From contig NZ_BOMV01000013.1 of assembly GCF_016862375.1 (NCBI RefSeq), forward strand, positions 124,001 through 188,000: a DNA stretch of 64,000 nucleotides, written 5' to 3'. The position numbers and the translations under genes were made by a program. Shown here one piece after another: positions 1 to 64,000 of the stretch (position 1 is its first letter; every line of letters begins with the position of its first letter). Below the pieces are notes generated by a model. The model did no database searches. It had not been told where the DNA came from and worked only from the letters and a program-made list of their open reading frames with translations. The DNA comes from Paractinoplanes rishiriensis. GTDB taxonomy: Bacteria > Actinomycetota > Actinomycetes > Mycobacteriales > Micromonosporaceae.

Positions 1-821
1 TCGACGAGGCGGTGCAGCGGATGATCGCCGAGCGGCCGCACCTGGAGCACCTGCTCGACGACTCCGACCGGCTCACCGGCTTCTTCGTCAAGAGCCTGGA
101 GGCGGTACAGGGCGACGAGCGCGACGTGATCATCCTGTCGGTCGGCTACGGCTACGACGAGAACGACAAGATCAGCACGAACTTCGGGGTGCTGAACCGG
201 CCGCGCGGCTGGCGCCGGCTCAACGTCGCGATCACCCGGGCCACGCAGCTGGTCGAGGTGGTCTCGTCGATCCACGCTGCCGACGTGCCGGACATGGGCA
301 ACGAGAGCGTCCGGCACCTCAAAGCCTTTTTGGAGTACGCCGAGCGCGACGCCGCCACGCTGGGCCGCCCGGTGTCCGACCCGGAGGGTGTCACCCCGTT
401 CGAGGAATCCGTGCTGGCCACGATCGCCGGCTGGGGTTACGCGGTGCGCCGCCAGATCGGTGCGGCCGGCCATTGGATCGACCTGGCGGTGCTGCACCCG
501 GACCACCCCGACGACGTGTACGCGCTGGCCATCGAGTTCGACGGCCCCGGGTACCGGTCGATCGGGGCGGCCCGGGACCGCGACCGCCTGCGCGAGCAGG
601 AACTGCGCGAGCAGGGCTGGCACCTGCACCGGATCTGGTCCACGGCGTGGTACCGCAACCAGGCCGAGGAGGCCGGCCGGCTGCTCGGCGCCATCCAGCG
701 AGCGCTGGCCGACCCGCCGCCGGCCGCCGACCGGCTGCCGGCGGCACACGCCTGGGCTTCGACCTACCGTCCGGTGGCCCACCAACTGCTGCTCCAGCCC
801 GAGCACGAGCTGGAGAGCTGA
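1..821 (+). CDS. Superfamily I helicase C-terminus with Vsr-like nuclease domain (5' truncated)
   Basis: Only the last ~270 residues are present; the frame is open from base 3 and the gene begins outside the window. The segment SLEAVQGDERDVIILSVG followed by RRLNVAITRA corresponds to the C-terminal motifs of superfamily I DNA helicases. After it comes a ~110-residue domain containing WIDLAV, IEFDG and a basic RDRDRLREQ helix, the layout of the Vsr/MTES_1575-type PD-(D/E)xK endonuclease fused to large DUF4011/DUF3320-type helicases. The expected job is nucleic-acid unwinding plus cleavage, often in a restriction or defence setting; substrate and partners cannot be judged because the N-terminus is missing. 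A short inverted repeat follows 28 bp after the stop. Confidence 0.75.
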   Translation, partial: DEAVQRMIAERPHLEHLLDDSDRLTGFFVKSLEAVQGDERDVIILSVGYGYDENDKISTNFGVLNRPRGWRRLNVAITRATQLVEVVSSIHAADVPDMGNESVRHLKAFLEYAERDAATLGRPVSDPEGVTPFEESVLATIAGWGYAVRRQIGAAGHWIDLAVLHPDHPDDVYALAIEFDGPGYRSIGAARDRDRLREQELREQGWHLHRIWSTAWYRNQAEEAGRLLGAIQRALADPPPAADRLPAAHAWASTYRPVAHQLLLQPEHELES

Positions 822-848
822 GCCGCCATCCCGTCTTCCCCGTACGCA

Positions 849-870
849 CATTTCCGAAATCCCGGAAATG
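849..870. other. Perfect 8-bp inverted repeat (possible terminator or operator)
   Basis: CATTTCCG and CGGAAATG flank a 6-nt spacer, 28 bp beyond the helicase stop. There is no T-tract, so a factor-independent terminator is only one option; a regulator-binding palindrome is the other. Confidence 0.35.
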
Positions 871-882
871 TTCAGCCTGGGT

Positions 883-971
883 GCGGGGCGGGGCCGGGAG
901 TCCGGGCGGGGCCGGGAGTCCGGGCGGGGCCGGGAGTCCGGGCGGGGCCGGGAGTCCGGGCGAGGCCGGGC
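883..971. repeat. 18-bp tandem repeat, about 4.5 copies
   Basis: The unit TCCGGGCGGGGCCGGGAG is repeated head to tail with near-perfect identity. It runs right up to the 3' end of the PT-rich secreted protein gene on the minus strand, whose stop is at 973. It is noncoding, purely G/C with strand asymmetry, and a likely site of copy-number variation. Confidence 0.85.
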
Positions 972-972
972 G

Positions 973-1641
973 TCAGGAGCCCGGGTCGGCCGTCGGCTCC
1001 GGCGTGCCCGGCTCGTCGGGCTCGGGCGTCTCCGACTCGTCCGGGTCGGGCGTCTCCGACTCGGTCGGTTCCGGCGACGCGGAGTCGTCGGGGTCCGGCG
1101 AGTCGCTCGGCGCGGGCGTCGGCGTCTCAGTCGGCGCGGGCGTCGGCGTCTCAGTCGGCGTGGGGGTCGGCGTGGGGGTCGGCGTGGGGGTCGGCTTGGG
1201 CGCCGGCTTCTTGGTGCCGGTGGCCTGCACCTTGGCCGCGGTGTAGACGGTGCCGACCCGCGTCCCGGTGATCGTGATCCGGAAGCCGGCCCCGAGGTCG
1301 GACAGCTTCTTGCGGGCGCCGTTCAGCTGGATCCGCACGCTCGACGGCACGCTGATCGTCACGGTCTTGCCCTTGGCGTCCTTGGTGCCGCCCTTCGCGA
1401 CGACCGTGACGGTGCCGGCGGCGGCGTCGACGGACTTGACGGTGCCGCTGGCACTGAACTGGACCTTGACCGGCTTGACGGGCTTCGCCGGTTTCGCCGG
1501 CTTGGCGGTCGGCTTGCCCTTGAAGGCCGAGACGGCCGGCGCGGGCTGGTTGCCGGGCGCGGCGGAAGCGGCGGTCGCCACGGCGGGAACTCCGACGACG
1601 ACCGCCATGACGGCAGCCAGGGCAACGGGACGAAGACGCAT
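973..1641 (-). CDS. Secreted protein with DUF5666-like beta domain and Pro/Thr/Glu/Asp-rich C-terminus
   Basis: A 222-residue protein. Residues 1-27 form a signal peptide (basic start, hydrophobic core, ATAASAA). A Lys/Pro/Ala-rich spacer (KPAKPAKPVKPVKV) follows. Residues ~60-140 look like a small beta-barrel (SASGTVKSVDAAAGTVTVVAKG, SSVRIQLNG, GFRITITGTRVG), resembling the DUF5666 repeat of actinobacterial exported proteins. The last ~75 residues are PTPTPT then acidic PDPDESETPEPDE repeats with no LPxTG or membrane anchor, so it is probably released or held in the wall by the tail. The ATG has an AAGGAG ribosome site six bases upstream. Function unknown. Confidence 0.75.
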   Translation of the reverse strand: MRLRPVALAAVMAVVVGVPAVATAASAAPGNQPAPAVSAFKGKPTAKPAKPAKPVKPVKVQFSASGTVKSVDAAAGTVTVVAKGGTKDAKGKTVTISVPSSVRIQLNGARKKLSDLGAGFRITITGTRVGTVYTAAKVQATGTKKPAPKPTPTPTPTPTPTPTETPTPAPTETPTPAPSDSPDPDDSASPEPTESETPDPDESETPEPDEPGTPEPTADPGS

Positions 1642-1737
1642 GACACAACTCCTTGCAGGCGGGGGGTACTCCTCTATGTCACCCCCGCCGGGGTGCGAAC
1701 CGGTTGCCCGTCCGGTTGCCGCCGCGGTGCGTTCCGG

Positions 1738-3081
1738 CTACCTGTCGTCGAGTGCGCGGGTGAACGGGTCGCCGTACTCCCGGATGGCCCGCCGGGCGAA
1801 CGCCTGCTGCACCGTGGCCACCCGCTCGGAGCGTCCCCGGCCCAGGAAGCTGACCGCCCAGTGCAGCACCGCGGTCACCCGGTTCTTGAAGCCCACCAGG
1901 TAGAACAGGTGCACCGCGACCCAGATGACCCAGGCCGGGAAGCCGGACAGCCGCAGCTTGCCGACGCTGGCCACGGCCGAGAACCGGGAGATGGTGGCCA
2001 GGCTGCCCTTGTCGAAGTACTTGAACGGCTTGTCCGGCGGCTGGCCGTCCAGGCGCCGCTTGACCTGCCGGGCCGCGTACCGGCCGCCCTGGATGGCGAC
2101 CTGGGCCACGCCGGGCAGTTGCACGCCGTGCTCGTCGTTCAGGTTCATCATGTCGCCGAGCACGAAGATCTCGGGGTGGCCGGGCACGGTCAGGTCGGGG
2201 GACACGTGGATCCGGCCGGCCCGGTCGGTCTTGGCGCCGGTGACCTCGGCGATCTGCCGGGCCAGCGGGGGAGCCGCCACGCCGGCCGCCCACACCTTGG
2301 TCATCGACGGGATGCGTTCGTGGCCGCGCTCGGTCTCCACCTCGATGCCGGTGGCGTCCATGCCGACCACCTTGGTGTTCAGCTCGACCTCGACGCCCAT
2401 CAGGTGCAGCTGGCGCAGCGCCCGGGTGGACAGGTGGTCGCCGAACGTGTTGAGCACCGCGCCGACCGCGTCGACCAGGATGATCCGGGCCTGGTGCGGG
2501 TCGATGTGCCGATATTGACCCGGCAGCGTGCGGTGCGCCAGCTCGGCGATCTGGCCGGCCATCTCGGTGCCGGTCGGTCCGGCGCCGACCACCACGAAGG
2601 TGAGCCAGCGGGCCACGTCGTCGGGGTCGGTCTGCAGGTCGGCGATCTCGAACGCGCCGAAGATGCGGGCGCGCAGCTCGAGCGCGTCGTCGATGTTCTT
2701 CATGCCGGGCGCGTGGTCGGCGAACTGGTCGTTGCCGAAATAGGACTGCGCAGCGCCGGCCGCCACGATCAGCGTGTCGTACTCGACCTGGTATTCGATG
2801 CCCGGTCCGGACACCGAGACGATCTTGTTCGCGGTGTCCACGCTGGTCGCCCAGCCGAGCCGGACGTCCACGTTCTTCTGCCGGCGCAGCACCTCGCGGA
2901 TCGGCGGGGCGATCTCGCCCTCGCTGAGGATGCCGGTGGCCATCTGGTAGAGCAGGGGTTGGAAGAGGTGGTACGCGGTGCCGTTGATCAGTGTGATGTC
3001 GACCGGAGCCCGGCGCAGAGCCTTGATCGCGAAGAGGCCGCCGAATCCGGCGCCGATGACTACCAGCCGATGCCGCTGCAT
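1738..3081 (-). CDS. ndh: Type II NADH dehydrogenase (NDH-2)
   Basis: This 447-residue flavoprotein oxidises NADH and passes electrons to menaquinone at the inner face of the membrane without pumping protons. The N-terminal FAD Rossmann motif GAGFGG is at residues 9-14. The second dinucleotide fold VVGAGPTGTEMAG, near residue 166, binds NADH. The FAD-ribityl motif appears as FVLGDM, and the quinone-site segment as GVAQVAIQGG. The C-terminal ~60 residues contain a hydrophobic/amphipathic stretch (WVIWVAVHLFYLVGF), the usual membrane-attachment region. Length matches the family. It lies alone between the galactanase terminator and the secreted protein gene. Confidence 0.95.
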   Translation of the reverse strand: MQRHRLVVIGAGFGGLFAIKALRRAPVDITLINGTAYHLFQPLLYQMATGILSEGEIAPPIREVLRRQKNVDVRLGWATSVDTANKIVSVSGPGIEYQVEYDTLIVAAGAAQSYFGNDQFADHAPGMKNIDDALELRARIFGAFEIADLQTDPDDVARWLTFVVVGAGPTGTEMAGQIAELAHRTLPGQYRHIDPHQARIILVDAVGAVLNTFGDHLSTRALRQLHLMGVEVELNTKVVGMDATGIEVETERGHERIPSMTKVWAAGVAAPPLARQIAEVTGAKTDRAGRIHVSPDLTVPGHPEIFVLGDMMNLNDEHGVQLPGVAQVAIQGGRYAARQVKRRLDGQPPDKPFKYFDKGSLATISRFSAVASVGKLRLSGFPAWVIWVAVHLFYLVGFKNRVTAVLHWAVSFLGRGRSERVATVQQAFARRAIREYGDPFTRALDDR

Positions 3082-3160
3082 GGTCGCTCCCGTGTCTCGG
3101 TGTTCCGGTCATTACAGCGCTCTGATCAGTGCTGATTATGCCGTGAACAAGGACACGGTG

Positions 3161-3194
3161 CCGGGCCCGGCGTCGAAGGTCACGCCGGGCCCGG
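3161..3194 (-). terminator. Strong intrinsic stem-loop ending the galactan operon
   Basis: A perfect 13-bp inverted repeat (CCGGGCCCGGCGT / ACGCCGGGCCCGG) with an 8-nt loop begins 7 bp after the GH53 stop. Like many actinobacterial terminators it lacks a clear U-tract. Confidence 0.8.
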
Positions 3195-3200
3195 CCGGTG

Positions 3201-4307
3201 TCACGGGGTCCAGACCAGCGTGGGGTTCACCTTGCCGGACCAGTCGAAGATGGCCATGTTGTCCCAGCCGTTGCCGCTGCCGTTGATGTTCGCCGGGTCC
3301 CAGCCGTTGCCGTTCACGGCGGTCCAGGTCGGCTCCCAGTAGAAGACGCCGACCGCGCCGGCGCTGCGCGCGGTGTTCTGCGTCCACTGGAACTGCTGCG
3401 CCTGCCCGGCCCAGGAGGCCGGGATGTTGTCGCACAGCACGTTGCCCGGGATCGAGTTGCCGGTGCCGTCGGCGTTGCCCGTGGTGAACTGGTACGCCGT
3501 CTCGGCGATCACCACCGGCTTGCCGTACCGGGTCCGGACGTCGGTGATCACGTTGTAGAGGTTGGTCAGCGTGCCGTGCCACATGCAGTAGTACGACAGC
3601 GCCGAGACGTCCCACTGGACGCCCTGGCCGCGGATGCCGTCGAAGAACCAGCGCGCGTTCGCCATGCTGTCGGCGTCCGCCACGTGGATCCACACCTGGG
3701 TGCCGCTGTTGCACGACTTGGTGGCGTTGTAGCCCTGCTTGAGCAGGCTGCCCAGAGGCTGGAAGTTGTTGTTGGTGACCTGCCCGCGGGGCCACAGCAT
3801 GCCGACGTTGATCTCGTTGCCGATCTGCACGCTGTCCGGCGTGGTGCCCTGTGCCTTCAAGGAATTGCAGATGTCGTACGTGTAGTTGTAGACGTCGGTC
3901 TGCAGCTGGGCCAGCGAGTGCGAGGCCCAGGCCGCCGGCGGGAACTGCTTGCCGGGGTCGGCCCAGGTGTCCGAGTAGTGGAAGTCGATCAGGAGCTTCA
4001 GGCCCTTGGACTTGATCGTCCGGGCCTGCTGGAGCACCTTGGCCTTGTTGTTGTAGCCGCTGGCCGGGTTGTTCCAGATGCGCAGCCGCGCGTAGTTGAC
4101 ACCCTTCGATTTCAGGATGTCGTACGGGTCCTGCTGCGCACCGGACGCGTTGTAGTACTTCGCGCCCAGGTCCTGGGCCCGCTGCAGGGTGGACACGTCC
4201 GCACCGAGCATGGTGAGGGGTGCCGCGTGGGCGGGGGTCGGTGAGACGGTCAGCGACAGCGCGAGGACTACGGCTGTCGCCACGAACCCGGTGAGGGATC
4301 GCTTCAT
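3201..4307 (-). CDS. Secreted arabinogalactan endo-beta-1,4-galactanase (GH53)
   Basis: A 368-residue enzyme that cleaves beta-1,4-galactan side chains outside the cell. Residues 1-29 are a Sec signal peptide ending AHA. The mature chain is a single GH53 TIM barrel starting GADVSTLQ. The acid/base glutamate is E165 in GNEIN and the nucleophile is E269 in IAETAY; NYARLRIWNNP and IDFHYSDTWADP are family blocks. There is no carbohydrate-binding module. It is the last gene of the minus-strand operon SBP-permease-permease-LacI-galactanase, so its products are most likely imported by those permeases. Expression should follow the LacI operators near 8.9 kb plus any internal promoter. Confidence 0.93.
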   Translation of the reverse strand: MKRSLTGFVATAVVLALSLTVSPTPAHAAPLTMLGADVSTLQRAQDLGAKYYNASGAQQDPYDILKSKGVNYARLRIWNNPASGYNNKAKVLQQARTIKSKGLKLLIDFHYSDTWADPGKQFPPAAWASHSLAQLQTDVYNYTYDICNSLKAQGTTPDSVQIGNEINVGMLWPRGQVTNNNFQPLGSLLKQGYNATKSCNSGTQVWIHVADADSMANARWFFDGIRGQGVQWDVSALSYYCMWHGTLTNLYNVITDVRTRYGKPVVIAETAYQFTTGNADGTGNSIPGNVLCDNIPASWAGQAQQFQWTQNTARSAGAVGVFYWEPTWTAVNGNGWDPANINGSGNGWDNMAIFDWSGKVNPTLVWTP

Positions 4308-4360
4308 GTCGCTCCTTTGCCAAGGATGCGGTTGGGGGATGACCCGTGGGGAGCGGGTCG

Positions 4361-4382
4361 CACCCGGCGGTGGCGCCGGGTG
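4361..4382 (-). terminator. Stem-loop directly after the LacI regulator gene
   Basis: CACCCGGCG / CGCCGGGTG (9 bp) around a GTGG loop lies 3 bp after the regulator stop. A second smaller hairpin (GACCCG ... CGGGTC, 4341-4359) follows. They could partly insulate the galactanase gene from its upstream operon. Confidence 0.6.
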
Positions 4383-4385
4383 AGC

Positions 4386-5468
4386 TCAGGCGGGCGAGGA
4401 ATCCCGCAGGACCAGCGAGGTGGGCACGGTGATCGACAGCGGGGTACGCCCGGCGATCACGTCGGTGAGCAGCCGGACCATCTCCTCGCTGATCCGGTCG
4501 AGCGGGTGCCGGACGGTGCTCAGCGGCGGGTCGAGGGTGGCGGCCAGGCCGGAGTCGTCGAAACCGACCACCCGTACGTCGCCGGGCACCTCGCGGCCCG
4601 CCTCGCGCAGCACCGGCAGGGTGGCGGCGGCCATCGCGTCCGAGGCCGCGAACACCGCGTCCAGGTCGGGCGCCCGTTCGAGCAGCACCCGCATCCCGGC
4701 CGCGCCGCTCGGCCGGCCCCAGTCGCCGTGCACGATCCGGGCCGGCTCGACCGGCAGGCCGTGCGCGGTGAGCGCGTCGGTGTAGCCGTGCAGCCGGTCG
4801 ACGCCGCCCGCGGTGTCCTGCGGGCCGGTGATGGTGGCGATCCGCCGGCAGCCGGCCGCGATCAGGTGCTCGACGGCCGACCGGGCGCCGGCCCGGTCGT
4901 CGGCCGCCACCGAGCTGATCTGCTGCTCGTAGCCGAGCACCCGGCCGCAGGCAACGATCGGCACCTCGGCGCTGACCAGGTGGCTCAGCAGCGGGTCGCC
5001 GGAGTGCGGCGAGACCAGCAGCACGCCGTCCACGTGCCCGCCGGCCAGGTACGCCACCGTGCGGTTCCGCTCCTCGGGGGTCGAGGCGATCATCAGGATC
5101 AGGGTGAGCTCGCGGTCGGACAGCGCCTGGGCCACGCCGCGCAGCAGGACCGAGAAGTTCGGGTCCTCGAACAGCAGGTGCTGCGGCTCGGTGAGCAGGA
5201 ACGCGATCGACCCGGACCGGCCGGTGGCCAGCGAGCGGGCGTGCTGGTTGGCGGTGTACCCGGTGCGGGTGATCGCCTCGCGCACGGCCCGGACGGCCTC
5301 GGGGCTGACCCACTCCCGGCCGTTGAGGACGCGGGAGACGGTGGCGTAAGAGACCCCGGCCTCGCGCGCCACGTCGCGGATGGTGGGCCGCTTGCGCCCC
5401 GGCGCGGGCGAGGTCGGCACGGCTGGGATCATAGTCGGCGCCACCTCCCGTCCCCGCTGGGTCGTCAT
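4386..5468 (-). CDS. LacI-family repressor of the galactoside locus
   Basis: 360 residues. The helix-turn-helix and hinge (TIRDVAREAGVSYATVSRVL, then LATGRSG) occupy residues ~28-85. They are followed by a periplasmic-binding-protein-like sugar domain (VDGVLLVSPH, VVGFDDSGLAATLDPPLSTV). The start at 5468 is fixed by GAAGGAGGG six bases upstream. It sits in the operon between the permeases and the galactanase, 85 bp after the second permease. Two copies of TGTGACCGGTTACA in the divergent promoter region are the obvious binding sites. The inducer is probably galactose or a galacto-oligosaccharide (inference from context). Confidence 0.92.
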   Translation of the reverse strand: MTTQRGREVAPTMIPAVPTSPAPGRKRPTIRDVAREAGVSYATVSRVLNGREWVSPEAVRAVREAITRTGYTANQHARSLATGRSGSIAFLLTEPQHLLFEDPNFSVLLRGVAQALSDRELTLILMIASTPEERNRTVAYLAGGHVDGVLLVSPHSGDPLLSHLVSAEVPIVACGRVLGYEQQISSVAADDRAGARSAVEHLIAAGCRRIATITGPQDTAGGVDRLHGYTDALTAHGLPVEPARIVHGDWGRPSGAAGMRVLLERAPDLDAVFAASDAMAAATLPVLREAGREVPGDVRVVGFDDSGLAATLDPPLSTVRHPLDRISEEMVRLLTDVIAGRTPLSITVPTSLVLRDSSPA

Positions 5469-5553
5469 GCTGAGCCCTCCTTCGGCATGCCCTTCTGGCC
5501 CTCGCCTGCGAGGCCGTCCGCAGGTCGCGCTGGGTGCCGCTCGGTGCAGGCGG

Positions 5554-6453
5554 TCATGCCTTCACCGCGCCGGCGCCCAGGTCGACCCGCCAATAGCGCT
5601 GCAGGCCGAGGAAGAGGGCGATCAGCGGCAGGATCGACAGCAGCGCGCCGGTGACCACCGAGATGTACATCGCCGGCTGGTTGGCGCCCTGGTTGAGCAG
5701 GCCGTTGAGGCCCACGGTGAGCGGGAACAGCCGGTCGTCGCCCAGCATGATGTACGGCAGCATGAAGTTGTTCCAGATCGCCACGAACTGGAAGAGGAAC
5801 ACGGTGACCAGCCCGGAGCGCATCATCGGCAGCGCCACCCGGGCGAACGTGCGCCAGTCGCCGGCTCCGTCGATCCGGGCCGCCTCGAGCACCTCGGTGG
5901 GCACCGCGGCGGCTGCGAAGATCCGGCACAGATAGATCCCGTACGGGGTGATGATGCTGGGCAGCAGCACCGACCAGTAGGTGTTGGTCATCCCCACCTT
6001 GGCCAGCAGCAGGTACTGCGGGATGGCCAGGATGACGCCGGGCACCAGCACCCCGGCCAGGATCAGGTTGAAGACCACCTGCTTGCCCGGGAACGTGTAC
6101 TTGGCCAGCGCGAACCCGGCCATCGCGGACACCAGCGTGGACGCGGCCGCGCCGACCCCGGCGTACAGGGCGGTGTTGAGCATCCACCGCCAGTACAGGC
6201 CGTCCCGGTACGCGTTCAGGTCGGCGACGTTGTCGAACAGGTGGGTGCTGGGCGCCAGCGTGAAGGTGGAGAACAGCTCGCCGGAGCTCTTGGTCGCCGC
6301 GATCAGCACCCAGAGCACCGGGAACAGGCAGTACAGCGCGCCGAGCAGCAGCAGCACGGTGGCGGCCGGGCTGATCCGGCGGTTGCTCCGGGGCGCCGGT
6401 CCGGACGGCCGGACCACCGCGGGCGTGGCCGGGACCACGGTCGAGGTGCTCAC
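5554..6453 (-). CDS. Sugar ABC transporter permease, MalG type
   Basis: A 299-residue inner-membrane permease with six predicted helices. The EAA loop that docks the ATPase reads EVLEAARIDGAGDWRTFARVALP. The GTG start at 6453 is chosen because AGGAGG lies directly upstream, the preceding permease stops 2 bp earlier, and the N-terminus then matches the family. It belongs to the CUT1 carbohydrate importers. No ATPase is encoded in this operon, so it probably shares an MsiK/UgpC-like subunit made elsewhere. Confidence 0.92.
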   Translation of the reverse strand: MSTSTVVPATPAVVRPSGPAPRSNRRISPAATVLLLLGALYCLFPVLWVLIAATKSSGELFSTFTLAPSTHLFDNVADLNAYRDGLYWRWMLNTALYAGVGAAASTLVSAMAGFALAKYTFPGKQVVFNLILAGVLVPGVILAIPQYLLLAKVGMTNTYWSVLLPSIITPYGIYLCRIFAAAAVPTEVLEAARIDGAGDWRTFARVALPMMRSGLVTVFLFQFVAIWNNFMLPYIMLGDDRLFPLTVGLNGLLNQGANQPAMYISVVTGALLSILPLIALFLGLQRYWRVDLGAGAVKA

Positions 6454-6455
6454 GA

Positions 6456-7412
6456 TCAGTCCTCCTGGTTGAAGGCGCGGTTGCCGACGAGCTTGAGGAA
6501 CCCGAAGGACACGACGAAGGTGGCCAGCGCGATGATCACCGAGGTGGCAGCGGCGGAGTAGACGTCGTTGCGGGTGAACGCGTCCCGGTAGACCTTCATC
6601 AGCGGCGCCCAGGTGCTCGAGATGGTGTTGCTCAACGGCCGCAGCGTCATCGGCTCGGCGAAGACCTGCAGCGTGGCGATGAGCGAGAAGACGAACGTCA
6701 TGATCAGCGAGGGCAGCACGATCGGGATCTTGATGCGCCAGGCGATCTGGCTGTCCGACGCGCCGTCCAGCCGGGCCGCCTCGTACAGGTCGGTGGGGAT
6801 GGCCCGCAGCGCGGTGTAGATGACGATCATGTTGAAGCCGGTGCCGCCCCAGACCGCGATGTTGGCGATCGACCACAGCACCCACGAGCCGGAGAGCAGG
6901 TCCGGCGCGGCCAGCCCGACGCCCTCCAGCGCGTCGTTGAACGGGCTCACCCGGGGCAGGTAGAGGAAACCCCAGAGCAGCGAGGCGACCACGGCCGGCA
7001 CCGCGTAGGGCAGGAAGATCGAGGTGCGGGCGAAGGTGCCGACCCGGGTGCGGCCGGCGTCCAGCAGCAGGGCCATCAGCAGCGCGAGGCCGAGCATGGT
7101 GGGAACCACGATCATCCCGTACGCGCCGACGCGGTAGACGCTCGGCAGGAAGTCCGGATCGGACAGCGACCGGGTGTAGTTCTCCAGCCCGGCCCAGATC
7201 TCGGTGCGCGAGCCGCGGCCCAGGCCCAGCCCGCTGACCTTGACCTTGCGCAGGCTCAGGTAGCCGGCGTAGATGATCGGCGCGGCCAGGAACGCGGCGA
7301 ACAGGATCAGCGCCGGGGCCAGGAACGAGTACGGCGCCAGGGCGCTCTTGCCGCCCCGCTCGGACGTCCGGGGCGTGCGGGTGTTGGTGGGGAACGCCGT
7401 CACGGCCGTCAC
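6456..7412 (-). CDS. Sugar ABC transporter permease, MalF type
   Basis: A 318-residue CUT1 permease with a short cytoplasmic N-terminus and six helices (first at ~SFLAPALILFAAFLAAPIIY). The EAA motif is DLYEAARLDGASDSQIAWRIKIP. It pairs with the MalG-type protein encoded 2 bp downstream. It follows the binding-protein gene after a strong stem-loop, an arrangement that normally makes the binding protein more abundant than the permeases. Confidence 0.92.
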   Translation of the reverse strand: MTAVTAFPTNTRTPRTSERGGKSALAPYSFLAPALILFAAFLAAPIIYAGYLSLRKVKVSGLGLGRGSRTEIWAGLENYTRSLSDPDFLPSVYRVGAYGMIVVPTMLGLALLMALLLDAGRTRVGTFARTSIFLPYAVPAVVASLLWGFLYLPRVSPFNDALEGVGLAAPDLLSGSWVLWSIANIAVWGGTGFNMIVIYTALRAIPTDLYEAARLDGASDSQIAWRIKIPIVLPSLIMTFVFSLIATLQVFAEPMTLRPLSNTISSTWAPLMKVYRDAFTRNDVYSAAATSVIIALATFVVSFGFLKLVGNRAFNQED

Positions 7413-7432
7413 CTCTTGTCTGTTGCGGGGCT

Positions 7433-7468
7433 GCCCGGCAGGTGCGGACGGTGCCGCACCTACCGGGC
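7433..7468 (-). terminator. Stem-loop (attenuator-like) between binding-protein and permease genes
   Basis: A 14-bp stem with one mismatch (GCCCGG-C-AGGTGCGG / CCGCACCT-A-CCGGGC) and 6-nt loop sits 8 bp after the solute-binding-protein stop. In ABC importer operons such elements protect the upstream mRNA or cause partial termination. Confidence 0.7.
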
Positions 7469-7476
7469 CGGGAGTT

Positions 7477-8793
7477 TCAGCCGGCGACGTTGAAGCCGGT
7501 CTTCTTCATGTCGTCGACCGTGGTCTGCTGCATGGTGTCGAGTGCCTTGCTGAACTCGGCCGCGTTCTTGGACTGCGCGGCCTTGGCGAACGCGTCGTTG
7601 TAGCTGGAGTACGCGACGTTCACGTTCGGCCCGTAGGTGAACGCGTTGGTGACCTTCGCGGCCTCGGCGGCGATCGTGTAGAAGTCCGGCTGGTTCTCGA
7701 AGAACGCCGGCGGCTTGGTCAGCGCGGTGGCGGTGGCGTCCACCGACGCGGGGTAGACGTTGGCGGTGCCGGCCAGTGCCTTGAGCGCCTCGGGGTCGGT
7801 GTTCAGCCAGGCCACGAACTTGGCGGCGGCGGCCTTGTTCTTGCTCTGGGTGGTGACGCTGGTGGCCGAGCCGCCCCAGTTGCCGTTCTTGGGCGCCGCG
7901 GCGTCCCACTGCGGCAGCTGGGTGGCCTTCCACTTGCCCTTGGTGCTGGCCGCGTTGCCCTCCAGCACGCCCGGTCCCCAGACCGCGCCGAGCCAGCCCA
8001 CCTGGGTGCCGTCGTTGAGCGCGGCGTTCCACTCCGGGGTGTACATCGGCTTGTTGTCGACCGCGCCCTCGGCGACCAGGCCACCCCAGTAGTCGGCGAC
8101 CTTCTTGGTGTTGGCGTCGTTGATCGCGACCGTCCAGGCGTCGCCCTGCACGCCCCACCAGGACGCGCCGGCCTGCTGCGAGAGACCGGCGAACCAGCCC
8201 GCGTCGGCGGCCGAGAAGGTGCCGAGGAACTGCTTCTTGTTCGCTGCGTTGATCTTGCGCGCGGCCGCCGCGTACTCGTCCCAGGTCTTCGGCGCCTGGA
8301 TGCCCAGCTTCTCGAAGACGTCGGAGCGGTAGAAGAACATCATCGGGCCGGTGTCCTGCGGCACGCCGTAGACGGCCTCGGAGCCGAGGGTCACCGAGTT
8401 CCAGGCCGACTCGGGGAACTTCGCCTTGACGTCGCCGACCTCCTTGGCGATGTCCGCGATCGCGTCGGCCGAGACCAGGGTGGGGATCTTCTGGTACTCG
8501 GCCTGCATGACGTCGGGGGCGCCGCTGCCGGCCTTGATCGCGGTGAGCAGCTTGGTGACCGCCGGGTCGCCGCCGTCCTGCTTGTTGACGGTGACCTTGA
8601 TGTCGGGGTTCTTCGCGTTCCAGCCCTCGACGACCTTGTCCATGTTCGGGGCCCAGGTCCAGTAGGTGAGCTCGACCTTCTCGCCCGGCTTGGGCGCGGT
8701 GTCGCCGCCCTTGTCGTCGGAGCTGCTGCACGCGGTGGTCAACATGAGAGCTGCGGCCAGCACACCGGCCAGCGGCAGAGTTATCTTCTTCAT
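7477..8793 (-). CDS. Extracellular sugar-binding lipoprotein
   Basis: A 438-residue family 1 solute-binding protein. The lipobox LTTAC puts the lipidated cysteine at C22. Mature features include VELTYWTWAPNMDKVVEGW, DVMQAEYQKIP and MMFFYRSDVFEKLGI, typical of oligosaccharide-binding proteins. The ATG at 8793 is preceded by GAGGAGG; the frame stays open farther upstream but only this start gives a signal peptide. It is the first gene of the galactan operon, under the LacI-type operators at 8873 and 8963. The ligand is probably galacto-oligosaccharides made by the GH53 enzyme (inference). Confidence 0.93.
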   Translation of the reverse strand: MKKITLPLAGVLAAALMLTTACSSSDDKGGDTAPKPGEKVELTYWTWAPNMDKVVEGWNAKNPDIKVTVNKQDGGDPAVTKLLTAIKAGSGAPDVMQAEYQKIPTLVSADAIADIAKEVGDVKAKFPESAWNSVTLGSEAVYGVPQDTGPMMFFYRSDVFEKLGIQAPKTWDEYAAAARKINAANKKQFLGTFSAADAGWFAGLSQQAGASWWGVQGDAWTVAINDANTKKVADYWGGLVAEGAVDNKPMYTPEWNAALNDGTQVGWLGAVWGPGVLEGNAASTKGKWKATQLPQWDAAAPKNGNWGGSATSVTTQSKNKAAAAKFVAWLNTDPEALKALAGTANVYPASVDATATALTKPPAFFENQPDFYTIAAEAAKVTNAFTYGPNVNVAYSSYNDAFAKAAQSKNAAEFSKALDTMQQTTVDDMKKTGFNVAG

Positions 8794-8872
8794 CGATCCT
8801 CCTCGATCGGCCAGCCACGGGGAGCGCGGCCTGGGTCGCTGCCGGGGGAGACGTGCGTCACCGAACAGGACC

Positions 8873-8886
8873 TGTGACCGGTTACA
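8873..8886. promoter_or_regulatory. LacI-type operator, copy 1 (importer side)
   Basis: TGTGACCGGTTACA is a near-perfect palindrome centred on the CCGG typical of LacI-family sites. It lies 80 bp upstream of the binding-protein ATG. A TTGACA-like -35 reads on the minus strand at 8907-8912, so the operator would overlap the -10 region and block transcription. Confidence 0.8.
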
Positions 8887-8962
8887 GTGCTGCTCGGCAC
8901 CACGGTTGTCAAGTCCTTGCGTCGTGCCGGTTAAGACGATGTATCGTGCGGAGCCAGATCGA

Positions 8963-8976
8963 TGTGACCGGTTACA
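8963..8976. promoter_or_regulatory. LacI-type operator, copy 2 (GH35-GalT side)
   Basis: An identical 14-mer, 90 bp centre to centre from copy 1 and 26 bp before the GTG of the GH35-GalT gene. The pair places both divergent transcripts under one regulator and could allow looping. Confidence 0.8.
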
Positions 8977-9002
8977 GTCCTTGTTTCCTGTGAGGAGCGC
9001 CA

Positions 9003-12000
9003 GTGCCCACCGACCCGCTACTCGTCCGGCACCATCCCTGGGCCGAGCCACCGCGCCGGCCACGGATGAGCAACGACGAGGACGTGCGTCCGGGCGTCGA
9101 GCTGACCAGCCGCTACCTGATCCGCGACGGCGTGCCCGTCATCCCGGTGTCCGGCGAGATCCACTACAGCCGGGTCCCGCGCGCCCGGTGGCGGCAGCGG
9201 CTGCGCCAGATGCGGGCCGGCGGCATCACGGTCGCCGCCACCTACGTCTTCTGGTTGCACCACGTCGAACGCCGCGGCGAGCCCCGCTTCGACGGCAATC
9301 TGGACGTGGCCGCGTTCGTCGACCTGGCCGTGGCCGAGGGTCTCGACGTGGTGCTGCGGATCGGGCCGTGGTGCCACGGCGAGACCCGCAACGGTGGCTT
9401 CCCGGACTGGGTGCAGCAGGCCCCGGTCGCGCACCGCACCGACGACCCGGCGTACCTGGACCTGGTGCGCGAGTACTTCGGTCAGCTCGCGGCGGCGCTC
9501 GGCGGCCGCTGCGGCCCGGACGGCCCGGTACTCGGCATCCAGCTGGAGAACGAGCTGTACGACCAGCCGGGCCACCTCGTCACGCTCAAGCGGCTGGTCC
9601 GCGAGGCCGGGATGTCCGCGCCGCTGTGGACCGCGACCGCGTGGGGCGGCGCCGACCTGCCGGCCGAGGACGTGCTGCCGCTGTACGGCGGGTACGGCGA
9701 CGGCTTCTGGGTGGACGCCGACGCGCCCTGGGACCCGACGTTCCGGGACCACTACTTCTTCTCCCACGTCTGGGACGACCCGGGCATCGGGTTCGACGTG
9801 CGACGCCTCCAGCTGCAGGTGTCCAGCGCCGACCGGGCGCACCCGCGTACCCCCAATGCTCTTTTCCCCGCCGCCACCTGCGAGCTGGGCGGCGGCATGG
9901 CCACCGCCTACCACCGCCGGCCGCGCCCCGCGGCGCGGGACATCGCCACCATCGCGCATTGCAAGATCGGTAACGGGTCGGCCTGGCAGGGCTATTACAT
10001 GTACGCGGGCGGCACCAACCCGCCCGGCGAACGCGGTCTCCAGGAGTCGCACGCCACCGGCTATCCGAACGACATGCCCCGGCTCGGGTACGACTTCCAC
10101 GCCCCGATCGGCGAGGCCGGTGTGCTGTCGGCCGGCCACGCCGAACTGCGCCGGCAGCACGCGTTCCTGGCCGCGTTCGGCGGCACCCTGGCCGAGATGC
10201 CGTCCAGCCTGCCCGAGGTGCGCCCGGCCGGCGTGGAGGACTCGCAGACCCTGCGCTGGGCGCTGCGCAGCGACGGGACCAGCGGTTTCCTCTTCGTGGC
10301 CTGGCATCAGCCGCACGTGCCGCTGTCCACCTACCGGGGCGCCCAGTTCTGCGTCTCGCTCCCGGCCGGCGAGATCGTGCTGCCCGCCGAGCCGGTCGAC
10401 ATCCCGCCGGGCACGCTGGCCCGCTGGCCGCTCGCGCTGACCGCCGGCGGCGTGCGGCTGGACTGGGCCACCGCGTCCGCGCTCACCCTGCTGCCCGCAT
10501 CATCCGGATCTTGGCCGGTGCCCACGCTCGTGCTGGTCGCCGAGGCCGGTATCGCAGCCACCTACTCGGTCGGCGGTTCCGCCGCCACCGTCGAGCCGGG
10601 CCTGTCGCCGGTCCGGCTCCGGGCCGACGGCGGCGAGCTGGACCTGCTGGTCCTGCCCGCCGCCGTCGCCGACCGGATCTGGGTGTGCGAGGACGGCCCG
10701 GCCCGGCGCCTGCTGCTGTCCGGGGCGTCACTCAGCTGGGGCGCGGACGGCCGGATCGAGGCCGACGGGGAGGTCGAGGTCTACGACGCCGGCGTCTTTG
10801 CGCCGCTACCGCTGGACGCCTATCCCGCCGCCGCTGCTGCCTCCGCCGCCGCCGATGACGTGACGCTCTCGCCGGCGCTGGTGCGTGCCGCCGGTGCGGC
10901 GGTGCCGGTGGCCTACGGCAAGTTCGACGGCCGGCAGTCGGCGCCGTCGCCGGAGACCTTCGACGAGCTCGCGGCGGTCTATCGGGTGCCGGTGCCGGAC
11001 TGGGCCGCGGCCGACGCCTACCTGCACATCCGCTGGGCCGGCGACGTCGGCCAGCTGCGGGTCGGCGGGCGGGTGGTGACCGACCGGTTCTGGGACGGCT
11101 CGGAGTGGATCGTCTCGCTGCGGGACGCCGGTTTCCGTCCCGGCGCCGAGGTCACGCTGCACCTGTTGCCGCTGGCCGCGGGCTCGCCGGTGGCGCTGCC
11201 GCAGGACGCCCGCGACCGCCTGGCGGCGGCCGACGGCCAGCTTCTGGCGATCGACACGCTGCGGGTGGTCCGGCGCCGGCTCCGCCGGGAGCCTCATGCC
11301 GTACGCCGCCAGTCCCGCCGGATGGCCGACGGGCGCGAGATCATCTACTTCGACGACACGCGACCCTTCGCCGACCGGACCGCGACCGACACCCGGCCGT
11401 TGCCGCCCGCCGCGGCCGACCCGCAGATGCGGTACGACCCGCTGACCGGCGAGTGGATCGCGATCGCGGCCCACCGCAACGACCGCACCTTCCTGCCGGC
11501 GGCCGACCAGGACCCGCTGGCGCCCACCGTCCCCGGCGGTTTCCCCACCGAGATCGCCGAGGCCTCGTACGACGTCGTGGTCTTCGAGAACCGCTTCCCG
11601 TCGTTCTCGCCCCGCGTGTCCGGACCGCTCGACCTGATCGACGGCGAGGACCTGTGGCCGGTACGCCCGGCGGCCGGCCGCACCGAGGTGGTGTGCTTCT
11701 CGTCGGCCGCCACCGGCTCGTTCGGGACCCTGACCCCACACCGCGCGCGCACCGTGATCGAGGCCTGGGCCGACCGGACCGCCGAACTGGGCAGCGATCC
11801 CGCGGTCGAGTACGTCTTCGTGTTCGAGAACCGGGGCCGCGAGATCGGGGTGACGCTGCCGCACCCGCACGGCCAGATCTACGCGTTCCCGTTCCTGCCG
11901 CCGAAGGCCGCCCGGATGCTGGCGATGGCTCAGGCGCACCGCACCGGCACCGGCCGCAACCTGTTCCAGGACGTGCTGGACGCCGAGGTCCGCTCCGGCC

Positions 12001-12395
12001 GCCGGATTGTGGCGACCTCCGAACACTGGACCGCGTACGTGCCGGCGGCCGCGCGCTGGCCGGTCGAGGTGCACCTGGCCCCGAACCGCGACGTCCCGGA
12101 CCTGCCGGCCCTGACCGCGCCGGAACGCGACGACCTGGCGCTGATCTATCTGGACGTCCTGCAGCGCCTGGACCGCTATTACCCCGGGGTCGACCGGTTG
12201 CCGTACATCTCCGGGGTTTTCCAGGCGCCCGCCCGCACCCACCGCGACCTGTTCCGCCTGCATCTGCAGGTGTTCTCGGTCCTGCGCGCTCCGGCCAAGC
12301 TGAAGTACCTGGCCGGCGTCGAATCGGCGATGGGTTCGTGGATCAGCGACACCACACCGGAACGGGTGGCGGAGCGGCTACGGGAATTGGGCTGA
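9003..12395 (+). CDS. GH35 beta-galactosidase fused to galactose-1-phosphate uridylyltransferase
   Basis: One uninterrupted 1130-codon frame covers two enzymes. Residues 1-~765 are a cytoplasmic (no signal peptide) GH35 beta-galactosidase: IPVSGEIHYSR, acid/base E184 in LENELYD, probable nucleophile E294 in TCELGGG, and C-terminal jelly-roll domains. Residues 774-1130 are a full-length GalT with the active-site HPHGQ motif (H954-P-H956-G-Q958; H956 is the uridylylated residue by family rule), plus MRYDPLTGEWIAIA and VFENRFPSF. The GTG at 9003 has GAGGAG six bases upstream. The start-like codon at 11322 (MADGREII) has no ribosome site, so a fusion rather than two genes is favoured. Galactokinase, the step between the two activities, is not in the window. 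The frame is followed by a strong terminator. Confidence 0.88.
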   Translation: MPTDPLLVRHHPWAEPPRRPRMSNDEDVRPGVELTSRYLIRDGVPVIPVSGEIHYSRVPRARWRQRLRQMRAGGITVAATYVFWLHHVERRGEPRFDGNLDVAAFVDLAVAEGLDVVLRIGPWCHGETRNGGFPDWVQQAPVAHRTDDPAYLDLVREYFGQLAAALGGRCGPDGPVLGIQLENELYDQPGHLVTLKRLVREAGMSAPLWTATAWGGADLPAEDVLPLYGGYGDGFWVDADAPWDPTFRDHYFFSHVWDDPGIGFDVRRLQLQVSSADRAHPRTPNALFPAATCELGGGMATAYHRRPRPAARDIATIAHCKIGNGSAWQGYYMYAGGTNPPGERGLQESHATGYPNDMPRLGYDFHAPIGEAGVLSAGHAELRRQHAFLAAFGGTLAEMPSSLPEVRPAGVEDSQTLRWALRSDGTSGFLFVAWHQPHVPLSTYRGAQFCVSLPAGEIVLPAEPVDIPPGTLARWPLALTAGGVRLDWATASALTLLPASSGSWPVPTLVLVAEAGIAATYSVGGSAATVEPGLSPVRLRADGGELDLLVLPAAVADRIWVCEDGPARRLLLSGASLSWGADGRIEADGEVEVYDAGVFAPLPLDAYPAAAAASAAADDVTLSPALVRAAGAAVPVAYGKFDGRQSAPSPETFDELAAVYRVPVPDWAAADAYLHIRWAGDVGQLRVGGRVVTDRFWDGSEWIVSLRDAGFRPGAEVTLHLLPLAAGSPVALPQDARDRLAAADGQLLAIDTLRVVRRRLRREPHAVRRQSRRMADGREIIYFDDTRPFADRTATDTRPLPPAAADPQMRYDPLTGEWIAIAAHRNDRTFLPAADQDPLAPTVPGGFPTEIAEASYDVVVFENRFPSFSPRVSGPLDLIDGEDLWPVRPAAGRTEVVCFSSAATGSFGTLTPHRARTVIEAWADRTAELGSDPAVEYVFVFENRGREIGVTLPHPHGQIYAFPFLPPKAARMLAMAQAHRTGTGRNLFQDVLDAEVRSGRRIVATSEHWTAYVPAAARWPVEVHLAPNRDVPDLPALTAPERDDLALIYLDVLQRLDRYYPGVDRLPYISGVFQAPARTHRDLFRLHLQVFSVLRAPAKLKYLAGVESAMGSWISDTTPERVAERLRELG

Positions 12396-12409
12396 GCAGA
12401 TCGGCGAGG

Positions 12410-12454
12410 CCGGGATGGGGTGGCTGCGGGAGCCACGCCGCCACCCCATCCCGG
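12410..12454 (+). terminator. Intrinsic terminator of the GH35-GalT gene
   Basis: A perfect 15-bp stem (CCGGGATGGGGTGGC / GCCACCCCATCCCGG) with a 15-nt loop, followed by TTTT, 15 bp after the stop codon. Confidence 0.92.
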
Positions 12455-12655
12455 TTTTCTCCCGTCGCATGGCATTAAGCCACCGATTTGCTAAGGCGCA
12501 TTTAAAGATGTGCCTCATCTCCCGGCTCCAAATCATTCTCCCCAAATTCATACCCGTCAATAATTTCGGTTTGCAGGTTTGTTGCACGCCGCCGGGTTGG
12601 CCACAGGCAGACGACCGGTCCGCCGCGCGGGCCGGATCTTGCGGGACAATGGGTC
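12455..12655. other. AT-rich noncoding leader upstream of the AbiEii-like pair
   Basis: Bases ~12470-12595 are visibly richer in A/T than anything else nearby (GCATTTAAAGAT, CCAAATCATT, CAATAATTTCGG). No plausible reading frame was seen. A GACAAT hexamer at 12645-12650 lies 5 nt before the next ATG and is a candidate -10. Low GC next to a toxin-like gene is compatible with horizontal acquisition. Confidence 0.5.
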
Positions 12656-12988
12656 ATGGAGCCGACCGTGCGGCTGCCGTCCCGCTTGCTCGGGGCGGAG
12701 AAGCGCATCCCCAACGACCTTGCCATGCTCAACGGCCCTGCCGAGGGCGTGGTCCACCTGCCGAACAGACTCTGCTGGTCGGGCCTGAACGTCTTCGACG
12801 TGACCGACCCCGACGACCGCCTGACGCTGTACACCACCCTGCTGGACTGTGGTCAGCTACCGGATGTCATCGAATACATGCACGCCGACTACCTCTGCCA
12901 GGATTGGCCGAGGATCCGGCGGTTGACGTCCCGGCGGCTTATCGCCATCTGGGAGTCGCGCCTGCCGGAACTGGCCGCCACCCGCTGA
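12656..12988 (+). CDS. Small protein preceding AbiEii-like nucleotidyltransferase (possible antitoxin partner)
   Basis: A 110-residue protein, soluble and without a signal peptide; it begins MEPTVRLPSRLLGAEKR. The middle (LCWSGLNVFDVTDPDDRLTLYTTLL) and basic C-terminal helices (WPRIRRLTSRRLIAIWESRL) do not match a domain I can name. Its stop is 2 bp before the GTG of the nucleotidyltransferase, so the two are almost certainly co-translated. No Shine-Dalgarno is visible; GACAAT 5 nt upstream suggests a leaderless message. By position it could be the antitoxin/regulator of an AbiE-like pair, but no helix-turn-helix is evident. Confidence 0.7.
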   Translation: MEPTVRLPSRLLGAEKRIPNDLAMLNGPAEGVVHLPNRLCWSGLNVFDVTDPDDRLTLYTTLLDCGQLPDVIEYMHADYLCQDWPRIRRLTSRRLIAIWESRLPELAATR

Positions 12989-12990
12989 CT

Positions 12991-13722
12991 GTGGAAGATC
13001 TGCACAGAAAGCTTCTCAATATCGGCTTCGACGCCGGCAGCGATCTCGGCCTGGTTCTCGCCGGCGGCTATGCACTCACCGCCCACGAGTTGCTCAAGCG
13101 GTCGTCCCGCGACATCGACTTCGCCACCGCGACGCAGTTGCCGATGTCGGTGGTCATCTTCCGGCTGGCGCAGGCCTACCGGAACGCGGGCTACCGGGTC
13201 GTCATCCTCGAGTCCACGCAGCGCATGGCCCGGCTGAACGTGACGACGCCCGATGCGGAGTGTGAGGTCGACATCCTCAAGGAGGCCATCGGTCCGCCGG
13301 CGATGCTGCAGATCGGACCGGTCCTGGCTTTCGAGGACGCCGTCGGGTTGAAGATGCGGGCGCTCCATGAGCGTGCCGCTCATCGCGACTTCATCGACGT
13401 GCGCGCCGCGTCGGCGCGGCTGAGCCATCGTGACCTGGAGGCATGTTGCGCCCGGCACACACCGGGATTCTCGCTCGCGGATCTCGCCGACCGGCTTGGG
13501 GCGGTCACCGGGCGCCGGCGGTGGGAGTTCTTCACCTACGGCCTCGATGACGACGACATCGACGCCCTGATCCGGTGGGCGATCGAATGGGAGACCGACA
13601 TTCGTTTGCGCCTGGCGGCCGGCGAAACCGGCCCCGAGCGTGCGGGTGGACGACTACTGGGACGGCTATCTCGATCGACCGTGAAAACGCCGCTTATCCA
13701 TTGGGGACGGATTCAAACCTGA
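12991..13722 (+). CDS. AbiEii/AbiGii-type nucleotidyltransferase (toxin-like)
   Basis: 243 residues, GTG start 2 bp after the upstream gene. The polymerase-beta nucleotidyltransferase signature is present: LAGGYALTAHEL (GG motif), RSSRDIDFAT with the metal-binding pair D41 and D43, and a third acidic strand in CEVDIL. AbiEii proteins are bacteriostatic toxins of type IV toxin-antitoxin/abortive-infection pairs. Related enzymes add nucleotides to tRNA, but the substrate here cannot be told. The frame continues open upstream to 12415; that part overlaps the 110-residue gene and is not used. The C-terminal ~40 residues are low in similarity to the core and may be a tail. Confidence 0.82.
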   Translation: MEDLHRKLLNIGFDAGSDLGLVLAGGYALTAHELLKRSSRDIDFATATQLPMSVVIFRLAQAYRNAGYRVVILESTQRMARLNVTTPDAECEVDILKEAIGPPAMLQIGPVLAFEDAVGLKMRALHERAAHRDFIDVRAASARLSHRDLEACCARHTPGFSLADLADRLGAVTGRRRWEFFTYGLDDDDIDALIRWAIEWETDIRLRLAAGETGPERAGGRLLGRLSRSTVKTPLIHWGRIQT

Positions 13723-13839
13723 GATTTGTCATGAGAATCTGCGCCTGTTCGGGGTCGAGCGGGTGACTGGACACACTTCAAGAAACCTCTTCCGGACAGC
13801 AGTGTTGAAGGCACACGAGCTGACCGGGAGGGGCGGGAG

Positions 13840-16428
13840 ATGGACGAGCGTTACGACACGTACTGCGCGGTTGATCCGCTCTTCTACGACTCGCTGACCA
13901 ACACCAAGGCGCCGGCCGTGGCGTTTCTCGCCGGGCGTGAACTGCCCGCCGGGTGGGAGCGGGCGGCCAAGGACGACTGGCTGATCTGCGCGCCGGACGG
14001 GGACTCGCTGCCGGCTCAGGGGTGGAAGGTGCACGTGTCGGCGCGGCTGGACAACGCGGAGCGGGTGCTCGGTGTGGTCTGGGACTACTGCTTGGGGCAC
14101 CGGATCGCGTTCAAGTACCTGCGGGCGCCGCAGATGCTGCTCATGCGCAACGCCAAGTATGCGGCCCGGGGCGCCAGCGGGAAGTTCATCACGGTCTACC
14201 CGCATGACGACGCCGAACTCGAGCGGATCTGCGCCGAGTTGAGCGAACTGCTCGACGGGGAGATCGGGCCGACGATCCTGTCCGATCTGCGGTACGGGCC
14301 GGGGCCGGTGCACGTGCGCTACGGCGGCTTCGCGGCGCGCTACTGCATGTCCGACGACGGGCAGGTCGTCCCCGCGATCGCCAACGCGCAGGGCACCCTC
14401 GTACCCGATCACCGGGACCCGGTCTTCCACCTGCCGGACTGGGTGGAGCTGCCCGAGTTCCTGGCGCCGCACCTCGCGGCCCGCAATGCGGTCAGCACGA
14501 CGCAGATCCCGTACGCGATCAGCAGCGTTCTGCATTTCTCCAACGGCGGGGGCCTCTACACCGGCACCGACACGCGCACCGGCGCGGCCGTCGTGCTCAA
14601 GGAGGGGCGGCCGCATGCCGGCCTCGACGCGACCGGTGCCGACGCGATCACCCGGCTGCGGCGCGAGCACGAGATGCTGACCGCGCTGGCCGGGGTGCCG
14701 CAGGTGGTCCGGGCGCACGACCTGTTCGCGCTGGGTGAGCACGAGTTCCTGGTGCTGGAGAAGGTGGATGGCAAGCCGCTGAACCGCGAGCTGGTGCAGC
14801 GCTACCCGCTGACCCGGCCCGGCGCGACCGAAGCCGAACTGGCCGCGTTCACCGGCTGGGCCATGCACGTCCTCGACCAGGTGGAGCGGGCCGTGCGGGC
14901 CATCCATGAACGCGGAATCGTGTACGGCGACCTGCACCTGTTCAACATCCTGGTGGACGACGACGACCGGATCACGCTGATCGACTTCGAGGTGGCCCGT
15001 CCGGTGGGCGCGCCCGGTCCGCCGGCGCTGCGCAACCAGGCGTTCGCCGCGCCCCGCGACCGGACCGGCTTCGCCGTGGACGAGTACGCCCTGGCCTGCC
15101 TGCGGCTCGCGCTGTTCCTGCCGCTGACCGCCATGTTGCGGCTCGCGCCGGGCAAGGCCGACCACCTCGCGGAGATCATCGCGGCGCGTTTCCCGGTTCC
15201 CGACGACTATTTGACCGATGCCGTACGGGTCATCCGCGGCGAAGACCCGGCCGCGCCCCTGACCGCCGACCGCACCGCGCTGTCGGCCGGCATCCTGGCC
15301 AGCGCCACCCCGTCGCGGGACGACCGGCTCTTCCCCGGCGACATCGAGCAGTTCCGCAGCGGCGGCCTCGGTTTCGCGTACGGCGCGGCCGGCGTGCTCT
15401 GGGCGCTCCGGACGGCCGGTGCCGGCAGCTTCCCGGACCACGAGCAGTGGCTCGCCGACCGGGTGCGACAACCCGCGTCCGGCAGCCGGCTCGGCTTCTA
15501 CGACGGCCTGCACGGGATCGCGTACGCCCTGCACGAACTGGGCCGCCGCGACGAGGCGCTCGCCCTGCTCGAGATCTGCCTCGACCAGCCCTGGCGGCAC
15601 CTGTCGCTGGACCTCGCGAGCGGCCTGGCCGGCGTCGGCCTGTCGCTGACCCACCTGGGCCGCGCGACCGGCGAGCCGCGGGTGATCGCGGCCGCCGACG
15701 AGGTGACCAGCCTGCTCGCCGACCGGCTCGGCCAGGCTGCGCCGGCCACCAGCGCGGGGCTCCATCGGGGCGCGAGCGGTCCCGCTCTGCTTTTCCTGCA
15801 CCGGTACGAGGAGACCGGCGACCCGGCCATGCTGGAGCTCGCGGCCGGCGCGCTGCGGCGCGACCTGCGGCACTGCGTGCTCCGCGAGGACGGCGGCCTG
15901 TACGTCGACGAGGGCTGGCGGCACATGCCCTACCTGGCGCACGGCAGCGTGGGCATCGGCATCGTGCTGGACCGCTACCTGCGGCACGCCCCGGACCACG
16001 AGTTCGGCGACGAGTTCGGCGACGAGTTCCGCGACGCCGCGACCGCGGTCCGCAAGGTGGCCGCCTCGCCGTTCTACGCCCAGTCCGGCATGTTCGCCGG
16101 CCGGGCCGGGATCATCGCGTACCTGGCCACCCGGGTCGCCGGCGGGCTGGAGGACGACGGCGAGCTGTCCCGGCAGGCCGATGCCCTGTCCTGGCACGTG
16201 CTGCCGTACCGCGACCGTCTCGCCTTCCCCGGCGACCAGCTGCTGCGGCTCAGCATGGATCTGGCCACCGGAACGGCGGGCGCGCTGCTCGCCCTGGCCA
16301 TGGCCGGCGATCCGTCGATCGGCCTGCCGTTCCACACCCCGGCGTTATCGCCGGCCACAGACTTCCGGCGCGCGGAAGAACCATCCACCAAGTTGCACCA
16401 TCAGGAGAGAGAAGGAGTACAGCCATGA
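13840..16428 (+). CDS. ramC: Class III lanthionine synthetase (LanKC/RamC type)
   Basis: An 862-residue trifunctional enzyme that phosphorylates Ser/Thr of the precursor peptide, eliminates the phosphate and closes thioether rings. Residues 1-~210 are the lyase-like domain. Residues ~225-~500 form a Ser/Thr-kinase-like domain with VVLKEGRPH (ATP lysine region), the catalytic loop IVYGDLHLFNIL (D364) and LIDFEVA in the DFG position (D382). Residues ~510-862 are a LanC-like toroid (GFYDGLHGIAYAL, AGLHRGASGPALL) without the Cys-Cys-His zinc ligands, as usual for class III. Its TGA overlaps the precursor ATG (ATGA), so synthesis is translationally coupled. The ribosome site upstream of 13840 is GGAGGGGCGGGAG. 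Confidence 0.95.
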   Translation: MDERYDTYCAVDPLFYDSLTNTKAPAVAFLAGRELPAGWERAAKDDWLICAPDGDSLPAQGWKVHVSARLDNAERVLGVVWDYCLGHRIAFKYLRAPQMLLMRNAKYAARGASGKFITVYPHDDAELERICAELSELLDGEIGPTILSDLRYGPGPVHVRYGGFAARYCMSDDGQVVPAIANAQGTLVPDHRDPVFHLPDWVELPEFLAPHLAARNAVSTTQIPYAISSVLHFSNGGGLYTGTDTRTGAAVVLKEGRPHAGLDATGADAITRLRREHEMLTALAGVPQVVRAHDLFALGEHEFLVLEKVDGKPLNRELVQRYPLTRPGATEAELAAFTGWAMHVLDQVERAVRAIHERGIVYGDLHLFNILVDDDDRITLIDFEVARPVGAPGPPALRNQAFAAPRDRTGFAVDEYALACLRLALFLPLTAMLRLAPGKADHLAEIIAARFPVPDDYLTDAVRVIRGEDPAAPLTADRTALSAGILASATPSRDDRLFPGDIEQFRSGGLGFAYGAAGVLWALRTAGAGSFPDHEQWLADRVRQPASGSRLGFYDGLHGIAYALHELGRRDEALALLEICLDQPWRHLSLDLASGLAGVGLSLTHLGRATGEPRVIAAADEVTSLLADRLGQAAPATSAGLHRGASGPALLFLHRYEETGDPAMLELAAGALRRDLRHCVLREDGGLYVDEGWRHMPYLAHGSVGIGIVLDRYLRHAPDHEFGDEFGDEFRDAATAVRKVAASPFYAQSGMFAGRAGIIAYLATRVAGGLEDDGELSRQADALSWHVLPYRDRLAFPGDQLLRLSMDLATGTAGALLALAMAGDPSIGLPFHTPALSPATDFRRAEEPSTKLHHQEREGVQP

Positions 16429-16547
16429 CGCTTCTGGACCTTCAGGGGATGCAGGTTTCGGCGACCGAGCGCGGCGGCGGAGGCGGCAGCCAGGCCAGCC
16501 TGCTTCTGTGTGGCGACAGCTCGCTGAGCGTCACCACCTGTAACTGA
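16425..16547 (+). CDS. ramS: SapB-like class III lanthipeptide precursor
   Basis: A 40-residue peptide. The leader begins MTLLDLQGMQ, carrying the LxDLQ recognition motif of class III synthetases. The 21-residue C-terminus holds two Ser-xx-Ser-xxx-Cys motifs, S22-S25-C29 and S32-S35-C39, each able to form one ring. The core SLLLCGDSSLS is, from memory of the family, nearly identical to SapB of Streptomyces coelicolor, an extracellular surfactant that lets hyphae leave the aqueous surface. The ATG overlaps the synthetase stop and has GAAGGAG seven bases upstream. The leader contains a Gly run (G17-G21) just before the expected cleavage region, unlike the acidic spacer of SapB. A stem-loop follows 15 bp after the stop. 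Confidence 0.95.
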   Translation: MTLLDLQGMQVSATERGGGGGSQASLLLCGDSSLSVTTCN

Positions 16548-16561
16548 TCTATCAGGTACGC

Positions 16562-16587
16562 GGCCCCGCCCGAACCCGGGCGGGGCC
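16562..16587 (+). terminator. Stem-loop between precursor and transporter genes (attenuator)
   Basis: A perfect 11-bp stem (GGCCCCGCCCG / CGGGCGGGGCC) with an AACC tetraloop, then TGATTAAT. Partial termination here would give much more precursor mRNA than transporter mRNA. Confidence 0.75.
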
Positions 16588-16608
16588 TGATTAATCTGGG
16601 GGCCCCGG

Positions 16609-18267
16609 ATGCTGCTCCGCCTGGTACGCGACGCCGGTGCACATGTGGTCGTGCTGGCCGTTGCCGGCCTGGTCGGTGCCGTCGCGGAGTTGTTGCTGCC
16701 CGCGGCGCTGGGCCGGGCCGTGGACGCGGTGCTGGGCCTGGGCGGGACGGCCACGATCTGGCTCACGGTCGCGATCGCCCTGATCGGTGCCGCGGCCGTG
16801 TCCGAGATCCTGCACGACCTGGCCGCGGCGTCCGGGACGGCCCGCGCCACCCGGGTCGTCCGGCACCGGCTGCTGCGAAGGCTGTTCGCGCTGCCCACCG
16901 AATCTGCGGCCGGCTACCCGCTGGGCGACCTGGTGGCCCGGCTGTCCAGCCAGTCCGCCGACGCCGGGTCGGCGGCCGCCGCGGTGGTGGGTGGGGTGTT
17001 CGCGGTGCTGCCGCCGGTGGGCGGCCTCGTGGCGCTGATCCTGCTCGACTGGCGACTGGGAGCCGCGTACCTCCTCGGTCTTTTGATCTTGGGTTTGCTT
17101 CTGCGGGGTTTTGTGACGGACGCGTCCGAGGCGGCGGGCGGCTATCAGCGCGTGCTCGGGACGATGGCGGGGAACCTGGCCGAGGCGCTGGGCGGCAGCC
17201 GGACAATCGCCGCCGCCGGCACGGTCGACCGGGAGATCGCGCGGGTGTTGCGCCCCCTGCCGTCGCTGAGCAGATACGGCACCGGGACCTGGACGGCGCT
17301 GGCCACCGCGGCGGGCCGGACCGCGCTGCTGGCGCCGCTGACCCTGATCGCCGTGATCGTGGCCGGCGGCCTGCTGCTCGCGCTCGGCAGCCTCACGCCG
17401 GGCTCGTTGCTGGCCGCGGTGCAGTATGCGGCGCTGGGTACCGGGCTGGGCGCGGTGCTGGCGACGCTGAACCGGCTGGTGCGGGCCCGGACCGGCGCGG
17501 AACGGGTCGCTGCGGTGCTGGACATTATGCCGGCGCCTGCCGGCGCCCGGAACCTGGCCGCCGGACCCGGTGAGCTGCGGCTCGAAGGGGTGACGGTCCG
17601 GGCGGGTGGGCGAACGGTGCTGTCCGGGATCGATCTGACCGTGCCGGGTGGCGCGACGGTGGCGGTGGTGGGGCGGTCCGGTGCGGGTAAGTCGGTGCTG
17701 GCCGCGGTAGCCGGGGGACTGCGGTCGCCCGGCGCCGGTCGGGTGCTGCTCGACGGGGTGCCGCTGGCGGACTGCGCACCGGATGCCCTGGCCGCCGCGG
17801 TGGGCTACGGCTTCGAACGGCCGGTGCTGGTGGGCGCCACCATCGGCGACGCGATCACGATGGGCCGGCCCGGCGGTGCCCGGCGTGCTGCGGAGGTGGC
17901 CGCGATCGACGGGTACGTGGCGCGGTTGCCGGGCGGGTATGACACGCCGCTGGACGAGGCGCCGATGTCCGGTGGTGAGCGGCAGAGAATCGGCCTGGCG
18001 CGGGCGCTGCGCGGCGACCGGCTGCTGATCCTGGACGACGCCTCGTCCAGTCTGGACACCGTCACCGAGGCCCGGATCACGTCGAGCTTGACGAGAAACG
18101 CCGGCGACCGCACGCGCCTGGTGGTCACCCATCGGCGGGCCACGGCGGCCCGGGCCGACCTGGTCGCGTGGGTCGACGGTGGGCGGGTGCGGGCGGTGGC
18201 GCCACATCGGGTGCTGTGGGCCGACCCCCGGTACCGGGCTGTGTTCGCCGGCGAGGTGACGGGATGA
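16609..18267 (+). CDS. ramA: ABC exporter half-transporter with degenerate ATPase site (RamA-like)
   Basis: 552 residues: a membrane domain (residues ~1-320) followed by an ATP-binding domain. Walker A is GRSGAGKS (K361) and the signature is MSGGERQRIGLARAL. The Walker B end reads LILDDASS, so the catalytic glutamate is Asp (D477); the Q-loop position reads YGFERPV, without the usual Gln. Such a degenerate site is normal for one partner of a heterodimeric exporter. The partner is the next gene, which overlaps it by 4 bp (ATGA). The expected role is export and perhaps maturation of the SapB-like peptide; no peptidase C39 domain is present. Confidence 0.9.
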   Translation: MLLRLVRDAGAHVVVLAVAGLVGAVAELLLPAALGRAVDAVLGLGGTATIWLTVAIALIGAAAVSEILHDLAAASGTARATRVVRHRLLRRLFALPTESAAGYPLGDLVARLSSQSADAGSAAAAVVGGVFAVLPPVGGLVALILLDWRLGAAYLLGLLILGLLLRGFVTDASEAAGGYQRVLGTMAGNLAEALGGSRTIAAAGTVDREIARVLRPLPSLSRYGTGTWTALATAAGRTALLAPLTLIAVIVAGGLLLALGSLTPGSLLAAVQYAALGTGLGAVLATLNRLVRARTGAERVAAVLDIMPAPAGARNLAAGPGELRLEGVTVRAGGRTVLSGIDLTVPGGATVAVVGRSGAGKSVLAAVAGGLRSPGAGRVLLDGVPLADCAPDALAAAVGYGFERPVLVGATIGDAITMGRPGGARRAAEVAAIDGYVARLPGGYDTPLDEAPMSGGERQRIGLARALRGDRLLILDDASSSLDTVTEARITSSLTRNAGDRTRLVVTHRRATAARADLVAWVDGGRVRAVAPHRVLWADPRYRAVFAGEVTG

Positions 18268-20606
18268 GTGCTCCGTCCGCGGCCTCTCTGGACGGTCGGC
18301 CACCGCCGTCTGCCGCCGTGTTGAGCGTGAGCCGCTACACGCGGGCGGAACTGAGCAGGCAGCGCCACGCGGTCGGGCGGCTGGCCGCGTGGTCGGTGGT
18401 CGAGGCGCTGCCCGGCCTGGTCGCGGGGATCGCCACGGCCCGGGCCGTCGACGCGGGCTTCCTCGCCGGGCGGCCGGTGATCGGGGTCGCCTGGCTGGCC
18501 GGCTATGCGGTGGCGGCCGGGCTGGGCGCGATCGGTTCCCGGCAGGCGTACCGGTGCCTGGCCGGCGTGGTCGAACCCGTACGCGACCGGCTGGCCGCCC
18601 GCGTGGTCACCGGAGAACTCCGCCGGGCCACCGCCCCCGGCGGCCTTAGCGACGGCGCGGCGGTGGCCCGGCTGACCCACCAGGTGGAAATTGTCCGCGA
18701 CACCCTGGCCGGCCTGCTGACGGTGGCGAGAGGCTTCCTGTTCGGCGCGGTAGCGGCCCTGGCCGGCCTGCTGCTCATCGAACCTCGGCTGGCCGGCCTG
18801 GTGACATTGCCGCTGCTAGTGGGCTTGGTCATCTTCCTGGCGCTGCTGCCCGCCATGGTCACCAGGCAGCGCCGCTACGTCCTGGCCGACGAGCGCCTGG
18901 GCCGCACGGCCGGCGCGATGCTGCGAGGCCACCGGGACATAGCCGCCGGCAACGCCCGGGACTGGGCGGTGAGTTCGGTGGGTGCCCCGATCGACGCCCA
19001 GTACCGCGCCGAACTGTCCCTGGCCCGGATGGGCGCCCTGCGCCGGGTGAGTTTGGCCGTGAGCGGTTGGCTGCCGTTGGTCGTCATCCTGCTGGCAGCC
19101 CCGTGGGCGGTGCGCAACGGTGCGGGGGCGGGCGCGGTGCTGGGGGCGATCGTGTACGTGCGCCAGGGGCTGCAGCCGGCGCTGCATTTGCTTATCCAGG
19201 GCCTGGCCAGTGGGGGCCTGCGTTATGGGGTGACGTTGGCGCGCCTGCTGGCCGCCACAGCTCAGCCCGCGCTGATCCCACCCACCGCCAATCAGCCTGT
19301 CGTCAGCCGGCCCGTCGTCAGCCGGCCCGTCGTCAGCCGGCCTGTCGTCAGCCGGCCTGTCGTCAGCCGGCCTGCCGTCCGCCAGCCCGCCGCATCCCCG
19401 GCCCCGGCTGGCCCTACGCCTGCACGTGGTCAACCCACTGCACACGTTGGGTTGCCCGTTGAGTCTTTCGACCTGCGACCTGCGGCTGCCGGTCAATCGG
19501 TCGCGTCCAGCGGTGACGACTCCACCTTGTCCGGCGGCGACCAGTCCGTCATGTCACCTGATGACGAGACGGCGGCGCTGGACATGTTGACAGTCAACAT
19601 GACATCAACAGTTGAGTTGACTGGACTTGATTGCGTGCATACACATGTCCAGCCGAGACCGTCTGGCATGGGTCGACGAGTGGTTGAGCTGGATGGTGTT
19701 GAGCTGGATGGTGTTGAGCTGGATGGTGTTGAGCTGGATGGTGTTGAGCGGTGTGGTGCGGCGCTGGCGGCTGGGGAACTGTTGCGGATGCAGGGGGTTT
19801 CGTTCCGCTACGGGCCGGCTGCTGAGCCTGTGCTTGACGGTTTTGATCTTGAGGTGCGGGAAGGGGAGCATCTTGCCATCGTGGGGGCCAGTGGGATTGG
19901 CAAGTCGACGCTGTCCGCGTTGATGGCGGGGCTGCTGGCGCCGCAGGCGGGGACGGTTCGGGTTGGGCGGGCGCCGGTGCTGCTGCCGCAAGAGGCGTAT
20001 GTGTTCACCGGGACTGTGGAGGAGAACCTTCGGTACCTCGCTCCCGAAGCGTCAGCTGCCTCTCTCGACGAAGCCGTTGACGTGCTTGGTGCGCGTACCC
20101 TCCTCGATCGTCTTGGCGGCTATGCCGCCCGGCTGGAACCCGCGACGCTTTCGGCGGGGGAACGGCAGGTGCTGGCGCTCGTGCGGGCCTATCTCTCGCC
20201 GGCTCCGCTCGCCGTGCTGGACGAAGCCACCTGCCACCTTGATCCGGCGGGTGAGGAGCGCGCTGAGCTGGCGTTTGCGGAACGGCCGGGAGCTCTCGTG
20301 GTCATCGCGCACCGGATGACGTCGGCGCGGCGGGCCCGGCGGATACTCATGTTCGACGGGAGCCGGCCGGAGCTGGGTGACCACGAGAGCCTGTTGGCGC
20401 AGTCCGCGGCGTACCGCGAACTGGTTGGGCACTGGTCAGATCCAGCCGGATTCCTGGGCGATGTGGATGGCCTCGATGCGGTTGCGGGCGCCGGTCTTGG
20501 CCAGGATGCGCGACAGGTGGTTGCGCACGGTGCCGGGGGAGAGCGCCAGCTTGCGGGCGATCTCCTTGACCGGGGCGCCGAGCGCGGCGACCGCGAGGAT
20601 GCGTAG
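18264..20606 (+). CDS. ramB: ABC exporter half-transporter with long repetitive linker (RamB-like)
   Basis: 780 residues, start ATG 18264 inside the previous stop. Membrane domain ~25-330. The ATPase domain starts ~505, with Walker A GASGIGKS (K547), Q-loop LLPQEAYVF, signature LSAGERQVLALV, Walker B AVLDEAT (canonical E654) and H-loop IAHRM. Between the domains lies a ~170-residue insertion, unusual for this family, made of VVSRP repeats, a Ser/Asp-rich stretch and VELDG repeats; its codons are noticeably less G/C-biased. The last ~57 codons read antisense through the DNA-binding domain of the convergent response regulator, giving a 171-bp overlap. This suggests loss of an earlier stop. Confidence 0.88.
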   Translation: MSAPSAASLDGRPPPSAAVLSVSRYTRAELSRQRHAVGRLAAWSVVEALPGLVAGIATARAVDAGFLAGRPVIGVAWLAGYAVAAGLGAIGSRQAYRCLAGVVEPVRDRLAARVVTGELRRATAPGGLSDGAAVARLTHQVEIVRDTLAGLLTVARGFLFGAVAALAGLLLIEPRLAGLVTLPLLVGLVIFLALLPAMVTRQRRYVLADERLGRTAGAMLRGHRDIAAGNARDWAVSSVGAPIDAQYRAELSLARMGALRRVSLAVSGWLPLVVILLAAPWAVRNGAGAGAVLGAIVYVRQGLQPALHLLIQGLASGGLRYGVTLARLLAATAQPALIPPTANQPVVSRPVVSRPVVSRPVVSRPVVSRPAVRQPAASPAPAGPTPARGQPTAHVGLPVESFDLRPAAAGQSVASSGDDSTLSGGDQSVMSPDDETAALDMLTVNMTSTVELTGLDCVHTHVQPRPSGMGRRVVELDGVELDGVELDGVELDGVERCGAALAAGELLRMQGVSFRYGPAAEPVLDGFDLEVREGEHLAIVGASGIGKSTLSALMAGLLAPQAGTVRVGRAPVLLPQEAYVFTGTVEENLRYLAPEASAASLDEAVDVLGARTLLDRLGGYAARLEPATLSAGERQVLALVRAYLSPAPLAVLDEATCHLDPAGEERAELAFAERPGALVVIAHRMTSARRARRILMFDGSRPELGDHESLLAQSAAYRELVGHWSDPAGFLGDVDGLDAVAGAGLGQDARQVVAHGAGGERQLAGDLLDRGAERGDREDA
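19295..19380. repeat. 15-bp coding tandem repeat (VVSRP, about 5 copies)
   Basis: The unit GTCGTCAGCCGGCCC repeats in frame inside the RamB-like linker, differing only at C/T wobble positions. In-frame copy changes would not break the transporter. Confidence 0.85.
19683..19757. repeat. 15-bp coding tandem repeat (VELDG, about 4.5 copies)
   Basis: Four exact copies of GTTGAGCTGGATGGT plus a decayed fifth lie just before the ATPase domain of the RamB-like protein. Exact identity implies recent expansion by slippage or unequal exchange. Confidence 0.9.
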
Positions 20607-21059
20607 TTCCTTTTCGGACAGCGGCGTCGTCTGGGTCAGGGCGGCCACCAGCAGGTCGCCGTCGACGACGGGTTCACCGGCGGCGAGGCTGCGGATCGCG
20701 TCGACGACCCGCTCGGGTGGGGCGCTCTGGCTGAGAAAACCAATGGTCGGGGGTACGGTCGAGAGCCGGCTGGCGATGTTCGGGCGCCGCGGATCGACCA
20801 GTACCAGGACTTTTGCGTCGGGTAGCTCGTTGTGCGCCTGCTGTGCGGCCCCGCTCGCGTCGATCACGTGGCCGGCTTCGTCGCTGAGCAACTCCAGGTC
20901 GAGCACGGTCACGTCCGGCTTCTCGGTCCGGACCGTCTCGATGGCGCCGTCCACCGCGTCGTGTTCGGCGATCACGTCAATATCGGGCTGAGTGGACAGC
21001 ACGAACCGCAACGCCCCGCGTAACAGGCCCCCCGGCATCGCCAGCTGGATGCGCACCAT
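20436..21059 (-). CDS. ramR: Atypical NarL/LuxR-type response regulator (RamR-like)
   Basis: 207 residues: receiver domain ~1-130, then a LuxR-type helix-turn-helix (LSEKELRILAVAALGAPVKEIARKLALSPGTVRNHLSRILAKTG). The phospho-acceptor position is D54 in VTVLDLEL. The acidic pair near residue 8 is replaced by AMPG and the conserved C-terminal Lys reads FLSQ, so classical phosphorylation is doubtful. Its position next to the lanthipeptide genes matches RamR/AmfR, the activator of SapB clusters. It converges on the RamB-like gene with a 171-bp overlap covering its DNA-binding region. No sensor kinase is adjacent. Confidence 0.88.
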   Translation of the reverse strand: MVRIQLAMPGGLLRGALRFVLSTQPDIDVIAEHDAVDGAIETVRTEKPDVTVLDLELLSDEAGHVIDASGAAQQAHNELPDAKVLVLVDPRRPNIASRLSTVPPTIGFLSQSAPPERVVDAIRSLAAGEPVVDGDLLVAALTQTTPLSEKELRILAVAALGAPVKEIARKLALSPGTVRNHLSRILAKTGARNRIEAIHIAQESGWI

Positions 21060-21117
21060 GACCCCATCCTCCCCGACGCCGGGCGCGCCGGGGAGGTCCG
21101 CTTCTCCGGTTCGGGGT

Positions 21118-21723
21118 CTACAGCCAGCCGGCCTCCTCGGCGCGCCGGACCGCCTGGAGACGGTTTGGGCAGCTCAGCTTGCGCATGGCGGCGGACAGAT
21201 AGTTGCGGACGGTGCCCGCCGAAAGAAACAGACGAGTGGCGATCTCCTCACTCGGCAGGCCCTGCGCGGCCAGGCGCAGCACCTCCCGTTCCCGATCGGA
21301 CAGCGGGTTGTCGACCACGGCCAGGGTGGCGAGCGCGGTCTCCTGGTGGATCATCAGATCACCGGCGGCGACCCGGCGGATCAACGCGGCCAGCTCGCCG
21401 GGCGGCTGGGCACGGCTGGCGAACCCGCGTACACCCGCGCAGAGAACCCGACGCAACACGCCCGGCGTATGGGTCGCGCTGAGCGCGACCACCGGGACGG
21501 CGGGCAGGGCCTTGACCAGCAGCCGCGCGGTCGACAGCCCGTCGCGGCCCGGCGTGTCGAGATCGACCACGGCCACGTCGGCGGCCGCCTCGGTGACATG
21601 AGCGAGAACCTCACGGTCGGTACCGGACGCACCGACGGCCTCCAGACCGTCCTCAACGGATAAAACTGAACAAAGCGCTTCGCGCAGCAGACAAAGGTTG
21701 GACACGACAATCGTGCGGATCAC
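21118..21723 (-). CDS. Second atypical LuxR-type response regulator (RamR paralogue)
   Basis: 201 residues from the GTG at 21723, which has GGAG five bases upstream; the frame is open farther up but that part is not receiver-like. Receiver strand 1 reads VIRTIVVSNL, with Ser-Asn where Asp-Asp is expected; the acceptor is in AVVDLDTPGRDG; the conserved Lys is Arg (FASRAQ). The helix-turn-helix is LSDREREVLRLAAQGLPSEEIATRLFLSAGTVRNYL. It ends 58 bp before the first regulator on the same strand, and both proteins end similarly (EEAGWL / QESGWI), consistent with tandem duplication. Both probably act on the lanthipeptide cluster or the adjacent exported protein. Confidence 0.85.
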   Translation of the reverse strand: MIRTIVVSNLCLLREALCSVLSVEDGLEAVGASGTDREVLAHVTEAAADVAVVDLDTPGRDGLSTARLLVKALPAVPVVALSATHTPGVLRRVLCAGVRGFASRAQPPGELAALIRRVAAGDLMIHQETALATLAVVDNPLSDREREVLRLAAQGLPSEEIATRLFLSAGTVRNYLSAAMRKLSCPNRLQAVRRAEEAGWL

Positions 21724-21841
21724 CGCTACTCCATTTCGCGGCCCGTCAGGGCATGCCGGGACCGCCACGCGCGGTGGCGTCCGGTGGACAGACGAGTGCT
21801 GCGAAAGACCGGCCCGCGCCGTGGCGGCGCCGGTCGAGGAG

Positions 21842-23509
21842 TTATCCGGGGAGTGCGGTGACGTCCGGGAAGCGCGCGTCGGCGTCCCGGTCGGCCGGCG
21901 TCCCGACGAGCCGGAAGATCGGCTCAAGGATTGACCCGGCATCCGCGACAAATCCCGCGGAGTGCGTGTCAGGCCCGCCCGATCGGGCGGTGGGGGCGCC
22001 GGTGGGTTGCTCTTGGTGCGGTGCGTCAGCAGGAGCTGGTACGCCGGGAAGGCCGGCTTCGGCTTGCCCGTGCTGGCGGGGCCGGGTCGAGTTGCCGAAC
22101 GTGTCGGCGCTGCAGCTCGGTGCCGCGATGACGGCGGCGGGGAGGTCGCCCGCGGCGGTTACGGCAGTGGTCGTGGCTGGTCCGCCGAGCGCGACGGCGG
22201 GCGACGGAGTCACGGCCGCGTTGGTGATGGGCGCGGTTTCCGGTCCGGGGGTGGCGACGCCGGTGCCGCCGAGCGCGGGCTCTACGGCGGACACGACGGG
22301 CGCTACGACTGCTGCGACCTGTCCGGCCAGCGCGGGGAGGAGGTTGCCGGTGGCGGCGGGGAGGAGGTTGCCGGTGACCCTGGGGAGAACCTGGCCGGTC
22401 AGCGTGGGGAGGACGTGGCCGGTGGCGGTGGGAAGAAGGTTGCCGGTGACGGCGGGGAGAACCTGGCCGGTCAGCGTGGGGAGGACGTGGCCGGTGGTGG
22501 CGGGGAGGAGGTTGCTCGTGAGCGTGCGCGCGACCTGGCTGGTCAGCGGCGGAAGGTGGCTGGTCGGTGCGGGGAGGAACCGGCCGGTTTGGGTGGGGAC
22601 GGTGACTTCCGGGAGGAGGGCGCCGGTCGGGGAGGGCAGCGATTCGCCGGTTGGTGGGGTGAGGGCATCGGCGGTGACTGCCGGGACTGCCTGAGCGGGC
22701 GGTGGCGACAGGAACGGGCCTGTTGGCGCGAGGTGATGGCCGGTCGCTGAAAGTGCTGATCCGGGGGCTCGATCTGCGGACAGATCGGGAATTTTCGGCT
22801 TGCGGGGATTGGTGTCCTCGGAGCGGTTGCCGGTGGCGGTGGCGCTGTTGTCGAGGGCTTGTGGCCTGCTCTCCGGGTTCAGTGGGGGCGTCGGGGGGCT
22901 CAGAGTGCGCGGGGTGGCGGGCACCGACGCGGTGGCCGGCGTCAGGGTGCGCGGAAGCTTGGGCGCGAGGGCGGGCGGCGTAGCTGCGGGCTCTGCGGCG
23001 GGTTGGTGATCCGCTGTCGCTTCGTCGGCCGCTGTCTTGGAAGGCGGCCGGCTTTCGGTGGCTGGCTTGCGCTCGGGGGCGCCGGAGCTGCTGGCAGTGG
23101 TGGCTGGCTTGCGCTCGGGGGCGCCGGAGCTGCTGGCAGCGGTGGCTGGCTTGCGCTCGGCTCGCGCGTTGGCGGTGGGAGCGGGCTTGCCCTCGCCATC
23201 GGTGGCCGCATCCCTGAGCGTTGTGCCGGCGGCGGATTTGGCTGCCTTGGGTGCTTCCTTTGACCTGCTGGACGCCGTTTCCGGACGCAGATCTTCGGTG
23301 GCGGCGGTCAGCAGCGGGTCGGTTACTGCGGAAATCACGCTTCCGGGGGACGGGTCGGCGTGGGCCGTGGCGGAGGACAGCGCCGACAGCAGCACGTAGG
23401 CGGCGGCTGCGGACAGGGCCAGGACGACCGCTCGTGCCAGGAGCCTCAGCGGGAGTGCCTGGGTGGGCGCTTCCGTGAGGGTGGCTGGTGCGACGCTGGT
23501 GTCGTTCAT
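21842..23509 (-). CDS. Exported or membrane-anchored Pro/Thr/Ala-rich repeat protein
   Basis: 555 residues. A hydrophobic segment at ~22-48 (LLARAVVLALSAAAAYVLLSAL) followed by ATAHADPSPG acts as a signal peptide or anchor. Residues ~110-150 carry 14-residue repeats (ERKPATTASSSGAP). Residues ~290-400 carry repeats of the type TGHVLPTLTGQVLPAVTGNLLP. A hydrophobic Ala/Val segment (~400-425) follows, then a tail with HQEQPTGAPTARSGG. No known domain was recognised. Disorder, repeats and position beside the SapB-like cluster and its regulators suggest a cell-surface protein connected with envelope or hyphal surface; that is inference only. The first gene on the other side is divergent. Confidence 0.7.
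   Translation of the reverse strand: MNDTSVAPATLTEAPTQALPLRLLARAVVLALSAAAAYVLLSALSSATAHADPSPGSVISAVTDPLLTAATEDLRPETASSRSKEAPKAAKSAAGTTLRDAATDGEGKPAPTANARAERKPATAASSSGAPERKPATTASSSGAPERKPATESRPPSKTAADEATADHQPAAEPAATPPALAPKLPRTLTPATASVPATPRTLSPPTPPLNPESRPQALDNSATATGNRSEDTNPRKPKIPDLSADRAPGSALSATGHHLAPTGPFLSPPPAQAVPAVTADALTPPTGESLPSPTGALLPEVTVPTQTGRFLPAPTSHLPPLTSQVARTLTSNLLPATTGHVLPTLTGQVLPAVTGNLLPTATGHVLPTLTGQVLPRVTGNLLPAATGNLLPALAGQVAAVVAPVVSAVEPALGGTGVATPGPETAPITNAAVTPSPAVALGGPATTTAVTAAGDLPAAVIAAPSCSADTFGNSTRPRQHGQAEAGLPGVPAPADAPHQEQPTGAPTARSGGPDTHSAGFVADAGSILEPIFRLVGTPADRDADARFPDVTALPG
22324..22530. repeat. Degenerate 24-36 bp tandem repeats in the exported protein gene
   Basis: Variants of GGGGAGGAGGTTGCCGGTG and GGGGAGGACGTGGCCGGTG alternate across this stretch and encode the VLPxLTGQ/NLLPxATG repeat. 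Confidence 0.8.
23057..23165. repeat. 42-bp coding repeat, about 2.5 copies
   Basis: A 42-bp unit starting GTGGCTGGCTTGCGCTCGGG is repeated almost identically and encodes the 14-residue ERKPAT block of the same protein. Confidence 0.85.
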
Positions 23510-23591
23510 GCCCGCTTTCTGCTACGCCGGTCGATTTCTCCGAACGAACGTAACAGGGTTGTTGCTTGATCGCTGGGTGGGCGGGGACCGG

Positions 23592-23597
23592 TAGGTT
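23592..23597 (+). promoter_or_regulatory. -10 element TAGGTT (leaderless promoter)
   Basis: TAGGTT lies 7 nt before the ATG at 23605 and no Shine-Dalgarno intervenes, so transcription should start at or next to the A of the start codon. Confidence 0.6.
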
Positions 23598-23604
23598 CGG
23601 GGTC

Positions 23605-24135
23605 ATGGGTGTGGCTGTTCGGTTTACCAAATGGGGTGGGTCGCGGCACTGGGAATATGAGCTGGAGCCGCTCGGGCATGATCGGTTCGGGTGGTGGCTG
23701 GGCGGACGGACCGGGATTTCGCTTCGCCGGGGGACGGAGGCGCCGGTCGCGCAGCCGCATGACTTTGTGGCCCTTGTTCCCGCTGACGGGTGCTGGATCG
23801 CCAACTGGAACGCGGACGCGGACACCGAGATGGAGATCTATGTGGACGTGACCGACCAGCCGGTGTGGACGGGCGAGCTGGTCCGGGCCGTGGATCTGGA
23901 TCTGGATGTGGTCCGGCTGCGGGACGGCACTGTGGAACTGCTCGACGAGGACGAGTTCGCCGAGCATCAGGTCCGGTACGGCTATCCGGCCGACGTCGTC
24001 GCGCGGGCGCAGGCCACGGCGGCGGAGCTGATGGCTCGGGTGCGGGACCGGGACGAGCCGTTCGGGGACGTCGGGCGGGCCTGGCTGGAGCGGTTCAGCA
24101 GCGCTTCGACCACAGGTCGCGCGACTCGGTCCTGA
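23605..24135 (+). CDS. DUF402 domain protein
   Basis: A 176-residue cytoplasmic protein. The region from EPLGHDRFGWWLGG to VRLRDGTVELLDEDEFAEH carries the DUF402 barrel signature: FVALVPADGCWIANW, then EIYVDVTDQPVWTG and a VDLDLDVVRL strand. Family members with known activity are nucleoside di/triphosphate phosphatases related to FomD; the acidic metal-binding residues of the VDLDLDVV and LLDEDEF strands are present. The ATG at 23605 follows a TAGGTT -10 by 7 nt (leaderless). The 3' end overlaps the convergent secreted-protein gene by 41 bp. Confidence 0.82.
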   Translation: MGVAVRFTKWGGSRHWEYELEPLGHDRFGWWLGGRTGISLRRGTEAPVAQPHDFVALVPADGCWIANWNADADTEMEIYVDVTDQPVWTGELVRAVDLDLDVVRLRDGTVELLDEDEFAEHQVRYGYPADVVARAQATAAELMARVRDRDEPFGDVGRAWLERFSSASTTGRATRS

Positions 24136-24595
24136 AGTTCGCCGTCAAGGCCGACGTTGTCGTGGTTGACGTCAGGCGTACGGCATCAATGGTCTTGCCT
24201 TTGGGGTTGGGACAGGGCGCGCCCACCGCGGGTGCCACCGAGGTGCCGGAGATGCCGCTGATCGCGCCGGCCAGACGGAAACCGGTGACCTGGGAACTCT
24301 TTCGCATGATCGTGGTGGCCAGGTCCATCCGCATGGTCTGGCGGTAGTGGGTGGCCTTGGTCTTGAGGGTGCCGCAGCGGACGGCGTACCGGTCCTCGAT
24401 CAGTGTGGTGTGGCTGAAGGTGACCTTGGCGGCGCGGGTCCGCAGCTTCGCCTCGGTCCAGCCGAACGCGGTGCGCAGCTCGCCGGCGGTGACGAAGCCG
24501 GTCATGGTCGCGGGGTGGTAGGTGGGCGACCCGGCCGCCGTGCTGGCGAGCGCGAGACCGACGGTGAGAACAGTGGCGAGACCGTGGGAGCGCAT
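24095..24595 (-). CDS. Small secreted protein of unknown function
   Basis: 166 residues from the ATG at 24595, chosen because it starts a clean signal peptide (MRSHGLATVLTVGLALAS then TAAGSPTY); an in-frame ATG 30 bp upstream gives a less typical N-terminus. The mature part begins with a helix-like block (TAGELRTAFGWTEAKLRTRA) seen in several small actinobacterial exported proteins. It holds three cysteines (VRCGTLK, GAPCPN and the terminal KRC), so a disulfide is possible. No domain name can be given. The last 41 bp overlap the convergent DUF402 gene. Confidence 0.7.
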   Translation of the reverse strand: MRSHGLATVLTVGLALASTAAGSPTYHPATMTGFVTAGELRTAFGWTEAKLRTRAAKVTFSHTTLIEDRYAVRCGTLKTKATHYRQTMRMDLATTIMRKSSQVTGFRLAGAISGISGTSVAPAVGAPCPNPKGKTIDAVRLTSTTTTSALTANFRTESRDLWSKRC

Positions 24596-24641
24596 AAGTG
24601 CCGATGGTCCCACGAAACCGCCCAATTCGGCGCTTAAACCG

Positions 24642-27278
24642 TCAGGTGCGCGCGTCGCGATGCTGTTCCAGCAGGGCCTCCAGGTGCTCGGCCGGCATCG
24701 GCGGGCCCAGCAGGTCGCCCTGGCCCAGGCGGCAGCCGGCGGAGCGCACGGTGTCGAGGTCGGCGGTGGCCTGGAGGCCGTGCGCGATCACCTCGAGGCC
24801 GAGGCGCTGGCTCAGCGCGACCGTCGCGTCCAGCACCTCGCCGATGTGCCGGCCGGCGTCGGAGGACTGGCCGAACACGTCCCGGTCGATCTTGAGCAGG
24901 TCGATCGGCAGGATGCGCAGGCGGCTCAGCGAGGTGGGGCCGGCGCCGAAGTTGTCGATCGCGGTGCGGATGCCCTGCGCACGCAGGCGGCCCAGGTGCG
25001 AGGCGAGATCCTCGGCCGCGAGCAGGTCCGGCTCGGCGATCTCGAGGACCAGGGCCGAGGGCGGGATCCGGTACGTCTCGAGGGCCGTCGGCAGGCTGGC
25101 CTGGAACGACGGACCGGCCAGCTCGCCGGGGCGCACGTTGACGGCCAGCCACAGCGACTCGTGCTGGCGGCGCCAGCCGGCGAGCAGGCGGCACGAGCGG
25201 TGCAGTTGCCAGTGCTCGATCTGCGCCAGCAGGCCCAGGTCCTCGGCGAGCGGCAGCAGCTCGGCGGCCGGCACCCGGCCCAGCGTGGGATGCCGCCAGG
25301 AGAGCAGCGCCTCGACGCCGACCGGGCGGCGACTCGGCAGGTCGAAGACGGGCTGGTAGTGCACGTCCAACTCGCCGCGGGCCACCGCGCCGGGCAGATC
25401 CTGCTCCAGCGTGGACCGGCGCAGCAGCCGGGTCTCCATCTCCTCGTCGTACCACTCCACCGCGCCGGGCGGACCGGAACGCACCGAGCGCAGCGCGAGG
25501 GCGGCGCGGCGCACCACCTCGTCGACGTCGGTGTCGGCGGTACGGTCGGCCAGCCCGGCCCAGGCGGACAGGTGCGACGAGGTGCCGGCCACCAGGTAGG
25601 GCGCGGTCAGCGCGTTGAGCAACTGGCTGGCCAGCAGGTGCGCGCGGACCGCGCCGCAGCGGGTCAGCACCGCGAATCGGGAATCGCCCAGCCGGGCCGT
25701 GACGTCGGCGCTGTCCACTCCGTTGCGCAGCCGGCGGGCGGCCTCGACCACCACCGCCTCGGCCAGGTCGGGGCCGTGCACGTCGCCGATCGCGGTGAGC
25801 CCGCCCAGTTCGATCACGATCATCGCGCCGGCGTCCGGGACGAGTTCGGCGGCCCGCCGCAGGCCCTGCCGGTTGGCCAGGCTGGTCGGGTGGTCGAGGT
25901 GGGCCGACTCGCGCAGCGTCTGCTCGAGGTCGCGCAGGTCGCTCACGTCCCGGACGTGCACCACCAGGGTGTGCCCGGGCTCGGCCGGGTCGGAGCCGCT
26001 GGTGGTCCACTCGGTGGCCCGCCAGCGGCCGAAGCCGTCGCGCAACTGGACCGCGATGCTGTCGGCGGACGGCTCGGAGCGGGCCAGCATCCGGGCGCCG
26101 AGGAACGCGTGCACCTCGTCGGCCTGCATCGGATGCACCAGCGCGGCCGCCTGCCGGCCCAGCACGTCCTGGTCGGACAGGCCGAACTGGCGGGCCGCGG
26201 CCGGCGACTGCCAGCGCACCGCGAGGTCGGCATCCAGCACCATGGCCACGTCGGCCGAGCCGAACACCAGGCTGCGCAGCCGGTTGCCCTGGCTGGTGAG
26301 GTGGTCGGCGTGCCGGCGCAGCGCCACCGCCGAGGTCCACTCCCGGCCGGCCACCGCCATGATCGCGGTGACCCCCAGGACGATCGAGAACGGGTCGACC
26401 CGGCCGCCGTGCAGCAGGTGGTAGACCGTGACCAGCGTCGAACCGAGGATCGGCAGCGCGAACAGCGGGAAGCTGGCCGACGGCTCGCTGCCGGCCGGCG
26501 GGATCGGGCGGACGTCGGGATGGATGCGCACCGAGCCGTACCAGAGCAGGCCGGCCGCCACGTTGATCGCGGCGGCGGCCACCAGGGTGGCGATCGAGGC
26601 GTTCGGGATGAACGGGAAATCGTGGCCGAACACCATCGCGGTCAGCCCGATCAGCGACAGGGCCGCGCCGCCGCCACACCACTGGAGCGCGGCCCGGTGC
26701 CGGATCGCGTGCACCCCGGCGACCGCCACGGTGGCGGCCGCGGCGGCGCCGAAGATCAATGCGGTGATGGCCGCGCCGCGCCGATTGTCCGGGTTGCTGA
26801 ACAGCAGCAGCCAGGGCGGGAAGATCAGGCAGGCGGTCACGCCGACGGTGTCCAGGCCGGTGCGCAGCCGGGCCAGCGGGTCGCGCCGCTGCGCCGGGCG
26901 CAGCACCGCCGGCAGGTAGAAGGCGGTCACCAGGAACAGGCTGACCAACGGAATCTCGGCCGGCAGCGGCACGTCGGCGACCAGCCGGTGCGGTGCCACC
27001 CAGGCGGCGATGCCGCTCGCCAGGCCGGCCGCCGCGGTGAGCAGGACGCCGGCGGCCAGGGCGATCGCCCGCAGGCGGGGCCCCTTCGTGCGGCCCCGCA
27101 GCATGGCCACCGCGAACCCGGCCGAGCCGGCCGCCAGCAGGCCCGCGGCGGTCTCGACCGGCAGCAGCGTCAGGGCAGCCGTCAGCAGGCTCGCGCCCAG
27201 CAGCGCGGCCACGGCGTGGATCGTCGGCCGTCCGGCCGAGGGGAAGACCATGCGTGTCATCCGTTTGCGAGGGGTCAT
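24642..27278 (-). CDS. Membrane PAS-GGDEF-EAL protein with degenerate catalytic motifs
   Basis: 878 residues. Residues ~15-335 contain about ten hydrophobic helices. A PAS-like sensor (GSADVAMVLDADLAVRWQSPAA...) spans ~345-460. The GGDEF domain (~470-620) has the signature replaced by LGDSRF, so no cyclase activity is expected. The EAL domain (~630-870) keeps EALLSW and LKIDRDVF, but the DDFG motif reads IDNFGAG and the usual AEGVE reads IAHGLQ. Two metal or catalytic acids are thus changed and phosphodiesterase activity is doubtful. The protein may sense c-di-GMP or partner proteins rather than make or break the nucleotide. It diverges from the importer operon at 27.4 kb. Confidence 0.9.
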   Translation of the reverse strand: MTPRKRMTRMVFPSAGRPTIHAVAALLGASLLTAALTLLPVETAAGLLAAGSAGFAVAMLRGRTKGPRLRAIALAAGVLLTAAAGLASGIAAWVAPHRLVADVPLPAEIPLVSLFLVTAFYLPAVLRPAQRRDPLARLRTGLDTVGVTACLIFPPWLLLFSNPDNRRGAAITALIFGAAAAATVAVAGVHAIRHRAALQWCGGGAALSLIGLTAMVFGHDFPFIPNASIATLVAAAAINVAAGLLWYGSVRIHPDVRPIPPAGSEPSASFPLFALPILGSTLVTVYHLLHGGRVDPFSIVLGVTAIMAVAGREWTSAVALRRHADHLTSQGNRLRSLVFGSADVAMVLDADLAVRWQSPAAARQFGLSDQDVLGRQAAALVHPMQADEVHAFLGARMLARSEPSADSIAVQLRDGFGRWRATEWTTSGSDPAEPGHTLVVHVRDVSDLRDLEQTLRESAHLDHPTSLANRQGLRRAAELVPDAGAMIVIELGGLTAIGDVHGPDLAEAVVVEAARRLRNGVDSADVTARLGDSRFAVLTRCGAVRAHLLASQLLNALTAPYLVAGTSSHLSAWAGLADRTADTDVDEVVRRAALALRSVRSGPPGAVEWYDEEMETRLLRRSTLEQDLPGAVARGELDVHYQPVFDLPSRRPVGVEALLSWRHPTLGRVPAAELLPLAEDLGLLAQIEHWQLHRSCRLLAGWRRQHESLWLAVNVRPGELAGPSFQASLPTALETYRIPPSALVLEIAEPDLLAAEDLASHLGRLRAQGIRTAIDNFGAGPTSLSRLRILPIDLLKIDRDVFGQSSDAGRHIGEVLDATVALSQRLGLEVIAHGLQATADLDTVRSAGCRLGQGDLLGPPMPAEHLEALLEQHRDART

Positions 27279-27415
27279 CCGGTTGCACCGTACCTATCAA
27301 CGAGTGACGGAGCGTGCGGTAACGGCGACGGTTCGGCGACAGATCATTGTGGACCGTGGTGATCTATCTCACCTGGACCTACGGTCGTCGATGTACCCCC
27401 TGAAGGGAGGCACCG

Positions 27416-28828
27416 ATGACCAGCCGACGCGACCTGTTGCGGGCGACCGGCGGATTGGCACTCGGCGCGGCATTCGGCGGGACCCTCGCCGGATGCGCGA
27501 GCGAGGAGGACGCGGGCCCCGGTGGCCCGGCCGCGCCGCCGTCCGGGGCACCCGCCGAAACGTACGCCGAACCCGCCGCGAAACTGTCCGGCAACCTGAG
27601 CATTCTGCTGTGGAGCCACTTCGTCCCCAGCCACGACACCTGGTTCGACCGGTTCGCCAAGGAGTGGGGCACCAAGGCCGGGGTCAACGTCACGGTCGAC
27701 CACATCGACCAGGCGCAGATCACCACCCGGATCGCCGCCGAGATCGCGGCCGGCCAGGGCCACGACATGATCCAGTTCATCGCGCCGCTGTCCCAGTTCG
27801 AGCCGAGCGTGCTCGACCTCAAGGACCTCACCGACGAGGCCGTCAAGCGCTGGGGCAAGCAGCTGGAGCTGTGCACCAAGTCGAGCTTCAATCCGAGTAC
27901 GGGGAAGTTCTACGCGTACTCGCCGGGCTGGGTGCCCGACCCCGGCAACTACCGCAAGTCGCTCTGGGAACCGGCGGGTTTCCCGAACGGGCCGGCCTCG
28001 TGGGACGACCTGCTTAAGGGCGGCGCGCAGATCAAGAAGTCGCAGGGCGTGCAGATGGGCCTCGGCATGTCCCAGGAGATCGACTCCAACATGGTGCTGC
28101 GCGGCCTGATGTGGACACACGGCGCCTCGATCCAGGACGCGAACGAACGCGTGGTGATCAACTCGCCGGAGACGATCCAGGCGGTCGAGTTCATGGCCCG
28201 GCTGTTCAAGGACACCATGACGAACGAGGTCTTCTCCTGGAACGCGGCCAGCAACAACCAGGGCCTGGTGGCCGGCAAGATGTCGTACATCGTCAACTCG
28301 ATCTCGGCGTGGCGCACCTCGCAGGGCACCAATCCGCAGGTCGCCGACGACGTCCACTTCGTGCCGGCGCTGCGCGGGCCGGCCGGGCAGTTCGCGGCCC
28401 AGCACGTCCTCTACAACTGGATCGTCCCCAAGCACGCGCGCAACCCCGACGCGGCCAAGGAGTTCCTGCTCCACTACACCGGCAACTTCGCGGCGGCCAC
28501 CTACGCCAGCAAGCTGTACGACTTCTGCGCGTTCGACGGCCGCACCCCCGGCCTGAAGGGCTGGCTGGCCAGCGACCCGTTCGGCGGCAAACCGGCCGAC
28601 AAGCTCAGCCTGCTGGCCGACGCGACCGCGTGGAGCGTCAACATCGGCCACCCCGGCCCGGCCAACACCGCCGAGGGCGAGATCTTCAACACCTTCGTGA
28701 TCCCCAACATGTTCGCCCGGGTGGCCCGCGGTGAACAGACCGCCCAGCAGTCCGTGTCCGCCGCCGAAGCCCAGGTCAACGCGGTCTTCACCAAGTGGCG
28801 TCAGCAGGGCCTGGTCGGAAAGGGCTGA
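27416..28828 (+). CDS. Tat-exported sugar-binding lipoprotein
   Basis: A 470-residue family 1 solute-binding protein. The N-terminus has the twin-arginine motif SRRDLLRAT, a hydrophobic stretch and a lipobox LAGC, so it is exported folded and lipidated. Core blocks include LSILLWSHFVPSHDTWFDRF, QGHDMIQFIAPLS and YNWIVPKHARNPDAAKEFLLHYTG. The ATG has AAGGGAGG upstream. It is the first gene of a four-gene operon with its own ATPase and two permeases. The ligand is unknown; there is no neighbouring hydrolase or regulator to suggest one. Confidence 0.93.
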   Translation: MTSRRDLLRATGGLALGAAFGGTLAGCASEEDAGPGGPAAPPSGAPAETYAEPAAKLSGNLSILLWSHFVPSHDTWFDRFAKEWGTKAGVNVTVDHIDQAQITTRIAAEIAAGQGHDMIQFIAPLSQFEPSVLDLKDLTDEAVKRWGKQLELCTKSSFNPSTGKFYAYSPGWVPDPGNYRKSLWEPAGFPNGPASWDDLLKGGAQIKKSQGVQMGLGMSQEIDSNMVLRGLMWTHGASIQDANERVVINSPETIQAVEFMARLFKDTMTNEVFSWNAASNNQGLVAGKMSYIVNSISAWRTSQGTNPQVADDVHFVPALRGPAGQFAAQHVLYNWIVPKHARNPDAAKEFLLHYTGNFAAATYASKLYDFCAFDGRTPGLKGWLASDPFGGKPADKLSLLADATAWSVNIGHPGPANTAEGEIFNTFVIPNMFARVARGEQTAQQSVSAAEAQVNAVFTKWRQQGLVGKG

Positions 28829-28830
28829 GC

Positions 28831-29862
28831 GTGGCGATCGTCGAGCTGAAGAACCTGGTCAAGGAGTTCCCGGGCGGCGTGCGCGCGGTCGACGGCATCG
28901 ACCTGGCGACCGAGGAGGGCGAATATCTCGTCCTGCTCGGCCCGTCCGGCTGCGGCAAGACCACGCTGCTGCGGATGATCGCGGGCCTCGAGGAACCCAC
29001 GTCCGGCGACGTGCTGATCGACGGGCACGTGGTCACCGGCCTGCCACCGCGCGCCCGGCAGATCGCCATGGTGTTCCAGAGCTACGCGCTTTACCCCCAC
29101 AAGACCGTGTACGCCAACATCGTGTTCCCGCTGCGGGCGGCCAAAATGCCCAAGGACGAACGCGATCGCAAGGCGCAGTGGGCGGCGTCGCTGCTGGGCA
29201 TCGCGCACCTGCTCGGCCGCAAGCCCCGGCAGCTGTCCGGGGGCGAGCGGCAGCGGGTGGCGCTGGCCCGGGCCCTGGTCCGCCAGCCGAAGGTCTTCCT
29301 GCTCGACGAGCCGCTGTCCAACCTGGACGCCAAACTCCGGGCGAGCGCCCGCGACGAGCTCAAACGCTTCCAGGACGAGGTCGACACCACCACGGTCTAC
29401 GTCACGCACGACCAGGTCGAGGCCATGGGCCTCGGAGACCGGATCGCGGTGCTCTCCGAGGGTCGCTTGCGCCAGGTGGGTCCACCCATGCAGGTGTACG
29501 ACGACCCGGCGGACACCTTCGTGGCGACGTTCATCGGTTCGCCGCCGATGAACCTCGTGCCCCGGGAGGACGTGCTGGTCGGCTTCCGGCCCGAGCATCT
29601 GTTGCCGGCGGGTGACCGGGTGCCGGACGGGTGGGTGACCGTCAAACTCGCGGTCGACCGGGTGGAATACCTGTCCGGCGACCGGCACGTCTGGGGCACC
29701 GCGCAGGGTCTGGGCGAGCCGACCCGGGTGGTGTCCCGGCTGCCGGCCATCGTCGACGCGCCGGTCACGGTCGGCGAGGAGCAACGTTTCGTGGTGGCCG
29801 GACCGCGGTTCCGCTTCTTCTCGGCGAGTGACGGAAGGCGTACGGCCGGGGTAAAGCTGTGA
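28831..29862 (+). CDS. ABC importer ATP-binding protein, UgpC/MalK type
   Basis: 343 residues from the GTG at 28831, 2 bp after the binding-protein stop. Walker A GPSGCGKTT, Q-loop FQSYALYPHKTV, signature LSGGERQRVALARAL, Walker B VFLLDEPLSNLD and H-loop VTHDQVEA are all intact. A C-terminal regulatory barrel (residues ~235-343) carries the VGFRPEHLL segment found in carbohydrate ATPases. It powers the permeases encoded next. It could in principle also serve the galactan importer at 5.5-8.8 kb, which lacks an ATPase, although a dedicated MsiK elsewhere is equally possible. Confidence 0.95.
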   Translation: MAIVELKNLVKEFPGGVRAVDGIDLATEEGEYLVLLGPSGCGKTTLLRMIAGLEEPTSGDVLIDGHVVTGLPPRARQIAMVFQSYALYPHKTVYANIVFPLRAAKMPKDERDRKAQWAASLLGIAHLLGRKPRQLSGGERQRVALARALVRQPKVFLLDEPLSNLDAKLRASARDELKRFQDEVDTTTVYVTHDQVEAMGLGDRIAVLSEGRLRQVGPPMQVYDDPADTFVATFIGSPPMNLVPREDVLVGFRPEHLLPAGDRVPDGWVTVKLAVDRVEYLSGDRHVWGTAQGLGEPTRVVSRLPAIVDAPVTVGEEQRFVVAGPRFRFFSASDGRRTAGVKL

Positions 29863-30776
29863 CCGCGACGACGGACGCGCCCCGGCGGCGCCTCGCCGAC
29901 CGCGAGGGCACGCTGGCCTGGCTGTTCCTGATGCCGAGCGTCGTCTACATCCTGGCGCTGGTGGCGGTGCCGTTCGTGCTGGCGGTCGGGCTGGCGCTGT
30001 CGGACGTGACCGCGGGTGACCCGTCCTACGACTGGGTCGGGCTGCGCAACTTCCGGCGGATCTTCGACGATCCGGTGTTCTGGCAGTCGCTGGGCAACAC
30101 GTTCGTCTTCACGCTGGTGTCGATGGTGCTGATCGTGGTGCTCGGCAAGGTGCTGGCGAACATCCTGGTGGCCGACTTCCGCGGCAAGTGGGTGGTGCGT
30201 TTCCTGGTGCTGCTGCCGTGGACCACGCCGGTCGCGCTGTCGACGATCTCGTGGCTGTGGATGCTGGACTCGATCTTCTCGCCGATCGACTGGGTTCTGC
30301 GCAAGATCGGTTTGCTCGGCGGCACCTCGTCAAACATGTACTGGCTGGGGGAGCCGGTGCTGGCGATGGCGAGCGTCATCGCGGTGCACGTGTGGCGGCT
30401 GACGCCGCTGGCCGCGGTCATCATGGTGGCCGGGCTGGTGGCGATCCCGCGTGACCTGAACGAGGCCGCGCGGGTCGACGGTGCCGGCTACTGGCGGCGG
30501 ATGTTCGAGATCACGGTGCCGCTGGTGCTGCCGGTCGCGGCCGTGGCGGCGCTGTTCGGCGCGATCTTCACGTTCACCGACATGGCGGTGGTGGACGTGC
30601 TGACCAACGGCGGGCCGAACAACGCCACGCAGGTGCTGACCAGCTGGGCGTTCTTCCGCGGCATCGACGGCGGCGACGTCGGGCAGGGGGCGGCGATCGC
30701 GCTGTTCCTGTTCCCGCTGCTGCTGGCGGCGGCGATCGCGATCCTGCGGGCGGTGCGGCGGATGGAGGTGCGATGA
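29859..30776 (+). CDS. ABC importer permease, MalF type
   Basis: 305 residues, GTG start overlapping the ATPase stop by 4 bp. Six predicted helices, with the EAA loop DLNEAARVDGAGYWRRMFEITVPLV coupling it to the ATPase. It has the standard length of CUT1 permeases and forms the channel with the following gene. Confidence 0.93.
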   Translation: MTATTDAPRRRLADREGTLAWLFLMPSVVYILALVAVPFVLAVGLALSDVTAGDPSYDWVGLRNFRRIFDDPVFWQSLGNTFVFTLVSMVLIVVLGKVLANILVADFRGKWVVRFLVLLPWTTPVALSTISWLWMLDSIFSPIDWVLRKIGLLGGTSSNMYWLGEPVLAMASVIAVHVWRLTPLAAVIMVAGLVAIPRDLNEAARVDGAGYWRRMFEITVPLVLPVAAVAALFGAIFTFTDMAVVDVLTNGGPNNATQVLTSWAFFRGIDGGDVGQGAAIALFLFPLLLAAAIAILRAVRRMEVR

Positions 30777-31639
30777 CATCGTCGTTGGCCGTTCGTTATC
30801 GGCGCCGGCATCTGCTGGCCCGGTGCGGACTGTATTTCGGGGCGGTGCTGGCGGCGTTCCTGTGTGCTGCTCCGTTCCTGTGGAGTCTGGTGACGGCCTT
30901 CAAGCAGAACCGGGACCTCTACAACCCGGCGAACAACCCGTTCGCCTTCAACCGGCCGGCCACCTCGGATCACGTGCTGTACCTGTTCGAGCGGACGTCG
31001 TTCGTGACCTTCGCCTGGAACACCCTGTGGGTGGGCCTGCTGGTCGTGGCGGTCACGCTGCTGCTCGGCCTGCCGGCGGCGTACGCGCTGGCCCGCCTGG
31101 ACCGGCCGTGGGCGGGGTGGTTCGGCGTCGCGATCTTCCTGGTCTACCTGGTGCCCCCAAGTCTGCTGTTCCTTTCGTTGTCGCGCTTGATCGTGACGCT
31201 GGGCCTGCAGGACTCGACGTGGTCGCTGGTCCTGATCTACCCGACGATCACGATTCCGGTGTCGATCTGGCTGTTGATCGGCTTCCTGAAGACCGTGCCG
31301 CGCGACATCGAGGAACAGGCGATGGTCGACGGGTACAGCCGGCTGGGAGCCTTCTGGCGGGCTGTGGTGCCGCTGACGTTCCCGGGCATCGTGGCGGTCG
31401 TGGTGTTCGCCTTCACGCTGACGGCCAGCGAGTTCATCTACGCGCTGGCGTTCGTCTCGCCGACCACCGAAAAGGTGCTGTCGACCGGGGTCCCGACCGA
31501 GCTGGTCCGGGGGGACGTCTTCTTCTGGCAGTCCTTGCAGGCGGCGACCGTTCTGGTCGCGATCCCGATAGCGATCGTCTTCAACCTCTTCCTGGACCGG
31601 TTCGTGGCCGGCTTCACGCAGGGGGCGGTCAAGGGGTGA
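30773..31639 (+). CDS. ABC importer permease, MalG type
   Basis: 288 residues, ATG overlapping the preceding stop (ATGA). Six helices; the EAA loop is DIEEQAMVDGYSRLGAFWRAVVPLTFPG. Last gene of the operon; no clear terminator hairpin was seen in the 50 bp before the next gene. Confidence 0.93.
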   Translation: MTSSLAVRYRRRHLLARCGLYFGAVLAAFLCAAPFLWSLVTAFKQNRDLYNPANNPFAFNRPATSDHVLYLFERTSFVTFAWNTLWVGLLVVAVTLLLGLPAAYALARLDRPWAGWFGVAIFLVYLVPPSLLFLSLSRLIVTLGLQDSTWSLVLIYPTITIPVSIWLLIGFLKTVPRDIEEQAMVDGYSRLGAFWRAVVPLTFPGIVAVVVFAFTLTASEFIYALAFVSPTTEKVLSTGVPTELVRGDVFFWQSLQAATVLVAIPIAIVFNLFLDRFVAGFTQGAVKG

Positions 31640-31676
31640 CCATCGGCGCGGGGCGGCGCGGCGCGGCCGGTTCGGG

Positions 31677-31682
31677 TAGGTT
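31677..31682 (+). promoter_or_regulatory. -10 element TAGGTT (leaderless promoter)
   Basis: The same hexamer as at 23592 lies 8 nt before the ATG at 31691, with no ribosome-binding sequence between. Confidence 0.55.
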
Positions 31683-31690
31683 GCAGCCCC

Positions 31691-33283
31691 ATGCCCTCCC
31701 TCAAAACCCGCCTCGCGGCGGGCGTGGCCGCACTGATCGGCGCCGTGTCCGTCTGTGCTTCGTCACCCTCGCCCGCGCTGGCCGCGGGGCCGCACCTGGA
31801 AATCTCCTACGACACCGCCGGCGAAATCGACAACAGTGGCCGGCTGGTCGGTGCCTACGCCTACAACTGGGGCGACGAGCCGGCCAGTGACGTGACGATG
31901 ACGTTCGACGCCAGCGGCCTGCGCGATGTCGACATCAGCGTGCCCGACTGGATCGAGTACTGCGGGCTCGACGGCCAGATCGTCACCTGCCGGCTGCCGG
32001 GTCTGGCCGCGGAGCACACCGAGTGGTTGCACGTGTTCGAGCTGAAGAGCAAGCAACAGGCCAGGCCGGGCCCGGCCGGAGCGGTCAAGGGTACGATGCG
32101 CGGGTTCGGTCCCGACGGCACCGAATACACCGGCGGCGGTGAGCTCGACGTCACGATCGTGGCGAGCGGCCCCGATCTGGTCGCGTCCACTGCGGACATC
32201 AACAGCGCGGACGACCCCGTCGGCGGTGGCGACGTGCGTCCGGTGACGGCCGCCATCTTCAACGACGGCGACACGCCGACCGGTGACTGGTACGTCCAGG
32301 TCTCGGTGCCCACCGGTGCCGGCATCGTCGAGCAGTACTCGGACTGCGAATACCGGGACTGGTGGCCGGGCGAGCACCCCGCCGGCTACGTCTACGGCCC
32401 CAATGTGGTCACCTGCCGGGCGCCCGCGGACTTGGAGCTCGAGGCCGGCGAAGGGCTCGCCTTCGTCGACGATGCCGGCGAGTCGCTCTTCCACGTCGCG
32501 TTCGGCAAGAACCTGCGCGGTCCCGACCAGACCGGCGGAGCCGTCGAGGTCGGCCTCGTCGAGGATCTCGAGTCCGAGCGGGCGTCCAGCAAGCTGTCCC
32601 GCAAGGGGGCGTCCGGCAAGTCGTTCGCGGACGCGGTCGCCGGTCTGAAGCCCGTCACCCGGGCCGCCCTGCGGGAAGGCAACACCGACAACAACTGGGC
32701 TGACTTCGCCATCTGGACCAAGCCGAACAAGCAGGACTTCGCCGTCACCGCGGAGCCGGTCAGCGGCAGCATCGGCGAAATCGTGGAGATCCCGTACACC
32801 GTGATCAACAACGGCCCGGCCGACGGCGGCGCCGGCTGGACCTTCCGGGCGCCGACCGGCACCGTGCTGGTCAGCGACGGTGCAGACGACCGGCCGTGGT
32901 GCTACTTCGTCGACGATGACGGCCGCCCGGTCAAGGAACTGCCCGAGGTCCGCTGCAGCACCGAGGGTGAGTTCCCGGCCAAGGCTTCCGGCTACCAGGG
33001 CGTCAGCGCGACGATGAAGCTCCGGATCATCTCCACGCCGGGCGACGACGGCACCCTGCGGGTCCGGCCGTTCCCCGAGAACTCCGAGGCCAACCCGGCC
33101 AACGACGAAGTCAAACTGGTCGTCACGGTCGGCAGCGGTGGCAGCGGCGGCGACGGTGGCGGCCTGCCGGTCACCGGGGCCAACCCGGCGCTCGTCGGCG
33201 GCATCGGCGGTGGTGTCGTGGCGATCGGCGCGGCATTGGTCCTCTTCGCCAGGCGCCGCCGGGTAGTCGTCGTCAGCGAGTAG
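31691..33283 (+). CDS. LPxTG-anchored surface protein with repeated beta domains
   Basis: 530 residues. Signal peptide ~1-32 (ending ALAAG); two or three Ig-like, DUF11-type beta modules (IDNSGRLVGAYAYNWGDEPA..., FAVTAEPVSGSIGEIVEIPY...). The C-terminus is a complete sortase signal: a Gly/Ser-rich spacer (GSGGSGGDGGG), LPVTG, a hydrophobic helix and RRRR. Sortase would link it to the cell wall. Cysteines occur in short pairs (EYCGLDGQIVTC, DCEYRD ... VTC), suggesting disulfides. No enzymatic motif is visible, so an adhesive or structural role is likely. It is followed by a very strong terminator. Confidence 0.88.
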   Translation: MPSLKTRLAAGVAALIGAVSVCASSPSPALAAGPHLEISYDTAGEIDNSGRLVGAYAYNWGDEPASDVTMTFDASGLRDVDISVPDWIEYCGLDGQIVTCRLPGLAAEHTEWLHVFELKSKQQARPGPAGAVKGTMRGFGPDGTEYTGGGELDVTIVASGPDLVASTADINSADDPVGGGDVRPVTAAIFNDGDTPTGDWYVQVSVPTGAGIVEQYSDCEYRDWWPGEHPAGYVYGPNVVTCRAPADLELEAGEGLAFVDDAGESLFHVAFGKNLRGPDQTGGAVEVGLVEDLESERASSKLSRKGASGKSFADAVAGLKPVTRAALREGNTDNNWADFAIWTKPNKQDFAVTAEPVSGSIGEIVEIPYTVINNGPADGGAGWTFRAPTGTVLVSDGADDRPWCYFVDDDGRPVKELPEVRCSTEGEFPAKASGYQGVSATMKLRIISTPGDDGTLRVRPFPENSEANPANDEVKLVVTVGSGGSGGDGGGLPVTGANPALVGGIGGGVVAIGAALVLFARRRRVVVVSE

Positions 33284-33294
33284 CACCGACACCC

Positions 33295-33334
33295 ACAAAG
33301 GGGGCACCGCCGGACCCGGCGGTGCCCCCTTTGT
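33295..33334 (+). terminator. Strong intrinsic terminator after the surface protein gene
   Basis: A perfect 17-bp stem (ACAAAGGGGGCACCGCC / GGCGGTGCCCCCTTTGT) with a 6-nt loop, 11 bp after the stop codon; it isolates the PadR operon. Confidence 0.93.
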
Positions 33335-33347
33335 TTGACGCACCGGC

Positions 33348-33383
33348 GGGTATTCCCAACGGGTATACCCAGTGGGTATAGTC
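33348..33383 (+). promoter_or_regulatory. PadR-type operator array overlapping a leaderless promoter
   Basis: GGGTATTCCC (33348), the perfect palindrome GGGTATACCC (33361) and GGGTATAGTC (33374) recur every 13 bp. The last contains TATAGT (33377-33382), a -10 element 7 nt before the padR ATG. The arrangement predicts autorepression by the PadR protein. Confidence 0.75.
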
Positions 33384-33389
33384 CGGCGT

Positions 33390-33914
33390 ATGACGGTGTC
33401 GTACACGTTGTTGGGGCTGCTCAACGAGGCCGACCGGCACGGCTATGACCTGAAGCAGTCGTATGACCGGCGGTTCGGTTCGGTCCGGCCGCTGCGGTTC
33501 GGGCAGGTGTACCGGACGCTTGCCCAGCTGGAGCGGGACGGGCTGATCGAGACCGTGGGGGTCGAGCCGGGCTCCGGGCCGGACCGGAAGCGCTACGCGA
33601 TCACCACGAACGGGGTGACGGACTTGGAACGCTGGCTGGCCGAACCCGAGGACCCGCAGCCGCAGCTGCAGACCGTGCTGTTCACCAAGGTGGCGCTCGC
33701 GCTGCTGTCCGGCAAGCCCGCCGACGCGTTCCTGGAGGACCAGCGTCAGCGGCACCTCGCGGTGATGCGCGAACTGACCGCGGCGAAACGCGGTGCCTCG
33801 CAGCGGGACACCATGCTGATCGACTACCAGCTCTTCCACATCGAGGCCGACCTGCGCTGGATCGAGCACGCGGCCGGCAACCTGGACACGCTCGCCACGG
33901 AGATACGGCTGTGA
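33390..33914 (+). CDS. PadR-family transcriptional regulator
   Basis: 174 residues. The winged helix starts at once (TVSYTLLGLLNEADRHGYDLKQ ... GQVYRTLAQLERDGLIE) and the C-terminal half is a helical dimerisation segment. The ATG at 33390 is used because it follows the TATAGT -10 by 7 nt; an in-frame GTG 18 bp upstream lies inside the operator. It heads an operon with an ABC exporter, overlapping the ATPase start by 4 bp. PadR proteins commonly repress such drug or peptide efflux systems and are released by the substrate. Confidence 0.92.
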   Translation: MTVSYTLLGLLNEADRHGYDLKQSYDRRFGSVRPLRFGQVYRTLAQLERDGLIETVGVEPGSGPDRKRYAITTNGVTDLERWLAEPEDPQPQLQTVLFTKVALALLSGKPADAFLEDQRQRHLAVMRELTAAKRGASQRDTMLIDYQLFHIEADLRWIEHAAGNLDTLATEIRL

Positions 33915-34600
33915 CCGGGGTTGCGTCACCGCTGCTGACCGGCAGCGGGCTGCACAAGAGTTTCGGGCCGGTGCCGGCACTGCGCGGCGCCGACATCGCG
34001 GTCGCCGCCGGCGAGGTGGTCGCGGTCATGGGGCCCAGCGGGTCCGGCAAGTCGACGCTGCTGCACTGCCTCGCCGGCATCCTCACCCCGGACGGCGGCG
34101 AGGTGACCTTCGACGGCCGCCGGGTGGACCGGATGGGCGACCGGGAGCGCAGCCGGCTGCGCCGGACCGAGTTCGGGTTCGTCTTCCAGTTCGGCCAGCT
34201 CGTGCCCGAGTTGCCGGTGCGGGAGAACATCGCGCTGCCGCTGCTGCTCGCCGGCCGGGGCCGTGGTGCCGCGCTCGCCGAGGCCGGCAAGTGGCTGCCG
34301 CGGCTGGGCCTGGAACAGTCGGCCGACCGGCTGCCCGGCGAGGTGTCCGGCGGGCAGGCGCAGCGGGCCGCGGTGGCCCGGGCGCTGATCGCCGGTCCGC
34401 GGGTCGTGTTCGCCGACGAGCCGACCGGCGCGCTCGACTCGGTGGCCGCCGACCAGGTGATGGAGATGCTGGTGACCACCGCGAAGACCGAGGGCGCCAC
34501 GGTCGTGCTGGTCACCCACGAGGCGCGGGTGGCCGCGTACGCCGATCGCCAGCTCACGGTCCGCGACGGCCGGGCGGTCCTGCCGGCGGCGATGTCGTGA
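33911..34600 (+). CDS. ABC exporter ATPase, LolD/MacB type
   Basis: 229 residues. Walker A GPSGSGKST, Q-loop FQFGQLVPELPV, signature VSGGQAQRAAVARALI, Walker B VFADEPTGALD and H-loop THEA are intact. This class works with FtsX-like permeases in mechanotransmission, extracting antibiotics, peptides or lipoproteins rather than importing. The GTG overlaps the padR stop and its own stop overlaps the permease GTG. Confidence 0.94.
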   Translation: MTGVASPLLTGSGLHKSFGPVPALRGADIAVAAGEVVAVMGPSGSGKSTLLHCLAGILTPDGGEVTFDGRRVDRMGDRERSRLRRTEFGFVFQFGQLVPELPVRENIALPLLLAGRGRGAALAEAGKWLPRLGLEQSADRLPGEVSGGQAQRAAVARALIAGPRVVFADEPTGALDSVAADQVMEMLVTTAKTEGATVVLVTHEARVAAYADRQLTVRDGRAVLPAAMS

Positions 34601-36783
34601 ACATCCTGCTCGGCATCCGGATGGCGTTCGCCGGCGGCCGCGAGAGCGCCGCCCGGATGGCGCTGATGGCCGTCGGCGTCGCGGTCGGCGTCCCGCTGAT
34701 CCTGTACGCGCTCGCGGCGGTGCCGGTGCTGCAGAGTCACACCGACCGGCTGGCCTGGCACCGCACCACGGCGCAGACCGCACCCACCGCACCCGACCCG
34801 GCGCTCTGGCTGGCCGTCACCGACCACTACCAGGGCCGGGACATCGTCCGGGTGCACGTCGCGGCGCTCGGGCCGCGGCCGCCGCTGCCGCCGGGCGTGG
34901 ACCGGTTGCCCGGCCCGGGAGAGAAGCTGCTCTCGCCCGCGCTGGCCGCGCTGCTGCCGGAGGTGCCCGATGACCAGTTGGACAACCGCTATCCCGGCCG
35001 GCCGGCGGGCAGCATCGGGGCCGCGGGCCTGCTCATGCCCGGCGAACTGGTGGCGATCATCGGGCACGCGCCGGACGAGCTGCGAACCGTGCCGGGTGCG
35101 GTCGAGATCCGCGGCATCGAACAGCCGGGCGAAGGACTCGACCTGGCCGCGCTGTGGGGCATCTTCTTCAGCATGATCGCGGTGCTGATCATCGGGCCGG
35201 TCGTGGTGTTTGTCGCGATGACCACCCGGGTCGGCGGACCGCGGCGCGAGGTGCGTTTCGCCGCGGTCCGGCTGGCCGGCGCCACCCGCCTGCAGACCGC
35301 GGTGCTGGCCGCCACCGAGACGGCGGCCGCCGCCATCGCCGGGACGCTGCTCGGCTGGCTCGCCTTCCATGGGTTCCGGCCGGCGGTGGCGAACGTGGTG
35401 ACACTCGGCCACGGCACGCCGATCTTCCCGGCGGACGTCGCGGTGCCGGCGTCGCGCCAGCTCATCGTGCTGTTCGGCATCCCGCTGGTCGCCGTGCTCA
35501 CCACGCTGGTCGCGCTGCACCCGGTGCAGATGTCGCCGCTCGGGGTGCGGCACCGGGCCCGGCGCCGGCCGCCGACCGTCTGGCGGCTCATGCCGATCAT
35601 CGTGGGTGTGCTCGGTGTCTGGCTCGTCGCCCGGGCCCAGAACGCCCCGCAGTATCACGAGAGCTCCCAGTTGGTGCAGGGCACGCTCTCGTTGATGTTC
35701 ACGCTCTCGGCGCTGTCGATCCTGGCCGGTTTCTTCCTGGCGGGCGCCTGGGTGTGCCTGTGGATCAGCCGTGGGATGGCCCGGGTCACCCGCAGCGCCA
35801 CCGGCCTCCTGGTGGCTCGCCGGATCGCGGCCGACCCGTACAGCACCTTCCGTGCGGTCTCCGGCGCCGCCGTGGCGATCTATGTCGCCACGCTGCTCGG
35901 CTTCGCGGCAGCCGCCTATGAGCAGCCCGAGCATCAGGACACCGCGTCGGTCCTCGACGCCGGGGTGGTGGCGGTGCACGTCCAGGGCGTGCCCGAGGAC
36001 CGGCTCGGCGCGCTGGCGAGCCCCGGCACCGTGGTGGCCCGCATCGGGCCGGGCGACCAGATCGTGGTGCCGTGCGCCGACCTGGCGCGGGTGAGCGACC
36101 TCGCCTGCCCGCTGCCGCAGTACGAGGAGAACGGCGACGACAGCCAGGCCTTCCTGCGCGCCAGGGACCTGTTCATCCTGCCCTACCCCGGGGCGAGCGC
36201 GGCCGACCACATCTTCCAGCCGATGTCGTACGCCGAGCCCGGCCCCACCGCCGGCCGGCTGCCCGTGCAGACCCTGCTGATCCCGACCGACGGCAGCGCC
36301 GCCGCGCAGGAGCGGATCCGCACCCTGGCCGCCACCGTGGTGCCCCAGTCGCGCAGCAAGACCAGCACCGAGCTGACGGCCGGCCCGCTGCTCAGCGCCA
36401 CCAGCATGGCCGCCCTTCTGCCGTACGCGCTGATCTTCGTCCTGCTGGTGACCGCGTGCAGCCTGACCGTCTCGGTGATCACCGGTGTGCTGGAGCGGCG
36501 GCGTCCGCTGGCCGTGCTGCGCGCCTCCGGGGTCCGCCTCGGCGATCTGCGGCGGATCGTGCTGCTGGAGACCGGCGCGCCGCTCGCCTTCACGGTGCTG
36601 CTCGGTGTCGGACTGGCGACGCTGGTCTCGCTCGTCACCGTTCCGCCGCAAGACTGGATTCTGCCCAGCGCCTCGTTCCTCATCGGACTCGGGGTGGGCG
36701 GTCTGGTCGCGTTCGCCGTGTCGCTGATCGCCCTGCCCTTCATGGACACCGCCACCCGGCTGGACACGGTGCGGTTCGAGTGA
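34597..36783 (+). CDS. FtsX-family ABC exporter permease
   Basis: 728 residues from the GTG at 34597 (GTGA overlap with the ATPase stop). It shows the two-times-FtsX layout: an N-terminal helix (~20-45), an extracytoplasmic domain, a first group of helices (~185-430) and a second FtsX domain near the end (PYALIFVLLVTACSLTVSVITGVLERRRPLAVLRASG, then three more helices). Long external loops of this class often bind peptide antibiotics. Together with PadR and the ATPase it forms a self-contained efflux or resistance operon. Confidence 0.9.
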   Translation: MNILLGIRMAFAGGRESAARMALMAVGVAVGVPLILYALAAVPVLQSHTDRLAWHRTTAQTAPTAPDPALWLAVTDHYQGRDIVRVHVAALGPRPPLPPGVDRLPGPGEKLLSPALAALLPEVPDDQLDNRYPGRPAGSIGAAGLLMPGELVAIIGHAPDELRTVPGAVEIRGIEQPGEGLDLAALWGIFFSMIAVLIIGPVVVFVAMTTRVGGPRREVRFAAVRLAGATRLQTAVLAATETAAAAIAGTLLGWLAFHGFRPAVANVVTLGHGTPIFPADVAVPASRQLIVLFGIPLVAVLTTLVALHPVQMSPLGVRHRARRRPPTVWRLMPIIVGVLGVWLVARAQNAPQYHESSQLVQGTLSLMFTLSALSILAGFFLAGAWVCLWISRGMARVTRSATGLLVARRIAADPYSTFRAVSGAAVAIYVATLLGFAAAAYEQPEHQDTASVLDAGVVAVHVQGVPEDRLGALASPGTVVARIGPGDQIVVPCADLARVSDLACPLPQYEENGDDSQAFLRARDLFILPYPGASAADHIFQPMSYAEPGPTAGRLPVQTLLIPTDGSAAAQERIRTLAATVVPQSRSKTSTELTAGPLLSATSMAALLPYALIFVLLVTACSLTVSVITGVLERRRPLAVLRASGVRLGDLRRIVLLETGAPLAFTVLLGVGLATLVSLVTVPPQDWILPSASFLIGLGVGGLVAFAVSLIALPFMDTATRLDTVRFE

Positions 36784-36795
36784 CGGGGGTATGGC

Positions 36796-37599
36796 GTGGC
36801 GAGGGGAGTGGAACGCACCGCGGTCGGCGCCGGGGTGCTGCGGGCGATCGAGGGTGACGACCATCTCGCCCGGCGGATGCTGACCGGCTGGTCGGCCGCC
36901 CTGGTGCGCAACCGGGCGCTGCGCTGGGCCTTCCTGCATCTGATGGAGCGGGCCGGTCCGGGTTTCCGCGGCGCCGTGGTGTGCCGCACCTGGGCCATCG
37001 ACGACGCCTGCCGGGAGGCACTGGCATCCGGCTGCCGGCAGGTCGTCGTCATCGGCGCGGGCCTCGACACCAGGCCCTACCGGATGCCCGAGATGCGGGC
37101 GGCGGCGCAGGTGCTGGAGCTGGACCTGCCCGGCGTGCAGCAGGAGAAGAAGGAGGCGCTGACCCGGGCCCTGGGCCGCCTGCCGGGCCACGTCCGGTAT
37201 GTGCCGCTGGACCTGACGCGGCAGAGCCTGGCGGATGCGGGCGCGGACGCCACGGTGCCCACGCTGGTGCTCTGCGAGGCGGTGAGCATGTATCTGCCGG
37301 CGGACGCGGTGGAGGAGATCATCGCCTACGCCGGTGGGTTTCCGGCCGGCAGCCGCCTGGTCATCACCTATCTGCCGCGGGCGGTGGCGGAGGATCCGCG
37401 GTTCGCCCGGTGGCGCCGGGTGCTGAACTGGCGGACCGCCTATCACCCGGCGGAAATCGCCGGGCGACTGGCCGGGCACGGGCTGACCGTGCTGGCGGAC
37501 CTCGGCGCCGAGGAGCACCGGAAGCGGCTCGACGGCCGCGAGCTGGCGGTCTTCGACGGCGAGCGGATCGCGGTGGCGGAACGGGCGCACCCGGCCTGA
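36796..37599 (+). CDS. SAM-dependent methyltransferase of the PPM/LCM family
   Basis: 267 residues. The fold markers of the leucine carboxyl methyltransferase-like O-methyltransferases are present: VVIGAGLDTRPYRM (SAM-binding loop), VLELDLPGVQQEKKEAL (acidic ribose binder) and LCEAVSMYLP. Typical substrates are polyketide or small-molecule carboxyl/hydroxyl groups in actinomycetes, but none is indicated here. It lies 12 bp after the exporter permease and is probably the fourth gene of the PadR operon; a tailoring or inactivation role towards the exported compound is possible (inference). GTG start with a G-rich region upstream. Confidence 0.82.
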   Translation: MARGVERTAVGAGVLRAIEGDDHLARRMLTGWSAALVRNRALRWAFLHLMERAGPGFRGAVVCRTWAIDDACREALASGCRQVVVIGAGLDTRPYRMPEMRAAAQVLELDLPGVQQEKKEALTRALGRLPGHVRYVPLDLTRQSLADAGADATVPTLVLCEAVSMYLPADAVEEIIAYAGGFPAGSRLVITYLPRAVAEDPRFARWRRVLNWRTAYHPAEIAGRLAGHGLTVLADLGAEEHRKRLDGRELAVFDGERIAVAERAHPA

Positions 37600-37601
37600 T
37601 A

Positions 37602-37620
37602 GAGCCCGGCCGTGGGGCTC
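37602..37620. terminator. Small hairpin between convergent genes
   Basis: GAGCCC / GGGCTC around a 7-nt loop fills the gap between the methyltransferase stop and the convergent regulator stop; it may serve both directions. Confidence 0.45.
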
Positions 37621-39967
37621 AGTGACGACCCTTTCCCAGTTTGGTCCGGACCTCGTCGGCTTCGCTGCAGCCGAGTTCCTCGAAGCCGCTCAGCGCACGC
37701 TGCCAGGAGCCCTCAGCCGCGTCGTGTTCGCCGAGAGCCTCGTAGGTGTCGCCGATGTGGTCCAGCGTGTCGGCCTCGAAAAAGCGGTCGCCGAGATCCT
37801 GGAAGGTGGTGATCGCCCGGTCGTAGCAGGCCAGGGCCTGCTGGAACTGACCGAGGTGATGGTGCGCGTAGCCGAGGCTGTCCCAGGCGGTGGCCTCGCC
37901 GCGGCGGTCGCCGACCTGGCGGAGCAGGGTGATCGCCCGCCGGCAGTTGTCCAGCGCCTCCGGGAAGTCACCGATCAGGGCGTGGTACCAGCCGACCGAG
38001 TTGTAGGCGTACGCCTGTCCCGCGTGGTCCTCGGTGCCCAGGAGGAGGTCCCGGCTGCGGCGCGCGTGTGCCAGAGCCTCCGGGTAGCGGCGTTGCAACT
38101 CGAGGGTCAGGCACAGCCCGCGGTGCGTACGGGCCATACCGATCTCGTCACCGAGCGCGCCGTAGCGGTCGAGCGCGTGGTGGGAATGCGCCTCGCTGTC
38201 CTCGTAGCGGTGCAGGCGGGCGTACGCGTTGGCCAGTGTCCGGTGCGTCCGTGCCTGCCAGACCCGGTCTGCCAGCCGGTACGCGGCTGGCAGAGCGGCT
38301 TCCTGGCTGGCCGCCCAGTCCGCCCAGTGTCCACGTACCTTGCCGAAGACACCGGCGACCCAGGCGAGGTTGCAGGCGTACTCGTCGAAATTCAGGTCGA
38401 CTGCGAGGGTTACCAGGTTCAGGAGCACGCGGTGCTCCGCGGTGAGCCAGGCCAGCGCCTCCCGGTGTCCGGCGAAGAGCTGGTCCGCCACGCCCGGTCG
38501 GGCAGGGCCGACGGAGTCCACCTCGTGCACCGGATCGAGAAGCGAGGCCGCTCGGTGGCCGGTCCGGGCGTAGTGGTCCAGCAATCGCTGGACCGCCGCA
38601 CGCCGCTGGTCGTCACCGTCGTACGCCCGGGCCTGCTCGATGGCGTACCCGCGGAGCAGGTCGTGCACGGCGTACCGGCCCGGGACGTGCTCGGTCGCCA
38701 GGTTGGCGTAGGTCAGGTCGGCCAGTTGCCGGGTGGCGTCCGACGCCGGCACACCGGCCAGGCTGGCGGCGGCGGTGACGGCGATGTCCGGGCCGGGATG
38801 CAACCCCAGCAGCCGGAACAGCCTAGCCGCGGCCGGCTGTAGGGCGCGGTACGACCAGGAGAACACCGCCCGGACGTCGGCCGCCGCATCCCCGACCTCC
38901 AGGACGTCCAGCCGGCGGCCGGCTTCGGCCAGCTCGTCGGCGAGTCGTGCCAGGGTGAGGCGCCGATCCGTCGCGGCGCGCGCGGCGACGACCGCCAGTG
39001 CCAGCGGCAGCCGGTCACACCGGGAGATGATCTCGTCTACGGCAGCCGGCTCGGTGCCGACACGCGCCGCGCCGAGCCGGTAGGTCAACAGCTCACGTGC
39101 CTCCGCCGGCGACAGCTCGCGGAGATCCACCGGATGTGCCCCGTCGGTGGCGGTCAGGCCGGTCAGCCGGTGCCGGCTGGTCACCACGACCACCGACGAC
39201 GGTGCTCCGGGCAGCAGCGGCCGCACCTGGGCGGCGTCCCGGGAGTTGTCGAGCACGATCAGGACCCTCTTGCGCGCCAGCAGGCTGCGGTACAGCGCGG
39301 CCTGCTCGTCCGGATCGGCGGGGATGCGCTGCACCGGTACGTCGAGGGCGATCAGGAAGCCACGCACGGCGACGTCTGGCGTGACCGGTGCGGCGCCCGG
39401 GTCGAAGCCGCGCAGGTTCACGTACAACTGACCGTCCGGAAACCGGTCGACGACGCGGTGCGCCCAGTGCACGGCGAGCGCGGTCTTGCCCACCCCCGCG
39501 GTCCCGGACACCGTCGCCACCCTGGCCGGCGGGTCGACGTCCGGCAGCAGCCGGTCAAGCTCGGCGAACTCGTCGGCCCGGCCCACGAACCCGTACACGT
39601 CGGCCGGTAGCTGATTCGGCATCGGGACGGCTCGTCCCGCCGGCACGGCCCCGGACCGCCCGGCCGCGGGCGGGGCCGTCCGGGCGTACCGGTGCTCCGC
39701 GATCCGGTCGCGGGCGGTGGCCAGCATGCCGCGCTCCGCCGGGGAGGCGCCCAGCAGCATGACGAGGATGTCGAAGCGGTCGGTGGGCGGCAGTACCTTG
39801 CCGGCGAAGTAGGCCCCGATGATCCCCACCGACCAGCCGGTCTTCCTCGCCAGCTCGCGGTAGGTCAGCTCCGCTTGACCGTGCTCCCGGGCATCGCGGC
39901 GGCGCAGGCCCCGCAGCGCCCGGGACAGGTCGGCCAGCGTCTCGGCCCGGCCGTCCACGATGTCCAT
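37619..39967 (-). CDS. HTH-NB-ARC-TPR STAND regulator
   Basis: 782 residues from the ATG at 39967 (GGATGGG upstream); an in-frame ATG ~42 bp farther up (WWPWYRLHGW) is an alternative. An XRE-like helix-turn-helix region occupies ~1-75 (LTYRELARKTGWSVGIIGAYFAGK). NB-ARC ATPase follows: P-loop GTAGVGKTALAV with K161, VLIVLDNSRDA (Walker B), VVVTSRHRLTGL and the RLPLAL motif. A winged-helix segment and at least six TPR units (~500-770) close it. It is the same design as the AfsR/NB-ARC regulators of actinomycetes but lacks the SARP activator domain. It is head to head with the secreted protease gene, a plausible target. Confidence 0.9.
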   Translation of the reverse strand: MDIVDGRAETLADLSRALRGLRRRDAREHGQAELTYRELARKTGWSVGIIGAYFAGKVLPPTDRFDILVMLLGASPAERGMLATARDRIAEHRYARTAPPAAGRSGAVPAGRAVPMPNQLPADVYGFVGRADEFAELDRLLPDVDPPARVATVSGTAGVGKTALAVHWAHRVVDRFPDGQLYVNLRGFDPGAAPVTPDVAVRGFLIALDVPVQRIPADPDEQAALYRSLLARKRVLIVLDNSRDAAQVRPLLPGAPSSVVVVTSRHRLTGLTATDGAHPVDLRELSPAEARELLTYRLGAARVGTEPAAVDEIISRCDRLPLALAVVAARAATDRRLTLARLADELAEAGRRLDVLEVGDAAADVRAVFSWSYRALQPAAARLFRLLGLHPGPDIAVTAAASLAGVPASDATRQLADLTYANLATEHVPGRYAVHDLLRGYAIEQARAYDGDDQRRAAVQRLLDHYARTGHRAASLLDPVHEVDSVGPARPGVADQLFAGHREALAWLTAEHRVLLNLVTLAVDLNFDEYACNLAWVAGVFGKVRGHWADWAASQEAALPAAYRLADRVWQARTHRTLANAYARLHRYEDSEAHSHHALDRYGALGDEIGMARTHRGLCLTLELQRRYPEALAHARRSRDLLLGTEDHAGQAYAYNSVGWYHALIGDFPEALDNCRRAITLLRQVGDRRGEATAWDSLGYAHHHLGQFQQALACYDRAITTFQDLGDRFFEADTLDHIGDTYEALGEHDAAEGSWQRALSGFEELGCSEADEVRTKLGKGRH

Positions 39968-40175
39968 CGCTGCCCATCCATGCAAGCGGTACCACGGCCA
40001 CCACATGGTACGCGGAGGGATGTCGATGGGCGTGTCCGTCGGAGCGCGGACCTCCCGGACCACGCCACGCGCTCGCGCCCGTCCAGCCGTGTCCAATGCC
40101 GTCCAGTTTCCCCGGCACGTCCTGCCCGCCATGCGGGACCGTCAGCAACGCATCACCGGACCCCAGGGAGGAAAT

Positions 40176-40898
40176 ATGGTTCTGTCGCTCAGACGGCTGC
40201 CGGCCAACCGGTTCCGGCGCACGGTCGTCGCTGTCGCCGCTGTACTGCTGCTGACCCCTCCGGCCGTCGCCCAGGCCGACGACCACGGTCAGCCAACCGC
40301 CGGCCAGCCGGCTGGCGTGGAGGTCGCCGCGCCTAAGGTCCTCTACTACGACGACCTGCCCGCCGCGCCGGCCGGGCGTGTGGCGTTCGTGCTGGACGCC
40401 GGCACCTGGACGAGCATGCCGGTGACCTGGAGCTTCACCGCCGCGAGCACCAACGACCTGACCCTCGACACCCAGCGCAACGCGGTACGCCAGGCCGTGC
40501 AGCTGTGGAACTCGGCGGGATCCCGGCTGCGGCTGCAGGAGGTCGCGTCGAGCCTCGGCACGATCCGCATCTCGTTCGGAAGCTTCAACCACGGTGACGG
40601 GTTCCCGTTCGACAACCAGAACGGCGTGCTGGCGCACGCTTTCTCCCCGCCGCCGACGCACACCGGCGCGATCGCCGGCGACGTCCACTTCGACGACTCG
40701 GAGACCTGGAGCGCCAACCAGCAGTCCACCGGGGTCCAGCCGATCGATCTGGTGACGGTCGCGGCCCACGAGATCGGGCACGCGATCGGGCTACGGCACT
40801 CCGGCGTCGCGGGCGCCCTGATGGCCCCGCAGTACACCGGTTCGCATCGCTTCCTGTCCGCCGACGACATCGCGGGAGTGCGTGCCAAGTACCCGTAA
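40176..40898 (+). CDS. Secreted matrixin-type metalloprotease
   Basis: 240 residues. A Sec signal peptide covers ~1-36 (FRRTVVAVAAVLLLTPPAVAQA). The catalytic zinc site is HEIGHAIGLRH (H198, E199, H202, H208), followed by a matrixin-style Met-turn ALMAP. Upstream are typical M10A blocks (VTWSFTA; AVQLWNSAG; ISFGSFNHGDG; HAFSPPP; GDVHFDDSETW). No pro-domain cysteine switch or hemopexin domain is seen, so latency must be controlled otherwise. The ATG has a near-consensus AGGGAGGAAAT. It diverges from the NB-ARC-TPR regulator with a ~200-bp control region. Confidence 0.92.
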   Translation: MVLSLRRLPANRFRRTVVAVAAVLLLTPPAVAQADDHGQPTAGQPAGVEVAAPKVLYYDDLPAAPAGRVAFVLDAGTWTSMPVTWSFTAASTNDLTLDTQRNAVRQAVQLWNSAGSRLRLQEVASSLGTIRISFGSFNHGDGFPFDNQNGVLAHAFSPPPTHTGAIAGDVHFDDSETWSANQQSTGVQPIDLVTVAAHEIGHAIGLRHSGVAGALMAPQYTGSHRFLSADDIAGVRAKYP

Positions 40899-40904
40899 GC
40901 CATC

Positions 40905-41555
40905 TCATGCCAGTCCCGACTGGAAGGCGAAGACGACGAGCTGGGCGCGGTCGCGGGCGCCCAGCTTGATCATGGACCGGCTCACGTGGGTGCGGGCCGT
41001 GGCGGGGCTGACGAACAGGCGTTCGGCGATCTCGTGATTGGTCAGGCCCTGGGCCACCAGGGTGACCACCTCCCGTTCGCGGTCGGTGAGCTGGCCGAGG
41101 CCCGGAACCGGGGTGACCGGGCGCGGGGCCAGGCCGGCGAACTCGCGGATCACCGTGCGGGTCACCGACGGGCCCAGTAGCGCGCCGCCGTCGACGACCG
41201 TGCGGACGGCCTCGAGCAGGGCGGCCGGCTTGGTGTCCTTGAGCAGGAAGCCGCTGGCGCCGATGCGCAGGGCGTCGAAGACGTACTCGTCGCGCTCGAA
41301 GGTGGTCAGCACGATCACCCGGGTGCCGGACAGGCCGGGGTCGGCGACGATGCGGCGGGTCGCCTCGAGACCGTCGATGCCGGGCATCCGGATGTCCATG
41401 AGCACGACGTCGGGCCGGGTGCGGCGGGTCTCCTCGACCGCGGCCAGGCCGTCGGCGGCCTCGGCCACGACCGTGAAGCCCTCCTCGGCCTCGAACAGTG
41501 CGCGCAGCCCGAAGCGGACGAGATCCTGGTCGTCGGCCAGCAGGACGGTGATCAC
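40905..41555 (-). CDS. NarL-family response regulator
   Basis: 216 residues, GTG start overlapping the kinase stop (GTGA) with GGGAGG upstream. A fully canonical receiver: acidic pair in LLADDQD, phospho-acceptor D54 in VLMDIRMPG, switch Thr in VLTTF and Lys in LLKDTKP. The LuxR helix-turn-helix LTDREREVVTLVAQGLTNHEIAERLFVSPATARTH completes it. It forms a two-component pair with the histidine kinase encoded directly upstream. Possible targets include the divergent membrane protein gene at 42757. Confidence 0.95.
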   Translation of the reverse strand: MITVLLADDQDLVRFGLRALFEAEEGFTVVAEAADGLAAVEETRRTRPDVVLMDIRMPGIDGLEATRRIVADPGLSGTRVIVLTTFERDEYVFDALRIGASGFLLKDTKPAALLEAVRTVVDGGALLGPSVTRTVIREFAGLAPRPVTPVPGLGQLTDREREVVTLVAQGLTNHEIAERLFVSPATARTHVSRSMIKLGARDRAQLVVFAFQSGLA

Positions 41556-42646
41556 GATGCCTCCCGGGGGATGGTGGCGGCCACGGTGAAGGTGCCGGCG
41601 CCGCCCGGGTCGTGGCGCACGGTCAGCGTGCCGCCGAGGTGTTCGACCCTGCGGCGCATGCCGGTGATGCCGAGGCCCTCCACGTGGTCGGCATCGAGGG
41701 CCTGGTTGCTGACCGTGAGCTCGACGCGGTCGGACTGGTGGCCGATGGTGATCGCGGCGCGCGGGTGGGCCGAGTGCTTCACCACGTTGGTGAGGGACTC
41801 CTGCAACACCCGGTAGGCCACCACGTCGGCGGCCGCGGGCAACGGGCGTTCCCGGCCCGCGACGGTGAGGTCGACCGTCACGCCGGACGCCCGCACCCGG
41901 TCGCACAGCCGCGGCACCCGGGCCAGGCCGGGCGTCGGTGCCCGATCCTCCGGCGCCTGGTCGGGCGCTATGGCCGCCAGGGTCGCCCGCAGCTCGGCCA
42001 GCGCCTCGGCACTGGCCGAGCTGATCGCGGTGAGTGCGGCGTCGGCCTGCGCAGGCCGGGTGGCGCGCAGGTGCAGCGCGATCTCGGCCTGCATCTGTAT
42101 CGCGGCGAGCCCGTGCCCCACCACGTCGTGCACCTCCTGGGCGAGCCGCAGCCGCTCGGCGTCGACGATGCGGCGCTCGGCCTCGGCGCGTTCCCGGGAC
42201 TGGGCCTCGGCGACCATCCGCCGGGCCACCCCCAGCGTGGCCGGCACCACCACCCACGCGGTCGCCGGGATCAGGCTGCCGAACCCCAGCTCGTCGGTGA
42301 ACGTGTGCGGGACCAGCACGGCCAGGGCGACGGCCGACCAGGCCAGGGCCGGGCGCAGCGGCCGCTCGCGGGCCAGCGTGTAGACGCCGGCCGCGAACGC
42401 CAGCAGGATCGGGCCGAACGGATAGCCGGCCAGGAGATAGGCCGAGGTGATCGCGGCGGTGGCCAGCACGGTGACGACCGGCCAGCGGTGCCGCAGGGCG
42501 GTCAGGGCGCCGGCCGCGACCACGAACGCGGCGGCCAGCGCGCCGACTGGCCGGTGCGGCACCGGCATCCGGTCGATCAGGGGCAGCGTGACCAGCCCGA
42601 CTGCGATGAGCAGAAGGGGGAGGACGGCGCTGCGGAGTCGGGTCAC
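41552..42646 (-). CDS. Membrane sensor histidine kinase (HisKA_3/NarX type)
   Basis: 364 residues from the GTG at 42646; an in-frame ATG ~39 bp upstream (MRPPRRCGN) is also possible because neither has a strong ribosome site. Four to five N-terminal helices (~8-150) without a large external loop suggest membrane-embedded sensing. The phospho-histidine lies in AQEVHDVVGHGLAAIQMQAE. The ATPase domain has the N-box RVLQESLTNVVKHS and the G-boxes GLGITGMRRRV and GGAGTFTVAA. It phosphorylates the response regulator whose start overlaps its stop. Confidence 0.92.
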   Translation of the reverse strand: MTRLRSAVLPLLLIAVGLVTLPLIDRMPVPHRPVGALAAAFVVAAGALTALRHRWPVVTVLATAAITSAYLLAGYPFGPILLAFAAGVYTLARERPLRPALAWSAVALAVLVPHTFTDELGFGSLIPATAWVVVPATLGVARRMVAEAQSRERAEAERRIVDAERLRLAQEVHDVVGHGLAAIQMQAEIALHLRATRPAQADAALTAISSASAEALAELRATLAAIAPDQAPEDRAPTPGLARVPRLCDRVRASGVTVDLTVAGRERPLPAAADVVAYRVLQESLTNVVKHSAHPRAAITIGHQSDRVELTVSNQALDADHVEGLGITGMRRRVEHLGGTLTVRHDPGGAGTFTVAATIPREAS

Positions 42647-42756
42647 GGCCGCAAGGTTGCCGCATCGGCGGGGCGGGCGCATCCGACCGTGGTCGTAGAT
42701 GAGAAGTAGACCTGGGTCAGACGCGGCGCCGCCGGAAAGGCGGCAGGCTCGGCGGC

Positions 42757-43287
42757 ATGGCTCTGCACACGCTCCGCCCGGCCACCCGCAAAATGTGGCT
42801 CGTCCTGCACATACTGTCCGCCGGCGCCTGGATCGGCGTCGACGTGATCGTGGCCGTGCTCGTCGCCGTCGGCCTGGCCGGCGATGAGCGGGCGCGCGGT
42901 CTCGCATACCAGGCCCTCGGGTCTTTTGTGGTCCTGCCGATGCTGACCGCGGGGCTGGTCTGCCTGGTCACCGGCCTGGTTCTGGGGCTGGGCAGCAAGT
43001 GGGGCCTGCTGCGCTACTGGTGGGTCGCGGTCAAGCTCACGCTCAACCTGGTCCTCTGCACGCTCATCCTGGTGGCGCTCAACCCGGGCATGCCCGGGGT
43101 GCGCGCGCACGGCGAGGCGGTGTCGGCGGGCCTGACCAGCTCGCTCGACACCGCCAACCTGATGTTTCCGCCGATCGTGTCGCTCACGACCCTGAGCCTG
43201 GCCACCGTGCTGTCGGTGTACAAACCCTGGGGCCGGATCCGCCGGTTCAGCGCTGCTGCCGCAGCCGCACCTCGATCGCCTCGATGA
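42757..43287 (+). CDS. DUF2269-like integral membrane protein
   Basis: 176 residues with four predicted helices (LVLHILSAGAWIGVDVIVAVLVAVG; SFVVLPMLTAGLVCLVTGLVLGLG; WWVAVKLTLNLVLCTLILVAL; MFPPIVSLTTLSLATVLSVY). The HILSAGAWIG start resembles the DUF2269/CopD-like membrane family, in which a helix-1 histidine can bind metal or heme. It diverges from the two-component pair, which may control it. Its 3' end overlaps the carboxylase gene by 41 bp in convergent orientation. Confidence 0.78.
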   Translation: MALHTLRPATRKMWLVLHILSAGAWIGVDVIVAVLVAVGLAGDERARGLAYQALGSFVVLPMLTAGLVCLVTGLVLGLGSKWGLLRYWWVAVKLTLNLVLCTLILVALNPGMPGVRAHGEAVSAGLTSSLDTANLMFPPIVSLTTLSLATVLSVYKPWGRIRRFSAAAAAAPRSPR

Positions 43288-46200
43288 TGCGCGGGCGCAA
43301 CTGGGCGGCCCGGATCACGGCGTCCACCGAACCCACCTCGACCGCACGCTGGATGCTGTGCACCCGGTCGAACTCGGCCGCCACCTCGCCCAGCTTCTCG
43401 GTGCGCACCGACGCGCGCAGTTCGTCGAGCTCGGCGGCCAGCGAGCCGCGTTCGGCGGCGGTCGCGGCGCCCACCCGGGCCTCCAGCTCCCGCACCCGGG
43501 GGTCGGCCGCGGTACGCGCGTTGACGTCACCGGTGAAGACCACCGCCGCGGCCGGCGCACCGCCGAGCACCGAGGCGAACGAGCCCTCCAGCGCCAGCAC
43601 GGTCATGTTCGGGTTGAGCGCCTTGGAAAAGACGACGAAGGCACCGCCGTGGTAGCGCGAGATCACACAGAACACGATCGGGCCGCGGAAGTTGACGACC
43701 GCCCGGCCGATCTCCGCGCCGTACTCCAGCTGCAGTTTGCGCATGGACTCCGGCGAGCCGTCGAATCCGGAGAGGTTCGCCAGGACGACCAGCGGCCGGT
43801 TGCCGCTGGCCGTGTTGATCGCGCGGGCCGCCTTCTTGGACGAGCGGGGAAACAACGTGCCGGCGGTGTAGGTGTCGGGGCCGTCGGTGGGCGGAAAGCC
43901 GCGCCGCGGCACCGAGCGCGACTCGATGCCGAGCAGGCACACCGGGATGCCGCCCAGATGCACGTCCTGCACCACGGCGGTCTCGGCGTCGGCCATGCCG
44001 GCCCAGCGTTCCAGCGACGGGTGGTCCTGGTCGGCGAGGGCCCGCATCACGCTGCGGATGTCGAACGGCTTCTTGCGGTCCGGGTTCGTCGCCGCCGAGA
44101 AGATCTCGCCGACCGTGGTGAAGTCGGAGCCGGCCCCGGCGTGCGGGAAGTCGGTGATGTCCCGGTCGACCGGGTCGGTGGTGGTGGCCCGCCGCGGCGC
44201 GGTCTCGCCCGGCGCCACATAGGTGTGGTCGTAGTGGGTCATCAGGATGTCGCGCGCGGCGGCCAGGTTGGGCGCCCAGTACTGGGCCTGCCCGTTCGGC
44301 CCCATCACCCGGTCATACCCGCCGATGCCGAAGTTGTCCTCGGCCGAGACGCCGCCGGAGAAGTCGAGCGACTGCTTGCCGGTCAGCACCATGGCCGAAT
44401 CCGGCGTCATCACCAGGATGCCCTTGGTGTGCATGAGCATCGTGGCCTCGGCGTTCCAGTACGGCTGGGCGCCCACGTTGATGCCCGCGACCAGGATGTT
44501 GATCTCGCCGCCGTCCTGGGTGAACTCGACGATCCGGCGCAGCGCCGCGGCCACCCAGTCCATGTTCTCGGTGCCGGACTCCATCGAGATCCGGGCGCCG
44601 GCCGACAGCGCGTACCACTCCAGCGGCACCTGGAGGCGCTCGGCCAGGTCGAGCGCGGCGACCACCCGGCGGCACTCCGGCTCGGACAGGGCGCCCAGCG
44701 ACTTGGTCGGGTCGCCGAGCAGCACCACCCGGCGCAGGCCCTGCGGGTGCCGCGCGGTCGGCGTGCTGATCACGCCCGCCACCAGCGCGGCGGTATTGCG
44801 CCCCTTGGGCCGGTCGACCGGGACCAGCACGTGGTTGTCGTCCAGGTCGTACTCGGCGAAATCGCCGAGCATCCCGGTCAGCTCGTACGGGTAGACCGTG
44901 TTGCGGCTGCTGGCGCGCAGCACCTTCTGCCGGTAGCCGTCGAGCGGCTCGACCGGGTCGGTGGACGGCGCGCCGATGGTCAGCTCGGTGCCGCCGGTGG
45001 TGTCGAACGAGATGCGCACCGCGATCTTGGTGAGCGCGCCGGTGGCGGCGTCCCGCTGCCGGGCGATGAACAGGATCTCCTCGAGCCCGGCGCCCGCGGT
45101 GGTCGGCGCCATCCGGCGGGCGATCATCTCCATCTCGCTGCGGGTGATGGCGACCGCCGGCCACACGTAGATCACGATGCGGTTGGTGTTGAACCGCTTG
45201 TCGGACGGCCGCCGCGACTGGGCCCGGCGGATCGAGTCGAGGCAGGTGGCCACCGTGTACTCAGCCGTGGGCAGGGCGACCAGCCGGCCGTCGTGCTCGC
45301 GCAGTTCGGACAGGTCCCGCACCTGGGCGAAGGCGACCAGCCGGTCGTCCGACGGGTTCTGCCGGGCCACGCACTGGAAGAGGTAGACCTCCTCGTCCGC
45401 GGACGGCAGCCGGGTGAGGTCGAACTTGTGCAGCCGCTCCAGTTGCATCCGCTGCGCGATCCGCGGGTGCAGGCCGCGGATCAGCCGCTCCTCGGTCATC
45501 CCGGTGGTCGACGGGCGGAACGTGAAGTGGTGGTGCATCACCGCGCCGCTGTGGCCCGCCACGGTCAGGGTGAGCCGGCGGACCTGGTGCGGCAGCCGGT
45601 GCGCGTCGACGACGGCGTGCAGGGCCGCGGCCATCTCGACCGGGTCGGCGGGCTGCTGCGTCCACGCGAGATAGATGTCGGAGTCGATGACCGAGTCGCC
45701 GGTGGCCAGCTCGGCGAGCCCGGCCAGCGCGCTGCCGACCGCCTCGAAGCCGACCGCGGCCGAGACCACCCGCGAGCCCGGCCGGTCGGCGACCACGAAG
45801 GTGTGGCCCGCGGCCTTCGCGCTGTGCACGCCGGCCATGCCCTTGTTGCCGTAGTAGCGCCGGGTGAGCACCTCGAGCATCACCGAGTTGTCCAGGCCGG
45901 GGCGGCCCAGGCGGCGGCCCAGCAGCCGGACCAGCGGCTCGGTGCTGCGCACCATGTAGGCGATCCGGTCGGCGCGGTCCGGCGCGTCCGGGTTGGTGTC
46001 CAGGTGCTTCAGGTGCTTGCGGATCTCGGTGTAGACCAGGGCCCGGTTGCGGCGCAGCAGCGGCTGGCCGAACCAGGCGAACACCACGCCGCGGGCCAGG
46101 TCGGCCAGCGCCGGGAACCGGACCTGGGTGGCGGCGACCAGGCGTTCCAGGGCGAGACCGGCGGGTTCGCGCAGCGTCTCGTCCGGCGGCGGCTCGGGCA

Positions 46201-48715
46201 GCCACGCGCGCAGCAGGGCGGCGATCACCGCGGCGTCGGCGGCGGACCGCTGCTGGGCCAGGAAGATCCGGAACACCGCTGCCTCGAGCGCGGGGGTGCG
46301 CTCCAGGTCGGTGATGCCGTAGTGGCCGAGCGCCTTCGTGAGCCGCGCCTGGAACGTGTCGGGCAGGCCGGCCCGTTCCGCATCAAGGCTTTGGAGGTAC
46401 GTGTGGAAGTACTCCCGCGGGCTGTGCACGTGGGTGTCGCCCCGGCCGTCCTCGCCGGCCGGGCGGTTGCGGCTCAGCTCGGTCAGGTCGGCGAACACGT
46501 CCAGCAGTTCCACCTCGCCGGCCAGCGGGCGGTGGCCCTCCTCGGCGGCGGCGCGGCGGGCGGTCAGGTAACCGTCCAGGGTGCGGCGGTTGTCGTGCGG
46601 GTCGACGTCGAAGCCGAGCAGCAGGCTGCGCAGGTCTTCCTGGCCGCGGGCGGCGCGCTGACGGGCCGGCAGGTCGGCCGGGGCGGCCGGCAGGTCGATC
46701 TCCACCCCGTCGGCGCCGGCCTGGTCCTCGGCCTCGGCGTCGGCCAGCGGTTCGAGCCGCAGCAGCGGCGCGCCCGCGTCGACCTTGCTGCCGACCGTGA
46801 CGTGGCACTCCTTGAGGCGCGCCTTCACCGGCGCGCGCAGTACGGCCTCCATCTTCATGGCCTCCAGGACGAGCACGGGCGCGCCCGCCTCGACCTCGGC
46901 GCCGACCGCCAGCGGGGTGGCGACCACCAGCGCGGGCATCGGGGCGCGCAGCACCCCGCCCTCGTCGCGGCCCACCCGGTGGGTGACGCCGTCGACCTCG
47001 ACCAGGTGGACCGCGCCGTGCGTGCCGGTGGCCAGCCGGTGCCGGGTGCCGTTCACCACGATCCGGCCGGCGTGCCGGTCGAACCGCTCCAACTCGACGT
47101 CGGCGGTGCGCACCTCGGTGCCGGCCTCGACGCCCACCCGGAACCGGTGCGCGCCCACCCGGGCGACCCGCACGCGGTAGCCGGCGCCGCGCAGCTTGAG
47201 GTCGAGCGGCCGGCCGCTGTCGTGGCGCACCTGCGGGCGGCCGCCGAAGGCGGTGGACAGCAGCCGCTGCTGCTCACCGCGTTCCTCCTCCTCGTACGCC
47301 TCGATCGCGGCGGCGGCCAGCGCCACCGCGGAGTGCCGGTGCGAAATCAGCCGGCCGTCGCCGCGCACCCGGTCGATCCAGCCGGTGTCGGCGCTGCCGT
47401 CGATCACCTCGGGCTGGTCGAGGAGGTCGAGCACGAAGCTCTTGTTGGTCGCGCCGCCTTCGATGATCACGGTGGTCTCGGCCATGGCCCGGCGCAGCCG
47501 GCCCAGCGCCTCGTCGCGGTCGTGCCCGTACGCGATGACCTTGGCGATCATCGAGTCGAAGTCACCCGGGATGGTGTCGCCGACGCTCACGCCGGTGTCC
47601 ACCCGGATGCCCGGACCGGCCGGCAGGTCCATCCGGGCGATCCGGCCCGGCGCCGGGGCGAAGTCGCGGTCCGGGTCCTCGGCGTTGAGCCGGGCCTCGA
47701 TGGCGTGCCCGCGCTCGGCCGGCGGCGTGCCCTCCAGCCGGCCGCCGGACGCCACGTGCAGCTGGGCCTTCACCAGGTCGAAACCGGTGGTCGACTCGGT
47801 GATCGGGTGCTCCACCTGGAGCCGCGTGTTGACCTCGAGGAAGGCGAGCAGGTCGTCGCCGGGGTGGTAGAGGAACTCGACGGTGGCGGCGCCCCGGTAG
47901 CCCACCGCGACGGCCAGCCGCTCGGCAGACGCCTTGAGTTCGGCGACCCGCTCGGCCGGCAGCACCGGCGACGCCGACTCCTCGATCACCTTCTGATTGC
48001 GGCGCTGCACCGAGCAGTCGCGCACGCCCAGCGCCCACGCGGTGCCCTGGCCGTCGGCGATCACCTGGACCTCGACGTGCCGCGCGCCGGTGACCAGGCG
48101 CTCCAGGAAGACCACGCCGCTGCCGAAGGCCCGGGCGGCCTCCTGGCTGGTGCGCTCGTACGCGTCGGCGAGCTGGTCGCCGTCGCGGACCACCCGGATG
48201 CCGCGCCCGCCGCCGCCCGCGGTGGCCTTGAGCATCAGCGGGTAACCGATCCGCTCGGCCGCCACCAGCGCCTCGTCGAGGGTCTCGACCGGGCCCCGGC
48301 TCCACGGCGCCACCGGGACGCCGACCTCCTCGGCGATCAGCTTCGCGCCGATCTTGTCGCCGAGTTGGCGCATCGCCTCGGCGTCGGGGCCGATGAACGT
48401 CACGCCGACCCGCTCGCACAACTCGGCGAACGCCGGGTCCTCGGCCACGAAGCCCCAGCCGACCCAGGCGGCGTCGGCACCGGTCTCGACCAGCGCGTGC
48501 TCGAGGAGCTTGAGGTTGAGGTACGGGCGGGCGGCGGCCGGCCCCAGGTCGTAACCGCGGTCGGCGTTGCGCACGAACGTCGAGGCTCGGTCGACGTCGG
48601 TATAGAGCGCGACGGTCTCGATCGGCCGTCCGGTCTCGGCGGCCAATTCCCGGACGGCATGGATGAGCCTCATCGCGGCCTCACCGCGGTTGACGATCGC
48701 AATACGGCTGAACAC
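43247..48715 (-). CDS. Single-chain multidomain acyl-CoA carboxylase (eukaryotic-type ACC architecture)
   Basis: 1822 residues. The order is biotin carboxylase (1-~450: MLKATAGGGGRGIRVV ATP-grasp, EVNTRLQVEHPITEST), biotinyl carrier (VLVLEAMKMEAV, biotinylated K621), a long central region (~690-1290) and carboxyltransferase beta and alpha halves (~1300-1790: VVLLGDPTKSLGALSEPE, INILVAGINVGAQPYWNAEATM, SRYHGGAFVVFSKALNPNM). Most bacterial ACCs are split into two to four proteins; this one joins every activity and includes the ACC-central domain, as in eukaryotes and a few actinobacteria and myxobacteria. It makes malonyl-CoA, or a related product, for fatty acid or polyketide synthesis. GTG start at 48715, with GAGGTAGGGG 8 nt upstream. 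Confidence 0.93.
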   Translation of the reverse strand: MFSRIAIVNRGEAAMRLIHAVRELAAETGRPIETVALYTDVDRASTFVRNADRGYDLGPAAARPYLNLKLLEHALVETGADAAWVGWGFVAEDPAFAELCERVGVTFIGPDAEAMRQLGDKIGAKLIAEEVGVPVAPWSRGPVETLDEALVAAERIGYPLMLKATAGGGGRGIRVVRDGDQLADAYERTSQEAARAFGSGVVFLERLVTGARHVEVQVIADGQGTAWALGVRDCSVQRRNQKVIEESASPVLPAERVAELKASAERLAVAVGYRGAATVEFLYHPGDDLLAFLEVNTRLQVEHPITESTTGFDLVKAQLHVASGGRLEGTPPAERGHAIEARLNAEDPDRDFAPAPGRIARMDLPAGPGIRVDTGVSVGDTIPGDFDSMIAKVIAYGHDRDEALGRLRRAMAETTVIIEGGATNKSFVLDLLDQPEVIDGSADTGWIDRVRGDGRLISHRHSAVALAAAAIEAYEEEERGEQQRLLSTAFGGRPQVRHDSGRPLDLKLRGAGYRVRVARVGAHRFRVGVEAGTEVRTADVELERFDRHAGRIVVNGTRHRLATGTHGAVHLVEVDGVTHRVGRDEGGVLRAPMPALVVATPLAVGAEVEAGAPVLVLEAMKMEAVLRAPVKARLKECHVTVGSKVDAGAPLLRLEPLADAEAEDQAGADGVEIDLPAAPADLPARQRAARGQEDLRSLLLGFDVDPHDNRRTLDGYLTARRAAAEEGHRPLAGEVELLDVFADLTELSRNRPAGEDGRGDTHVHSPREYFHTYLQSLDAERAGLPDTFQARLTKALGHYGITDLERTPALEAAVFRIFLAQQRSAADAAVIAALLRAWLPEPPPDETLREPAGLALERLVAATQVRFPALADLARGVVFAWFGQPLLRRNRALVYTEIRKHLKHLDTNPDAPDRADRIAYMVRSTEPLVRLLGRRLGRPGLDNSVMLEVLTRRYYGNKGMAGVHSAKAAGHTFVVADRPGSRVVSAAVGFEAVGSALAGLAELATGDSVIDSDIYLAWTQQPADPVEMAAALHAVVDAHRLPHQVRRLTLTVAGHSGAVMHHHFTFRPSTTGMTEERLIRGLHPRIAQRMQLERLHKFDLTRLPSADEEVYLFQCVARQNPSDDRLVAFAQVRDLSELREHDGRLVALPTAEYTVATCLDSIRRAQSRRPSDKRFNTNRIVIYVWPAVAITRSEMEMIARRMAPTTAGAGLEEILFIARQRDAATGALTKIAVRISFDTTGGTELTIGAPSTDPVEPLDGYRQKVLRASSRNTVYPYELTGMLGDFAEYDLDDNHVLVPVDRPKGRNTAALVAGVISTPTARHPQGLRRVVLLGDPTKSLGALSEPECRRVVAALDLAERLQVPLEWYALSAGARISMESGTENMDWVAAALRRIVEFTQDGGEINILVAGINVGAQPYWNAEATMLMHTKGILVMTPDSAMVLTGKQSLDFSGGVSAEDNFGIGGYDRVMGPNGQAQYWAPNLAAARDILMTHYDHTYVAPGETAPRRATTTDPVDRDITDFPHAGAGSDFTTVGEIFSAATNPDRKKPFDIRSVMRALADQDHPSLERWAGMADAETAVVQDVHLGGIPVCLLGIESRSVPRRGFPPTDGPDTYTAGTLFPRSSKKAARAINTASGNRPLVVLANLSGFDGSPESMRKLQLEYGAEIGRAVVNFRGPIVFCVISRYHGGAFVVFSKALNPNMTVLALEGSFASVLGGAPAAAVVFTGDVNARTAADPRVRELEARVGAATAAERGSLAAELDELRASVRTEKLGEVAAEFDRVHSIQRAVEVGSVDAVIRAAQLRPRIIEAIEVRLRQQR

Positions 48716-48727
48716 CCGATCGAGCCC

Positions 48728-48844
48728 CTACCTCAGAAGAAGATTCCTTGATGCGGAGCCTACCGAGGTCGGCGAGCGGCTGGTCAGCGGCTCCACGACA
48801 GCAGGTTCGCAGTCGAGATCACGCATTGCGGCCAGGTCAGTCAT
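48728..48844 (-). CDS. Possible 38-residue peptide, coupled to the subtilase gene
   Basis: The ATG overlaps the subtilase TGA (ATGA) and is preceded by a GGAGG six bases upstream; the TAG stop is 12 bp before the carboxylase GTG. The peptide starts MTDLAAMRDLDCEPAV and ends in ASRNLLLR. It has an acidic first half with one Cys, a Ser/Thr/Pro centre and a basic C-terminus. No family was recognised. It may be a real small protein or merely a reading frame that carries ribosomes from the protease to the carboxylase. Confidence rests on the start signals only. Confidence 0.45.
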   Translation of the reverse strand: MTDLAAMRDLDCEPAVVEPLTSRSPTSVGSASRNLLLR

Positions 48845-50286
48845 CGCCGCCTCCGCGGGGGTGGCAGCAGGATGGCGCCGACACCGCGCCGCGCCCGCCG
48901 CCGGGCCCGCTTGAGCAGCGCCCGGGCGGCGGTCCGGCCGTTCTCGCCGGTGCGCGACATGCGGGCCGCGATCAGCCCGGCCACCACCGGCGCCGCGAAC
49001 GAGGTGCCGCTCCACCGGGCCAGGCCGCGGAACACCTCGGTGGCGCCCCGGAACGGTGGCTCGTCATAGGTGTACCGGCCCGCCGGGAAGGCGTTGACCA
49101 GCCGCTCGCCCGGTGCGAACGCGTCCACCCAGCCACCGAAGTTGCTGAACGTGGCGCGGCCGCGCAGATCGGCAGCCAGTGCGCCCACACCCACCGCCCA
49201 GGGTGCGGCCGCGGGCCAGAACGGCCGGCGCCCGCCGTCGTTGCCGGCCGCCGCGACCAGCACGACGCCCTTGCACCGTCGCAGCACCTCGTCGTTGAAG
49301 GCGTTCAGCACCATCGGCCCGCCGGCCTGGTCGGCATAGGTGCCCGCGGACAGGTTGATGACGTCCGGCGAGTCCAGGAACAGGTACTTCTCCAGGGACT
49401 TGGCCAGTTCGCTCTCCCAGGCGGTGCCGGGCGGGTGCTGGTGTCCCGGCACCGGCGCCGGGATGCCGGCCCGGACGATCACCTCGGCCGCGGGTGCGAT
49501 CGCCCGGATCACGCCGGCGATGAAGGTCCCGTGCCCGGCGTAGCGCTGGATGGTCCGGTCGCCGGCCGGGTTGCCGAGGATGATGCCGGGGTCGGGGTCG
49601 CCGATGATCTGGCCCATCCACGGCAGGCCGGTGGCGGCCGCGTCGAGTCCGGTGTCGACGACCAGGACCCGGATGCCGCGGCCGGCCTCGCGGTCGCGCG
49701 ATATCGGCGGCTCGGGCCGTTTGCGGCAGGGCACCGGCCGCGGTTCGTCGGCCGGGCAGACGGTGCCGTGGTTGTGCGCGGCGTGGACGAGCAGTTCCGG
49801 CCCGGAGACGGCGGCCGACCGGCGCGGATCGTCACCGTCGCCGGTGAAGCCCTCGCGGATCACGCGCAGCGCCTGGAAGACCGAAACCTGGCCGGCGAGC
49901 CGGATCCATTCCATGCCGTACGCGACATCGTGATCCTGCGGCAGCGCGGCCGGAGCCTCCTCCGCCCGGCCTGGCTCCGGCCGGTCGGGTGCTGGCTGGT
50001 CGGGTGCCGGCTGGTCGGGTGCCGGCTGGTCGGGTGCCTGGGCCTCGGGAACCGGCCGCCGGTCCGGCACCATTCCGGCGCGGGCGAGCAGCCTCCGCGC
50101 CCGGCGCGCGTGGTCGCGGCGCACCAGCACGAAGTGTTTCCGGACGAAGTAGTGGATTCCGACCTCCGGCCAGTTCTCCGGGCCGGGCTCCACATAGTCG
50201 CCGTATTCCGCGAGCAGAAGGCCGACCTGCGCCTCGGCGGGAGTGGTGGCGGTCTCCGGAACCGGCAACGGCTGATTCGGCTGCAT
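48841..50286 (-). CDS. Intracellular subtilisin-like serine protease (S8)
   Basis: 481 residues. The catalytic triad is complete: D211 in VLVVDTGLD, H252 in YAGHGTFIAG and S429 in SGTSFAAP, with the oxyanion Asn in AAAGNDGG. There is no signal peptide or anchor, so it should act in the cytoplasm. The ~190-residue N-terminal region has a possible adaptor part (VGLLLAEYGDYVEPGPENW..., FVRKHFVLVRRDHARRARRLL) and a flexible linker of four PDQPA repeats. AGGAG lies 8 nt before the ATG. It is divergent, 43 bp apart, from the CHAT-domain gene. The shared promoter argues for a common pathway, perhaps with one protease activating the other (inference). Confidence 0.9.
   Translation of the reverse strand: MQPNQPLPVPETATTPAEAQVGLLLAEYGDYVEPGPENWPEVGIHYFVRKHFVLVRRDHARRARRLLARAGMVPDRRPVPEAQAPDQPAPDQPAPDQPAPDRPEPGRAEEAPAALPQDHDVAYGMEWIRLAGQVSVFQALRVIREGFTGDGDDPRRSAAVSGPELLVHAAHNHGTVCPADEPRPVPCRKRPEPPISRDREAGRGIRVLVVDTGLDAAATGLPWMGQIIGDPDPGIILGNPAGDRTIQRYAGHGTFIAGVIRAIAPAAEVIVRAGIPAPVPGHQHPPGTAWESELAKSLEKYLFLDSPDVINLSAGTYADQAGGPMVLNAFNDEVLRRCKGVVLVAAAGNDGGRRPFWPAAAPWAVGVGALAADLRGRATFSNFGGWVDAFAPGERLVNAFPAGRYTYDEPPFRGATEVFRGLARWSGTSFAAPVVAGLIAARMSRTGENGRTAARALLKRARRRARRGVGAILLPPPRRRR
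49983..50042. repeat. 15-bp coding tandem repeat (PDQPA linker, 4 copies)
   Basis: Units of GGTCGGGTGCCGGCT with single-base variants encode the flexible linker of the S8 protease; the length can vary in frame. Confidence 0.85.
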
Positions 50287-50317
50287 GTGACAACTCCTCG
50301 GTAGGGGTCGGGATACC

Positions 50318-50323
50318 TAGACT
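50318..50323 (+). promoter_or_regulatory. -10 element TAGACT (leaderless promoter of the CHAT gene)
   Basis: TAGACT is 6 nt before the GTG at 50330 with no Shine-Dalgarno. The 43-bp gap to the divergent protease gene must contain both promoters. Confidence 0.6.
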
Positions 50324-50329
50324 TGGGGC

Positions 50330-52924
50330 GTGCCCGAGGGCGACGAGCTGCTGCGGCTCGCGTTGTCCCGGCCGGTCGAAGCCCTCACCACGACCGACCG
50401 GCTGATCGCGGACGGCGCCGGTGGCGCGCGCGGCGCGATGGCACACCGGGCCCGGGCCGTGGTGCTGCGCGACGACGGCCGCTTCGCCGACGCGATCCGC
50501 GACCTGCGGGTGGCGCTACGACTGGCGGCGTCGACCGGCGACCGCGATCTCACCCTCGACGTGCAGGGCACGCTGGGCGTCACGCTGGCCATGTCCGGGC
50601 GGACCGCGGCCGGGCTCGCCGTGCTCGACGAGGTGGTGGCGGCCACCCGCGGGCAGCACGCCGGCCGGGCCCTGATGCGCCGCGGCTACCAGCTGGCCGC
50701 GATGGGCCGGCGCGAGGAGGCGCTGGCCGACCTCAGCCGGGCCGTCCGGCTGCTGCGCCGGGCCGGCGACGGCATCTGGGAGGCCCGCGCCCGCACCAGC
50801 CGGTTCGGCGTGTACGCGACGTTCGGCCAGGCCGCCCGGGCGCATCGGGACCTGGTGGTGGCCGAGCGGCTGTTCACCGAGGCCGGCCAGGAGCTGGAGT
50901 CGGCGACCGCGGTGCACAACCGGGCCGACGTGGCGGTGCAGGCCGGTGACCTGCCGGCCGCGCTGGCCTGCCTGGACGAGGCGGAGAGCCGGTACACCCG
51001 GCTCGGGTCGTTCACCGCTGACCTGGTCTTCGACCGTTGCACGGTGCTGCTGGTGGCCGGGCTCGCCCGGGAGGCGCTGGCCGCCGCGGACGCCGGCCTG
51101 GCCCGGCTGAACGGGCGCACCTCCGACCGGGCGGAGCTGCTGTTCATCTCGGCCAAGGCGGCGCAGGCGGCGGACCGGCCGGCGGACGCCGCGGTGCGCG
51201 CCGCCGAGGCCCGCGACCTGTTCCGCCACCAGCACCGGTCCTGGTGGGCGGCGCGGGCCGCGTTCGTGCTGGTGCAGTCGCGCTACGACGCCGGTCGCCG
51301 GGACGGCCGGCTGCGGGTCGCGGCCGCCCGGATCGCCGACCGGCTGGAGGAGCTCGGCGCCGAGGAGGCACCGGCGGCGCACCTGCTCGCCGGCCGGCTG
51401 GCCGCGGTGGCCGGGCGTCTCGACGAGGCCGACCGCAACCTGGAGCGGGCCGCCCGGTCCCGGCGGCGGGGACCGGCGTACGGGCATGCCGAGGGCTGGC
51501 TGGCCCAGGCGCTGCGGGCGGAGGCGCGGGGCGCGACCGCGGCGGCGCTGAGTGCCTGCCGCCGGGGCCTGCTGGCCGCCGCCCAGCACCAGCAGCGGCT
51601 CGGCGCTGTCGAGCTGCGCGCGCACGCCGCGGTGTACGGCACCGAACTGGCCGCGATCGGGCAGCGGCACGCGGTGCGCCGCAACGACGCGCGGATGCTG
51701 CTGGCCTGGAGCGAACGCTGGCGGGCCGGCGCACTGACCCACGCGTCCCCGCGCCCGCCGGACGACCGCGCACTCGCCGCCGAGCTGGCCGCCTTCCGCG
51801 AGGTGATGAGCCGGCTCGACGACGCCCATGCGGCCGGCGGGCCGGTCACCCAGCTGGAGCAGCAGCGGCGGCGGCTGGAACGAGAGATCCGGGCCCGCAC
51901 TCTGCGGGTGACGGCCGGCGGCGGCGGTCCGGCCGGCGCCGCGACCGTGCCCGAGACGCTCGCCGGCCTCGGCGACCGCGTGCTGGTGGAGCTGGTGGCG
52001 GTGGACGGCGTGCTGCACGCGGTGACCGCGCGTCCCCGCCGGGTGCGCCTGCACGTGGTCGGCCCGGTCGAGGCGGCCGTCCGCGAGGTGGAGCTGGCCC
52101 GGTTCATGCTGCGCCGGCTGGCCCGCGGCCGGCCGCCGCCGGGCGCGCGGGACCGGCTGGCGCAGGCCGGCGCCCGCCTGCAGGCCGTCCTGCTCGGCCC
52201 GGCGGTCACCGACCTCGGCGAGTATCCGGCGGTGGTGGTCCCGCCCGGTCCGCTGCACGCCGTCCCGTGGGCCATGCTGCCGGCGCTGGCCGAACGTTCC
52301 TGGTGCGTCGCGCCGTCGGCCGCGGTCTGGCTGCGCACCCGGCAGCGGCCGGTCCGGCGGCGCGGGCGCACGGTGGTCGTGGTGGGTCCCGGGCTGCCCG
52401 GCAACCAGACCGAGGCCGCCCGGATCGCGGCCGGGTACCGCGACGCCACGGTGCTCGGCGCCGGCCGGGCCACCGCCGCCCGGGTGCTGGACGCGATGGA
52501 CGGCGCGGCGACCGCGCACATCGCGGCGCACGGGGTGTTCCAGGCGGAGAACCCGCTGTTCTCGTCGCTGCGGCTGGACGACGGGCCGCTCACCGTGCAC
52601 GACCTGGGCCGGCTCCGGCGGGCGCCGGACCGGATGATCCTGTCCAGTTGCGAGTCCGGGGTGGCCGCGCCGGTCGCCGGCGACGAGCTGCTCGGCATGA
52701 TCAGCGTGCTGGTGCCGCTGGGCACGAGCAGCCTGATCGCCAGCGTGGTGCCGGTCAACGACGCGGCGGCCGCGCCGCTGATGGCCGAGGTCCACGACGC
52801 GCTGCGCGCGGGCGCGTCGTTCGGATCGGCGCTGGCGTCGGCGCGGCGGACCGCCTGCGCGGCCGAGCAGGGCGAACCGGTCGCGGCCGCCACCGCGCTC
52901 GCCTTCGTCGCGCTCGGCCGGTGA
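50330..52924 (+). CDS. TPR-CHAT protein (caspase-like cysteine protease)
   Basis: 864 residues. Residues ~1-450 are helical repeats of TPR character (ALADLSRAVRLLRRAGDG, DLPAALACLDEAESRYTRLG) that would bind a partner or trigger. The C-terminal CHAT domain (~560-864) has the caspase-type dyad H734 in IAAHGVFQ and C774 in ILSSCESG, after the strand ATAH and before GDELLGMISVLVPLG. CHAT proteases are clan CD peptidases used in bacterial conflict and regulated cell-death systems, for example Craspase/TPR-CHAT. The neighbours (divergent S8 protease, sigma factor operon converging from the right) form a cluster. No signal peptide; leaderless start. Confidence 0.9.
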   Translation: MPEGDELLRLALSRPVEALTTTDRLIADGAGGARGAMAHRARAVVLRDDGRFADAIRDLRVALRLAASTGDRDLTLDVQGTLGVTLAMSGRTAAGLAVLDEVVAATRGQHAGRALMRRGYQLAAMGRREEALADLSRAVRLLRRAGDGIWEARARTSRFGVYATFGQAARAHRDLVVAERLFTEAGQELESATAVHNRADVAVQAGDLPAALACLDEAESRYTRLGSFTADLVFDRCTVLLVAGLAREALAAADAGLARLNGRTSDRAELLFISAKAAQAADRPADAAVRAAEARDLFRHQHRSWWAARAAFVLVQSRYDAGRRDGRLRVAAARIADRLEELGAEEAPAAHLLAGRLAAVAGRLDEADRNLERAARSRRRGPAYGHAEGWLAQALRAEARGATAAALSACRRGLLAAAQHQQRLGAVELRAHAAVYGTELAAIGQRHAVRRNDARMLLAWSERWRAGALTHASPRPPDDRALAAELAAFREVMSRLDDAHAAGGPVTQLEQQRRRLEREIRARTLRVTAGGGGPAGAATVPETLAGLGDRVLVELVAVDGVLHAVTARPRRVRLHVVGPVEAAVREVELARFMLRRLARGRPPPGARDRLAQAGARLQAVLLGPAVTDLGEYPAVVVPPGPLHAVPWAMLPALAERSWCVAPSAAVWLRTRQRPVRRRGRTVVVVGPGLPGNQTEAARIAAGYRDATVLGAGRATAARVLDAMDGAATAHIAAHGVFQAENPLFSSLRLDDGPLTVHDLGRLRRAPDRMILSSCESGVAAPVAGDELLGMISVLVPLGTSSLIASVVPVNDAAAAPLMAEVHDALRAGASFGSALASARRTACAAEQGEPVAAATALAFVALGR

Positions 52925-52941
52925 GGCCGGTTGCCGGCCGG

Positions 52942-53412
52942 TCATATCGTCACCCGCGCGGTGGTCACCGGCGCGCCGTCGGACGAGGTACAGCGCAGCC
53001 GGACCGGACCGTGCGGGACGTCCCGGACCAGGAACCGGCCGAGTTCGTCGACGTCGAGCAGCCGGCGCCCGCCGGCCGAGTCCAGCCAGCACTCGCCGTC
53101 CGCGGTGCCGGTGAACTGGCCGATCAGCCGCAGCCCGGCCGGTTCCTCCTCGACCTCGATGTCGATCTGCACCCCGCCGCCGGAGAACGACAGCAGCCAG
53201 CGTCCCTGCGCCTCATCCGGCCCGGAGCGCACCACGGCGAAGCCGGAATCGACCGCGGACCGGGAGTCCCCGATCAGGACGGCGATCTCACCGTCCAGGT
53301 TGCGGGTCAGGTAGGCCGCGCGGGCCGCGGCGTACACCGCGGAGGTCGGCCCGTCGATCTCGGCGGCGATCCGCCGCAGGGCGGTGAGCAGCGGCTCGTC
53401 CACGGCCCTCAC
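52942..53412 (-). CDS. Unknown protein translationally coupled to the sigma factor
   Basis: 156 residues from the GTG at 53412, which overlaps the sigma-factor stop (GTGA); a GTG nine bases later is the alternative. The N-terminal ~45 residues are helical (LLTALRRIAAEIDGPTSAVYAAARAAYL). The rest is beta-rich (GEIAVLIGDSRS, WLLSFSGGGVQIDIEVEEE, GLRLIGQFTGTADGE, RLLDVDELGRFLVRDVPHGPVRLRC). No anti-sigma zinc motif (HxxxCxxC) or membrane helix is present. Position directly after a sigma gene hints that it modulates the sigma factor or carries a ligand-binding barrel; this is inference. It ends 17 bp from the convergent CHAT gene. Confidence 0.72.
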   Translation of the reverse strand: MRAVDEPLLTALRRIAAEIDGPTSAVYAAARAAYLTRNLDGEIAVLIGDSRSAVDSGFAVVRSGPDEAQGRWLLSFSGGGVQIDIEVEEEPAGLRLIGQFTGTADGECWLDSAGGRRLLDVDELGRFLVRDVPHGPVRLRCTSSDGAPVTTARVTI

Positions 53413-53984
53413 CCCCTGCGCAGGTCGGTCGGGCGGTGCTCGGGCGCCGCCGGCTGGTCGTCGAAGATCCCCCCGTCGAGCAGGCCGCGCAGGCACTTCA
53501 GGCAGCGCTGCCGGGTCGGGCCGATGCTGCCGACCGGGATGTCCAGGGCGGCCGCGGCCTCGGCGTAGCTGGGCGGCGGGTCGGCCATCAGCACCCGGAG
53601 CAGCCGCTGGCACGATGGCTTGAGCCCGCCGAACGCGCGCCACAGGGCGGCGTCCCGCTCGTCGCGCAGTACCGCGTCGTCGAGCGGGTCGGTCGCCGCG
53701 GCGGCGCCGTCCCAGCCGTCCCGGCCGTCGGGTTCGCCCACCCGCAGCCGGCCGGCCCGGCGGTGGATCTCGATGCACTCGCGGCGCAGCACCGCGGCGA
53801 GCCAGCTGCCGATCCGCTCCGGCTCGCGCACCTGGTCGAGGTGTTCGACCAGACGCAGCCAGGTGGTCTGCACGGCGTCCTCGGCGTCGGAGTCGCTCAT
53901 CCGCATGCTGCGGGCGATCGACCAGAGCAGGTTGGTGTACCGGTCGGTCAGCGCCTCCCAGGCGGCCGCGTCGACCACTTCCAT
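53409..53984 (-). CDS. Sigma-70 family (ECF-like) RNA polymerase sigma factor
   Basis: 191 residues. Sigma region 2 (WEALTDRYTNLLWSIARSM then DAEDAVQTTWLRLVEHLDQVREPERIGSWLAAVLRREC) and region 4 (LKPSCQRLLRVLMADPPPSYAEAAAALDIPVGSIGPTRQRCLKCLRGLL) are both present, with no extra domain. It is preceded by a stem-loop and a 132-residue protein gene and followed, overlapping, by the 156-residue unknown protein. The start ATG has AGGGGG 8 nt upstream. It likely transcribes the surrounding protease genes or a distant regulon; no repeated promoter pair was convincing by eye. Confidence 0.9.
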   Translation of the reverse strand: MEVVDAAAWEALTDRYTNLLWSIARSMRMSDSDAEDAVQTTWLRLVEHLDQVREPERIGSWLAAVLRRECIEIHRRAGRLRVGEPDGRDGWDGAAAATDPLDDAVLRDERDAALWRAFGGLKPSCQRLLRVLMADPPPSYAEAAAALDIPVGSIGPTRQRCLKCLRGLLDGGIFDDQPAAPEHRPTDLRRG

Positions 53985-54023
53985 CGGGATGCCCCCTCAC
54001 GCGGATCGGGACAGTGCGGCGAA

Positions 54024-54051
54024 GTGGTGCGGGCCATGCGACCCGCACCAC
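54024..54051 (-). terminator. Stem-loop ahead of the sigma gene (attenuator or terminator)
   Basis: GTGGTGCGGG / CCCGCACCAC (10 bp, 8-nt loop) begins 8 bp after the stop of the 132-residue protein gene and precedes the sigma ATG by about 40 bp. Readthrough would limit sigma-factor synthesis relative to the upstream protein. Confidence 0.7.
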
Positions 54052-54059
54052 CGGTTTCG

Positions 54060-54458
54060 TCAGGCGTCGACCACCACGAACAGCCCGCTCTGCGCGGACG
54101 AGAAGTCGGTGTGGATTCCGGCCTCGGCCTTGTAGGACGCGGTGACCTGGAGCACGTCGCCCACGTCGGCCACCCAGCCCGGCTTGATGTCGACCCGGAG
54201 GGTGTCGTTGCGCTTCTTGTCCTCCGGCTTGATGGTGCGCGGCAGCTTCTCGGTCACGAGGATCGAGGACTTGCTCACGTTGGCGACCGACACGTAGAGC
54301 AGGTCGGCGTCGGCGAACTGCATGAGGTTCCGCCCGATCTCCACCTTGGCCACGACGTCGAACGCCGCACCCTTCGGTACCGACTCGGCGAAGTCCTCGG
54401 TGTTGTCGTCCGCCGGAAACAGATCGTTGATCGCGGCGTCCCAGCTGTTGTTCGGCAT
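54060..54458 (-). CDS. 132-residue soluble protein of unknown function, first gene of the sigma operon
   Basis: Starts MPNNSWDAAINDLFPADD with AAGGGT upstream of the ATG at 54458; an in-frame upstream start would give a non-conserved basic extension. After an acidic N-terminal tail the chain is beta-rich (AAFDVVAKVEIGRNLMQF, DLLYVSVANVSKSSILVTE, NDTLRVDIKPGWVADVGDVLQVTASY, SGLFVVVDA), like a single compact sandwich. It has no cysteine and no signal peptide. Position ahead of an attenuator suggests it is made in larger amounts than the sigma factor. It could be the substrate or effector watched by the two proteases nearby; that is a hypothesis only. Confidence 0.7.
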   Translation of the reverse strand: MPNNSWDAAINDLFPADDNTEDFAESVPKGAAFDVVAKVEIGRNLMQFADADLLYVSVANVSKSSILVTEKLPRTIKPEDKKRNDTLRVDIKPGWVADVGDVLQVTASYKAEAGIHTDFSSAQSGLFVVVDA

Positions 54459-54593
54459 GTGATGGACCCTTCGTCCGTGGTCTGGAATTGCAGAGGCGGC
54501 GCCCACCTGCCAGACAAGACGGAGCGGTGTCCGGGTCAAATACCTTTGCGGTGCGCTGAATTCCGACAGTCTCGCCAGCGCGGCCGGTCCCGG

Positions 54594-55064
54594 CTATCGG
54601 ATCAAGGACGCGCGAAGGATGCCGATCGCCTTGGGCCCCACGCCGTGCAGGGCCAGCAGTTCGGCGTCGGTGTATCCGGCCACCTGCGCCAGCGTGGTGA
54701 TGCCGGCCGCCGCCAAAGCCCGGGTGGCCGGCTGTCCGATCGCCTTCGGCAGGTCGGCGGCCGCTGCTGGCGGCTCGGTGAGCTCTCGGGGCGCGCAGGA
54801 CCGCCAGGCCAGCCAGACCCAGTGGTTGAGCTGCTGCCCGTCCAGGTCGGCGAGCCCGATCCGCACCGTCCCGCGCGCCCCTCGGCGGCCGGCCGGGTGC
54901 GCCGCCAGGAAGTCTTCCGCGTCCGCCGCCGGCAGGTGCAGGGTCACCTCGTTGCCCCCGCCGAGAGCGGCGAACCGCTTGTCGCGTACGGCAAAAATGT
55001 TGTCCTGCTGATGGGTCTCCGCGAGCGAGCGGGCAAACTTGCGCAGCTGGGCGGGCGTCGTCAT
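54594..55064 (-). CDS. MmcQ/YjbR-like protein with C-terminal helix-hairpin-helix
   Basis: 156 residues. The N-terminal ~95 residues follow the YjbR/MmcQ fold (FARSLAETHQQDNIFAVRDKRFAALGGGNEVTLHLPAADAEDFL, then HWVWLAW). The C-terminal ~45 residues form a helix-hairpin-helix (LAAAGITTLAQVAGYTDAELLALHGVGPKAIGILRASL) of the type that contacts the DNA backbone. A DNA-binding or repair-related role is therefore possible, but no partner is encoded nearby. The ATG at 55064 has AAGGTGGG upstream; it diverges from the VOC gene with only 36 bp between. Confidence 0.78.
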   Translation of the reverse strand: MTTPAQLRKFARSLAETHQQDNIFAVRDKRFAALGGGNEVTLHLPAADAEDFLAAHPAGRRGARGTVRIGLADLDGQQLNHWVWLAWRSCAPRELTEPPAAAADLPKAIGQPATRALAAAGITTLAQVAGYTDAELLALHGVGPKAIGILRASLIR

Positions 55065-55087
55065 GCGCCCACCTTCGCACGCTGCGA

Positions 55088-55093
55088 TAACGT
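55088..55093 (+). promoter_or_regulatory. -10 element TAACGT (leaderless promoter of the VOC gene)
   Basis: It matches TANNNT and is 7 nt before the ATG at 55101 with no Shine-Dalgarno. It shares the 36-bp gap with the divergent YjbR-like gene. Confidence 0.5.
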
Positions 55094-55100
55094 GTCGGCC

Positions 55101-55484
55101 ATGGCCATGCACTGGACGCTGGGCTGCGACGCCGCCGACCCGCACCGGCTCGCCGACTTCTGGTCCCGGGCGCTGGGTTACCTTCCCGAACCCGGCTACG
55201 ACGAGCCCGACGGCGCCTCGATCATCGATCCGGACGGCCGGGGCCCTGCGATCGGCTTCCTGCGTGTGCCGGAGGGCAAGACCGCCAAGAACCGCCTGCA
55301 CATCGACATCCGGGTGGCCGGCGAGCCGCCGTGGGACCTGCCCGAGCGCGGGCGCCTGATCCGCGCCAAGGTGGGCGACCTGGTCGCGCTGGGTGCCACC
55401 GAGGTCCGGGAGCAGTGGTACGGCACCGAGTTCGGTCACGTCCAGATGGCCGACCCGGAGGGCAACGAGTTCTGCGTCGCATAA
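55101..55484 (+). CDS. VOC-family (glyoxalase-like) protein
   Basis: 127 residues. MHWTLGCDAADPHRLADFWSRALGY opens a vicinal oxygen chelate fold; NRLHIDIRV supplies the central metal-ligand strand and MADPEGNEFCVA the C-terminal one, as in the Glyoxalase_6-like subgroup. Small actinobacterial members act in antibiotic binding or remain uncharacterised. The start is placed at the first ATG, 7 nt after TAACGT; a second ATG two codons later is possible. Confidence 0.85.
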   Translation: MAMHWTLGCDAADPHRLADFWSRALGYLPEPGYDEPDGASIIDPDGRGPAIGFLRVPEGKTAKNRLHIDIRVAGEPPWDLPERGRLIRAKVGDLVALGATEVREQWYGTEFGHVQMADPEGNEFCVA

Positions 55485-55487
55485 ACG

Positions 55488-55506
55488 TATGCGATTCGCA
55501 TATAAT
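55488..55506 (+). promoter_or_regulatory. Palindromic operator next to a TATAAT promoter
   Basis: TATGCGA-T-TCGCATA (55488-55502) is a perfect 7-bp palindrome with a 1-nt centre. It runs into TATAAT (55501-55506), which lies 6 nt before the GTG at 55513. It is the likely autoregulatory site of the MarR protein encoded by the second gene of this transcript. Confidence 0.7.
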
Positions 55507-55512
55507 CCTGCG

Positions 55513-55893
55513 GTGGACATCCGAGCACTGGTCGACCGCTGGCACGAGGCGGTCAACACCCACAACCTTTCGGCCGTACGCGAGACAGCCAGCGACCCGG
55601 TCGTGGTGAGCGGCCCGCAGGGCGCCGCCCGCATCACGCCCGGCGAGTTCGCGGACTGGGTGACGCGCTCCGGCATCGAACTGCGCCCGGCGTCGCACCA
55701 CCCGATCACCGACCGCGTCATGGTCGTCGAACAGGCCGCCCGCTGGCCCGGCAGCGACGACTGGGCCACCGTCGCCACCGTCTTCCGCACCACCGGCGCC
55801 CGGGTCTCGGCGGCCCTGCGCTTCCCCGACCTGGAGGCCGCGCTGGATTTCGCCCACCTCTACACGGCGCTGGCCGCCACCGAGGGCTCGTGA
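55513..55893 (+). CDS. NTF2/SnoaL-like small protein
   Basis: 126 residues. DIRALVDRWHEAVNTHNLSAVRETASDPVVV is the opening helix-strand pattern of the NTF2-like/SnoaL fold (ketosteroid isomerase-type cone). Later strands RVMVVEQAARW and WATVATVFRTTGARVSAALRF fit the sheet. An enzymatic residue set cannot be assigned. The leaderless GTG start follows TATAAT; the stop overlaps the MarR GTG (GTGA), so the two proteins are co-expressed and the small protein may handle the compound sensed by MarR. Confidence 0.75.
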   Translation: MDIRALVDRWHEAVNTHNLSAVRETASDPVVVSGPQGAARITPGEFADWVTRSGIELRPASHHPITDRVMVVEQAARWPGSDDWATVATVFRTTGARVSAALRFPDLEAALDFAHLYTALAATEGS

Positions 55894-56300
55894 CCGAGCC
55901 GGGCCCCGGCGAGGCCGTCTTCCAGTTCGTCCGGCACTGGGCCCGCCGCACGAACGCCCCCGCCGACGTCCTGGTGGTAGAGGCCGTCCACGCCCTGAGC
56001 GCCCGCGACGAGGTGACCGTCAACGACGTGGCCACCGAACTGGGCGTCGACCAGTCCGGTGCGTCGCGGATGGTCACCCGGGCCGTCGACCAGGGCTATC
56101 TGGCCACCCACCCGTCCCCGGCCGACGCCCGCCGCCGCACCGTCACGGTGACCGGCGCCGGATCGGACCTGCTGGCGGCCGCCCACCGGTGGCAGGAGGA
56201 GGTCTTCGCCACCATGACCGACTCGTGGACCGCGGCCGAACGCGCCGCCTTCCACCGGGCGACGCTGCACCTGCTGACCCGCTCCCGCTCGCTCGGCTAG
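55890..56300 (+). CDS. MarR-family transcriptional regulator
   Basis: 136 residues. The winged helix reads EVTVNDVATELGVDQSGASRMVTRAVDQGYLATHPSPADARRRTVTVTGAG, with the basic wing ADARRR typical of MarR repressors; flanking helices form the dimer. GTG start overlaps the NTF2-like stop by 4 bp. The palindrome at 55488 is its probable operator. Confidence 0.92.
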   Translation: MTEPGPGEAVFQFVRHWARRTNAPADVLVVEAVHALSARDEVTVNDVATELGVDQSGASRMVTRAVDQGYLATHPSPADARRRTVTVTGAGSDLLAAAHRWQEEVFATMTDSWTAAERAAFHRATLHLLTRSRSLG

Positions 56301-56764
56301 CGGACGGCCTCGGCCACGTCCCGATCTTGGTGCGCACACCTGCTGTGGGCGCCGGCCGGCCCGCTGGCTGCGGTTGCGACCTTCGACGGCTGGCGGCGCC
56401 GGTGCAGCCGGACGACCGCGGGAACGGCGGTCGCCACCACGATGACCAGGGCCACGAGCTGGCCGGGGAGCAGGGGCCCAGGCACCCGCCCCGGTACCGG
56501 CACGGTCCAGGGCGACGAACAGGAGGCCGAAGCCGAGCCCGGCGCCGGCTCCGTAGGCGACATCGGTCGTGCGGAAGCCGTCGGCCGGCCCGGACCACGA
56601 CGCCAGCGCCACGGCGGGCAGGGCCAGGACGATTCCGGCCCCGCCCCACGCCCATTCGTGACTCGTCGGCGTTCCGCCCAGCGCCAAGGCCCCAGCCAGC
56701 GCCCCCAGGACGCCGCCTGCACCGCGACGGGCATCAGCGCCGGCATCGCTGGGCGGCACCCACG
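56301..56764 (-). pseudogene. Frameshifted fragment of an EamA/DMT-type transporter
   Basis: Segments of a 10-helix drug/metabolite transporter occur in different minus-strand frames. MPVAVQAAS lies in one frame. VLGALAGALALGG, GIVLALPAVALAS and GLGFGLLFVALDRAGTG lie in a second. GQLVALVIVVATAVPAVV returns to the first. At least two frameshifts are needed and the total is far shorter than the family (~290 residues). No intact start-to-stop frame can make the protein. Boundaries are approximate. Confidence 0.75.
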
Positions 56765-57530
56765 GGGCCGGCCGGTGCGGGCATTCGTCCTTCGACGGGC
56801 CGACCTCAACCTCGGCCAGGCCCAGTCCCGGTTCGCGGTCGTAGCGCAGGTCACCGGCCACCCAGCCGTCGGCTGTGGGCGCGGCCCACGGGGCCCGGGC
56901 GAACTGGAGCAGGGCCTCGACCGCGCAGTATTCGCCGGCGAGGGTGTCGAGGAGGGCTACGTCGACGGCCAGTTCGCCGCTCCAGGCGACCTCGTCGGTG
57001 GACTCCTGGGCGACGGGCACCAGCCGGGCACCAGCGAGTGGAACGCTCGGCGTACGACAAATTGGTTGGGGGTTTTCTGGACCGCGAGAACCTCCCGGCA
57101 GACCGGGTTGGCCGGCATCGGGGTCAGCACCACGTCGAGTGTGCGGGCGTCCGGGAAGCGGTCCGCCAGCATCGCCTCGAAGCGGCTCTCGGCGGTCCGG
57201 GAGGTGATCACGAACGTCGCGGTGAGCGCCAGCCAGGCGACGATGCCGCTGGTGAGGGCCGCCCGCGCGGAGGCGAAGCGGCTGACCGCGGCCAGGCCGA
57301 GGGTGAGCACGGTCAGCAGCGCGGCGAACGACGGCGGCACGAAGCCGCTGAACCACGCCAGGCCCAGGCCGGCCGCGAGCACCAGCCCGATCAGTCGAGC
57401 CCAATGTGCAGCAGCGGCGCCAGGATCGACAGTCCGGCCAGGAAGCCGAGGTCGGCCCGCCAGGTTCGGGGGAGGCCGACCACGGCGGCGCGCCGGCCGG
57501 CCCGCGGCGTAGGCGGGGGCGGCCGCCATG
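56765..57530 (-). pseudogene. Frameshifted, N-truncated metal-dependent membrane hydrolase (YdjM/DUF457-like) remnant
   Basis: DLGFLAGLSILAPLLHIGLD is in one frame near 57.4 kb. RLIGLVLAAGLGLAWFSGFVPPSF through VLTPMPANPVCREVLAV is in a second. FARAPWAAPTADGWVAGDLRY and LGLAEVEVG is in a third. In order these match the second half of the inner-membrane metal-dependent hydrolase family. The N-terminal half with the metal-binding histidines is absent. It directly abuts the EamA fragment, so the 1.2-kb stretch is a decayed segment. Confidence 0.72.
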
Positions 57531-57553
57531 GCGGTGCTCGCGGTACCCGCCCC

Positions 57554-58489
57554 CTAGCTCGCGTACAGGGCGGTCAGCTCCGCGCCGATGCGGGCCAGCT
57601 CCGCGCGTACCTCTGCCGGATTTTGAACCTGCACGCCGGCACCCCAGCCGGACAGGGTGCGCGCTATGTCGCGTGGGGTCGGCGCGCCCACCCGGACCTG
57701 CGCGCGGCCGTCGTCGAGGACCGTCAGCACGTGGCAGTGCCGGCCGAAGTGGTCGCGCAGCACCCAGGCGAAGCGTTCCTCGATCAGCAGCGTGGCCCAG
57801 GTGCGGGAGCGCTTGTCCTCGACCTCGCCGACCACCTCGTCCCACGCCTCGCCGAGACGGAAGCCGGCCGGGCGGGTGAAGGTCTCGCCGGTCGGCGCAA
57901 CGTCGGTCATCCGGTCGGCGCGGAACGTGCGGCGGCCCCGGGGCGTGCCGGCAATCAGGTACCAGACGTCGTTCTTGTCCACCACGCCCCACGGGTCGGC
58001 CGTCCGGGAGGCATCCCGGTAGGTGAATCCGATCCGGCGCCGGTGCACAACGGCGTCGCGCAGCACCTCGACCACCGCGGGTGGCCGGGGACGGTCGCGC
58101 TCGCCCCAGCTCGCCGGGTCGACCAGGGTGGCGGCGGCCGCGGCCGCCGCGTCGGTGCGGAACGTCGCGGGCAGCGCGCGCAGCAGCTTGCTCAGCGCCG
58201 TCCGGGCTGACTCCGAACCACCCGCCGCGGCCGGGCCGAGCAGCACGAACAACGCCTGCGCCTCGCCGGCCGACAGGCCGCTCAGGTCGGTGCGCGCACC
58301 GCCCACCAGGGACCAGCCGCCGTGCCGGCCGGGCTGCGGATAGACCGGGATGCCGGCCGTCGAGAGGGCCAGCAGGTCTCGCCGGGCGGTCGCCACCGAG
58401 ACCTCCAGTTCGGCGGCCACCTCGGCGGCGGTGACCCGGCCGCGGGCCTGCATCAGCAGCAGGACGGCGACGAGACGATCGGCACGCAT
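57554..58489 (-). CDS. YafY-type WYL-domain transcriptional regulator
   Basis: 311 residues. N-terminal helix-turn-helix (RVTAAEVAAELEVSVATARRDLLAL), then a WYL domain (~135-225: RRRIGFTYRDASRTADPWGVVDKNDVWYLIAG, RTFRADRM) and the WCX region at the C-terminus. WYL proteins respond to small ligands or nucleic acid ends and usually control adjacent genes. It is divergent from the VOC gene at 58553; an inverted repeat lies between. Confidence 0.92.
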   Translation of the reverse strand: MRADRLVAVLLLMQARGRVTAAEVAAELEVSVATARRDLLALSTAGIPVYPQPGRHGGWSLVGGARTDLSGLSAGEAQALFVLLGPAAAGGSESARTALSKLLRALPATFRTDAAAAAAATLVDPASWGERDRPRPPAVVEVLRDAVVHRRRIGFTYRDASRTADPWGVVDKNDVWYLIAGTPRGRRTFRADRMTDVAPTGETFTRPAGFRLGEAWDEVVGEVEDKRSRTWATLLIEERFAWVLRDHFGRHCHVLTVLDDGRAQVRVGAPTPRDIARTLSGWGAGVQVQNPAEVRAELARIGAELTALYAS

Positions 58490-58508
58490 GCCGGCAAGGT
58501 TCGCAGAA

Positions 58509-58533
58509 AAAGTGCGCAGAAGGTGAGCACTTT
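58509..58533. promoter_or_regulatory. Inverted repeat in the WYL/VOC intergenic region
   Basis: AAAGTGC / GCACTTT (7-bp arms, 11-nt spacer) sits in the 63-bp gap between divergent genes and is a plausible operator of the WYL regulator. Confidence 0.5.
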
Positions 58534-58552
58534 AACTACCAGGATCGAGAGC

Positions 58553-59077
58553 ATGTTGAGAGGACTTACGACAACCACGTTCTTCGCCGACGACATGCGC
58601 GCCGCCCGCGACTGGTACACCCGGGTGTTCGCGACCGAGCCGTACTTCGTGCGGGAGTCCGGCGGCGAGCCCGCGTACCTGGAATGGCGGATCGGCGACT
58701 TCCGGCACGAGTTCGGGCTGCTGAACGCCCGCTTCGCGCCGCATCCGCACACGCCGGCCGCGGGTGGAGCCGTCATCTACTGGGCGGTCGACGACGTCGA
58801 GGCGGCCTACCGGCGGCTGCTCGACCTCGGCGCCAGCGAGCACGACCGGCCGACCGAGCGCGGGCCCGGATACGTCACCGCGTCGGTGCTCGACCCGTTC
58901 GGCAATGTGCTCGGAGTGATGTTCAACCAGCACTACCTCGACGTCGCGGACACCAGGTCGCCGGCGGCCGAGCCGGACGCGGCGAGAGCATGCGCGACGC
59001 CGGGACTAGCCGGCCCCGGGCTAGATGCCGGCGAATTTCGCTCAGATTCTCACTTAGCCACGGCGCCGGTCGATTAG
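58553..59077 (+). CDS. VOC-family protein with C-terminal extension
   Basis: 174 residues from the ATG at 58553 (AGGAT upstream). RGLTTTTFFADDMRAARDWYTRVFATEPYFV, FGLLNARF, GGAVIYWAVDDVEAAYRRLLDLGA and VLDPFGNVLGVMFN mark a glyoxalase/bleomycin-resistance fold. The final ~40 residues (after NQHYLDV) are low-complexity and probably not part of the fold, perhaps a tail gained through loss of a stop. WYL-regulator/VOC pairs like this are common in actinomycetes. Confidence 0.85.
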   Translation: MLRGLTTTTFFADDMRAARDWYTRVFATEPYFVRESGGEPAYLEWRIGDFRHEFGLLNARFAPHPHTPAAGGAVIYWAVDDVEAAYRRLLDLGASEHDRPTERGPGYVTASVLDPFGNVLGVMFNQHYLDVADTRSPAAEPDAARACATPGLAGPGLDAGEFRSDSHLATAPVD

Positions 59078-59083
59078 TACGGT

Positions 59084-60691
59084 GTGACCGTATTCAACCG
59101 GGTCCGCATCGGCGTCCGTCTCGCCGCGGCCTTCACCGTTCTCGTCGTGCTCCTGCTCGTCGTCATGGCCTCCGCGCTGGTCTCGTCCGCGAAGGTGGAG
59201 GCCGCCACGCTCCGGATGGAGCGGGCGCAGCGGGTCGTCGAGCTGATCAAGGATGCGAAGTTCGGCTCGGCCGACTTCAACGGCTGGCAGACCGCGTACG
59301 CCTTCGATGCCGTACGCGGTGAGCGCAACGCCGCCTCCGACGACGGACCGTCCCGCAAGGCGTTCCTCGACTCGGTGCAGCGTTTCCGGGACGCCACGTC
59401 CGCGGCGGACCAGGTGGCGCCAGCCTCCAGCCACGGCCAGCTGGAGCAGATCACCACCCTGCTCGACGAGTTCATGACGGTGGACGAGCAGATCGCGACG
59501 CTGTACGCGAAGCGCGACGCCCGCTCGGCGGCCGAGGCCAACGCCCTCGTCATCGGCCGGGAGATCGAACTGTTCGAGCAGATCGCCGGGCTGCTCGACG
59601 ACGCCGCCACCGCCGCGGGCACCGAGGCCGCCGCCGCCCGGCAGGAAGCCGCCGACGCCCAGCACGCCGGCACGGTCGTGGTCTGGAGCGCGGGCGCCAT
59701 CGCAGCGCTCGTCGCCATCGTGCTCGCCGTCCTGGTCACCCGGTCCATCACCGGCCCGGTCGAGCGGGTCCGCCGCCGGGTGGACCTGCTGGCCGACGGC
59801 GACCTGGCCACCCCGCTCACGGTCGAGGGCCGCGACGAGATCGCCGCGGTGGCGCAGGCGCTGGGCCGCAGCACGGCGTCGCTGAGCGCGATGATGCGTA
59901 CCATCAACGAGTCGTCGGCGTCCCTCTCAGCCGCGGCCGACGAGATGTCGGTGACGTCCGCGCAGATCGCCGCGTCCGCGGAGGAGTCCACCGCCCGGGC
60001 GCATGCCGTCTCCACCGCCGCCGGCGACGTCTCCAGCAATGTGCAGACGGTCTCGGCGGGCAGCGAGCAGATGGGCGCGTCGATCCGCGAGATCGCCCAC
60101 TCGACCAGCGAGGCCGCGGCCGTGGCCGGGTCGGCGGTGCAGGCCGCCGAGGCCGCCAACACCACCATCACGTCGCTCGGCGAGTCGTCCCGGGAGATCG
60201 GCGAGGTGGTCCGGGCGGTCACCGCGATCGCCGAGCAGACCAACCTGCTGGCCCTCAACGCCACCATCGAGGCCGCCCGCGCCGGCGAGGCCGGCAAGGG
60301 GTTCGCGGTGGTCGCCAGCGAGGTCAAGGACCTGGCCCAGGAAACCGCCCGGGCCACCGACGACATCGTCCGCCGGGTAGACGCCATCCAGGCCGGAACC
60401 GAGAGCGCGGTCCAAGCCATCGACGAGATCAGCCAGGTGATCGCCCGCGTCAACGACTACCAGACCACGATCGCCTCCGCCGTGGAGGAACAGACCGCCA
60501 CCACGGCCGAGATGAACCGCAGCGTCTCCGACACCGCCGTGAGCGCCGGCCAGATCGCCGACAACGCGGCCACGGTCGCCCAGGCCGCCCAGCAGACCAC
60601 CCAGGGCGTGACCCAGACCCAGCAGGCCACGGCCGAACTGGCCCGGATGTCCGCCGAACTGCGCACCCTGCTGGCCCAGTTCCGCTTCTGA
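59084..60691 (+). CDS. Methyl-accepting chemotaxis protein
   Basis: 535 residues: transmembrane helix ~12-34, a four-helix-bundle external sensor (~35-200), second helix ~200-222, HAMP (~223-278) and a cytoplasmic signalling coiled coil. The hairpin tip [29 protein letters not shown] is intact and CheA/CheW-binding competent; Gln/Glu pairs around it are likely methylation sites. Methyl-accepting proteins are expected in motile-spore actinomycetes such as Actinoplanes and are rare in Streptomyces, which helps place the organism. No other chemotaxis gene is in the window. Confidence 0.95.
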
Positions 60692-60785
60692 CGTTTCCCA
60701 TCGCCGAACGACGTGTCTCCACATTGGATCTGCGCGCGGACCACTATGCTGGCTCACGCGGGTCGATCGCGATGGACGGTGGACA

Positions 60786-63728
60786 GTGCACAACGGCTAC
60801 TGGGCAATCCTCGGCGCGGTCCTGCTGCTTGTGCTTACCGGAGCGCTCGCCCGGGTCGGCGAGCGCGGCGTCGACTACGCCTTCGACGCGCTCGGGCTCG
60901 GCGGGCTGCGCCGCTATCGACTCGGCCTGCGCGAGTGGTACCGGTACCACTCGGTCGGCTTCCTCGGCCGCTCGGTCGACGTGACCGGGGTCTACGAGCC
61001 GGTCGAGTACGACCCTGGAAGCGGCCGCCGTGACCGGGTGAGCGCCACCTTCGGACGGCTGCGCCGGCTGGTGATTCTCGGCCCGGCCGGGGCCGGCAAG
61101 TCAATGCTGGTCAAGCACACGCTGCTGGAGTGGTCCCGGGCGCCGGGGTGGTGGCGGCGGCGTGACGTACCGATCCTGGTGGATCTGCAACGCCTCGGCG
61201 AAACCTCAGGCGACCTCGGCGGGCTGGTGGTCCGGGAAATGGAGCGCAGCCGGATCGGCCGACCGCCCCGCCGCCTGGCGGCGGCCCGCCGGCGAGGGCG
61301 GTTCTTCTTCCTGTTCGATGGTCTCGACGAGGTGCCAGCCGGCATCCGCGACCAGGCGGTCGTAGCGCTGCGGGACTTCAGCCGCGACTATCCCCTCTGC
61401 CGGATGGTCGTGACGTGCAGGGAGGCCGCCTACGCCGGCGAGCTGACCCACATGGGCCAGCCGTTCAGCCACGTCGCCATCGCGGAACTCGATGATGCGG
61501 CGATGCTCCGCCTGCTGCGGCAGCTCGGGTTCCTGCGCGGCGGGGAGGCCCGCCTCGTCGAAATCCTCCGTGGGCGGCCCGCTCTGCTGAGGATGGCCCG
61601 AAATCCGCTGCTGCTGACCATCATCGCGTACGTCCACGCCAACACCGCGGCGACGCCGGCCGGCCCGCTGCCGATCCCTGTCTCGCGGGCCGACTTCTAC
61701 GGAGTGGCGATCGATCTGCTGACCGAGCGGGACGAACGCAACGCCGTTGCCGGCTCGCCGGCGCGCTTCTCGCCCGCCGATCAGCGAGAGGCGCTGCGCG
61801 ACCTGGCGCTCGGCCTTATCGACGGCGAGTTCGGCCCGGATCACGTGACGATCGGCCGCGGCGAGCTGATCCGGTACCTCGGCCAATGGCTGGAGAAACG
61901 TGGACAGGACCGGCGCGGTGAGGACCTGCTCGCCACGTTCGTCGAGCGCAGCCAGTTGCTCGAACCGGCCGGCCTGAGCGTCCTACGGTACCGATTCCGG
62001 CACGCCACCTTCCGGGATGCTCTGGCCGCACAACGTCTGGGCGACCGCCCCGAGGCGTTGACCGCCCGCTACGTCGCCGACCCGGACGAGTGGAACGAGA
62101 CCGTGCTGCTCTGGGCGGGCGCCTCGGGCGCCCTGGCGACCCTGCTGGTGGCCGAGCTCGCCGGCAGCGGCGACCCCCGGCACCAACTGCTCGCCCTGGA
62201 GATACTCACCGAGTCCGCCGAGGTCGACCCGGCCCTCGCGCAGCGCCTGGTGGACCACTTCACTCCCCGGCTCGCCGCGCCGTCATGCGAGCAGCGGATA
62301 ATCGACGTTGCCGGCCAGCTCGCCGGCCAGGAGCTTTACTCCGGGCCGGCGCTGTACGCGTGGCTGCGCGAGGCGGCCCTCAGCGCGGCCGAACCACTGC
62401 GGTCGCGGGCCCGGGACGCGCTCGCCGTGACCAACCTGGCCGACGCGGCTGACCTTCTCGTCGCCCTGCTCGAGGCCGACCGGACGGCGATGGCTCCAAT
62501 CTTGCGGATGGGCCAGGTGGCGCTGTCAGCCCTCGCGGCGTCGGCGAGAAGCGGCTCGCCCGCGGCGGTCGACGTGATCGCGCTGATCGGCACTCCGGAC
62601 GCGACGCTGACGATGGTCGAGCTGCTGGGTCGATCGGGGCCCGTCGCCGAACGCGCGGCGTGGCGGCTGGCCACCCGGACGGGCGACGAGGCGACCGTCG
62701 AGATGATCCGTCGCGTCCGCCGCGAGAAGCTGACCCTCGACGACAACGCACGTGCCCTCGCTGACAGCTACCAATGGGTGCTCGAACCGTTCGCCGGAGG
62801 CCGTGGGGTCACGGCGGCTTTTGCCGCGGACGGCTCCACTGCGCTGCCGGTCGTGCTCGGATACGTCGCGGCCCTGCTCAAGACCGGAACCGAGCCGATA
62901 CCGGAGGACGTCGTCACAGTCGATTGGCGCCTGGCTCTGCCGCTGGCCGTGATCGGCGTCGTCAACTCCGCCAAGGTCTCCCGAGTGTCGCGCTGGACGG
63001 AGTTCGTGCGCTCGCTGGACCTCCCGCTCCGGCGGCGCCGGGCCGCGTCGCTTGATGAGTCGGCGGCGACCGTGGATGCCATCGATCGGCGCCTGGACGA
63101 TCCGTTGACGCCGCCCGCCCGCCGGGACGTCGCCGAAGCCCTCGCGAAAATCGCGGACCCCCGGCACAGCCAGATGCTCGCGATGCTGCCCAGATCGGTG
63201 ATTCACGCCACCCTGCGATCCCTGGTGAAGAGGCGCGCGCCGCGCATCGACGAGAGCGGCTGGGTTGCGGCCCGCCGGAAGACGCCCGAGCCGACCCGGC
63301 TCGGCCAAATCGTCGGCGGCCTGGCCGCCGGCTACATCTTGGCTCTGGTGATTATCGGCGGATACCGGCTGGTCGCCGCGTTCTTCACCAGCGCCGGCGG
63401 CCCGGTCTGGCCGTCCTGGCTCGTCGTGGGAGCGGCCGCCGTAGCGTTCGGCAGCGTCGCCCTGAACACCGTGCACGAAGACTGGGAATGGCTGGAATCG
63501 CTGTGCCAGGCGGCCCTCGGCGTGATCGCCGTGACTGTTTTCGTGACGGCACTGCTACAGCTCGCCGATTGGATCGGCGGTCCGCTCGCGGTCGCGCTCC
63601 TTTTCGGGATTCCAGTCGTGATCCTCGCCTTGGTCGCCGTGACGCTCTGGCGCTACTGGCGCTACCGCTCAGACGCGGCCAGGCTGCTACCCGAGCTACT
63701 GGAGCTCGCCGAAAATCCCCGATCCTGA
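60786..63728 (+). CDS. Membrane-anchored NACHT NTPase (STAND family)
   Basis: 980 residues. One N-terminal hydrophobic helix (~5-23). The NACHT domain has Walker A LGPAGAGKSML (K105), Walker B FLFDGLDEVP (D178), a sensor-like VVTCREA and the NPLLLTIIAYV region. A middle of helical, HEAT-like repeats (~440-720) follows. The C-terminus (~870-970) has about four helices (IVGGLAAGYILALVIIGGYRLVAAFF, WLVVGAAAVAFGSVAL, ALGVIAVTVFVTALL, VALLFGIPVVILALVAVTLW). NACHT proteins act as ligand-triggered switches in bacterial antiphage immunity and actinobacterial signalling; no separate effector domain is present here, so the membrane region may be the effector. GTG start with a weak ribosome site. Confidence 0.85.
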   Translation: MHNGYWAILGAVLLLVLTGALARVGERGVDYAFDALGLGGLRRYRLGLREWYRYHSVGFLGRSVDVTGVYEPVEYDPGSGRRDRVSATFGRLRRLVILGPAGAGKSMLVKHTLLEWSRAPGWWRRRDVPILVDLQRLGETSGDLGGLVVREMERSRIGRPPRRLAAARRRGRFFFLFDGLDEVPAGIRDQAVVALRDFSRDYPLCRMVVTCREAAYAGELTHMGQPFSHVAIAELDDAAMLRLLRQLGFLRGGEARLVEILRGRPALLRMARNPLLLTIIAYVHANTAATPAGPLPIPVSRADFYGVAIDLLTERDERNAVAGSPARFSPADQREALRDLALGLIDGEFGPDHVTIGRGELIRYLGQWLEKRGQDRRGEDLLATFVERSQLLEPAGLSVLRYRFRHATFRDALAAQRLGDRPEALTARYVADPDEWNETVLLWAGASGALATLLVAELAGSGDPRHQLLALEILTESAEVDPALAQRLVDHFTPRLAAPSCEQRIIDVAGQLAGQELYSGPALYAWLREAALSAAEPLRSRARDALAVTNLADAADLLVALLEADRTAMAPILRMGQVALSALAASARSGSPAAVDVIALIGTPDATLTMVELLGRSGPVAERAAWRLATRTGDEATVEMIRRVRREKLTLDDNARALADSYQWVLEPFAGGRGVTAAFAADGSTALPVVLGYVAALLKTGTEPIPEDVVTVDWRLALPLAVIGVVNSAKVSRVSRWTEFVRSLDLPLRRRRAASLDESAATVDAIDRRLDDPLTPPARRDVAEALAKIADPRHSQMLAMLPRSVIHATLRSLVKRRAPRIDESGWVAARRKTPEPTRLGQIVGGLAAGYILALVIIGGYRLVAAFFTSAGGPVWPSWLVVGAAAVAFGSVALNTVHEDWEWLESLCQAALGVIAVTVFVTALLQLADWIGGPLAVALLFGIPVVILALVAVTLWRYWRYRSDAARLLPELLELAENPRS

Positions 63729-63838
63729 GCCGTGTCATCGAGGCCATGATCGTCGCCCACGGCCGGCACGTTCAAGGCGTTCAGATGGCTGCTGCTCGAC
63801 TGCGTTGGTTGCAGCGTTCGCAGGGTTCGTCCTGGCCG

Positions 63839-63844
63839 TAGCCT
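63839..63844 (+). promoter_or_regulatory. -10 element TAGCCT (leaderless promoter)
   Basis: TAGCCT is 7 nt before the GTG at 63852, with no Shine-Dalgarno between. Confidence 0.45.
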
Positions 63845-63851
63845 CGTCGGG

Positions 63852-64000
63852 GTGAACGTATCGAACGAAGCCGCCCTCGGCGTCGTGCTGGACACCACGA
63901 CCGTGCCGGCTGAGGTCACCGTGGACGGCGAGCGGCTGTCAGTCATCGGCTACGTGTGGGAACCGACCACCGAATTGGTCGGGCTCGACAGCGCCGGCGC
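63852..64000 (+). CDS. Start of an unidentified gene, cut by the window end
   Basis: The frame opens with GTG (VNVSNEAALGVVLDTTTVPA) and stays open for 49 codons to the edge. Codon usage is typical of the window (third position mostly G/C). The visible part is an N-terminal, probably soluble region containing GERLSVIGYVWEPTTE; too little is present to name a family. Confidence 0.55.
   Translation, partial: MNVSNEAALGVVLDTTTVPAEVTVDGERLSVIGYVWEPTTELVGLDSAG

Follow-up and report, generated by a model that had tools for sequence, protein, structure and literature searches.

A conserved GH35-GalT fusion gene in a probable beta-1,4-galactan utilisation locus of Paractinoplanes rishiriensis and its relatives

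Analysis of a 64,000-nucleotide stretch of the Paractinoplanes rishiriensis genome (hereafter the window) revealed a single gene in which a GH35 beta-galactosidase is joined to a galactose-1-phosphate uridylyltransferase (GalT). Both enzymes and the kind of locus are known, and the combination is real and conserved among relatives. To judge from sequence, the gene probably encodes a bifunctional enzyme that would act in the cytoplasm and would put GalT, together with the galactosidase, under galactan control. The fusion gene and the features that surround it are the following.

3201..4307, minus strand: GH53 endo-beta-1,4-galactanase (Pfam PF07745, E 7.2e-106)
4386..5468, minus strand: LacI-family regulator
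5554..6462, minus strand: ABC permease (Pfam BPD_transp_1)
6456..7412, minus strand: ABC permease (Pfam BPD_transp_1)
7477..8793, minus strand: solute-binding protein of a sugar ABC transporter (Pfam SBP_bac_1)
8873..8886, no strand assigned: palindrome TGTGACCGGTTACA, copy 1, putative LacI-type operator
8963..8976, no strand assigned: palindrome TGTGACCGGTTACA, copy 2, 90 bp from copy 1, putative LacI-type operator
9003..12395, plus strand: GH35-GalT fusion gene, a single 1130-codon open frame that starts with GTG
9117..10160, plus strand: GH35 catalytic domain, residues 39-386 (Pfam PF01301)
11283..11342, plus strand: junction stretch, reading about HRVR(K/R)T-x-R-x-M-x-DGREI in relatives
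11322..12389, plus strand: GalT domain, about residues 774-1129, with HPHGQ at 954-958 (Pfam PF01087 and PF02744)

Reading of the frame showed no internal stop codon between 9003 and 12395 on the plus strand, and a GAGGAG sequence at 8992-8997 has its last base 5 bases 5′ of the GTG start. The GH35 domain scored 155.7 bits against a Pfam cut-off of 27 (E 2.8e-45), and the C-terminal half matched both parts of GalT, the N-domain at residues 807-966 (E 5.7e-32) and the C-domain at residues 979-1129 (E 7.8e-15). The fusion also scored over the cut-off of TIGR00209 (galT_1; 137.6 bits vs. 102.1) and below that of the stricter PRK11720 model (183 vs. 448). Open frame and Pfam domains thus agree with the first-pass annotation, which had proposed a single 1130-codon frame joining GH35 and GalT, and the residues E184 and E294 and the HPHGQ motif were found at the positions that it gave. 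Its remark that the GalT part carries no ribosome site of its own also held, as no AGGA/GGAG-like stretch was present in the 20 bases preceding the internal ATG at 11322. This was the case in 10 of 13 fused genes, and the other three (L066, L067 and L068) carry an AGGA 11 bases 5′ of the internal ATG. With no conserved ribosome site, separate translation of GalT from this ATG is considered unlikely.

A search of 200 relatives gave 12 other genomes in which almost the whole fusion is matched within a single frame. When the C-terminal 495 residues encoded in the window were used as the query against 354 Micromonosporaceae genomes, one open frame ran across the junction in 18 of them, comprising 15 of the window's genus (its own genome included) and 3 of a second genus. 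Among these 18, again counting the genome of the window, the junction stretch was 75-100% identical, and several are single-contig genomes. In a nineteenth carrier (G003) the pieces of the match fall in one 1180-aa frame, and its contig (L070, Paractinoplanes bogorensis) reads as one frame; Actinoplanes liguriensis (G032, L101), whose junction includes 221 unknown bases, is a probable twentieth. The fusion is therefore carried by 16 of the 67 genomes of the genus, plus the probable one, and by 3 genomes of the second genus. Named carriers include Paractinoplanes durhamensis, P. toevensis, P. tereljensis, Actinoplanes regularis, A. palleronii and three Micromonospora strains. The same two-domain order thus exists in relatives and, as the first-pass annotation had supposed, the fusion is natural, with both enzymes apparently intact.

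We also inspected 80 named loci, which overlap largely with the counted genomes (e.g. L064 is G004) and were not added to the count. Twelve were fused, L101 was probably so, and 67 were others, so the possibility that relatives always encode two separate genes did not materialise. A separate GalT gene lies about 1.2 kb behind GH35 in L119 (Microbacterium aoyamense) and L134 (titled Planococcus sp. APC 4015), and in 64 of the 80 loci no GalT was matched near GH35 (up to about 9 kb per side, often less). Outside the Micromonosporaceae, no fusion was detected among the 80 inspected out of 158 related stretches. A match in Nonomuraea proved to be an ordinary GalT of the CxxC type, and the 12 kb examined there contained no GH35. 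As regards a mobile origin, a scan of viral contigs confirmed no relative, and no record of a plasmid collection held 80% of the query in one place. Because independent genomes carry the same open junction, conserved as described above and in several cases within a single contig, assembly error was rejected, a missed indel that restores a stop is very unlikely, and it is extremely improbable that the single frame reflects any artefact of assembly or sequencing or a recent chance read-through.

The history of the fusion was approached with two trees. The GH35 tree comprised 53 rows (the window, 50 of the 80 named loci and two further genomes), 14 of them fused with L101 counted as such, and the fused state was scattered over it in a way that needs 8 changes. 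The GalT tree comprised 36 rows: 20 fused domains, a gene of genome G022, 13 ordinary GalT and the two from L119 and L134. Here, all 20 fused domains formed one group with the G022 gene (100/99), apart from the ordinary, L119 and L134 rows, and many inner branches were weakly supported. Since the G022 gene is the only unfused one that falls within the group of fused GalT domains, and since the junctions of the fused genes are alike, several independent fusions are disfavoured, and the simplest reading would be one fusion followed by many losses. GH35 occurs without a GalT half in many relatives, and three unfused loci, G010, G023 and L080 (Actinoplanes siamensis), retain broken GalT pieces behind GH35; the GalT half is therefore dispensable. 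The G022 gene is located as follows.

L145:6492-7613 (contig C19 of G022): GalT of the fused type that stands alone, behind a GH42 galactosidase gene

Its ATG overlaps the stop codon of the GH42 gene and it is the sole GalT match in that genome. Since it branches beside fused rows in the GalT tree (91/99), it may represent a release from the fusion.

The genes for the GH53 enzyme, the LacI-family regulator, the two permeases and the binding protein lie upstream of the fusion gene and are divergent from it. The N-terminus of the GH53 protein, judged by eye, resembles a signal peptide. Endo-galactanase, importer, galactosidase and local regulator are thus found together, and the fusion gene most likely belongs to a locus for the utilisation of beta-1,4-galactan (pectic galactan), a substrate suggested by this set of genes. 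The first-pass annotation mentions neither this locus nor the paired palindromes, the additional ordinary galT or the GalT decay seen among relatives. Counterparts of these genes were counted in the 80 named loci by heuristic frame picking and clustering: 43 had the binding protein, 37 permease 1, 33 the LacI regulator, 31 a GH53-like protein and 27 permease 2. One other member of the GH53 cluster was checked by Pfam. The ganSPQAB genes of Bacillus subtilis likewise combine a galactan endo-enzyme, an importer and an intracellular galactosidase, which is a GH42 enzyme, unlike the GH35 found here, and they are not known to include a fused GalT. In bifidobacteria, the galactan cluster is described as an extracellular endo-galactanase (GalA), an ABC transporter and a GH42 beta-galactosidase (GalG) under LacI-type control (PMC7889515), the same kinds of function as in the window. 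However, its galactosidase is GH42 and not GH35, and the available text of that source (PMC7889515) does not mention a GalT fusion. On the other side of the fusion gene, the window holds a frame with an AbiEii-like nucleotidyltransferase match (12415-13722) and, at 13840-18267, a RamC/LanC-like synthetase with an ABC transporter; a 40-aa peptide at 16425-16547 resembles, by eye, a class III lanthipeptide precursor.

Both copies of the palindrome TGTGACCGGTTACA lie between the fusion gene and the divergent importer, regulator and GH53 genes, and these are the only two places where it occurs in the genome. The pattern TGTRACCGGTYACA matched the two TGTGACCGGTTACA sites and three further sites elsewhere in the genome.

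C57:334276-334289 and C71:220310-220350: three palindromes of the form TGTGACCGGTCACA, two of them 27 bp apart

Read backwards, TGTRACCGGTYACA gave 0 matches in the genome, and the pattern had no match on C39 or C69, the contigs that carry the ordinary galT and galK. In 16 loci chosen by hand out of the 80, a palindrome pair was present within 420 bases upstream in 13 (spacing of 90 bp in 12 and 88 in one), a single palindrome in two (a variant in L072) and none in L103. The operon stretch of G022 had no copy, even with two mismatches. When up to two mismatches were allowed in the window, 2 of 100 shuffles also gave two matches. We infer that the palindromes are LacI-type operators to which the regulator would bind.

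With regard to the GH35 half, E184 and E294 were invariant in all 25 hand-chosen GH35 rows. By alignment, E184 corresponds to the ENE of solved GH35 enzymes (acid/base) and E294 to the glutamate in EFWxGWF of ordinary GH35 paralogues (nucleophile), the latter placement coming from one low-diversity profile alignment, as the alignments to solved enzymes stop short of E294. Structure comparison of the predicted GH35 part with GH35 enzymes gave a best Z of 34.9 (rmsd 5.2, 640 aligned). The solved enzymes 8fa5, 3d3a and 6ik6 (from tomato, with beta-1,4-galactobiose) have the fold in common with it and, by alignment, the acid/base glutamate, whereas identity to the fusion was 17-23% in the structural alignments (GH35 rows shown), with no row aligning to the GalT half. 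The GH35 half is most likely a beta-galactosidase. The phosphorolysis-like mode that the first-pass annotation had considered for it is disfavoured, because both glutamates, including the nucleophile, are kept.

The same type of GH35 was found fused C-terminally to an alpha-L-arabinofuranosidase (Alpha-L-AF_C) in L089 (4746-8552, Micromonospora sp. CPCC 205371) and L103 (9001-12906, Virgisporangium aurantiacum). In L119, a GalT identified by Pfam stands behind GH35, with a LacI-like frame between them on the other strand and a galK-like frame after GalT (frames read by eye). Enzyme pairing around this GH35 may therefore be a recurring theme in galactan loci. In L065 (P. toevensis) and L081 (P. 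tereljensis), the C-terminal part of the GH35 half contains a charged, tandem-repeat-like insert.

The GalT half has the fold and the HPH-x-Q motif in common with the GalT of E. coli and human and with the 6k5z enzyme. Modelled alone, the domain reached a mean pLDDT of 92.4 and matched 6k9z with a Z of 36.5 (rmsd 1.9, 301 aligned), a tie with 6k5z. Its prediction was poor when the full-length protein was modelled, so we make no claim on domain arrangement. The two histidines and the glutamine of HPHGQ were intact in all 20 fused rows, and the nucleophile, by homology to H166 of E. coli, is H956. Metal ligands were compared according to the list in PMC5081055. While E. coli GalT keeps the zinc ligands C52, C55 and H115, in the GalT that sits behind GH35 these were replaced in 20 of 20 fused rows, that is, three of the four residues of an E. 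coli-type zinc site (C52, C55, H115, H164), and the iron ligand H281 was replaced in 8 of the 20, that of the window among them. The 13 ordinary GalT rows all kept the HPHGQ residues, C52, C55, H115 and H281.

These replacements bear on whether the GalT half could be a leftover, or a module for dimerisation or stability of the galactosidase, that is no longer an enzyme of note. The available part of PMC5081055 reports that the zinc site is important for catalysis in E. coli, but also that human GALT carries other residues at two of the four ligand positions and that the site varies among orthologues, so that, as far as that source goes, an E. coli-type zinc site does not define the GalT family. 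The scattered distribution of the fused state, the broken remnants in relatives and the ordinary galT present in the genome fit a leftover too. However, the catalytic HPHGQ residues are intact throughout, and in G022 a GalT of this type is kept as a separate gene and as the only one matched. Moreover, in nine chosen pairs dN/dS was 0.11-0.29 for GalT, near the 0.06-0.27 of the GH35 catalytic domain, and 0.20-0.46 for the rest of GH35, values that are rough since a simple method was applied to G+C-rich genes. GalT was higher than the GH35 catalytic domain in 5 pairs, including the 3 that involve the gene of the window, lower in 3 and equal in 1. In these nine pairs the GalT half is thus under purifying selection, and we consider a leftover or a purely structural module unlikely.

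The step between the two halves of the fusion requires a galactokinase. The genome, which the first-pass annotation had suggested searching for galK, does contain one galactokinase match, on another contig (C69), where the preceding frame reads by eye as galE. Contig C39 holds an ordinary GalT, and a distant GalT-like match lies on C119. Galactokinase was matched in all 8 of the further genomes chosen. One congener (G027) has a galactokinase match and no GalT match.

Under the reading that we favour, a bifunctional enzyme under galactan control, the GH53 enzyme would cut galactan outside the cell, galacto-oligosaccharides would enter via the ABC importer, and the GH35 half would release galactose. 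The galactokinase encoded on the other contig would convert this into galactose-1-phosphate, and the GalT half would then turn galactose-1-phosphate and UDP-glucose into UDP-galactose and glucose-1-phosphate. The fusion would most likely serve mainly to keep the induction of GalT and galactosidase, both governed by the local LacI regulator, locked at a ratio of one to one, and we propose that a burst of galactose would in this way pass without a build-up of toxic galactose-1-phosphate. The fused copy may be redundant, given that the genome also carries an ordinary galT.

The fact that the two halves flank the kinase step, and that the fused form has been kept in about 20 genomes, might also be accounted for by a physical metabolon, in which a galactokinase docked on the fusion would allow channelling of galactose and galactose-1-phosphate from one half to the other, much as the first-pass annotation had suggested. 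Galactose-1-phosphate would then never accumulate, and lineages without that need would shed the GalT half. Yet galK lies on another contig beside the galE-like frame, no docking feature was identified, no sequence evidence for channelling was found and the joint structure is not confidently predicted, all of which makes such docking, and with it the proposed shedding, rather unlikely. Alternatively, the GalT half might have changed its substrate and uridylylate another sugar phosphate, for instance one derived from arabinogalactan side chains. The fused GalT and the ordinary GalT of the genus do fall into separate groups, the fused one being 57% identical to the ordinary copy in its own genome, and the arabinofuranosidase fusions of L089 and L103 would suit such a role. 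Against it, fused and ordinary GalT have in common most of a KLKYLAG-x-ES stretch close to the C-terminus, and the only GalT matched in G022 is of this type; a changed substrate is thus quite improbable.

In the open-licence literature, searched at title and abstract level, no GH35-GalT fusion was described, which lends weak support to its absence from print. Fusions are usually expected to join neighbouring steps of a pathway, and this one joins the steps on both sides of a kinase step. The carriers, together with three relatives in which stages of GalT decay can be read, make it possible to ask in nature whether selection acts on co-induction alone or on physical linkage. They could also help to show how these bacteria might escape galactose-1-phosphate stress when they grow on galactan.
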